A DNA stretch of 33,349 bases, from assembly GCF_002532075.1 (NCBI RefSeq), contig NZ_LYXE01000148.1, forward strand, positions 1 through 33,349, read 5' to 3'. The notes under the pieces were generated by a model. That model ran no database searches, had not been told where the DNA came from, and saw nothing but the letters and a program-made list of their open reading frames with translations. The translations under genes and the position numbers were made by a program. Positions 1 through 33,349 of this stretch are shown one piece after another. Every line of letters starts with the position of its first letter. Positions within the stretch are counted from its first letter, which is position 1. This DNA comes from Candidatus Chloroploca asiatica (lineage in GTDB: Bacteria > Chloroflexota > Chloroflexia > Chloroflexales > Chloroflexaceae).

Positions 1-83
1 CTTTCTACGATCGGTGTTTGTTACCATAATCGTAGCAGAAATGGTCATGACCCGCACATTATCTGAAAAACCTACCCCCAAAA

Positions 84-241
84 GGGGCGGGGCACCCGCA
101 AGGGGTACCCGTACCGGGGCGGGGCACCCGCAAGGGGTGCCCGTACCGGGGCGGGGCACCCGCAAGGGGTGCCCCTACACCGGGCCCGCCCCCCGGCCCT
201 TGCGGGTGCCTTGGCGGGGTGCATACACGGAAGATGCAATC
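84..241. repeat. GC-rich repeat, left copy
   Basis: Three tandem 32-bp units start at 84, 116 and 148. Each is built on a GGGGCACCCGCAAGGGG core that can fold with its own complement. They are followed by a divergent GC-rich stretch and then a 42-bp tail (200-241). The tail recurs at 1759-1800 with only two mismatches, in the same orientation, so the glycosyltransferase gene sits between two direct copies. I see no transposase, and the units have no unique spacers, so this is neither a CRISPR array nor a complete mobile element. A short inverted repeat (5-11 with 29-35) lies upstream. Otherwise I see nothing in positions 1-336 besides a possible ribosome binding site at 324-330. Confidence 0.8.
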
Positions 242-336
242 GCCCTGAGGGATTGGCCCGATGGGGTGGATGGATCGGCGCTTTTCTTTTACACTGTGCG
301 GAGGAAACAACGTGGTTGGGATGGGTAGGACTTGAG

Positions 337-1578
337 ATGAGACAACGCAAGATCAACATACTTACGGTGGGTTCGCGGGGGGATGTGGAGCCGTATGTGG
401 CGCTGGGGGTGGGGTTGCAGCAGGCGGGTTATGCGGTGACGCTGGCGACCGAGGCTGGTTTTGAGGGTTTGGTGCGGGAGCATGGGCTTGCTTTTGCGCC
501 GTTGCGGGCCGAATTTATCCGTCTAGCGCAGAGTAGCGAAGGCAAAGCGGCGCTGGCGGGCAAGAATCCTTTTGGGTTGATGCAGCGGATCAAGCCAATG
601 CTGCGCAACATCCTTGATGATGCATGGGCGGCAAGTCAGCAGGCCGAGGCAATTATCTACCATCCGAAGGCATTGGCGGGGTATCATCTTGCCGAGAAAT
701 TACAGGTACCCGGATTTTTGACGATGATGCTTCCGGCATATTCGCCCACACGGATCTTTTCTAATCCTGCGCTGGGTGGGCAAAATTATGGTGACTGGGT
801 CAACTGGTTTACCTATACGCTCTTTTTGCGAGGCGCAACCTTGCCATACCGCAGCTTGATCAATGGGTGGCGCAAAGAGCGGTTGGGGTTGCCGCCTTTT
901 CGTGATGATACGATCTTGCGTGGCAAACCTGTGCCCAAAATCTACGCCTATAGCCAGCATGTCGTGCCAAATCCACCTGATTGGGACGCCTCTACCTTTG
1001 TGTCGGGCTACTGGTTTCTTCCGTCTTCACCTTCGTGGCAGCCTTCGGCGGCGTTGGAGGCCTTTCTTGCCGAGGGGCCACCACCGGTCTATGTTGGGTT
1101 TGGGAGCATGGCCTCGCAGGATGCGGCGCGCACAACGAAGCTTGTGCTCGAGGCGGCAGCGCAGGCGGGGCAACGGGTGATGTTGGCGAGCGGATGGGGA
1201 GGGCTGGGCACGGCAGATCTCCCAGCGACCGCGTTTGCGTTGGAAGCCGCCCCGCATGCGTGGCTCTTTCCGCGCTGTGCGGCGGTGGTGCATCATGGGG
1301 GGGCCGGAACGACTGGCGCCGGGCTCCGGGCGGGCAAGCCTGCGGTGATCTGTCCATTTTTTGGCGATCAACCCTTTTGGGGACAACGGATCTTTGAGCT
1401 TGGGGTGGGGCCGTGGCCGGTGCCGCAGAAGAAATTGACGGTAGACCGGCTCGCCCGGGCGATCGACGCAGCGGTGAGTGATCAGGCGATGCGGCAGCGA
1501 GCCGAGGCGCTGGGGGCGAAGATCCGGGCCGAAGACGGGGTTGCCCGGGCGATTGAGTTTATGCGTACATCGCTGTGA
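337..1578 (+). CDS. GT1-family glycosyltransferase (sterol glucosyltransferase / MGT type)
   Basis: Predicted to transfer a sugar from a nucleotide sugar to a lipid or secondary-metabolite acceptor in the cytoplasm. The acceptor cannot be told from sequence. The protein has 413 residues. Residues 8-25 (ILTVGSRGDVEPYVALG) are the N-terminal glycine-rich start typical of sterol 3-beta-glucosyltransferase relatives. Residues 252-258 (YVGFGSM) open the C-terminal Rossmann domain. Residues 319-326 (HHGGAGTT) and 343-348 (GDQPFW) form the donor-binding signature of the family, so both domains look intact. I chose the ATG at 337 because GGTAGGA lies 6-12 nt upstream and the protein begins there with the conserved beta strand. 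The frame stays open upstream to 169, but that part is repeat-derived and not coding-like. The gene is a lone plus-strand unit between two copies of a GC-rich repeat, convergent with the GH13-like gene. Confidence 0.9.
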   Translation: MRQRKINILTVGSRGDVEPYVALGVGLQQAGYAVTLATEAGFEGLVREHGLAFAPLRAEFIRLAQSSEGKAALAGKNPFGLMQRIKPMLRNILDDAWAASQQAEAIIYHPKALAGYHLAEKLQVPGFLTMMLPAYSPTRIFSNPALGGQNYGDWVNWFTYTLFLRGATLPYRSLINGWRKERLGLPPFRDDTILRGKPVPKIYAYSQHVVPNPPDWDASTFVSGYWFLPSSPSWQPSAALEAFLAEGPPPVYVGFGSMASQDAARTTKLVLEAAAQAGQRVMLASGWGGLGTADLPATAFALEAAPHAWLFPRCAAVVHHGGAGTTGAGLRAGKPAVICPFFGDQPFWGQRIFELGVGPWPVPQKKLTVDRLARAIDAAVSDQAMRQRAEALGAKIRAEDGVARAIEFMRTSL

Positions 1579-1657
1579 TGAAGCTTTACCATGCAGATAA
1601 GGAAGGTTTGTTTGACGCAAAGGCGCAGAGGCGCAAAGGTTTGATGGAGCGGCACCA

Positions 1658-1800
1658 GGGCACCCGCAAGGGGTGCCCCTACAGGGGCGGGCCCGGTGTA
1701 GGGGCACCCCTTGCGGGTGCCCTTGCGGGTGCCCTTGCGGGTGCCCTTGCGGGTGCCCTTGCGGGTGCCTTGGCGGGGTGAATACACAGAAGATGCAATC
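1658..1800. repeat. GC-rich palindromic repeat, right copy
   Basis: A perfect 26-bp inverted repeat pairs 1658-1683 with 1697-1722 across a 13-nt loop. The right arm runs into about five tandem 12-bp units (TTGCGGGTGCCC, from 1711 to about 1770). The element ends with the 42-bp tail 1759-1800, which matches 200-241 at 40 of 42 positions. Open frames across it are low-complexity and I do not regard them as genes. It follows the glycosyltransferase stop by about 80 bp, so the hairpin could also affect the 3' end of that transcript. Confidence 0.85.
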
Positions 1801-1801
1801 T

Positions 1802-1834
1802 CTGGGAGCGAGGGCGTCCCGCCCTCGCTCCCAG
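1802..1834. terminator. Perfect hairpin between convergent genes
   Basis: A perfect 15-bp stem (CTGGGAGCGAGGGCG and its complement) closes on a 3-nt loop. It lies between the end of the glycosyltransferase and the end of the oppositely oriented GH13-like gene. There is no T-run on either side, so it is not a textbook intrinsic terminator. It may be a bidirectional transcript end or another dispersed palindrome. Confidence 0.5.
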
Positions 1835-1875
1835 GGTGCAGAAACATCAGAAAATTTACGTTACACTCTCCTTGT

Positions 1876-3987
1876 CTACAACTCAAAACAATACACCCCA
1901 AACGGCGCCAACTCAAGCTGACGGATACTCGCTGCCTCGCTACTCGGGGCACCAAATGGGGCAAGCCCGAGTCGATCCACGAGTTTGCCCCGCTTCCAGC
2001 GCCCTGGCAGTTCAATCGTAGCAGTGATCGGCAGCGCTCCTGTGTGCATCACCCCCAGCAACCGCCGTCCCGCATATTCACGGATCACGATCATCACCTG
2101 CGATCGATCACAGCGCACGTCGCGAAACAAAGTACGACCATACCGTAACGCTGGCTCGGCCTGCCAAAGTTTCAGCAAAGCCTGCACAAACACCTCGTCG
2201 TGACGCTCCTGGCTCATCCAGAGTGAGGGAATAAAACCGCAGATGACCATGCCTGCCAGCATCATCCGACTCAAGCGCGAGCCACGCAAACCATCGGCCA
2301 GCGGGTTGATCCGCGCTGTGTCGTGACTCTCGGTAAAACCGATCCGGGCCGCACCCCATGGACGTGTCTGGAACAGATCATCCAGATAGACCCCGAGCTC
2401 GGCTGCTTCCATGCGTTGCAGCGCGGTATGCACAAACATATGATGCGCTGCATAATCATAGACTGCATCACACACGGCGCTCGAGGCCGCTCCCGCATGG
2501 GTCGAAAAGAGGGTGAACGCCCAACCCTGTTCGGCAAACGTGCGACGGACATGGCTCAACCAGGTGAGTGGAACCAGTGCGTGATCGCTGGCGTGCCCTG
2601 GCATCGAACGTTTCCAGTTGGCAAACGGACTATATGGCCCCAGGGCACGAAACCCATCAAGCTGAAAGGTATCGGCCAGGTGACAGACATGATCGAACAA
2701 CAATTGTTGCACTTCGCTGTTGTGCCAATCAAGATAATAGCCGCCAGGATACGCCACAGCCCCGGGGTGGCGACTCACCGCTGGTACATGCTCAGGCTCA
2801 GACCATGCGAGACGGCCCATTTCGTCACGCACAAACCAGTCAGGATGTTCATGGACATACCGCGACGAGGGGGTACACCCTTGCAAGGGGAGGTCAAGGA
2901 TGACCTTCACCGCACGTTCATGCGCCCGTGCCACCAGGTAGCGCAGATCGGCATCGGTTCCCTGAGCAGGCGCAAGCGTCGCGAGATCGGAAAAGGCATC
3001 AGCCTGACTATCGTCAGTATGGATCGGGCGTAAAACGAGCGTCCCGATCCCCAGGTCAGCAAGCCGATCCACTTCATGGGCCAGGGCCGCTAAGCCACCA
3101 TGCAATGCCGCACTGGTCGTATAGATCGCCGTTCGTTCAAACCGATCAACCTGTGGCCCATAGACGTCGGGGCAGGTCACCTGGGCAAAACGCTCACGGG
3201 CTATCGGCCACGCTTCATCAAGCAAGAGGAGATACTGCGCTCCAACTTCAAGTCGTTCGTTCGCTTCAAGCGCGCCCACAACGCCAACCTCGTGAGCAAA
3301 CGAGACAGCATCAACCCAACCCGGCGTTCCTTCGACAAAGGGTAAGGCGGCATCGGTCAAGCTGTCGTACCAGCAGAGCAACGTCTGATCTGGAAGGCCG
3401 CCATGCATCGCGAGCAGGCCAAGGCCCTGCGTTGGCGCAGGCTCAAACGCCCCACCACCACGCAAGCCCGGCGCAAACACGCGTCGCGGCAAGGCATCCC
3501 GCCGCTGGGTACTCGCAAGATCCAGCGATACCCGTGGGCGCACACTATTGCCAGGTGCCTCGACGCGACACTGCTGCGGGTTGCCCACCCGTACGTTCGG
3601 CAACCAGAACCGCAGGCCATAGATCCGTACGGCATCCAGGCCAACATTCTCGATCTGCACCGAACGCTCCACCAGATCACCACGCAAGGTGTAATACTCG
3701 CGCACCTTCAGTGGCCCCAACCCAATCGCGATCATCACCTCTAATGCATCATCACGTTTAGCCAGCGTGTGCCAGAGAAACCGCGGAAAGGAGCGCACCG
3801 CCGTCCATCCTGTTCCATGGCCCAGCGCAATGTCTAGGCCCGTATGAAGCGGCCCATGCCCCAGCACATTCAAGCCGCCAGGACGTGCCAGCACAACCAG
3901 AGCGCCATTCTCACGCGACCAGCCAAGCTCAAGGAAGGCGGTGCGCAAACGCACTTCACTACCTGTCTCGATCAGATCGCCTTGCAC
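1876..3987 (-). CDS. GH13-like protein lacking catalytic residues, possibly 5' truncated
   Basis: About 703 residues from a GTG start. Residues 1-270 look like a beta-rich N-terminal domain. Residues 285-600 follow an alpha-amylase (GH13) barrel, with DLGIGTLVLRPIH at 311-323 and a small beta domain at the C-terminus. The catalytic set is broken. Region I reads VILDLPLQG (363-371) instead of the usual DxxxNH form. Region II reads GFRAL (445-449), with Leu where the nucleophile Asp should be. Region III (about 490-499, AFTLFSTHAG) has no Glu. Region IV keeps ESHDT (553-557). A sugar-binding or regulatory role is more likely than hydrolysis; this is inference. The start is uncertain. GTG at 3987 has no good ribosome binding site, and the frame stays open and coding-like up to a stop lying in the edge of a 73-bp repeat (4049-4121). 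No operon partner is visible. Confidence 0.75.
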   Translation of the reverse strand: MQGDLIETGSEVRLRTAFLELGWSRENGALVVLARPGGLNVLGHGPLHTGLDIALGHGTGWTAVRSFPRFLWHTLAKRDDALEVMIAIGLGPLKVREYYTLRGDLVERSVQIENVGLDAVRIYGLRFWLPNVRVGNPQQCRVEAPGNSVRPRVSLDLASTQRRDALPRRVFAPGLRGGGAFEPAPTQGLGLLAMHGGLPDQTLLCWYDSLTDAALPFVEGTPGWVDAVSFAHEVGVVGALEANERLEVGAQYLLLLDEAWPIARERFAQVTCPDVYGPQVDRFERTAIYTTSAALHGGLAALAHEVDRLADLGIGTLVLRPIHTDDSQADAFSDLATLAPAQGTDADLRYLVARAHERAVKVILDLPLQGCTPSSRYVHEHPDWFVRDEMGRLAWSEPEHVPAVSRHPGAVAYPGGYYLDWHNSEVQQLLFDHVCHLADTFQLDGFRALGPYSPFANWKRSMPGHASDHALVPLTWLSHVRRTFAEQGWAFTLFSTHAGAASSAVCDAVYDYAAHHMFVHTALQRMEAAELGVYLDDLFQTRPWGAARIGFTESHDTARINPLADGLRGSRLSRMMLAGMVICGFIPSLWMSQERHDEVFVQALLKLWQAEPALRYGRTLFRDVRCDRSQVMIVIREYAGRRLLGVMHTGALPITATIELPGRWKRGKLVDRLGLAPFGAPSSEAASIRQLELAPFGVYCFEL

Positions 3988-4048
3988 AATGCTATACCCT
4001 GGTTCTAGATCGCCCGCTTCATACCAATGCTGTTTGAAGATGCCCCAT

Positions 4049-4121
4049 TGTCATTACTGAGGAGCGTGAAGCATCTCTGCCGTCGGGACGCCTGAGACTC
4101 TTCGCTTCGCTCAGGGTGACA
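4049..4121. repeat. 73-bp element with imperfect terminal inverted repeats
   Basis: The element opens TGTCA...CTGAGGAGCG.GAAGC and closes GCTTCGCTCAGGGTGACA, so its ends are imperfect inverted copies of about 20 bp. The look is that of short dispersed elements common in Chloroflexota and other large genomes (recalled from general knowledge, not searched). It has no coding capacity. Its left end provides the TGA (4051-4053) that closes the reading frame upstream of the GH13-like gene. Confidence 0.6.
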
Positions 4122-4240
4122 ATCCGCCATACGCAACGGTGCCTGGTATCAGGTGATCAAATATGATGAACTCAGGCTTTATTATAGCATCCCGACCCTA
4201 TAGCATCCTAAACGCAATACGTTTCAAATAAAGACGAGAT

Positions 4241-4275
4241 GAGACCTCACAGGTCTGCGAGATCTGTGAGGTCTC
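4241..4275. repeat. 12-bp-stem hairpin repeat
   Basis: GAGACCTCACAG (4241-4252) pairs perfectly with CTGTGAGGTCTC (4264-4275) around an 11-nt loop. The outer flanks also match partly, apart from a short insertion on the left. There is no T-run. It lies about 165 bp upstream of the amidohydrolase-CYTH gene and is most likely a dispersed palindrome rather than a terminator. Confidence 0.65.
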
Positions 4276-4443
4276 GTCTAGCGGATTCATTTCTGGAAGA
4301 CCATAAGCCGGCACTCTTATTTACCACCCAGATAGGACTGCTATATATGGCGAAGTCGCCCTGGGTAGGGTTGTTATCTGCACAGACTTCCCCTGGAAAG
4401 TGAGGTAGAATATCAACAATCATATGAAGGGAGATTGCTGACC

Positions 4444-6408
4444 ATGCAAGAAAAGATAGATGTGCTGCTCATTGGCGGTACCGTAGTGACGATGGATGCC
4501 AACTGGACGATCATTGCCGATGGTGCTGTGGCGGTGAAAGATAAACGGATCCTCGCCGTTGGCCCAACCCCGATGATCGTCGATCAGTATAGCGCAGACA
4601 CGATCATTGATTGCGCCGGGTGCGCGATCATGCCCGGTCTGATCAATGCCCATGCGCACGTCCCAATGAGTCTGTTGCGCGGGATGGTTGCCGATCAGCA
4701 ATTGGACGTCTGGCTCTTTGGTTATATGTTCCCCGTCGAGAGCCAGTTTGTTGATGCCGAGTTTTCCTATGTCGGTACCTTGCTCTCGTGTGCCGAGATG
4801 CTCCGTGGGGGCACGACGACCTTTGTTGACATGTACTATTTTGAAGAGGAGGTCGCCCGCGCCGCCGACGAGTCTGGGATGCGTGCGATCTGCGGGCAGA
4901 CCGTGATGCGCTTGCCTACGCCCGATGCCACCTCGTTTGACGAGGGTATCGAGCGCTCACGTCGCTTTATGGAAGCCTGGCATACCCACGAGCGCATTGT
5001 GCCGACAATTGCTCCGCACGCCCCTTATACCTGCACCGACCAGATCTACCATGAAGCCTCGGCGCTCTGCAAGGCCTTTGGCGTCCCACTGATTACCCAT
5101 CTCTCAGAAACGGCTCGCGAGGTCGAAGAGAGCATCCGTGATCGCGAGGTGACCCCGATTCGCTATGCCAAGCGTGTTGGGGCTTTTGATGTGCCCTGCA
5201 TCGCCGCCCATTGCGTCCACGCTACCGAAGATGATATGCGCCTCCTCCGCGAGGCTCAGGTCGGCGCAGTGCCATGTCCAACGAGTAACCTCAAACTTGC
5301 TAGTGGCATCGCGCCCATTCGCCGCTTGATCGAAGTCGGCGTACGCACAGGCCTCGGTACCGATGGGCCAGCTTCCAATGATGACCAGGATATGTTTACC
5401 GAGATTCAGCTCGCTGCGCTGCTCCCCAAAGGCGTCAGCGGCGACCCAACCGCCGTGCCCGCCCGCGATGCGCTCGCCATGGCAACCTGCTGGGGTGCCC
5501 GTGCGATCCATCTCGACCATTTGACTGGCTCACTTGAGCCTGGCAAGCAGGCTGATATCGCTGTCGTGGGGCTCGGACGCTTGCATAGCGCCCCTCGCTA
5601 CACCTATAGCAACGATGCGATCTATTCGCACCTTGTCTATGGTGCCCGTGCCGCTGATGTTCGCGATGTGTTCGTTGATGGTCGAGCGCTCTTGCTCAAT
5701 GGTGCCCTGCAAACACTTGATGAAGAGGCGATCCTGCGCCAGTCACAGGTGATCGCCGAACGCATCAATGCCTTCCTCGCCAGCCGTGAACGCGACCTGC
5801 TCGCCAAGATTATTGCCCTCGGTGGCGTCGAACAGGCCGAGATCTTTGAGATCCAGGTCAAGGCGCACCTCGATAGTGAGGCCGCAGTTGAAGCGCTGCT
5901 CAAGAGCCCCGAGGTGACGATTAGCAAGCAGAGTGTGCGTACGCAGTACGATACGTACTTTCTTTTCCAGAATGAGGAACGCATCCGCATTCGTGAAGAT
6001 CATCGCACTGATCCCGGCGCACGTCCCGAACCCAAGTATACGATCACCCTGATGGCTGAAGCCGTTCGTGGTGAATATCCAGACGCGATCGTGCTTTCAC
6101 GGGCACGCTACACAGCCCATGCCGATCACAGTGCCCGTTTTTATCGCGAGTATTTCCAGCCCGACCGGGTTCACGAACTCGAGAAGCAGCGCCGACGCTG
6201 GCGCATCATCTACAAGGGCTACGATTTTGCCCTCAACCTCGATACGCTCGCCCACGGAACCGACCCTGGCCCCTACCTCGAAATTAAAGCCCGTACCTGG
6301 AGTAGCCGTGACGCCGCTCACCGTGCCGAGCTCATTGGTGAACTGCTCAATCTGGCTGGTCTCGGCGAGCGCAATCTGGTCAAGCAAGAGTATGTAGAGA
6401 TGGGGTGA
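4444..6408 (+). CDS. Amidohydrolase (MtaD/SAH deaminase type) fused to a CYTH domain
   Basis: 654 residues in two parts. Residues 1-450 form a metal-dependent amidohydrolase closest in pattern to 5-methylthioadenosine / S-adenosylhomocysteine deaminases: INAHAHVPMSLLRG (68-80, metal-binding His70 and His72), PHAPYTC (191-197), THLSET (218-223), AAHCVH (254-259) and LGTDGPASND (304-313). These are the expected metal ligands and proton-transfer residues. Residues 465-654 resemble a CYTH (adenylate cyclase IV / triphosphatase) domain: a start strand with FEIQVK (468-473, only partly matching ExExK), basic strands RIRIRE and KYTITL, KQRRRWRIIY (581-590) and YLEIKA (611-616). The CYTH tunnel usually handles triphosphate-containing substrates. 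I infer nucleoside or nucleotide chemistry; the substrate is unknown. I chose ATG 4444 because AAGGGAG lies 10 nt upstream; an in-frame TTG at 4435 is less likely. coaE follows after 4 bp. Confidence 0.85.
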   Translation: MQEKIDVLLIGGTVVTMDANWTIIADGAVAVKDKRILAVGPTPMIVDQYSADTIIDCAGCAIMPGLINAHAHVPMSLLRGMVADQQLDVWLFGYMFPVESQFVDAEFSYVGTLLSCAEMLRGGTTTFVDMYYFEEEVARAADESGMRAICGQTVMRLPTPDATSFDEGIERSRRFMEAWHTHERIVPTIAPHAPYTCTDQIYHEASALCKAFGVPLITHLSETAREVEESIRDREVTPIRYAKRVGAFDVPCIAAHCVHATEDDMRLLREAQVGAVPCPTSNLKLASGIAPIRRLIEVGVRTGLGTDGPASNDDQDMFTEIQLAALLPKGVSGDPTAVPARDALAMATCWGARAIHLDHLTGSLEPGKQADIAVVGLGRLHSAPRYTYSNDAIYSHLVYGARAADVRDVFVDGRALLLNGALQTLDEEAILRQSQVIAERINAFLASRERDLLAKIIALGGVEQAEIFEIQVKAHLDSEAAVEALLKSPEVTISKQSVRTQYDTYFLFQNEERIRIREDHRTDPGARPEPKYTITLMAEAVRGEYPDAIVLSRARYTAHADHSARFYREYFQPDRVHELEKQRRRWRIIYKGYDFALNLDTLAHGTDPGPYLEIKARTWSSRDAAHRAELIGELLNLAGLGERNLVKQEYVEMG

Positions 6409-6412
6409 CGGG

Positions 6413-7042
6413 GTGAAGAACAGCAGTATCTATCTGCTTGGCCTCACTGGAGGCGTCGCCTGTGGCAAGAGTACGGTGCTCACGCTGCTGGAAGAGCTTG
6501 GCGCCCAGACGCTCGACGCCGACCAGGTAACCCATCGTGTCCAGGTACCCGGCACACCTGTCTATGCACAGATCCTGGCTGCCTTTGGCCCAGAGATTGT
6601 GCCTGCCCCTGGCGCACCTATCGATCGTCGGCACCTGGGAGCGCTTGTCTTTAGCGATCCCGCCCGCCTGCGCGAGCTCGAGCAGATCGTCCACCCGGCA
6701 GTGCGCACCGAGATCCGCGCCTTCCTCGACACGGCTGGTACTGGAACGCCCCCACCAGGCTTTGCACACCCAGTTGTCGTGCTCGACGCCATCAAACTGA
6801 TCGAGTCAGGCTGGATCAACGAATGTGACCAGGTCTGGGTCGTCACCTGCCCCGAAGACCAGCAGATCGCCCGCCTGATGGCAACGCGTGGCTTCAACGA
6901 AGCCGAAGCCCGCCAGCGCGTCACCGCCCAGATACCCCAGGCCAACCGCTTGCCCTATGCGACGGTCGTTATCGACAACAGCGGCACCCTGGCAGAGCTG
7001 CGCGCCCAGGTGGGAGCAGCCTGGGCAACGGCCCTCCCGTAG
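6413..7042 (+). CDS. coaE: Dephospho-CoA kinase
   Basis: Phosphorylates the 3'-OH of dephospho-CoA, the last step of coenzyme A synthesis, in the cytoplasm. The protein has 209 residues, normal for the family. The P-loop is GGVACGKST (13-21), followed by TLDADQVTHRV, RRHLGALVFSD, the conserved IVHPAVR, and VVIDNSGTL near the end, all in the expected order. The start is GTG, 4 bp after the upstream stop, which suggests translational coupling with the amidohydrolase-CYTH gene. The last codons (ALP-stop) lie inside the palindromic repeat that begins at 7032, so the repeat supplies the TAG stop codon. Confidence 0.93.
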   Translation: MKNSSIYLLGLTGGVACGKSTVLTLLEELGAQTLDADQVTHRVQVPGTPVYAQILAAFGPEIVPAPGAPIDRRHLGALVFSDPARLRELEQIVHPAVRTEIRAFLDTAGTGTPPPGFAHPVVVLDAIKLIESGWINECDQVWVVTCPEDQQIARLMATRGFNEAEARQRVTAQIPQANRLPYATVVIDNSGTLAELRAQVGAAWATALP

Positions 7043-7351
7043 GGGCACGGCTTGCCCGTGCCCCACCGACGCGCCCCATGGAAGAAAGGGCACGGGCAAG
7101 CCGTGCCCCTACAGCCGCCGTGCCCCTACAGCCGCCGTGCCCGCATCGCCGTGCCCCACCGACGCGCCCGTAGGGGCACGGCTTGCCCGTGCCCCCGCCG
7201 TGCCCCCGCCGTGCCCCCGCCGTGCCCGCATCGCCGTGCCCCACCGACGCGCCCGTAGGGGCACGGCTTGCCCGTGCCCCCGCCGTGCCCCGCCGCCGTG
7301 CCCCTGCCCGCCCCCGTAGGGGCACGGCGCCGCCGTGCCCCTACGGGAGGG
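7032..7351. repeat. Palindromic GC-rich repeat array between convergent genes
   Basis: About 320 bp are built from GGGGCACGG / CCGTGCCCC units and the self-complementary GGGGCACGGCTTGCCCGTGCCCC. The outer 20 bp on each side (7032-7051 and 7332-7351) are perfect inverted copies of each other. A 73-bp stretch at 7134-7206 is repeated exactly at 7219-7291, a period of 85 bp. The array overlaps the last codons of coaE on the left and of the enoyl-CoA hydratase gene on the right, giving each its TAG stop. Open frames within it are low-complexity and not believable genes. The many hairpins could act as a transcription barrier between the convergent genes. Confidence 0.9.
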
Positions 7352-8117
7352 TGCTCCACGCAGGGCGTCGCTTCTCAAGAAAGGCCCGCAAGCCCTCTTG
7401 CCCCTCGGCACTGGTACGAGCAGCAGCAATCGCGCCGACTACATAATCACGCGCTTCGATTGGTGGCAACGTGCTAACGGCGGCAATAAGCGCCTTGGCT
7501 TCGGCCACCGCCTGCGGACCACACAACATATATGCCTCAAGCGCACGCACAACCGCCGTCTCAAGCTCAGCTTCGGGAACAATTTCATGCACCAGGCCAA
7601 TTGCCAGCGCATGCTGGGCTGAAAACCGCTGCGCACTGGTAAAGAGCGCACGGGCATGGCCGGGGCCAATCTTGGGCACCACGTAGCGCGCAATGACCGC
7701 CGGTAGCAAGCCCAAGCGCGCCTCGGTAAAACCAAAACTGGCCGTCTCAGAAGCAATCACCATGTCGCAACAGGCAACCAGCCCGATCCCACCACCAAGC
7801 GTCGCCCCATGCACACATCCGATCACCGCCTGGGGCAACTCATTGAGGGCGGCGAACATCGCATCAAGCTGTCCGGCATCCTCAAGATTTTCTTCATGAC
7901 TAAAAGCCATGCTCGCCTGCATCCAGTGCAGATCGGCCCCGGCACAAAAAGCCACACCCTCACCCCGCAAGACGAGCACGCGCACCGAACGATCCCGCGA
8001 CACCTCGGCGCACACCTCGCACAGCGCGGCAATCAACGCCGCATTGAAGGCATTGCGCACCTCGGGCCGCCGTAGCGTCAGCGTTGCAATGGCACCGTCA
8101 CGCGTCAATTCAAGCAT
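7341..8117 (-). CDS. Enoyl-CoA hydratase family, probably methylglutaconyl-CoA hydratase type
   Basis: 258 residues, a full-length crotonase-fold protein. It has the oxyanion-hole segments FCAGADLHWM (57-66) and HGATLGGGIGLVACCDM, and FGFTEARLGLLPAVI carries the acidic residue typical of hydratases. The AGADL-WM followed by SHEENLEDA pattern is characteristic of methylglutaconyl-CoA and related hydratases (LiuC/AtuE), which act in leucine or terpenoid-acid breakdown. I assign that substrate with only moderate confidence. The ATG at 8117 has AGGA about 5 nt upstream. The gene lies 33 bp downstream of the ABC-importer ATPase gene in the same direction, so it is probably transcribed as the last gene of that operon. 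Its TAG stop comes from the palindromic array. Confidence 0.85.
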   Translation of the reverse strand: MLELTRDGAIATLTLRRPEVRNAFNAALIAALCEVCAEVSRDRSVRVLVLRGEGVAFCAGADLHWMQASMAFSHEENLEDAGQLDAMFAALNELPQAVIGCVHGATLGGGIGLVACCDMVIASETASFGFTEARLGLLPAVIARYVVPKIGPGHARALFTSAQRFSAQHALAIGLVHEIVPEAELETAVVRALEAYMLCGPQAVAEAKALIAAVSTLPPIEARDYVVGAIAAARTSAEGQEGLRAFLEKRRPAWSTLP

Positions 8118-8150
8118 AGTGATCCTGATGATGAAAAGCGCTTGAACCCC

Positions 8151-9155
8151 TCAAAACTCCCCGGCAAAATGGCAGGCGGCCCAGTGACCTTTGCGTTTCT
8201 CTTCAAACGCCGGATCCTGTTCTTTGCAGATATCACGGGCAATCCAGCAACGGGGATGAAAGCGGCATCCCTGCGGCGGATTGATCGGACTCGGCACATC
8301 GCCCTGCAACACAATGCGATCACGGCGCGTCGTTGGATCAGCACTCGGAATCGCCGAGATCAACGCTTTGGTGTACGGATGCAATGGCTCACGGAAGAGA
8401 TCATCACGGCCTGCCAGTTCGACCATTTTACCGAGATACATCACGCCAACGCGATCACTGATGTGCTCAACCACGGCCAGGTTGTGGGCAATAAAGAGAT
8501 AGGTGAGGCCAAATTCACGCTGCAGATTCTTCAGCAGATTCAGCACTTGCGACTGGATCGACACATCAAGCGCACTGACTGGCTCATCACACACCACCAG
8601 CTTGGGTTCCATGATCAACGCCCGCGCAATGCCAATGCGCTGACGCTGCCCACCCGAGAACTCGTGGGGAAACCGGTTCATCTGATTGGCATGCAAGCCT
8701 ACTCGCCCCAACACTTCGCGCACCCGTTCACGGCGTTCAGCCGAAGAGCCGATATTATGGATTACCAGACCCTCGGCGATGCTCTCGCCAACCGTAATGC
8801 GGGGATCGAGCGAAGCGTAGGGATCCTGGAAGACAATCTGCATATCGCGGCGCAACAACTTCATCTGGCGACTGCCCGAGCGGAGCACATCTTTGCCCTC
8901 AAAGAGCACTTCGCCTGACGTTGCTTTTTCAAGGCGCAGCACGGTACGGCCCGTCGTCGTCTTGCCACAACCGCTCTCGCCCACCAGACCAAGCGTCTCG
9001 CCACGTTTGACGGCAAAACTCACCCCATCAACCGCCTTGACCGTCGCTACCGTGCGGCGCAACACACCACCCTTGATCGGAAAATACTTTTTCAGATCAT
9101 TCACTTCAAGCAACACATTGGGATCTGCTGGCGCAGATGTTGGTACTGTTGTCAT
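8151..9155 (-). CDS. Peptide/nickel-type ABC importer ATPase (DppF/OppF)
   Basis: 334 residues, a cytoplasmic ATP-hydrolysing subunit that powers the importer encoded by the four upstream genes. Walker A is GESGCGKT (59-66), the Q-loop is [11 protein letters not shown], the signature FSGGQRQR starts at 166 and Walker B is VVCDEP (187-192). The C-terminal oligopeptide-transporter domain includes [13 protein letters not shown] and a further Cys, the usual cysteine cluster of OppD/OppF. The F-type is supported by the KYFPIKGG start and the VKAVDGVSF pattern. The ATG at 9155 has GAGGAAG upstream. The gene lies 23 bp after the partner ATPase gene. Confidence 0.93.
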
Positions 9156-9178
9156 ACGTCTTCTTCCTCAACCTACCA

Positions 9179-10195
9179 TCATTCAAACAACCAGCAACGC
9201 ACCTTGCGTCCATGTTCGAGCGCAACCATCGGGGGTGCCTCATCGCACTTCTCGAATCGATGGCTGCACCGCGAGGCAAAGCGACACCCAGTAGGCGGAT
9301 TGATCAGGCTCGGCACCGTACCGGGAATAACAGCGAGTTCTTCGCGCACCTCACCGAGCACCGGCATCGAATTGAGCAACCCGACCGTATAGGGATGTTT
9401 CGGTTCAGCAAAGATCGCCCTGACACTAGCATACTCGACCACCTGGCCGGCATACATCACAATCACATTGTCGGCCATTTCGGCGACAACGCCCATATCG
9501 TGGGTAATCAGGATAATCGCCGTATCGATCTTTTCGCGCATCTCGCGCATCAAGTCGAGGATCTGGGCCTGGATCGTCACATCAAGCGCCGTCGTGGGCT
9601 CATCAGCGATCAGCAACTCGGGGGTACAGGCCAGCGCCATTGCAATCATCACACGCTGGCACTGCCCACCCGACAACTCGTGCGGATACTGATTCATCCG
9701 GCTCGCCGGATCAGGCAGACCCACCATCGTCAGCAACTCGATGCACCGACGCTCAGCCTCTTCACCCGTCAAACCCTGGTGAATATTGAGCGTCTCGGTG
9801 ATCTGAGCGCCGACACGAAAGACGGGATTAAGAGCGGTGGTCGGTTGCTGAAAAATCATCGAGATCCGGTCACCCCGAATCTTGCGCATATCCTCTTCGC
9901 TCTTAGCCAGCAGATCCTCGCCATCAAAGATCATGCGGCCCTCGACCACACGACCGGGACGGCTGATCAAACGCAAAATTGACAGGGACGTGACACTCTT
10001 ACCCGAACCACTCTCCCCAACAATACTGAGGGTCTCGCCACGTTTGACCTCAAAGTCAACGCCATCTACAGCCTGCACAACCCCTTCATCGGTAAAAAAA
10101 TGGGTCTTGAGGCCCTCTACGCGCAACAAAATGCGCTTGTCACTACTATCAACTGCTTGTTGAACCCGTGCAGATGTCTCTGGTGCGGTAGCCAC
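9179..10195 (-). CDS. Peptide/nickel-type ABC importer ATPase (DppD/OppD)
   Basis: 338 residues, the second ATPase of the importer. Walker A is GESGSGKS (60-67), the Q-loop IFQQPTTALNP, the signature LSGGQ (174-178) and Walker B LLIADEP (194-200), followed by TTALDVT. The C-terminal domain carries NPPTGCRFASRCSHRFEKC and a final Cys, the cysteine cluster usual for this subfamily. The start is GTG at 10195, only 6 bp after the upstream permease stop. A GAGAGGA ribosome binding site overlaps the permease stop codon, so the two genes are probably translationally coupled. Confidence 0.93.
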   Translation of the reverse strand: MATAPETSARVQQAVDSSDKRILLRVEGLKTHFFTDEGVVQAVDGVDFEVKRGETLSIVGESGSGKSVTSLSILRLISRPGRVVEGRMIFDGEDLLAKSEEDMRKIRGDRISMIFQQPTTALNPVFRVGAQITETLNIHQGLTGEEAERRCIELLTMVGLPDPASRMNQYPHELSGGQCQRVMIAMALACTPELLIADEPTTALDVTIQAQILDLMREMREKIDTAIILITHDMGVVAEMADNVIVMYAGQVVEYASVRAIFAEPKHPYTVGLLNSMPVLGEVREELAVIPGTVPSLINPPTGCRFASRCSHRFEKCDEAPPMVALEHGRKVRCWLFE

Positions 10196-10201
10196 AGACT
10201 C

Positions 10202-11194
10202 TTATCCTCTCTGGCGCGGATCAAGCGCATCACGCAGACCATCACCGATATAGTTAATAGCAATCGAGCAGAAGAGAATGGGCAAACTAGGAATCAACGG
10301 CATCCAGGGATGCTGGAACATATAGCTCTGCGCAAACGAGAGCATATTGCCCCAGGTTGGCGTCGGATCCTGGATCCCGAACCCGAGAAAGCTGAGTGCC
10401 GACTCAGCCACAAGCGTCGCATTGATGCCAAGGGTAAAGTCAACAATCATCGGTGGTAACGCATTCGGAAAGACGTGACGACCAAGGATGCGCACATTCG
10501 AAGCCCCGAGCGCACGTGACGACTCGATATAGACATTCTCACGCACCGAAAGCACCATCCCTCGCATCAAACGGGCAGTTCCTGTCCACCCAAAGAGCGA
10601 GAGCACCAGGATGACGGCAAAAATAATGCGCGCCTCACGTGGACTTACGGCAAAAACCCAGGCTAGAAAGTTCGCAAAGAAATCTGGTATTGGAATACTA
10701 TTAATATTTTGCACCAGAATCGAAGACATAATCAACAAAAGGAGTAAGGTTGGAAACGTTGCGACCACCTCAAGGGTTCGGCTAATGACAATATCCACCC
10801 AACCGCCAAAGTAGCCCGCAATCATCCCAAGCAGAATCCCGATTGTCGAGGCAATCAGGGTCGCAAAAAAGGCCGTCCCGAGCGACACCCGCGATGCATA
10901 GAGCAACCGGGTATAGAAATCGCGCCCCAGGTGATCGGTGCCAAAGAGCCGGAAATTGCCCTGCGAGTCAACGGTAAACGGGGGCACAAAGCGGGTCTGC
11001 AAGCTTGGCGCATCACGAGGAAAGGGAGCAATCACAGGGGCAAGCGCAGAAATGATCACCAGCATCACAAGCAAGACCAGGCTAACGACGGCGATCTTAT
11101 GCTTGCGAAAGCGACGAAGCACAATTTGCCATTGCGTCTCTGATGGCGCTCGTGAGGTCTCGTCACCTGGTACAACTGTGGTTGTTGCAGTCAT
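10202..11194 (-). CDS. Peptide/nickel-type ABC importer permease (DppC/OppC)
   Basis: 330 residues, an inner-membrane permease subunit. A cytoplasmic N-terminus precedes the first membrane helix (about 33-55, VVSLVLLVMLVIISALAPVI). Then come the family motif FGTDHLGRDFYTRLLYASRVSL and several more helices. The ATPase-contact loop is ESSRALGASNVRILGRHVFPN. The family ending ALSFLGFGIQDPTPTWGNML is present. The loop between helices 3 and 4 (NINSIPIPDFFANFLAW) is somewhat long. ATG 11194 has GAAGGA upstream. It pairs with the DppB-type permease, 114 bp upstream. Confidence 0.92.
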   Translation of the reverse strand: MTATTTVVPGDETSRAPSETQWQIVLRRFRKHKIAVVSLVLLVMLVIISALAPVIAPFPRDAPSLQTRFVPPFTVDSQGNFRLFGTDHLGRDFYTRLLYASRVSLGTAFFATLIASTIGILLGMIAGYFGGWVDIVISRTLEVVATFPTLLLLLIMSSILVQNINSIPIPDFFANFLAWVFAVSPREARIIFAVILVLSLFGWTGTARLMRGMVLSVRENVYIESSRALGASNVRILGRHVFPNALPPMIVDFTLGINATLVAESALSFLGFGIQDPTPTWGNMLSFAQSYMFQHPWMPLIPSLPILFCSIAINYIGDGLRDALDPRQRG

Positions 11195-11308
11195 CCACTC
11201 TTTTCCTTCGGCAAGGTTTCAGGCTAGTTTACCGATCAGGGCTATGCAACGCGTTTTGTGACGCACGCTCTGCCTGCTGACCCCCAAAACCGTGTCTTAT
11301 ATGCACAT

Positions 11309-12502
11309 TTAACCCAAACGGATCCGGGGATCAACGATGGTATACAAAATATCGGTGATCAGAATGCCGATCAACAGCAACACCACATTGATAAAGAGCA
11401 AGGCCATGACCACATTGTAATCATTGCGCCCAAGCGCATCAATAAAGAGGCGTCCGAGACCAGGCCAGTTAAAGACCGACTCGGTGATCAACGCACCTCC
11501 AAACAGCGCCGCGAGCACACCAGCCAGCAGGGTCACAAACGGGATCAGCGAGTTCCGCAAGGCATGTTTGGTAATCACTACCTGCTCACGGACACCCTTA
11601 GCACGGGCGGTACGCACATAATCCTGCTGCAATACTTCAAGCATACTACCGCGGACAAAGCGGCTCCAGCCGGCAATATTGATAAACGTCAGCACACTCA
11701 CCGGCATCAAAAAGCGCAGGAAACGATCGAGGAACGAACCAGCCTGTACGGTACCAATCCAGGGGATCGTATAGTCACGCACCCCAACGGCATCGCCCGG
11801 AGGCAAAAAGGGCAACCCGGCCCGTTGGGCCAGCACTGAAAAGATCAGAATGGCAAAAATACCAAAGACAAAACTGGGCAACGAGGAACCAATGAAGGCA
11901 ATTGTCGTCATCGTATAGTCAAAGCGTGAATACTGCTTGACTGCCGAATAGATCCCGATGGGTACCCCGATCAGGATCGCGAGCAGAATCGAAGCCCCCA
12001 TCAGCGAGAGGGTATAGGGCAAACGGGTTGCGATCAGGTCACTTACCGGGCGATCACGCAAAATCACTTGACTCACGCCAAAATCCCCAAAGAACACCCC
12101 ACGACTCACGCGGCGCCCCTCGAGTTCGGCTAGGGTCAGGTAATCAGCACAGCCCTCTTCCACTAGTTCAAACGTACCATCAGGATAGACCAGGCGGACT
12201 TGCCCAGGCGTCTGACAGCCAATCGCCCAATCAGCCCCAACCGAACCAAAGAGCGGGCCTGAGGGCCAACCGATCAGCCAGCGCGTAAAGCGAAAGGGCA
12301 GATAGACATCAAGATCAAAGCGCTGTTGCACCCGCTGAATATCAGCCTGATTGATCCGATCCTGCCCCGAATTCTGACGTTCAGCCAGCAACGCATCAAC
12401 AGGGCCACCGGGCACAAGATAGAGCAACCCGTACGACAGCAGAGCCGCAACAATCGTCACCACAAACATCTGAAAGATGCGTCGAACAAGAAATGCTACC
12501 AT
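11309..12502 (-). CDS. Peptide/nickel-type ABC importer permease (DppB/OppB) with a periplasmic insert
   Basis: 397 residues, longer than the usual 305-340. Helix 1 is at the N-terminus (FLVRRIFQMFVVTIVAALLSYGLLY). The core permease follows from the segment LIATRLPYTLSLMGASILLAI onward and includes YVRTARAKGVREQVVITKHALRNSLIPF, the ATPase-contact loop. Between helix 1 and the core lies an extracytoplasmic region with an extra segment around ADWAIGCQTPGQVRLVYPDG and EEGCADYL, containing two Cys that could pair. The start may be ATG 12502 or the in-frame TTG 12508. Neither has a strong ribosome binding site, and I prefer the ATG. A stem-loop upstream separates it from the substrate-binding gene. 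Confidence 0.9.
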   Translation of the reverse strand: MVAFLVRRIFQMFVVTIVAALLSYGLLYLVPGGPVDALLAERQNSGQDRINQADIQRVQQRFDLDVYLPFRFTRWLIGWPSGPLFGSVGADWAIGCQTPGQVRLVYPDGTFELVEEGCADYLTLAELEGRRVSRGVFFGDFGVSQVILRDRPVSDLIATRLPYTLSLMGASILLAILIGVPIGIYSAVKQYSRFDYTMTTIAFIGSSLPSFVFGIFAILIFSVLAQRAGLPFLPPGDAVGVRDYTIPWIGTVQAGSFLDRFLRFLMPVSVLTFINIAGWSRFVRGSMLEVLQQDYVRTARAKGVREQVVITKHALRNSLIPFVTLLAGVLAALFGGALITESVFNWPGLGRLFIDALGRNDYNVVMALLFINVVLLLIGILITDILYTIVDPRIRLG

Positions 12503-12595
12503 CGCCAACCCATTCGCCCTGGTCCCATGTGGTCGTAGACCTGCATCGTCCAGGCTTGATCACAAACTACTTCTGCCTGAGTGCCATTCGTAGGC

Positions 12596-12628
12596 GCGGC
12601 TGCCAGAGGCAAAGCCCCTGGCAGCCGC
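12596..12628 (-). terminator. Stem-loop between substrate-binding protein and permease genes
   Basis: A 15-bp stem (GCGGCTGCCAG core) with one wobble position and a TTT loop, lying about 45 bp past the stop of the substrate-binding gene on the minus strand. No T-run follows. Hairpins here often stabilise the upstream message or cause partial termination, so that the binding protein is made in excess over the membrane subunits. That role is inferred. Confidence 0.55.
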
Positions 12629-12671
12629 TTACGTTACCCCATACCCCCAGATACGCGCGATGCGCGACTTT

Positions 12672-14615
12672 TTACCTGATGTTCAGGTTGAAGTCGATGT
12701 GCTCCCAGGTCGAGCTTGCAATGGTAAAGGCCTGGATATCGCCGGCTGCACCAGCCTGCAACACCGTCTCAACCTCAGGTCCGGCACCAAGGGTCTCGGA
12801 ACCAAGCACGTCAACCTCACCCGTCAGCAACTGGGCCACGGCCTGGTTGGTATCGGCGATGAACTTGACAACAACCGTCTTGATCTCTGGCTCACCCAGG
12901 AAGAAGTTCGGGTTCGCACGGAAGGTCATGCTCTGACCCTTCTCCCAGCTCTCCAGGATGAAGGGGCCATTGCTCAACGGCTGCTCAACGATCTCGGGCA
13001 GGCTGCTCCACTCGCTGGCCGGTACATCAGCCAGCAGGCGGCCATCACTGACCTCCTGGTGCGACGGGTAGGCCCCAATCGGTGCCAGGAAGTAGGTCGG
13101 CCACTGCACGCCAGGGAGATAGGTCACGGTGTAGCTGGTATCGCTGCTGAAATCAATCTCAGCAATCGAGTTACAGGTAGCAAACGAGACCGCACCCGAG
13201 TCAGGGTCACAGTTGATGCTATACGCAAGCTCGAAGTCGGCCTGCTTGAGTGGCTCGCCATCTTCCCAGACCTGACCCTCAACGAAGTTGTAGGTCGCAA
13301 CCAGTTGCTTGAGCGTAACTGTGCCGCTCTCGTAGGTGATCGTCTCACCATTGGCATCAACGACGGTCACACCAGGGGCGAGTTCGACGGCTTCGCCATC
13401 AATGTTCCAGATGATGTCGCCAGCCGTTACTTCAATGTCCTCGTTGGTCGCAAGACCAGACTCGATGGTTGAGAGCTCAGTCTGACCCTTAGCCTGATAG
13501 TCGTAGCTATACTCAGTGGCAAAGGGGTAGCTCAGCAAGAACGCAGCCGTACGCTGGACAGCCGCACTCTCGATCAAGCTCCAGAGCGTAGCCGGCTCCT
13601 GTGTAAAGCCAAGCACCACCGTATCGCCATCGGTCAGCGTCCACTCTTGGATGTTGGCGGTGTAGTATTCGGTCGGGTCGGCAATATAACCCTGGATACG
13701 ATTGCTAGCAGCCTCAGCCTCAAGGCGGTTGAAGACTGGCAGGCTCACCATATCATTGGCGAACTCTTCCTGGACAATCGCGTACTGGCGGATGCGCTCG
13801 TCGCGATCAAGCGTATTGTTGGCCGCAACGATGGCCTGGCTGGCGCGCTCGTTACACCAACCCATGTAGTTCTGACCTTCCCAGTTGTTCTCGGGGGTCG
13901 GAATCTGGTTACACGCATAGAGTGTGCGGCCAGCGGGGTCAGTCTGACCAACCCAGGCAAAGGCACCAAGCTCAAAGTCGCGGCGCGACAGGCCGGTGCT
14001 GCTGCCAAACCACCACGAGCCAGGGGCATAGGTCGGGATGACCTGAATGCCACAGGCAGCCATCTGCTGAATAAAGACCGCCGACCAGGTCTGGCGGAAC
14101 TGGGCATTGGTGGTAGTGAAGCTCAGAGCCAGCAAATCACCATCGGCGTTGCTACGCGTCGGGCTTCCCGTCCAGCCAGCCTCATCAAGCAGCGCCTGGC
14201 CCTGCTCGGGATCAAACGGATAGGTGGTCACATCATTGTTGACGGCCCAGTGGCTCTTGGGGATAAAGGTATCCATCAACAAGCCGGCCTGCTGCTCCTC
14301 ATCAAGGAACGGATAGACCGAGGCGATCAACTCAGGGCGATTGGTGCAGTAGGCAATTGCCTGACGCACATTAATGTCACTCAAAATCGGGTGCGGGGTC
14401 GTAAACGCTCCACCCGTCACCGGCGCACTGGGCTCCGGCTCGGCAACCACGGTCTGCTCGACGACAACCGTCTCGCGTACCGGCTCAGCAGTCTGTACTA
14501 CGACAACCGTCTCTCGCACAACCTCGGTCTGCGCTGCGCCACCACAGGCTGCGAGGATGGGAACCAACACTGCCAATAGGGTTACTATGACAGCACGTCT
14601 GAAAGCAATACTCAT
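12672..14615 (-). CDS. ABC importer substrate-binding lipoprotein (SBP family 5), apparently circularly permuted
   Basis: 647 residues from ATG 14615, which has GGAGGG 10 nt upstream. A lipoprotein signal (VIVTLLAVLVPILAAC, lipobox LAAC with Cys24) is followed by a low-complexity linker with repeated RETVVV, then the binding domains. The order is unusual. Residues 75-323 match what is normally the second half of family-5 binding proteins: ILSDINVRQAIAYCTNR (77-93), YPFDPEQGQALLDEAGW (132-148), AFAWVGQTDPAG (218-229) and RDERIRQYAIVQEEF (271-285). Residues 328-647 match the normal first half: DGDTVVLGFTQEPATL (329-344), VWEDGEPLKQADFELAY (449-465), NGPFILESWEKG (549-560), TGEVDVLG (598-605) and STWEHIDFNLNIR at the very end. 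In ordinary members the text after that tail is where this protein begins. It probably binds peptides or another oligomeric solute outside the membrane. First gene of the importer operon. Confidence 0.88.
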   Translation of the reverse strand: MSIAFRRAVIVTLLAVLVPILAACGGAAQTEVVRETVVVVQTAEPVRETVVVEQTVVAEPEPSAPVTGGAFTTPHPILSDINVRQAIAYCTNRPELIASVYPFLDEEQQAGLLMDTFIPKSHWAVNNDVTTYPFDPEQGQALLDEAGWTGSPTRSNADGDLLALSFTTTNAQFRQTWSAVFIQQMAACGIQVIPTYAPGSWWFGSSTGLSRRDFELGAFAWVGQTDPAGRTLYACNQIPTPENNWEGQNYMGWCNERASQAIVAANNTLDRDERIRQYAIVQEEFANDMVSLPVFNRLEAEAASNRIQGYIADPTEYYTANIQEWTLTDGDTVVLGFTQEPATLWSLIESAAVQRTAAFLLSYPFATEYSYDYQAKGQTELSTIESGLATNEDIEVTAGDIIWNIDGEAVELAPGVTVVDANGETITYESGTVTLKQLVATYNFVEGQVWEDGEPLKQADFELAYSINCDPDSGAVSFATCNSIAEIDFSSDTSYTVTYLPGVQWPTYFLAPIGAYPSHQEVSDGRLLADVPASEWSSLPEIVEQPLSNGPFILESWEKGQSMTFRANPNFFLGEPEIKTVVVKFIADTNQAVAQLLTGEVDVLGSETLGAGPEVETVLQAGAAGDIQAFTIASSTWEHIDFNLNIR

Positions 14616-14889
14616 CTTGGATTTTCCCTCCGTTAACGAAACCGCTCTTCGAAACACACGTCGAACGGGGTGCTGCACTACCGCGTATCTGGGGGAGATT
14701 TGGGTTCGCAGCCAAAACACTTGTTACTTTTGACAAGCGACCTCAGGATAACGCTGTTTCAGGAGTACGCGACCAAACCCACACAGTTGCCTGTCTGCAA
14801 GAGAATGCATCATTTTCTGTGGGGAGTATCGTACGTGGAAACAACGGCCTTTGTAGTCTTATGCAGCGAGTTTCAAGTGTTTGGCACTA
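14616..14889 (-). other. Long leader of the importer operon
   Basis: If transcription starts 6-7 nt after the consensus -10 box at 14890-14895, the message has a leader of about 265-270 nt before the ATG at 14615. I do not recognise a riboswitch class, a T-box or a leader peptide here. Open frames across it on either strand are not coding-like. The ribosome binding site GGAGGG lies at its 3' end. Confidence 0.45.
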
Positions 14890-14918
14890 ATTATACGTTG
14901 CAAGTAGAGCACTGTCAA
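14890..14918 (-). promoter_or_regulatory. Perfect consensus sigma-70-type promoter
   Basis: On the minus strand TTGACA (14913-14918) and TATAAT (14890-14895) are both exact consensus, with a 17-bp spacer. It points towards the importer operon, and the sensor gene upstream ends at 14921. Exact matches at both boxes with the ideal spacer are uncommon, so strong transcription is expected. I assume the housekeeping sigma factor of this organism reads the usual consensus. Confidence 0.8.
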
Positions 14919-14920
14919 AA

Positions 14921-17900
14921 TTATTGGTACAGTTGTAAGAAGATTGTCACCACATGAGGGTCAAAATGAGTGCCAGCTTCTTCGCGAATCATCGCAAGCG
15001 CCTTTTCGTGACTCCACGCCCGCTGGTACGGTCGGTCTGAGGTCACGGCATCATAAACATCGGCGACGGCAAAGATGCGTGCTGCAAGGGGAATTTCAAG
15101 ATCACGGAGGCCCCTTGGATAGCCCGTGCCATCCCATTTTTCGTGGTGGCAATAGGGAATGTCGATCGCCTGTCGCAAGAAGGGGATCGGGCGCAAGAGT
15201 TCGTAGGCATACCCTGGGTGTAGCTTGATGACATCACGTTCGGCTTCAGTTAAGGGCCCCGGCTTGAGCAGAATCGCGTCGGGAATGCCCATCTTGCCAA
15301 TGTCATGCAACAGCGCCCCCCGTCTGATATGAACAATCTCTTCTTCACTGATGCCCATCGTCCGTGCCAGTTGTACGGTCATCTCGGTGACCCGCTGTGA
15401 ATGGCCTTCCGTCTCTTTGTCACGCAATTCAAGCGCCCGCGACCAACCTTCGAGCGTGGTGTCGTAGGCGAGCGTCATATCCAGGTTGGCTCGTTGCATC
15501 CGTTCAAAGAGTTCGGCGTTGTCAACTGCCACTGCTGCTTGCCCGGCCAGCGTTTCAAGGAAATCGAGCCATTCCGATTCGAACTCAAGGGGGGTGCGAT
15601 GAAAGACTTCGAGCACCCCCCGCACCTGACCTTTTGCAATCAAGGGTACCGCAATATAGACTTCAAAGCCTTCGCCTGCAATCAGGCTTTTGCGTGCAAA
15701 GGCGCTCTCAGGGCTACTCAGGTGCGGCTCGATGATCGTACGCCGTTCCAGGGCGGCGCGACCTGCCAACCCTTCGCCGATCCGTACCCGTGAGGTCAAG
15801 ATTACCCCTGTACGAAAACCGCGTCCGGTATGATATTCGAGCGTGAGGGTGTGCGGATGCAACAGCAACACGGCGGCTGCATCGACACCAAGCTGCTGGA
15901 TCGTTTGCTCGACCAGGAAATCAAGCGTGAGCCGTACATCAAAGCTACTGGTGATCGCCCGGTCAATGGAACGTAAGGACGTCAGGCGCTGCAACCGTCG
16001 TTCCGTCTGTTCAATTAAGGTTACCCGGTAGAGCGTGCTCGCCGCAAGGTCGGCAATCGCCCCCACCAGCCGTGCCTCAGCTTCACTGATGGGGGCCGTC
16101 CGCCCAACCCACAACACGCCTATGATCGTATCGTCGGTACGTAACGGGGCGCACACGCCCGCCTGCACGCCATTGAGATCGGCGACTGGCTGAATGGAGG
16201 GGTCGTTGGCAAGGTCATTGCAGTGATACAACGCACCGGTCTCCATCACATGTCCGCTTACACCAACCCCTGCTGGAAGGCGGAGTCCGCGCAGATGCAC
16301 CCACGGCCCTAGTCCGAGCTCAAAGACAGTCTCGCCACTCTGCGGGTCGCGCATCGCCAGCGCGGTCGCCTCGACCCCGACCAGAATGCAGGTCTGGGCC
16401 AGCAGGGTTGGCAGCAATTCCAGGCGGCTGGAAGTATTGCGCATAGCATCAACTAACGTCAGCAACGCCTGTCGCTCGCGATCACGCTCAACGCGGCTCG
16501 TGATCTCCTGTTTGATCGCCACAAAATGGCTCAATTGATCATCCACCAGCACCGGGGTGATCGTCATCTCTTCGCTATAGAGGCTGCCATCTTTGCGCTT
16601 GTTGATCAGTTCACCACGCCAGACCTGCCCGCTCAAAACGGTCTGCCAGAGCTCAGCATAAAAGGCCGTATCGTGATGACCTGAACGCAACATCGACGTC
16701 TTGCGGCCCATGACTTCACCGATGTCATAGCCGGTCAAGGCCGTAAACGCAGGATTGGCCCACTCGATCATGCCATTGAGATCGGTGATCACCATCGCAG
16801 TAGCGGCAACATTCAAGGCCGTGCGCAGCAGTTCAAGGTCGTGCATAGCTTGATGGCGTGCGCTGACATCGCGGATAATGCCGAGGATGATCGTTTCACC
16901 ATCAATCATTGCCGAGCTTGCACTCACCTCAACCGGAAAGGAGGTGCCATCTTTGCGGCGATGTACGGTCTCAAAAACAATCCCATGCTTCACCGCCTCA
17001 GCCATCTGTTGCGGCACCAGAGCCGTCGTTTCAGGAGCACGCAACTGGCTTATGTTGAGTTGCAGCAATTCGTTGGAGGTATACCCGTAGGCAAGAGTTG
17101 CCGCCTGATTAGCCTCGATGATCTGGCCATCCGCAGGGCGCACAAAGAGAACCACATCGCGCGTATGTTCCACCAGCAAGCGGTAGCGCTCTAGGTTACG
17201 CTTACCCATCACCCGCAACGTAACATCGCGAGCCACGCCTTCAAGCGCAAGCAGCTTATTGTCGGCATCAGTCACAAGGCTATTGCTCTGCTCGATCCAT
17301 TTGAGCGAGCCATCCCTGGTCAAGATACGCATAACCATGGAGGTATGCGCTTGCTTGCTTTCAATCGCACATTTGAACTGGGCTCGATCATCTGGATGCA
17401 CCATTTGATTGATAAGTGCAGGATGGGCATAAAACTCATCGGCACTGTAGCCAGTCAGATCCAGAATTGATGGACTCATATAGTCAAGCCCGGGATCAGG
17501 CCCCAGGCGGTAACGGTACATGACATCAAAGGCATGTTCAACCATTGCACGAAAACGTGCCTCAGAGGCGCGTACCGCTTCAAGGGCTAGCTTTTGCTCG
17601 GTGATATCCATCGCCATCGTGAGAATCGAATGGATGCCGGTCGCTTCATCATAGACCATCGAGGCTGAAATCAGCAGAAAGATACTTTGCCCATCCCGAC
17701 GCTGACGGACAACTTCCTGGCCAATAATCGAGCCCTCACGTACGACCTGGTGGCGCAATTCAGCAAACTCTTCGTGTTGCGTCTCGTGCACAATGGGCAA
17801 TGGTCGCCCAATCACTTCGGCGGCTGACCAACCAAAGATCCGTTCTGAAGCTGCATTCCAGGTGAGGACAAGCCCATCGAGGGTGATGGTGTAGATAGGC

Positions 17901-17986
17901 TGCGGGGCAGCCTCGATCATTGCAGTGACATAACTCTGAACTTGCAGCAAGTTGTGATGCACCGGGTGGTTATGACTCGTATCCAT
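14921..17986 (-). CDS. PAS(x4)-GAF(x2)-HD-GYP sensor, cyclic-di-GMP phosphodiesterase
   Basis: 1021 residues and no membrane segments, so a soluble sensor. Four PAS domains at about 20-135, 142-260, 265-385 and 388-510 have repeated signatures such as WNAASERIFGWSAAEVIGRP and ANPAFTALTGYDIGEVMGR. Two GAF domains follow at about 525-665 and 685-835. An HD-GYP domain fills 850-1021 with HDIGK (894-898), HHEKWDGTGYP (947-957) and ADVYDAVTSDRPYR-like sequence. Family members with this set degrade cyclic-di-GMP; the key metal-binding residues are present, so activity is likely. The first PAS could bind a ligand or haem, which cannot be told here. The start is ATG 17986. An in-frame TTG at 18010 would add 8 residues, and neither has a strong ribosome binding site. 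It appears monocistronic. Confidence 0.9.
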   Translation of the reverse strand: MDTSHNHPVHHNLLQVQSYVTAMIEAAPQPIYTITLDGLVLTWNAASERIFGWSAAEVIGRPLPIVHETQHEEFAELRHQVVREGSIIGQEVVRQRRDGQSIFLLISASMVYDEATGIHSILTMAMDITEQKLALEAVRASEARFRAMVEHAFDVMYRYRLGPDPGLDYMSPSILDLTGYSADEFYAHPALINQMVHPDDRAQFKCAIESKQAHTSMVMRILTRDGSLKWIEQSNSLVTDADNKLLALEGVARDVTLRVMGKRNLERYRLLVEHTRDVVLFVRPADGQIIEANQAATLAYGYTSNELLQLNISQLRAPETTALVPQQMAEAVKHGIVFETVHRRKDGTSFPVEVSASSAMIDGETIILGIIRDVSARHQAMHDLELLRTALNVAATAMVITDLNGMIEWANPAFTALTGYDIGEVMGRKTSMLRSGHHDTAFYAELWQTVLSGQVWRGELINKRKDGSLYSEEMTITPVLVDDQLSHFVAIKQEITSRVERDRERQALLTLVDAMRNTSSRLELLPTLLAQTCILVGVEATALAMRDPQSGETVFELGLGPWVHLRGLRLPAGVGVSGHVMETGALYHCNDLANDPSIQPVADLNGVQAGVCAPLRTDDTIIGVLWVGRTAPISEAEARLVGAIADLAASTLYRVTLIEQTERRLQRLTSLRSIDRAITSSFDVRLTLDFLVEQTIQQLGVDAAAVLLLHPHTLTLEYHTGRGFRTGVILTSRVRIGEGLAGRAALERRTIIEPHLSSPESAFARKSLIAGEGFEVYIAVPLIAKGQVRGVLEVFHRTPLEFESEWLDFLETLAGQAAVAVDNAELFERMQRANLDMTLAYDTTLEGWSRALELRDKETEGHSQRVTEMTVQLARTMGISEEEIVHIRRGALLHDIGKMGIPDAILLKPGPLTEAERDVIKLHPGYAYELLRPIPFLRQAIDIPYCHHEKWDGTGYPRGLRDLEIPLAARIFAVADVYDAVTSDRPYQRAWSHEKALAMIREEAGTHFDPHVVTIFLQLYQ

Positions 17987-18180
17987 GTAAAACAGCCTGG
18001 GCGAGAGCAACTGCGTTCTCAGGTCAGGATGAGGTACGCATCACAATAATCCAGCACAACAGTATGATGAAAACAGGGTTTGGATACCCTTTCCTAGTGT
18101 ACCATGGAGGGTGTACAATTTGAATAGCTGATGCACAAGATCGCCATTCTGTAGAGCTACCCCAGAAGAGGAGAAACGCG

Positions 18181-19860
18181 ATGACCCGTGTACCGGTGCT
18201 CTTTATCCCTGGCATCACTGGTTCGTTCAACCTGGGGGTGCTGCTCAACTGGCGCGGTCCAACGTTAAAGGATTGGAATTTTCCGCCGTTTACCGATTAT
18301 GGTAAACAGTTGACGGCAGCGTTCACAGCGGCTGGCTATCGTCGTGACCACGACTTTTTTGTCGCCTTCTATGACTGGCGGATGTCGGTTAAAGATAGTG
18401 CGACAACCTATCTCAAACCCTGGATCGACCGGGCCAAGAAGCGCTCGGGGGCGTCAACCGTGATTCTGATCGGCCATAGCATGGGCGGCCTGGTGGCGCG
18501 TAGCTACCTGCAAAGCCCTGCGTATGAAGATGATGTTGCCCATCTGATTACGCTCGGGACACCCCATCGCGGTGCAGCCGATTCCTACTATGCCTGGGGT
18601 GCCGGTGAGCCAAAGTCGGATGGGCAGATCAAGCTTGTCTTCGATGTCTATCTCTGGTACCTCCGCCATGCCCATCCTTTCCAGACGGAGCTGGATCGCC
18701 TGCGCGCCATGCGTACGCTGGTACCAGGGGTGCGCGACCTTTTGCCAATTGATGGCTTTTTGCTCAATGAGGGTGGGCCTGCGCTACCCAAACGCCCCGC
18801 AACCCTGGTTGAACGCAATCTTGTGGGCGATATGCTCAATCAGCGCACAAGCATCGAGACCCTCGTTGCCCGTGTTCCCGTCACGACCATCAGCGGTATT
18901 GGCCGAGCAACCATCGCGACCATTACCGTAACGTCGCCCCCTATCCCACCGGGCGATCCGCCCCGCTTTCCCGATGGGGCACCAGTCAGCGATCAGAGTA
19001 GCATTGATGGCGACGGTACGGTCTTACGCTCGAATGCCCAGGTGAGCCATCCCCAGGTCAACAATAGCCCGCCCTTGCACGATGTCGGCCACGGGACAAT
19101 GCCCGATCATCCCGCGACCATCGAGCGCATCTTTGCCTCACTCCAAGCCGATCCGCCCCCAGTGCTCGGCGGGCTTCCTGTTACCGAGCCGCGTCTGGTG
19201 ATTATGACCGCCTCACCGGTGACGATGCAGGTCGAAGTCCCCACCGGCAGCGCAATGCAGGCCCCAACTGTCCTTGGTGGTACACCCGAACAGGCACCAA
19301 CACGCCGCAAACGGGTAATCAAAGGGCGCGATCACGGCCATCAGGGCAAGCACCTCAATATGGTGGTGATTCCGCAGCCCGTTGCTGGTTCCTATAGCGT
19401 GCATGTGACCGGCACCGCCACAGGCGTGTTTGCGGTTGGGGCGATGTTGATCGGCGGTGAAGAGGCAATTGTGCTTGGAGGGAGTGAAACGAACGAGGGG
19501 AGCCTCAATCGCTCAGAGAACACGTCGATCACAACCCGTCATGGGCAGGTTGCGGCTGGAACCGAACTCTTCTTTGCCGTTGATTGTCAGCATCTCGATG
19601 TAGCCCCGACGATGTGGCTCGATAAGACGAGAACGATGAACCATGCCGTAGAACGCTTGCGCACGGCGATGCAAACAACCGAACCGACGGTGCTCGGTGG
19701 GGGCAGTGAGGGCGACGAGATGGTCAATGCCGCCATGCGGAGTGCCACCGAACCCTCGGATCAAGTTGACGCCCTCTGCAATCTCGCCGAACACATGCTG
19801 GGGCCCCACAACGAAGAACTGGCCGAGGCAGTCATTATGCAACTACGCGCTGTCAAGTGA
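18181..19860 (+). CDS. Alpha/beta hydrolase (lipase/acyltransferase-like) with C-terminal extension
   Basis: 559 residues. Residues 5-320 form an alpha/beta hydrolase of the LCAT/PGAP1-like lipase type: oxyanion region FIPGITGS (8-15), nucleophile elbow GHSMGG (98-103, Ser100), TLGTPHRG (124-131), then probable catalytic Asp278 in DGDGTV and His310 in PDHPATIER. It probably cleaves or transfers a lipid acyl ester; the substrate is unknown. No signal peptide is evident. Residues 325-559 are an unassigned extension. A beta-rich part carries VLGG four times (near PPPVLGG, PTVLGG, IVLGG and PTVLGGG), and a helical end follows. The ATG has AGAGGAG upstream. The stop overlaps the start of the next small gene, so the two are translationally coupled. 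Confidence 0.85.
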   Translation: MTRVPVLFIPGITGSFNLGVLLNWRGPTLKDWNFPPFTDYGKQLTAAFTAAGYRRDHDFFVAFYDWRMSVKDSATTYLKPWIDRAKKRSGASTVILIGHSMGGLVARSYLQSPAYEDDVAHLITLGTPHRGAADSYYAWGAGEPKSDGQIKLVFDVYLWYLRHAHPFQTELDRLRAMRTLVPGVRDLLPIDGFLLNEGGPALPKRPATLVERNLVGDMLNQRTSIETLVARVPVTTISGIGRATIATITVTSPPIPPGDPPRFPDGAPVSDQSSIDGDGTVLRSNAQVSHPQVNNSPPLHDVGHGTMPDHPATIERIFASLQADPPPVLGGLPVTEPRLVIMTASPVTMQVEVPTGSAMQAPTVLGGTPEQAPTRRKRVIKGRDHGHQGKHLNMVVIPQPVAGSYSVHVTGTATGVFAVGAMLIGGEEAIVLGGSETNEGSLNRSENTSITTRHGQVAAGTELFFAVDCQHLDVAPTMWLDKTRTMNHAVERLRTAMQTTEPTVLGGGSEGDEMVNAAMRSATEPSDQVDALCNLAEHMLGPHNEELAEAVIMQLRAVK

Positions 19861-20072
19861 AACGGGTTGTGCTCTTTCTGCGCGGTGCCATCCCGCTGCT
19901 GTTCGTGGCCGCGCTGCTGATTGCAGGGCCAACCTTGCTGGCCTGGTGGCTGATCGGCGGAACATTTGGCTGGCACCACCTGGCCGTTGGGCTCGGTGGT
20001 GCCGTGTTGCTCTTCGCCATCGGGGGCGCATGGTTGGGCTGGGCCATGGGGCGTTTCAAGCAAAAGATGTAA
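19857..20072 (+). CDS. Small two-helix membrane protein
   Basis: 71 residues starting at a GTG whose last bases overlap the hydrolase stop (GTGA overlap). Two hydrophobic helices (about 10-33 and 42-64) are separated by a short GGTFGWHH turn, with basic residues at both ends (MKRVV, GRFKQKM), so both ends probably face the cytoplasm. I do not recognise the family. Coupling to the hydrolase suggests a membrane partner or anchor for it, which is inference. The stop lies 8 bp from the end of the convergent gene. Confidence 0.65.
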   Translation: MKRVVLFLRGAIPLLFVAALLIAGPTLLAWWLIGGTFGWHHLAVGLGGAVLLFAIGGAWLGWAMGRFKQKM

Positions 20073-20080
20073 GTTCGTTC

Positions 20081-20407
20081 CTAGCCAAAGACCCGCTCGG
20101 CGGCAATTATGCGCGGCGTCACAGCGCGACGCAACCCATAGTAACGCACCGAGATCCAGCGCCCCGTTTGGCGCAATGAGGGTACCGGGTGCCGACGCAA
20201 CCAGCGCAACGAACGTCGCCAGGCGAGATGAGCCAGGCGCAACATCCGATCGCGCCGACCGAGCAGAACAATCGCCAGAACCAAGGCAGGCCAGCCCGGA
20301 ATGATCGGCAAGACCATGCCAAGCACCCAGACGCCGAGCAAACTCAGCCCGAGCGTGCGCCGAAACAGCGGATTCAGCTTATATTTCCCATCACGACGCA
20401 ACTGCAT
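20081..20407 (-). CDS. Small membrane protein with LPIIPGWP motif
   Basis: 108 residues. One hydrophobic hairpin at about 18-50 contains LPIIPGWPAL (33-42), reminiscent of PGPGW/DUF454-type small membrane proteins. The rest is a strongly basic, arginine-rich tail (51-100) that probably sits in the cytoplasm or contacts phospholipid or nucleic acid. The ATG at 20407 is preferred because GAAGGAG lies 8 nt upstream. A GTG at 20425 would put that site inside the coding region. A terminator separates it from the upstream prenyl-synthase-like gene. Function unknown. Confidence 0.7.
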   Translation of the reverse strand: MQLRRDGKYKLNPLFRRTLGLSLLGVWVLGMVLPIIPGWPALVLAIVLLGRRDRMLRLAHLAWRRSLRWLRRHPVPSLRQTGRWISVRYYGLRRAVTPRIIAAERVFG

Positions 20408-20434
20408 CGATCTTCTCCTTCGCACCTACCTCGT

Positions 20435-20477
20435 TGCTGTTGGAAAAAGCCAGCGACGCTGGCTTTTTCCAACAGCA
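20435..20477 (-). terminator. Intrinsic terminator (long perfect palindrome)
   Basis: A perfect 21-bp inverted repeat with a single central base. Its inner part is a GCCAGCG/CGCTGGC stem flanked by AAAAA and TTTTT, so it can work as an intrinsic terminator in either direction. On the minus strand it follows the prenyl-synthase-like gene by about 18 bp and precedes the small membrane protein gene. Confidence 0.85.
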
Positions 20478-20495
20478 GAAAACCTTCTGCTCAAA

Positions 20496-21491
20496 TTATA
20501 GCGAATCGTGATGATGAACGGATCGCTGCTGAATGAGATCTGGATGAGAAGATTGTCCAATTGCCTGAGCAATGGTGAGCAGATCGTCACACGCCTGACT
20601 CTGAGGGAGATCGCTCAAGGCCTTCTGGGCATAGTCGGTGAGGCGCAGGATCTCGTGGCAGGTCGGTGCGATCCCGTGACACCGCACTTCATTGATGGCC
20701 CACGTCTGCTCGGCGGGATCAGTGGTATCCAGTGCCGCAGCGAGGCGCTCGCTGTCGCTCTGCGCCGCAGCGAAGATCATAGGCAGCGTCACGGTTGCCA
20801 TGCCCAGACGCACCGCAGCAGCAGGGGCCTCCATTGCCATATCAGCAAAGAGGCTCACCTCATCGATGAGGCGCCAGGCACACCCGAGCGCGGCCCCAAA
20901 GCGGCCAAGATCATCAATGTGTTTCTCGCCAAACCCGCCACAAATCGCCCCGGTGCGACAGGCAGCCCTGAAGAGGGAGGCATGAGCGTCAGTCATATGG
21001 TCGTAGTGCGCCCGGCGCGCTTCGTCGAAGGGCACCAGGGTGCTTGCCGGGGCAAGGGCACTTGCGCTGATCTGCATCACCGCCTCGGCATAGACATCAA
21101 TGACGCGCCGATCAGGGCTCAAGGCCATTTCCCCCGAGGCGAGGGCAAAAAGATAGTCACCCACCATCAAAGGAATCCCGTGCGACCAGGGTTCGTCCGA
21201 CAAGAAACCACGCCGACGGGCAGCAGCGTCAACAAGCACGTCATGCGTCCGGGTAGCCGCATGGATCAATTCAACGGCGGCAGCAACATGCGCGACCGAC
21301 TCAGGATGGTAGGTGCCCATCTGTGCCGCAAGAATGACCAGCGCAGCACGCACATAGGCATCCTCGGTCGCAAAGAGATGCGTCTCAACAACCTGGATAA
21401 TCGCTGTACGTTGCGCGGTGCGTTGCCGTACAATATTCTGGACGTAGCCAAGTTCGGTTGCAAGCTTTGATAAAATGGATGACGGTATCAT
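20496..21491 (-). CDS. Polyprenyl-synthase-like protein with degenerate aspartate motifs
   Basis: 331 residues with the all-helical trans-prenyltransferase layout: AVELIHAAT (72-80) before the first aspartate-rich motif, RRRG (92-95), MVGDYLFALASGE (109-121), and GRFGAALGCAWRLID (196-210) before the second. Both metal-binding motifs are altered. The first reads HDVLVD (83-88) where HDDVVD-like sequence is expected, so one Asp is lost. The second reads DEVSLFAD (210-217) instead of DDxxD. Condensation of isopentenyl diphosphate by the usual mechanism is therefore doubtful. It may be a regulatory partner of an active synthase, or a diverged enzyme. A TATAAT box ends 8 nt before the ATG and no ribosome binding site is visible, which suggests a leaderless message. 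A terminator follows it. Confidence 0.82.
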   Translation of the reverse strand: MIPSSILSKLATELGYVQNIVRQRTAQRTAIIQVVETHLFATEDAYVRAALVILAAQMGTYHPESVAHVAAAVELIHAATRTHDVLVDAAARRRGFLSDEPWSHGIPLMVGDYLFALASGEMALSPDRRVIDVYAEAVMQISASALAPASTLVPFDEARRAHYDHMTDAHASLFRAACRTGAICGGFGEKHIDDLGRFGAALGCAWRLIDEVSLFADMAMEAPAAAVRLGMATVTLPMIFAAAQSDSERLAAALDTTDPAEQTWAINEVRCHGIAPTCHEILRLTDYAQKALSDLPQSQACDDLLTIAQAIGQSSHPDLIQQRSVHHHDSL

Positions 21492-21498
21492 ACAATTT

Positions 21499-21504
21499 AT
21501 TATA
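21499..21504 (-). promoter_or_regulatory. Putative -10 box for a leaderless transcript
   Basis: TATAAT on the minus strand lies 7 nt before the ATG at 21491, placing the expected transcription start at or beside the A of the start codon. There is no clear -35 hexamer 16-18 bp upstream. Support comes mainly from the exact -10 sequence and the absence of a ribosome binding site. Confidence 0.35.
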
Positions 21505-21527
21505 CGTTGTTTCGGCCTCGCTGTGGG

Positions 21528-21556
21528 TTGACATTATAGCCGAGCACACTCACAAT
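21528..21556 (+). promoter_or_regulatory. Putative promoter of the acylase operon
   Basis: TTGACA (21528-21533) is an exact -35 match. CACAAT (21551-21556) is a weaker -10 match at a 17-bp spacing. It would give a leader of about 60 nt before the penicillin acylase ATG. It overlaps the divergent region shared with the prenyl-synthase-like gene. Confidence 0.35.
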
Positions 21557-21622
21557 TGGGTTGCGTATAGGTTGATGTGCTGAATCTGATGGAACGAGGG
21601 CCACAGGCCACCAGGAGAAGCT

Positions 21623-24082
21623 ATGTCAATGTTTGACTTTTCTCGCCTTGCCCGGGCGTTCGGGCTCACGATGGGCCTCGCCGCTGGTGCCGCTGGTGTG
21701 GGTGCCCTTGCCGCCCTGCGCCGCCCTTTGCCACGCACAACGGGGCGCGTGGCACTGCCCGGTCTGACGGCTCGTGCCACGGTTCACCGCGACCGGTGGG
21801 GCATTCCCCATCTCTATGCCAGCACGAATCAAGATCTCTTCGCCACCCTCGGTTTTGTCCATAGCCAGGATCGGCTCTGGCAAATGGAATTGCATCGCCG
21901 TACCGCCCGCGGCCAACTGGCCGAGATCTTCGGGCCAATTGCCCTCAGTTCAGACCAGTTTATCCGTACCCTCGGTTTTTCACGCGTGGCTGAATGTGAA
22001 GCTGAACTGATTGATGCTGAGACCGCATCGCTGCTTGAGGCTTATATCACTGGCATCAATCAAGGCGTTGAGGCCCTGCACGGTCGCCTCCCGCTCGAAT
22101 ATACGATCCTCGGGTTTCAACCACGGCCCTGGGAGCTTGTCGATATCCTCGCCTGGCCCAAGATGATGGCGCTGAATCTTTCGACCAACTGGATGAGCGA
22201 GATCTTCAATGCTCAGATGGTTGCGCTCGTTGGTGAAGACCGAGCCGCCGCACTCGCAACACGTTTTGCCGAGCATGAGCTGCTGACCTTGCCCCGGGGA
22301 ACCCGTTATCCAGACGATCTCGGGGCAACCATCCTGCGCCTCGCCGGCGATGCAACACGCTTTACCGGCGATACAAGTGGGCCCCAAGGCTCGAATGCAT
22401 GGGCTGTCAGCGGCGATCGCACCGTCCATGGGCGGCCTCTACTGGCAAACGATCCCCACCTTGGCCTTGGGTTGCCGGGCCTCTGGTATCTCGCCCATCT
22501 CGAAGGGGGCGATTTTCATGTCGCCGGGGTGACGATGCCCGGTACCTGTGGCGTCGTCATCGGCCATAATCGCGATATCGCCTGGGGCATGACTAATGCG
22601 CCGATTGATATCCAGGATCTCTATCTTGAGCGTCTGCATCCAGAAGATCCGACTCGGTATGCCTGGCAGGGCGAGTGGCGTACGATGGAGACGCTGCGCG
22701 AAGAGATTGTGGTCAAGGGGCAAAAAGAGGTTGTGCTGGTTGATGTGCAACTGACCAACCACGGGCCGATCATTGACCAAGTGCGCGGGCGGATTGGCGA
22801 CGCTATCGTTGATCCTGGGCCCAACACGGCACTTGCCCTGCGCTGGACAGCGCTCGATCCTTCGCCAGCCCTCAGCCGGGCGGTGCTCAAACTCAACCGG
22901 GCGCGGAATTGGGACGAGTTTCGGGCGGCGCTGGCCGACTGGCATGTGCCACCTCAGAATTTTGTCTATGCCGACACCCGCGGTCAGATTGGGTACGCGC
23001 TCGCCGGCAAGATCCCGCTCCGTCCCCACGGCCATCCGCATCTGCCTGTGCCAGGGTGGGACGGGGCGTATGAGTGGCAGGGCTTTCTTCCCCCCGAGCA
23101 CGTGCCGGCTAGCCTTAACCCACCCGATGGGATGGTCGTCACGGCCAATAACCGCATCGTTGGCCCCGAGCATCCGCTTGCGGCCTTGCTCCAAGGCGAA
23201 TATGCCAACCCGTATCGCGCCGAGCGCATCACCACGTTGCTTGAGGCGACCGAACGCCACGATACCCGGAGTTTTGCCCAAATCCAGCAGGATGCGCTCT
23301 CGCTTCCAGGGCTGAAGCTGGCCCGTTTGATCGCCACCCTTGAACTGTCCGATCCGCTTGAACAGGCCGCCTGCGAGCTGCTGGTTGCCTGGGATGGCGT
23401 GTTGAGCATCGAGAGCAGTGCGGCAACCGTCTATGATAGCCTGCGCTACCACCTTACGCGAGTGACCTACCGCGAACTCGACGGACTGCTTGGGGTGGCT
23501 GCAGCTGTTGGTGCGTTCAGCGCGATCCCCTCGAATATCTATCTCGAACATGCGCTGCCGACCATTCTGGCCCGCATTGAAGCGACCTCCCTCCCTGATC
23601 GCCCCGACCCCTGGCTCGGCAATGAGCGCACCTGGAACGAGGTGCTCGCGCAGGCTTTCAGTCGCGCTGTCGCCGAGTTGCGCACCCGCCTTGGCCCTGA
23701 GCCAAAACGCTGGGTCTATAAACGCGTCCATACGCTGACCCTGCGCCATCCCCTGGGGAGCGTCCCGGCCCTTGCTTCGCTCTTCAACCGTGGCCCATGG
23801 CCGATGGTCGGTGACGTTGACACGGTCAATCACCAGTATGTGCCACGCGAAACAGCGGCAGGGCCAGCCTATAATGGACCCTCATATCGTCAGATCCTCG
23901 ATCCAGGCGACTGGGATAACGCACGAGTCATTATTCCAACAGGGCAAAGCGGCCATCCCGCCAGCAAACACTACGCCAGCCTGACCAGTACGTGGCGCAC
24001 CGGCGGGTATCTTCCTCTCTTCTGGACCCGTGAAGCCGTCGAGCGGCACACGGTCGAGACATTGATCCTGGAGTCAGCATGA
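21623..24082 (+). CDS. Penicillin acylase family N-terminal-nucleophile hydrolase
   Basis: 819 residues, the full precursor length for Ntn amidases related to penicillin G acylase and acyl-homoserine-lactone acylase. An N-terminal hydrophobic segment (about 12-32, FGLTMGLAAGAAGVGALAAL) is a signal peptide or anchor, so the enzyme acts outside the cytoplasm. The alpha-chain motifs DRWGIPHLYA (57-66) and FVHSQDRLWQMELHRR (78-93) are followed by the autoprocessing site GPQGSNAWAVSG. Ser257 is the predicted nucleophile of the beta chain. LLANDPHLGL and the later beta-chain NNR sequence are as expected. The natural substrate (an amide such as a lactone signal or acyl-amino acid) cannot be decided. 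ATG 21623 has CAGGAG upstream. Its stop overlaps the next start (ATGA), giving translational coupling. Confidence 0.92.
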   Translation: MSMFDFSRLARAFGLTMGLAAGAAGVGALAALRRPLPRTTGRVALPGLTARATVHRDRWGIPHLYASTNQDLFATLGFVHSQDRLWQMELHRRTARGQLAEIFGPIALSSDQFIRTLGFSRVAECEAELIDAETASLLEAYITGINQGVEALHGRLPLEYTILGFQPRPWELVDILAWPKMMALNLSTNWMSEIFNAQMVALVGEDRAAALATRFAEHELLTLPRGTRYPDDLGATILRLAGDATRFTGDTSGPQGSNAWAVSGDRTVHGRPLLANDPHLGLGLPGLWYLAHLEGGDFHVAGVTMPGTCGVVIGHNRDIAWGMTNAPIDIQDLYLERLHPEDPTRYAWQGEWRTMETLREEIVVKGQKEVVLVDVQLTNHGPIIDQVRGRIGDAIVDPGPNTALALRWTALDPSPALSRAVLKLNRARNWDEFRAALADWHVPPQNFVYADTRGQIGYALAGKIPLRPHGHPHLPVPGWDGAYEWQGFLPPEHVPASLNPPDGMVVTANNRIVGPEHPLAALLQGEYANPYRAERITTLLEATERHDTRSFAQIQQDALSLPGLKLARLIATLELSDPLEQAACELLVAWDGVLSIESSAATVYDSLRYHLTRVTYRELDGLLGVAAAVGAFSAIPSNIYLEHALPTILARIEATSLPDRPDPWLGNERTWNEVLAQAFSRAVAELRTRLGPEPKRWVYKRVHTLTLRHPLGSVPALASLFNRGPWPMVGDVDTVNHQYVPRETAAGPAYNGPSYRQILDPGDWDNARVIIPTGQSGHPASKHYASLTSTWRTGGYLPLFWTREAVERHTVETLILESA

Positions 24083-25680
24083 AAGCATCTCATCACTGGT
24101 GGCAAACCGACGTCGTCTACCAGATCTATCCTCGTAGTTTTCAAGACAGCAATGGCGATGGCATCGGCGATCTTCCTGGCATTCGGCAACGACTTGACTA
24201 TCTGCAATGGCTAGGTATTGACGCGATCTGGCTCTCGCCGATCTTCCCCTCACCAATGGCCGATTTTGGCTATGATGTCGCCAATTATGTTGATGTTGAT
24301 CCAATGTTTGGCACGCTCGCCGAGCTTGACCAACTCGTGAGCGAAGCCCACCAGCGTGGGATGCGGGTGCTGCTCGATCTTGTGCCCAACCACTCATCTG
24401 ATGAACACCCCTGGTTTGTCGCGGCGCGGAGTTCACGCGACAACCCGTATCGCGATTGGTATATCTGGCGCGATCCGGCCCCCGATGGCGGCCCGCCCAA
24501 CAATTGGCTCAGCCATTTTGGTGGCCCTGCCTGGAGCCTCGACCCTACCACGGGGCAATATTATTTGCATCTCTTTGACCCAAAGCAGGCCGATCTCAAC
24601 TGGCGCAATCCGGCGGTGCGCCAGGCGATCTATGATGCAATGCGTTTCTGGTTTGCCCGCGGCATTGATGGGTTTCGCATTGATGTGATCTGGATGCTGA
24701 TCAAACATCCCGATCTGCCCGATAACCCGCCTGATCCGCAGTGGAAACCAGGCCAACCAGAACAGCACCGTCTCTTGCGGCGGCACGATCAGCATCAACC
24801 CGAGGTGCATGCGATCATTCGTGAGATGCGCATGGTCGCTGATGAGTATCAGGACAGGGTCTTGATTGGCGAGATTTATCTGCCGATTGATGATCTGGTT
24901 GCCTATTACGGCGAAAACCTTGATGGCGTGCATCTCCCCTTTAATTTCAATCTCGTGACGCTTGGTGAGTGGAACGCCCACGCGATCCGCGCATTGGTCG
25001 AGCACTACGAACGGGCCTTGCCGCCCGGTGGCTGGCCCAATTGGGTGCTTGGCAACCACGATCAACCCCGCGTCGCCTCACGTCTGGGCCAGTCAATGGC
25101 GCGCCTCGCCCAGATGTTGCTCTTGACTCTGCGCGGCACCCCGACGCTCTATTACGGCGACGAGCTCGGCATGGAAGATGTCCCGATTCCCAGCGAGCTT
25201 GTGGTTGACCCGCAAGGCATCCGAACACCGGGGCACGGGCGCGACCCCGAGCGTACGCCAATGCAATGGGACGCCACGCCGGGTGCTGGCTTTACCACGG
25301 GCACACCGTGGCTGCCGCTTGCGGTCGACTATCCTAGCCGCAACGTCACACGTCAGCAAGACGACCCGCAGAGCATGCTGGCCCTGACGCACCACCTGCT
25401 CGAACTACGGCGCGCGTCGGCAGCGCTTAACCGTGGCAGCTATGCCACCGTCGCCACGAGCGAGCCGGATCTCTTTGCTTATCTGCGCCAGGCAGGGGGT
25501 GAACAGGTTCTGGTCATCCTCAACATGGGGGCAACCCCGGTGACCCTCGACCTGAGCAGCGTTGGGCCAACCGGAACGATTGCCGCAAGTACGGGAATGC
25601 AGCGAACAGGCCACGTCACCCTCGACGCGGTCATGCTCGATGCCGTGGAAGGACTGGTCATCGCCATTGATGAGGATTGA
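24079..25680 (+). CDS. GH13 alpha-glucosidase / oligo-1,6-glucosidase type
   Basis: 533 residues, complete. The barrel begins WWQTDVVYQIYPRSFQDSNG (7-26) and has DLVPNHSSDEHPWF, region II GFRIDV (198-203, nucleophile Asp202), region III LIGEIY (262-267, acid Glu265) and region IV GNHDQPR (325-331, Asp328). The QxxRDPxRTPMQWD block is present as HGRDPERTPMQWD. These mark the cytoplasmic GH13 subfamilies that hydrolyse alpha-glucosidic bonds of short oligosaccharides. Exact linkage preference (1,4 or 1,6, sucrose or trehalose) is open. There is no signal peptide. The start overlaps the acylase stop and the next gene begins 4 bp after this stop, so the three genes form one operon, although their functions do not obviously connect. 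Confidence 0.93.
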   Translation: MKASHHWWQTDVVYQIYPRSFQDSNGDGIGDLPGIRQRLDYLQWLGIDAIWLSPIFPSPMADFGYDVANYVDVDPMFGTLAELDQLVSEAHQRGMRVLLDLVPNHSSDEHPWFVAARSSRDNPYRDWYIWRDPAPDGGPPNNWLSHFGGPAWSLDPTTGQYYLHLFDPKQADLNWRNPAVRQAIYDAMRFWFARGIDGFRIDVIWMLIKHPDLPDNPPDPQWKPGQPEQHRLLRRHDQHQPEVHAIIREMRMVADEYQDRVLIGEIYLPIDDLVAYYGENLDGVHLPFNFNLVTLGEWNAHAIRALVEHYERALPPGGWPNWVLGNHDQPRVASRLGQSMARLAQMLLLTLRGTPTLYYGDELGMEDVPIPSELVVDPQGIRTPGHGRDPERTPMQWDATPGAGFTTGTPWLPLAVDYPSRNVTRQQDDPQSMLALTHHLLELRRASAALNRGSYATVATSEPDLFAYLRQAGGEQVLVILNMGATPVTLDLSSVGPTGTIAASTGMQRTGHVTLDAVMLDAVEGLVIAIDED

Positions 25681-25684
25681 ACCT

Positions 25685-27058
25685 ATGGAACACGTCGTCT
25701 ATGTCATCAGTGACCTGCATCTGGGGCCAGGATGGTTGCCTGATGGCCGCACTGATCCGCTCGAAGATTTCACCTCAGATGAGGCGCTGATCCATTTTAT
25801 TGACCATATTGGTACCCAGGGGCACCTGATCGAACTCGTCATCGCGGGCGATTTCCTCGAATTCTGTCAAACACTGCCCGAGATTGGCCTTGCTTCGCCT
25901 GAAGATAGTCTGGGCAGCACCGAGAGCGAGTCGCTGCGCCGGGCACGCGTGATCCTCGGCTACGAGCCACAGCTTGCCAGCGGTCATCCGCAGGTTTTCG
26001 CAGCGCTGCGCCGTTTTATGATGGAAGGCCACTCGATCACAATCATTGCCGGCAACCACGATATTGATCTGCTCTGGAAGAAGGTCTGGGCCCTTGTCTT
26101 TGATACGATCTATCCGCCGGGCGCGTGGGGCGATCTGCGGCTCGTCAACTATAGCCATACCGTCGGCGATGGTGCCCAGGGCCGCGTCTTTATCGAGCAC
26201 GGACACGAATACGATCGCGCGAACCGTTTTGGCGATATGATGAGCCGCCCCTTTGGGGTGGATAACCTGGGGATGCAACGACTCAAGCGCTGCTGGGGAA
26301 CCCTGTTTGTCGACAAGGTCTTCAATCAACTCGAGCGCGAACGCTGGTTTATCGACAATGTCAAACCAATTATGCGGGTCATCCAGCTCGGGCTACGCAA
26401 CGACTTTATCTTTACCGCAACCGCCATTGCCCTTGTCGTCCGTTTCTTGATGGTCAGTGGGCTGCCACCGCTCATTCTTGGGGGCATCGAAGAGAGCGAG
26501 GCAACGCCACCAGACCTTGATGCGCTGGCTGATGCAATCGCCGATCCGTCGCTCCAGGCAGCGGTACGCGCTCACCTCGCCGATCCAACGGCCCGCGCCG
26601 AATTCGAGCGCGTGATCGACGAGGCCGATCCAACGCAACTGGCCATGGTCGCCTATAGCGAGCTAGCCTCGATGAGCCTCGAAGAAGTGACTACTGAACC
26701 AGACGATGAGATCGTCGTCCTGGGCGGCGGACGCAGCGAGGATGCCTATCGCCGGGCAGCCCGAGCCATTGTGATGGCTGATCCCACCGTCGCGACGGTG
26801 CTGATGGGCCATACCCATACCGCGATTGACGGCCACGCGCATCCAATCAGCCTACCCGACGGTCGCCAGTGCGCCTATTTCAACAGTGGCACATGGACAC
26901 GCCACCTGATTGATGATGGCTCGCAGAGTTATAGTTGGCAAGAGATCGGCGACGAAAACAACTACACCACGCTCTTCAGTTATATCAAACTCGACCCAGA
27001 TGGCAAGGGCGGCTATGTGCCGTCACTCCATAGCTGGTTCCACGAAGAGCAGGCATAA
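25685..27058 (+). CDS. Calcineurin-like metallophosphoesterase with an inserted membrane-like segment
   Basis: 457 residues. Metal ligands fall in the expected order: DLHLG (10-14), GDFLE (55-59), GNHDID (123-128), EHGHE (171-175) and GHTHTAIDGHAH (375-386), so the phosphoesterase fold is complete. Between EHGHE and GHTH lies an insertion of roughly 190 residues. It has a hydrophobic stretch (about 240-262, DFIFTATAIALVVRFLMVSG) and an acidic helical region. Substrate unknown: nucleotides, lipids such as UDP-diacylglucosamine-like esters, or phosphoproteins are possible. I chose ATG 25685, which follows the glucosidase stop by 4 bp and begins the first beta strand. The upstream in-frame extension is a shadow of the glucosidase gene. 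Its end is 9 bp from the convergent NACHT gene. Confidence 0.9.
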   Translation: MEHVVYVISDLHLGPGWLPDGRTDPLEDFTSDEALIHFIDHIGTQGHLIELVIAGDFLEFCQTLPEIGLASPEDSLGSTESESLRRARVILGYEPQLASGHPQVFAALRRFMMEGHSITIIAGNHDIDLLWKKVWALVFDTIYPPGAWGDLRLVNYSHTVGDGAQGRVFIEHGHEYDRANRFGDMMSRPFGVDNLGMQRLKRCWGTLFVDKVFNQLERERWFIDNVKPIMRVIQLGLRNDFIFTATAIALVVRFLMVSGLPPLILGGIEESEATPPDLDALADAIADPSLQAAVRAHLADPTARAEFERVIDEADPTQLAMVAYSELASMSLEEVTTEPDDEIVVLGGGRSEDAYRRAARAIVMADPTVATVLMGHTHTAIDGHAHPISLPDGRQCAYFNSGTWTRHLIDDGSQSYSWQEIGDENNYTTLFSYIKLDPDGKGGYVPSLHSWFHEEQA

Positions 27059-27067
27059 AACGCGACG

Positions 27068-28957
27068 TCAAGCAGGCCCGAGACAGAGGCGCAAGCCACG
27101 GGTGCCAAAACGATAGTTGAAGTCGGGCAAGAGTCGATAGCGGGTTCCAGAGTGCAGCAAAGCGCCATGATCGTGCCACGAACCGCCCCGCAGGGCGACC
27201 GTGGCACGTTCGGGCAGGAAGCCCTGCGTGTACGGCACATCAACAAGCGGCGTGCCACTCTGCGCAGGGTAGGTGCGCGCATCGCTGCACGTCCATTCCC
27301 AAACATTGCCAAGCAGATCAAGCGCCCCACAAGGCGCTACTCCGGCCGGGAAACAGCCCACTGGTGCAGCACGTCCGTCGCGCTCGAGGGCAAAGAGGGC
27401 GTGCGCGCTGGTGATTGGCGTTGCGCCCCAGGGGTAGTGACGTCGAACACCAGTCTGGTCATAGGCAGCAGCGCTTTCCCATTCAGCCTCGGTGGGCAGA
27501 CGCAACCGATAACCCGGAGGCAGCTGTAGCCCAGGCTGCGCATTGAGCCAATTGCAAAACGCAGTTGCTTCGTACCAGTTGAGATTGGTGACCGGCTGAT
27601 TTGCACCCGCATAGCGCATTTCAGCCCAACCAGCAGGTTCGTAACTACCATGCTCAAGCTTCCACCGCCAACCCTCGGGCGTCCACCACTGCTCGGCCTC
27701 ATCACCATAGCCCTCGGCGACAAAAGGGGCATACTGCGCAACCGTGAGCGGATAACGCGCCAGCCAGAACGAGGCCAGGTCGACGTCGGCGGGTGCTTCA
27801 CCCGCGCCCCATCCACCAATCTGATAGGTACCGGCAGGCATCGCACACCAGTAGCCCGCACCGTCTAGTTGAGCCAGCGTAGCACGCCACGCCTCGAGTT
27901 GCACAGGCAACCGTGGATCACCGGTGCGCCCAAGCCGCTCGGCCAGACGCAACCGGTCGGCGAACGGCAGAGCGGGCATTTCAATCCGCTGCGCCAGGTA
28001 ACGCACAAGGTCAGGCTCGACAAAGGCCTGCTCGCCATACATGGTGAGCAGCGCGTCCGTTAGTTCCTGAGGGAGGGTTGAACGGAGCCCCAGCGCACCG
28101 TGGGGGTTATAGGTACGCACGAACAGCGTGGCGAGCAACTGGGGCGAGCCGGTGAGACGGCGCACCTGTTGCCCATCAGGCTGGTGCAACCACTGAGCGA
28201 GCATCTCACCCTGATCGGCCGCACCGGTCATTGCCAGATACCAACGTTTCAGCGACTGCCGCACCTGCGCATCATCAAAGGGCAGCAGGTGCCGCACCCG
28301 CCACCCCTCTTCGGGAGGCAACAGAGGGCCTTGCGTATAGGCGTGCGTACGACAACTCACCACGACTGATGCCTTGCGATAAACCTGGGGCAAGCGCTTG
28401 ATGGCTTCAACGAGGCGCTGACGGGGTGAAGGCAGGCCGACATCGACAGGTTCAGCAACAGCCCTCACCGCATCGAGACCATCGAGACAGAGCAAGAGCT
28501 TGCGCTGAAGAAGCAATGCCTGCAGCGTTTCCGTCAGCAGGCCCGCGTCGGCAAAAGGACGCAAGATGAACGACAGCAGGTGATCGAAATCATCCACTGG
28601 ATCATGAGGGAGGGCACGCGCAACCTCAGACAACGAGCAGAGCAACGGCAACGGCAACGTCGTGCGACCGGCACACAGACTGGTGGCGAGCGAAAGCATC
28701 AGATGCCGGAGACCCACAGACTTACCGGAACCAGGGCCACCAAGCAGCACAAGACAACGTGATGAACCAACGACACTTGCAAGGGTTGCGTCACCATCGG
28801 TGAGCAATGGCGTATAGACCTTGAGCAGAGGGAGGAACGCCTTGGCACCAGTCTGCGCATCGGACAAGCCCTCAAACCCAAGCGCGGCATGTTCGGCAAT
28901 GAATGCCTGCAGATACCCGTCTAGAAAATGAGTGAAATTGACCTCGATGTCATTCAT
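27068..28957 (-). CDS. NACHT-type NTPase fused to an FGE/sulfatase-modifying-factor-like domain
   Basis: 629 residues. A short helical N-terminus (1-60) is followed by a P-loop NTPase of the NACHT/STAND kind: Walker A GGPGSGKS (73-80), Walker B LLLCLDGLDAV (154-164), VVVSCRTHAY (198-207) and RLTGSPQLLATLFV (267-280). After a helical linker, residues 370-627 form an FGE-sulfatase-like domain: MPAGTYQIGG (373-382), FWLARYPLTVAQYAPFV, VTNLNWYEATAFCNWLN (456-472), RLPTEAEWESAA, LLGNVWEWTCS (548-558) and VALRGGSW (587-594). The two catalytic cysteines normally following RGGSW are absent (HDHGALLHSGTRYR), so it is probably a binding or sensing module. Proteins of this type occur as signalling or anti-phage NLR-like ATPases; a role here is inferred. 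ATG 28957 has AAGGGG upstream. No dedicated partner gene is adjacent. Confidence 0.88.
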   Translation of the reverse strand: MNDIEVNFTHFLDGYLQAFIAEHAALGFEGLSDAQTGAKAFLPLLKVYTPLLTDGDATLASVVGSSRCLVLLGGPGSGKSVGLRHLMLSLATSLCAGRTTLPLPLLCSLSEVARALPHDPVDDFDHLLSFILRPFADAGLLTETLQALLLQRKLLLCLDGLDAVRAVAEPVDVGLPSPRQRLVEAIKRLPQVYRKASVVVSCRTHAYTQGPLLPPEEGWRVRHLLPFDDAQVRQSLKRWYLAMTGAADQGEMLAQWLHQPDGQQVRRLTGSPQLLATLFVRTYNPHGALGLRSTLPQELTDALLTMYGEQAFVEPDLVRYLAQRIEMPALPFADRLRLAERLGRTGDPRLPVQLEAWRATLAQLDGAGYWCAMPAGTYQIGGWGAGEAPADVDLASFWLARYPLTVAQYAPFVAEGYGDEAEQWWTPEGWRWKLEHGSYEPAGWAEMRYAGANQPVTNLNWYEATAFCNWLNAQPGLQLPPGYRLRLPTEAEWESAAAYDQTGVRRHYPWGATPITSAHALFALERDGRAAPVGCFPAGVAPCGALDLLGNVWEWTCSDARTYPAQSGTPLVDVPYTQGFLPERATVALRGGSWHDHGALLHSGTRYRLLPDFNYRFGTRGLRLCLGPA

Positions 28958-29015
28958 TGACGTGTCACCCCTTCTTGGGAGAGGCTTTCAAGGCAAAAGA
29001 GGCAACGGTTCATCC

Positions 29016-29045
29016 TTGACGTACCCTTTCAGAACGTGGTAACAT
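29016..29045 (+). promoter_or_regulatory. Weak putative promoter for the DUF151 gene
   Basis: TTGACG (29016-29021) and TAACAT (29040-29045) with an 18-bp spacer lie about 60 bp upstream of the ATG at 29107, in the divergent gap with the NACHT gene. The -10 matches at only four of six positions, so support is modest. Confidence 0.3.
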
Positions 29046-29106
29046 CCACACAAGTATAACATTGTTGGGCAAACGCTCAGCAATCCTTTCGACGAAAGGC
29101 CTGGAG

Positions 29107-29676
29107 ATGATACGCGTCGTGGTAGACAGTATCCGTGTCAGCTTGCTCACCCAGAACAGGGTCGTTGTGCTGCGCGAAACCGACAGCAAGCGCTACCTCC
29201 CCATATGGATCGGGCCCTTCGAGGCTGATGCCATTGCCATGGCCATCCAGGGCCACGAACCGCAACGCCCGATGACCCATGATCTGCTCAAAGCAACCAT
29301 CGGCGATCTGGGCGGCAGTATTACCCATATTTTTGTCAATGACATCCAAGACAACACCTTCTTTGCCCGTATTGTCATTGAACAACAAGGGAATACGGTT
29401 GAGGTTGACGCTCGGCCGAGTGATGCCATAGCCCTGGCTGTACGGACAGAAGTACCCATTTTTGTTGAAGATCACGTGATTGATCAGGCCGGGGTCTTTT
29501 TTGATGAAGACGAGCAGGCTGAGATCAGCGAGCAAGCAACCGGAACCTCAGAAGGTGAATCTGAAGGTGAAGTTGAATCTGAACTAAATGATGATTCAAT
29601 GTCGATTTTTCGCAATTTCATCAACACCCTCGATCTTGATGATCCACCAAAGGGCGGGCCAGAACAGGCATCCTAG
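29107..29676 (+). CDS. Bifunctional nuclease family protein (DUF151)
   Basis: 189 residues. Residues 1-135 match the bifunctional-nuclease/DUF151 family: VVVLRETDSKRYLPIWIGPF (19-38), EADAIAMAIQG (39-49), RPMTHDLL (54-61), FFARIVIE (85-92), VDARPSDAIALAVRTEVPIF (100-119) and a final EDHVIDQAG. Plant relatives have been reported to cleave DNA and RNA, but the bacterial role is not settled. Residues 134-189 are an acidic, Ser/Glu-rich tail, not conserved in the family as I recall it. I chose ATG 29107, where the conserved MIRVVVD begins, with AAAGG and GGAG just upstream. A TTG at 29062 is less likely. It is followed by the candidate origin region. Confidence 0.88.
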   Translation: MIRVVVDSIRVSLLTQNRVVVLRETDSKRYLPIWIGPFEADAIAMAIQGHEPQRPMTHDLLKATIGDLGGSITHIFVNDIQDNTFFARIVIEQQGNTVEVDARPSDAIALAVRTEVPIFVEDHVIDQAGVFFDEDEQAEISEQATGTSEGESEGEVESELNDDSMSIFRNFINTLDLDDPPKGGPEQAS

Positions 29677-29695
29677 CCTCCAAAGCGTACGATTG

Positions 29696-29903
29696 TGTGG
29701 ATAACTGGCGCATATCTGTGGATAACTTTCGACAATTGTGGATAACTTTTCGCTTGACTCGTGGACGATGTGTGTACAGAATTCACTGTGGCACGGAGAG
29801 ACAACAGTTTTCCCCACCTTGTGATCGACTATCCACAATCCATGCCCAGCTTGCTTTACAGCATCGGGCTGGTGAATCATCCACGTTATCCACGTTGTCC
29901 ACA
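29696..29903. other. Candidate replication origin: DnaA-box cluster
   Basis: Three exact TGTGGATAA boxes start at 29696, 29717 and 29737, spaced 21 and 20 bp apart, so they lie on the same face of the helix. Further right are three one-mismatch boxes in the opposite orientation: CTATCCACA (29829), TTATCCACG (29886) and TTGTCCACA (29895), the last two adjacent. About 90 bp without boxes separates the two groups. No convincing gene occupies 29677-29970. The arrangement of paired inverted box groups is what a DnaA-dependent origin would show. No dnaA or dnaN is in the window, and the boxes could instead regulate a promoter or titrate DnaA. Confidence 0.6.
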
Positions 29904-29935
29904 TGCCTACTGTCATTGCTGTGATCCTGATACTT

Positions 29936-29965
29936 TTATCAACATGATCATGAATATGGTATAAT
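29936..29965 (+). promoter_or_regulatory. Promoter of the SRP RNA gene
   Basis: An exact TATAAT (29960-29965) with TTATCA (29936-29941, four of six -35 positions) at an 18-bp spacing. The -10 ends 5 nt before the predicted SRP RNA 5' end, as expected for a stable RNA gene. It sits just right of the DnaA-box cluster. Confidence 0.65.
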
Positions 29966-29970
29966 ACCTC

Positions 29971-30062
29971 TGGCACTGACAAACGGCAGATACGTGCTAA
30001 ACCCCGCCAGGGCCGAAAGGCAGCAACGGTAGGTGCGTTCCTCTGGGTGTTTGGAGGTGCCA
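29971..30062 (+). ncRNA. ffs: Signal recognition particle RNA (4.5S type)
   Basis: About 92 nt with the universal SRP helix-8 signature CAGGGCCGAAAGGCAGCA (30008-30025), the Ffh-binding tetraloop and internal-loop region. The 5' TGGCAC...ACAAAC strand pairs with the 3' GTTTGGA..GTGCCA strand to close the hairpin. It is the short bacterial form without an Alu domain. The RNA binds Ffh to target nascent membrane proteins. A consensus -10 lies just upstream and a terminator begins 15 nt downstream. The ends are set by the closing helix and may be off by a few bases. Confidence 0.9.
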
Positions 30063-30077
30063 AATCTTTACATAACA

Positions 30078-30103
30078 AAACGCCGCCCCAAGGGGCGGCG
30101 TTT
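30078..30103. terminator. Bidirectional intrinsic terminator
   Basis: AAACGCCGCCCC-AA-GGGGCGGCGTTT: a 9-bp GC stem extended by A/T pairs and followed by TTTGTTGTT on the plus strand and TTTTG on the minus strand. It ends the SRP RNA on the left and cytidine deaminase, which stops at 30120, on the right. Confidence 0.88.
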
Positions 30104-30119
30104 GTTGTTGTCACAGAGG

Positions 30120-30533
30120 CTATCGATGCGCTTCGTCGAGCTGGGTAGCCCCAAAACTATGCGGCAACAATTCGTGTGGTGTCGTAAGGCGCTGGTGGCC
30201 TTGCATGTTGAGCAATAGTACCCCACACTGCGGTGACAGTTCGATCATCACCTGACGACACGCCCCACACGGGCTGGCAACATCATCGGTATCGGTGACC
30301 ACCGCCAGCGCCAGAATTTCACGCTCGCCTGCGGCATAGGCACTATAGAGGGCCACGCGCTCAGCGCATATCGTCAACGGATAGGCCGCGTTCTCGATGT
30401 TTCCGCCGCAAAAGATCTTGCCTGACGCAGTCAAGACTGCTGCCCCAACCTGAAAATGTGAGTAAGGCGCGTAGGCCAGGTTGCGGGCGTTCTGCGCGGC
30501 GGTAGCGAGCGCCTCGTAGTCAACCAGGGTCAT
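30120..30533 (-). CDS. cdd: Cytidine deaminase
   Basis: 137 residues, the homotetrameric type. It deaminates cytidine and deoxycytidine to uridine and deoxyuridine for pyrimidine salvage in the cytoplasm. Zinc-site motifs are NAAYPLTICAER (48-59, Cys56 and catalytic Glu58) and SPCGACRQV (87-95, Cys89 and Cys92). NIENA (45-49) binds the ribose. The ATG has a strong AAGGAGG ribosome binding site. The start lies inside the end of the upstream CBS-domain gene (14-nt overlap), so the two are coupled. The CorC-cdd pairing is common in bacteria as I recall it. Confidence 0.94.
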   Translation of the reverse strand: MTLVDYEALATAAQNARNLAYAPYSHFQVGAAVLTASGKIFCGGNIENAAYPLTICAERVALYSAYAAGEREILALAVVTDTDDVASPCGACRQVMIELSPQCGVLLLNMQGHQRLTTPHELLPHSFGATQLDEAHR

Positions 30534-31926
30534 GCTTCCCTCCTTCGTTCAAGATACTCATCGAGACGGCCAGCCCCGGTGGGCTGGCGTCTGGCATCCC
30601 CGGTGGACGAGGCGCGGCAACGTCGGGCGTGCCCGACGTCTGGGGCGTGTCGTCGCGTACCGGCGAGGAGCGAATCAGTTGCAGTTTCTGGGCACGAATC
30701 CCCTTGACTGCCAGCACCCTCACCGTCAATTCATCTAGCACGATCGCATCATCTACCCGTGGCACCCGTCCTAAGGTCTCGTACACAAGACCACCAATGC
30801 GTTCAGCCGCCGTCGACGTGATGCTGAGGTCAAGTAACTCGTTGATATCGTAGATGGGGACACGCGCATTGACAATATAACTTCCATCGGCCAACGGCTG
30901 AACTGAGGGGGCTTCGGTATCGTATTCGTCCTGAATCTCGCCGACAATCTGTTCGATCAGGTCTTCAATGGTCGCCAGACCGGCCGTGCCGCCATACTCA
31001 TCGACAATGACGGCCAGATGCACCTTGCGGTGTTGCAAATCTTCGAGCAGCGCGTTGACCTTCATTGTCTCAGGGACAAAGTGGGCTGGACGGAGCACGC
31101 TTTCAATCGTCTGATCGAGTTTGCCCTGGCGGAGGATCGGGATAAGATCTTTGGCATAAAGGATACCCACGATCTGGTCAACCGTCTCGGTGTAGACGGG
31201 AATACGGGAATGACCACTGTTACTCACCAGATCGAGCGCTTCTTCGAGCGACGACTCAAGCTCAATCCCCACAATATCGACTCGGGGCACCATAATCTCG
31301 CGCAGCAGCGTATCGCCAAATTCAAAGACGCTCTCGATCATCTCGCGCTCATCATGCTCGATGAAGCCCTCTTCTTCCCCAACATTCACCAGCATCCGCA
31401 GTTCCTCTTCCGTGACCAGTGGAGTGGCTGGCGAGTCTTTCCCGCTGAGCCAGCGGTACAGTGGGCGCAGGGGCAGACTGACGAGGCCAATCAAAGGTGT
31501 CAGGAGCAGGACAAGCAGACTCATCGGTGTTGCAAGCAGGCGTGCGGTTGCCGCTGGATTGCGTGTTGCGAGTGCTTTGGGAACCACTTCGCTCATTGTC
31601 AGCATCACGACCAGCAAGCCGAGCAAGCCGGCGACCGTGGCCCACAGGCCAGATGGTCCGACCACACCAAGCGTCAGACTGGTTGCCAGAATAGTTAGAC
31701 TGATATTGAGCAGCAGAATCGTCGTTTTGAAGCGATAGGGATCATCAAGCAAGCGGGTAATGGTGCGATGCGTCCGTGGGCTACTCTGATCGAGGAGCGT
31801 ATGCAAGCGGTGCCGACTGATCGAGGTAAAGGCAGCATCAACCGCCGAGGTAAAGGCTAGCAGCACAAGGCAGAGGCCGATACCAACGAACAACAAACTA
31901 GGGCCAGGGTCATCCAACAAGGTCAT
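30520..31926 (-). CDS. CNNM/CorC-HlyC family membrane protein with CBS pair
   Basis: 468 residues. An N-terminal DUF21 (CNNM) membrane domain with about four helices (near 10-30, 64-85, 90-115 and 130-158) has SEVVPKALATRNP in the conserved acidic turn. A pair of CBS domains (about 200-325) contains LREIMVPRVDIV, SGHSRIPVYTETVDQIVGILYAKDL and VIVDEYGGTAGLATIEDLIEQIVGEIQDEYD, which leads to a CorC_HlyC domain (about 345-425). The family is linked to magnesium/cobalt transport or efflux. A proline-rich tail (430-468) is a loose extension. The start is odd: AAGGA directly abuts ATG 31926, too close for normal initiation. A TTG two codons later would have good spacing. Confidence 0.9.
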   Translation of the reverse strand: MTLLDDPGPSLLFVGIGLCLVLLAFTSAVDAAFTSISRHRLHTLLDQSSPRTHRTITRLLDDPYRFKTTILLLNISLTILATSLTLGVVGPSGLWATVAGLLGLLVVMLTMSEVVPKALATRNPAATARLLATPMSLLVLLLTPLIGLVSLPLRPLYRWLSGKDSPATPLVTEEELRMLVNVGEEEGFIEHDEREMIESVFEFGDTLLREIMVPRVDIVGIELESSLEEALDLVSNSGHSRIPVYTETVDQIVGILYAKDLIPILRQGKLDQTIESVLRPAHFVPETMKVNALLEDLQHRKVHLAVIVDEYGGTAGLATIEDLIEQIVGEIQDEYDTEAPSVQPLADGSYIVNARVPIYDINELLDLSITSTAAERIGGLVYETLGRVPRVDDAIVLDELTVRVLAVKGIRAQKLQLIRSSPVRDDTPQTSGTPDVAAPRPPGMPDASPPGLAVSMSILNEGGKHDPG

Positions 31927-32003
31927 TCCTTCTGCTCATAACCAATTGCTGCCGGTGCGGTGCGTACGACTTCAAGCCGTGTACAACAATGAAGCACAGG
32001 CAA

Positions 32004-32024
32004 AGCGCCCCTCCGAGGGGCGCT
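32004..32024 (-). terminator. Intrinsic terminator after prs
   Basis: AGCGCCCCT and AGGGGCGCT form a 9-bp stem with a 3-nt loop, followed on the minus strand by TTTG. It lies 14 bp past the PRPP synthetase stop. Confidence 0.8.
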
Positions 32025-32037
32025 CAACTGGTCAAAG

Positions 32038-32976
32038 TTATGAAAAAAGGGCGCTCAGCGAGAGATCTTTATGAATACGCATAATTGCTTCGGCGAAGAG
32101 CGGGGCGACACTAATCGTGCGCACGCGGGCCGACGAAGCCTCGCTACTTTGCGGGATCGTATTGGTAATCAAGGTCTCGATCAAATCCGAGCGTCCAATA
32201 ATCGAGAGGGCATCAGCTGAAAAGATGCCGTGGGTTGCGCAGGCATAGACTTTGTTTGCTCCGCGCTCGATCAATGCCTCGGCGGCTTCAACGAGTGTGC
32301 CCCCAGTTGAGATCATATCATCAATAATGATCGCTGTTTTGCCTTCGACCTCACCAACCATTTCGAGCACCTCGGAGGTGTCAGGCTCGGGGCGTTGTTT
32401 GGCAATAATCGCCAGGTTCGCCCCCATGCGCTCACGAAAGCGATTTGCTCGCCCCACGCCACCTGCATCCGGTGAAACAACAACCGGATTTGACAAATTC
32501 ATGCTGTGAATATAATCGGCCAGCAGCGGTCCCGCTTGCAAGTGGTCAACTGGGATATCAAAAAAACCTTCGATGGCCGGCGTATGTAGATCCATCGTCA
32601 AGACTCGATCAGCCCCAGCGGTACGGATCAGGTTTGCGACCAGTTTGGCCGAAATAGGCTCGCGTCCGGCTGTCTTTTTCTCTTGCTTGGCATAGCCATA
32701 GTAGGGAATGACAGCAGTTACCCGGTTGGCTGAAGCCCGACGCAAGGCATCGATCATCAGCAATAACTCCATCAAGTGATGATCGACCGGATTGCAGGTT
32801 GGTTGAATCACAAAGACATCGCAGCCCCGGACATTATCATGAATCTTGATCCTGGTCTCACCGTTTTTAAATTGACCAACCAGCGCACGTCCAACCGACA
32901 TACGCAGACACGTTGCAATCTCTTTTGCTAACTCGGGGTTGGCTGATCCGCTAAAGATGAGTAGCCGACCGTCCAT
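32038..32976 (-). CDS. prs: Ribose-phosphate pyrophosphokinase (PRPP synthetase)
   Basis: 312 residues, normal length. It makes PRPP from ribose 5-phosphate and ATP for nucleotide, histidine and tryptophan synthesis. Motifs: SANPELAKEIA (11-21), FKNGETRIKIHDNVRG (36-51), ALRRASANRVTAVIPYYGYA (77-96), MDLHTPAIEGFFD (128-140), SPDAGGVGRA (168-177) and the PRPP-binding loop IIIDDMISTGGTL (216-228). The KQEKK at 97-101 is a slightly unusual form of the usual RQDRK. I chose ATG 32976, with AAGGA 8 nt upstream, over the adjacent GTG 32979. It follows tRNA-Gln by about 175 bp and ends at a terminator. Confidence 0.95.
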   Translation of the reverse strand: MDGRLLIFSGSANPELAKEIATCLRMSVGRALVGQFKNGETRIKIHDNVRGCDVFVIQPTCNPVDHHLMELLLMIDALRRASANRVTAVIPYYGYAKQEKKTAGREPISAKLVANLIRTAGADRVLTMDLHTPAIEGFFDIPVDHLQAGPLLADYIHSMNLSNPVVVSPDAGGVGRANRFRERMGANLAIIAKQRPEPDTSEVLEMVGEVEGKTAIIIDDMISTGGTLVEAAEALIERGANKVYACATHGIFSADALSIIGRSDLIETLITNTIPQSSEASSARVRTISVAPLFAEAIMRIHKDLSLSALFS

Positions 32977-33150
32977 CACTTCGTTCCTTATCTGTATGAC
33001 TGATCCACAACCAGAAGCAAGAAATAAAGAAACACAGCAAAGCCATGCTTCACTGCGTTGGTGATCAACCGGTACTGGCGGTCATCGGAAATGTCGTAGG
33101 GCATGTGCTCCACGCTCCACCTTTGATTCTGCCAGTCAGACAACATCCAG

Positions 33151-33224
33151 TGGCTGCCGGGCCAGGATTCGAACCTGGACAGACGGATTCAAAGTCCGCC
33201 GTGCTACCATTACACAACCCGGCA
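33151..33224 (-). tRNA. tRNA-Gln (UUG anticodon)
   Basis: 74 nt with CCA encoded. The acceptor TGCCGGG pairs fully with CCCGGCA, with a U1-A72 pair and discriminator G73, both normal for tRNA-Gln. The anticodon arm is GCGGA-CTTTGAA-TCCGT with anticodon TTG. The T arm is CCAGG-TTCGAAT-CCTGG. The variable loop is short. Confidence 0.95.
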
Positions 33225-33234
33225 CCACGCTTCC

Positions 33235-33240
33235 ATTATA
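33235..33240 (-). promoter_or_regulatory. Putative -10 box for tRNA-Gln
   Basis: An exact TATAAT on the minus strand lies 10 nt before the tRNA 5' end, a normal distance for a tRNA leader of a few bases. No clear -35 box was found. Confidence 0.5.
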
Positions 33241-33288
33241 ACACACTCTGCCAAGAACCTTATCGCATTCCCCAGGGCTGATGCAAAG

Positions 33289-33349
33289 TCAGGCCCGGAA
33301 CAAGAGGCGGTCGATGGCGGCTGCCAACGACCGCTGCAACGCGGCCAGG
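33289..33349 (-). CDS. C-terminal fragment of an unidentified protein
   Basis: Reading leftward from the window edge, one frame stays open for about 19 codons (LAALQRSLAAAIDRLLFRA) and ends at a TGA at 33289-33291. The amphipathic helical composition and codon use look coding-like, but the fragment is too short to identify. The gene starts outside the window. The stop is followed by about 50 bp and then the -10 box of tRNA-Gln. Confidence 0.4.
   Translation of the reverse strand, partial: LAALQRSLAAAIDRLLFRA

Follow-up and report, generated by a model that had tools for sequence, protein, structure and literature searches.

The locus described here raises the question whether a substrate-binding lipoprotein in which the two halves of the fold stand in swapped order is the product of a natural circular permutation, and whether such a protein could serve a working importer. 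The DNA studied, hereafter the window, is a stretch of 33,349 nucleotides from Candidatus Chloroploca asiatica (assembly GCF_002532075.1, contig NZ_LYXE01000148.1, positions 1 to 33,349), one of the 199 contigs of a draft genome. A sequence-only reading had proposed that a family-5 binding protein encoded at 12672-14615 begins with what is normally its second half, and the coordinates, motifs and order of halves that it gave all proved correct when compared with the ORF list, Pfam and phmmer. The core opens with ILSDINVRQAIAYCTNR and the protein terminates in STWEHIDFNLNIR, and a normal-order relative (L198) reads straight through VWEHIDFNLDIQTLQDIRVRRALAYGFNR, the ordinary order thus being the one that had been claimed. 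We conclude that the gene very probably encodes the lipid-anchored binding protein of an ABC importer of the Dpp/Opp type, and that this protein has undergone a single ancient circular permutation. The features of the locus are collected in Table 1.

Table 1. Features of the permuted binding-protein gene and its operon (positions in the window).
Feature	Position	Strand	Evidence
Permuted family-5 substrate-binding lipoprotein, 647 aa	12672..14615	-	ORF list, Pfam, phmmer, rotation test
Signal peptide and lipobox (...PILAAC), lipid-anchor Cys24	14544..14615	-	Sequence
Low-complexity spacer, Cys24 to folded core	14397..14543	-	Model residues 1-45 with pLDDT <50
Core first half, residues 74-328, C-terminal half of a normal family-5 protein	13632..14396	-	VIA, phmmer
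Junction, old C-terminus fused to old N-terminus	13623..13640	-	Alignment of 74 permuted ORFs, model
Core second half, residues 330-647, N-terminal half of a normal family-5 protein	12675..13628	-	AlphaFold model, VIA, Pfam
DppB-type permease, same operon	11309..12508 (longest ORF)	-	Pfam PF00528 and PF19300
47-aa two-Cys stretch in DppB	12119..12259	-	Stretch comparison; Pfam limits
DppC-type permease	10202..11194	-	Pfam PF00528 and PF12911
Putative DppD-type ATPase	9179..10195	-	Operon order
Putative DppF-type ATPase	8151..9155	-	Operon order

The swapped order was evident from domain searches. The protein matched PF00496 (SBP_bac_5) with 144.8 bits against a curated cut-off of 32.4, and the match was split over two stretches. 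Residues 430-645 corresponded to positions 9-209 of the 368 positions of the Pfam profile, and residues 75-315 matched the C-terminal half of DppA (1dpp 273-496) in phmmer. PF00496 occurs in ten genes of the same genome; nine of them carry it as one stretch each, and the permuted gene is the sole one in which, in gene order, profile positions 194-358 come first and 9-209 second. The search for all SBP_bac_5 segments in normal order, which the earlier reading had named as a way to disprove it, thus returned segments that are not so ordered. Among the NCBIfam models none reached its cut-off, the best being Opp4A (117 of 650 bits) and SapA (72 of 560).

The same conclusion was reached by rotation. 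A profile was built from 34 normal-order relatives, the halves of 74 permuted ORFs were swapped in silico, and native and rotated proteins were scored. The rotated score exceeded the native score in all 74 cases, with the median best single match rising from 220 to 433 bits and the median coverage of the profile from 251 to 565 positions; native permuted proteins match the normal-order profile in pieces only. Since the halves do not follow the usual N-to-C order of family 5, as seen both from the profile positions and from the rotation test, the protein is a permuted variant and not an ordinary SBP_bac_5 member, and the claim of swapped halves is confirmed.

The length of 647 residues is counted from the Met at 14615, and the frame stays open upstream as far as a GTG at 14720. 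A lipobox was detected by regular expression in 71 of the 74 permuted ORFs (it is visible by eye in two of the remaining three, the third being cut by a contig end), and three further loci in which none was seen by eye (L193, L194 and L196) lie outside this count. The distance from the anchor Cys to the core has a median of 47 residues in the permuted homologs. At the junction the linker is 0-3 residues long, as judged by eye, and the junction is conserved across the 74 aligned ORFs.

An AlphaFold model of the mature protein, built with 47 homologs, gave a pLDDT of 84.9 and a pTM of 0.80 (model residues 51-305 correspond to residues 74-328 of the protein). Model residues 301-320, which span the junction, have a mean pLDDT of 96. 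The spacer (model residues 1-45) is disordered with pLDDT below 50, and there is a weak zone inside the first half (model residues 171-230, block means 52-76). With VIA, the first half (model residues 51-305) was aligned to 1dpp_A 272-507 (Z 22.4, 228 aligned, rmsd 3.7), and model residues 51-306 also to 1xoc_A 274-520. The second half folded alone reached a pLDDT of 92.0 and a pTM of 0.86; residues 2-315 of that model were aligned to 1dpp_A 1-271 (Z 19.2, 245 aligned, rmsd 3.1), and the half was likewise aligned to 1xoc_A 21-290. The ranges covered by the two halves are complementary on 1dpp and overlap by some residues on 1xoc. From VIA on the predicted models the whole cluster C fold is therefore present with both its halves, and the structural comparison with binding proteins that had been proposed places them on DppA as 272-507 followed by 1-271. 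By title, most of the VIA matches listed belong to the DppA/OppA/NikA kind of binding protein, of peptide, nickel or oligosaccharide type. Query TM-scores in Foldseek were low (0.23-0.31 among the 50 matches listed), which we attribute to the fact that chain order is kept there and one half is aligned at a time.

In DppA numbering, the cut in the chain falls between residues 271 and 272. According to DSSP of the model, this site lies between the strand that closes the second half and the helix with which the first half begins. When the second half is folded alone its last strand is disordered, and in the model of the whole protein this strand is ordered; the halves therefore seem to complete one another.

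How widely the permuted form occurs was followed in three samples, which overlap. Within the own family, a match at E < 1e-60 was present in 37 of 41 genomes and absent from four; in a draw of 400 Chloroflexota genomes a match at the same threshold was found in 43 (families f1, f3, f13, f29, f45 and f83) and not in the other 357. No match at E < 1e-60 was obtained in the seven f2 genomes and one f4 genome listed, which belong to the same taxonomic order as the window. The third sample consists of 69 named loci, by title mostly Chloroflexales, Anaerolineae and Caldilineales. In 68 of these the match runs across the junction, chromosome CP059258.1 included (in L098 this match is split over two frames); the remaining locus, L101, is too short to show the junction. 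The genome-contig scan behind the named loci used exact short peptides of one protein, so that only close relatives are within its reach. Non-Chloroflexota names are attached to two of these records (L068, Singulisphaera; L099, Gracilibacteria), which are presumed to be mis-binned. Permuted members outside Chloroflexota were also sought by tblastn in 72,556 plasmid records; 334 records matched, of which 40 were listed, and in none did a single place cover 80% of the query. The permuted form is old and conserved across several Chloroflexota families, and the recommended search of this phylum for the same arrangement has thus given a positive answer.

These data bear directly on one rival explanation, i.e. 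that two tandem normal-order genes were collapsed in assembly or binning so that the end of the first was joined to the start of the second. The draft state of the genome would allow for it, and tandem family-5 genes do adjoin the permuted gene in three relatives (L070, L092 and L096). However, the same arrangement recurs over the full length in close relatives (95% and 90% identity) and in the single-contig genomes G007 and G009, and across the junction in the 68 loci mentioned above, the chromosome among them; the junction is conserved and the permuted proteins form a clade of their own. The collapse that the sequence-only reading had asked to be looked for was accordingly not found, and misassembly is rejected on account of the recurrence across many assemblies, its probability being practically nil.

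A gene in decay, with the permutation as a by-product, is a similarly remote prospect and in our judgement extremely unlikely. The reading frame is indeed broken in a few genomes (G006, G286 and L098), and one relative, L197, retains one half only. On the other hand, the frame remains open over about 640-710 residues in the own genome and in most of the relatives for which a full-length match was listed (51-95% identity), and the lipobox (in the 71 of 74 ORFs found by regular expression) and the operon are kept. The broken genes each lie in two overlapping or adjacent frames (G006:C1:2870434-2872333, G286:C70:4550-6497 and L098:7703-9805); one of the genomes, G006, is a single contig. The breaks may be due to sequencing error or to decay.

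Some relatives depart from the common architecture. Two permuted proteins, at L193:7035-9500 (-) and L196:5603-8185 (+), have open frames of 822 and 861 residues with an extra C-terminal stretch of about 150 residues ending in LYLPIINR and LYLPLLHR, respectively. Both are without a lipobox by eye and without a downstream DppB (with 7.0 and 1.6 kb of room), and in L193 SBP_bac_5 is the only domain by Pfam. The ORF of 415 residues at L197:6431-7675 (-) consists of the C-half followed directly by the strand TVWEHIDFNL and a C-terminal stretch similar to that of L193 and L196, most of the N-half being missing in frame. At L195:7412-12477 (+) a permuted protein of 38% identity adjoins an open frame of 958 residues that combines a phosphonate-binding-type domain with a normal-order family-5 domain.

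The origin of the permutation was traced by excising the N-half and the C-half and aligning them separately. FastTree was run on 35 permuted and 33 normal-order rows, and the permuted proteins formed one clade in both halves (support 0.84 and 0.89, values that were taken after re-rooting and are hence approximate). In quick IQ-TREE runs with 17 of the 35 permuted rows and all 33 normal-order rows the SH-aLRT of this clade was 100 for each half, and again 100 for the joined halves under a mixture model. The neighbours in both half trees are the same two normal-order Chloroflexota clades, with the far normal-order rows outside, which argues for one origin from one ancestral protein type. The nearest sister in FastTree differs, being the C65 clade alone for the C-half and both normal-order clades together for the N-half, so that a fusion of close paralogs and a permutation of one gene are not distinguishable on this point.

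A chimera, in which the C-half of one binding-protein gene was joined to the N-half of another, would be consistent with these differing sister groups, and several family-5 paralogs per genome (the ten in the own genome are an example) make mixed recombination possible. We nevertheless regard it as quite improbable, because each half yields a single permuted clade (SH-aLRT 100), with the same pair of normal-order clades close by, and the rotated proteins match the profile of those relatives over almost the whole length; for distant paralogs it is rejected by the half trees. The view that this is a natural circular permutation of a class C binding protein is hence supported by sequence, predicted structure, phylogeny and conservation alike.

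A tandem duplication, an in-frame fusion and the loss of the outer halves probably gave rise to the permutation, in operons of a type able to carry two family-5 genes. A duplication-fusion intermediate (C-N-C or N-C-N in one ORF) was found in none of the 177 ORFs with a half-domain, out of a total of 883 ORFs from 201 loci. In L070, L092 and L096 a normal-order gene stands immediately upstream of the permuted one; these genes were considered as remnants of the origin and rejected, since they lie deep in their own clade and are not the nearest sister of the permuted protein.

The permuted gene usually heads a dppBCDF-type operon. In the window it is followed by genes for two permeases and by two ORFs that we take, from their sequences, to encode the DppD-type and DppF-type ATPases; judged by eye, the DppC partner (10202-11194, minus strand) also seems to exceed the usual length in the central part of its membrane domain. 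In all, 75 permuted ORFs (partial and near-identical ones included) were counted in the window, the 69 named loci and 20 additional stretches, with DppB next downstream in 59, DppB plus DppC in 54, and all of DppBCDF in 46. Eight of the 16 ORFs without DppB are within 467 bases of a contig end, so that DppB lies directly downstream in 59 of 67 permuted loci with room. The other eight have 1.5 to 8 kb of room, and some permuted genes therefore have other roles.

The same operon layout, headed by a normal-order protein, is present in four stretches from families f2 and f4, which belong to the same taxonomic order and whose genomes show no strong permuted match. Compared with the window, their DppD and DppF are 68-77% identical and their DppB and DppC only 37-46%. 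For the two f13 stretches that have a permuted protein, the corresponding figures are 62-66% for DppD and DppF and 48-56% for DppB and DppC. Six stretches (L180, L182, L183, L184, L185 and L186) carry two family-5 genes per operon, located before DppB and after DppF, respectively. In L185 and L186, which are the f13 stretches among them, a permuted gene precedes DppB and a normal-order gene follows DppF; in the f2 and f4 stretches both genes are of normal order.

Trees were then calculated for 25 operons, namely 21 picked from the 46 permuted operons with all four genes and four of five normal-order operons; for DppB+DppC, those DppB columns filled in less than 40% of the normal-order rows were left out. 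In the DppB+DppC tree all permuted operons fell on one side of a branch (SH-aLRT 100) and a Chloroflexales clade was rejected (p-AU 2.9e-6), whereas the DppD+DppF tree contained a Chloroflexales clade (100) and rejected a permuted clade (p-AU 1.2e-5). These p-AU values are optimistic because the groups were chosen after the distances had been seen and LG+G4 was used without a mixture, but the log-likelihood gaps of the two tests (76 and 77) are large. In the operons compared, the binding protein shares ancestry with DppB and DppC and not with the ATPases; from the conflict of the trees, binding protein and permease go together and the ATPases follow the organisms.

The DppB of permuted operons carries an extra two-cysteine stretch. 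This change in the permease alongside the binding protein was absent from the sequence-only reading. The stretch is located around the end of the N-terminal Pfam domain and before the main permease domain, and would lie between TM1 and TM2. It comprises 42-54 residues with exactly two cysteines in all 58 distinct DppB partners of permuted proteins that were examined. In 14 other DppB partners the same stretch has 0-29 residues: 0-29 in seven near normal-order partners (12 in the f2 and f4 operons, and 29 with two cysteines in L089) and 0-6 in seven far ones. Since the DppB partners of permuted proteins form one clade, the 58 of 58 most simply reflect one event and co-inheritance, not repeated coupling.

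What this could mean for transport may be outlined as follows. The two-lobed trap with its opening and closing would be retained, and solute would be captured outside the membrane and passed to DppB and DppC as usual. What visibly differs is that the lipid anchor and spacer now leave from the mid-chain cut and no longer from the old N-terminus, and docking may be matched by the altered periplasmic part of DppB. In E. coli the cleft of DppA is occupied by a scoop motif of DppB that links TM1 with helix 3 (PMC12136057). The two-cysteine stretch follows the scoop region in sequence and is therefore expected on the side facing the binding protein. The system could, as we read the sequences, be a working importer in which the trap is re-tethered and matched by its permease. 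The changed tethering may also affect ligand release, as the sequence-only reading had suggested.

A neutral course of events is a serious alternative, to which we would give a little less than an even chance. The permutation and the DppB insert would then have been fixed by chance once, with no effect on tethering, docking or release; the usual fold is predicted to be kept by both halves, and both changes most simply trace to single events, so that their occurrence together can be plain co-inheritance. The conflict between the DppB+DppC and ATPase trees is harder to accommodate, as a binding protein and permease that go together suggest that the two must match. We tentatively propose, as a possibility that we hold with some reserve, a distinct importer sub-type with the anchor at the cut, in which the two-Cys DppB would dock the re-tethered trap, and DppA, DppB and DppC might be exchanged between lineages as a matched set while the ATPases stay.

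As to the substrate, Arg383 and Asp436 of DppA clamp the ends of the dipeptide (PMC12136057). In a distant and approximate alignment, in which phmmer pairs these residues slightly differently, the Arg383 position is a gap in 36 of 36 permuted rows and is Arg in none of 33 normal-order relatives. The Asp436 position is occupied by Asp in two, Gln in 19, Glu in 13, Ser in one and Asn in one of the permuted rows, and by Asp in four of the 33 normal-order relatives. Most normal-order relatives are also without the clamp, and this difference from DppA is therefore not due to the permutation.

The permuted family with its co-inherited permease is a conserved variant that is new to family 5, as far as the matches listed from an open-access library show. 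Among the literature matches listed there was no earlier report of a natural permutation of a family-5 binding protein, and a single one, TpMglB-2, for transport binding proteins in general. Normal-order relatives in operons of the same layout and from the same taxonomic order, with related ATPases and a different topology and permease, amount to a natural experiment. They make it possible to ask whether transport depends on where an anchored binding protein is tethered, and by which parts of the permease such a protein is recognised. Furthermore, annotation that depends on segment order yields two partial domain matches for such a protein, and other permuted proteins may therefore be overlooked.

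The closest known systems share the parts but not their arrangement. With E. coli DppABCDF the locus has the five-part layout in common; it differs in that its binding protein is permuted and has a lipobox, that Arg383 and Asp436 of E. coli DppA are not conserved, and that its DppB has a further two-cysteine stretch later in sequence. Both halves align with the family-5 (cluster C) proteins DppA, B. subtilis AppA (1xoc) and Thermus 2d5w in sequence and predicted structure, PF00496 is far over its cut-off, and the operon has DppB-, DppC-, DppD- and DppF-type genes, but the halves are swapped and the anchor is at the mid-chain cut. What the protein has in common with TpMglB-2 (Tp0684) of Treponema pallidum is that an ABC binding lipoprotein has been circularly permuted in nature. 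TpMglB-2 is a glucose-binding lipoprotein in which strands near the N-terminus of E. coli MglB lie near the C-terminus (PMC4990184). The same paper proposes the name cluster Bc (Type Ic), and considers most such proteins to be probably tethered and tethering a possible cause. TpMglB-2 is a sugar-binding protein of Type I (cluster B), whereas the Chloroploca protein belongs by sequence to family 5 (cluster C) and is cut mid-chain, and the permuted Chloroflexota family would appear to be its independent counterpart in cluster C.
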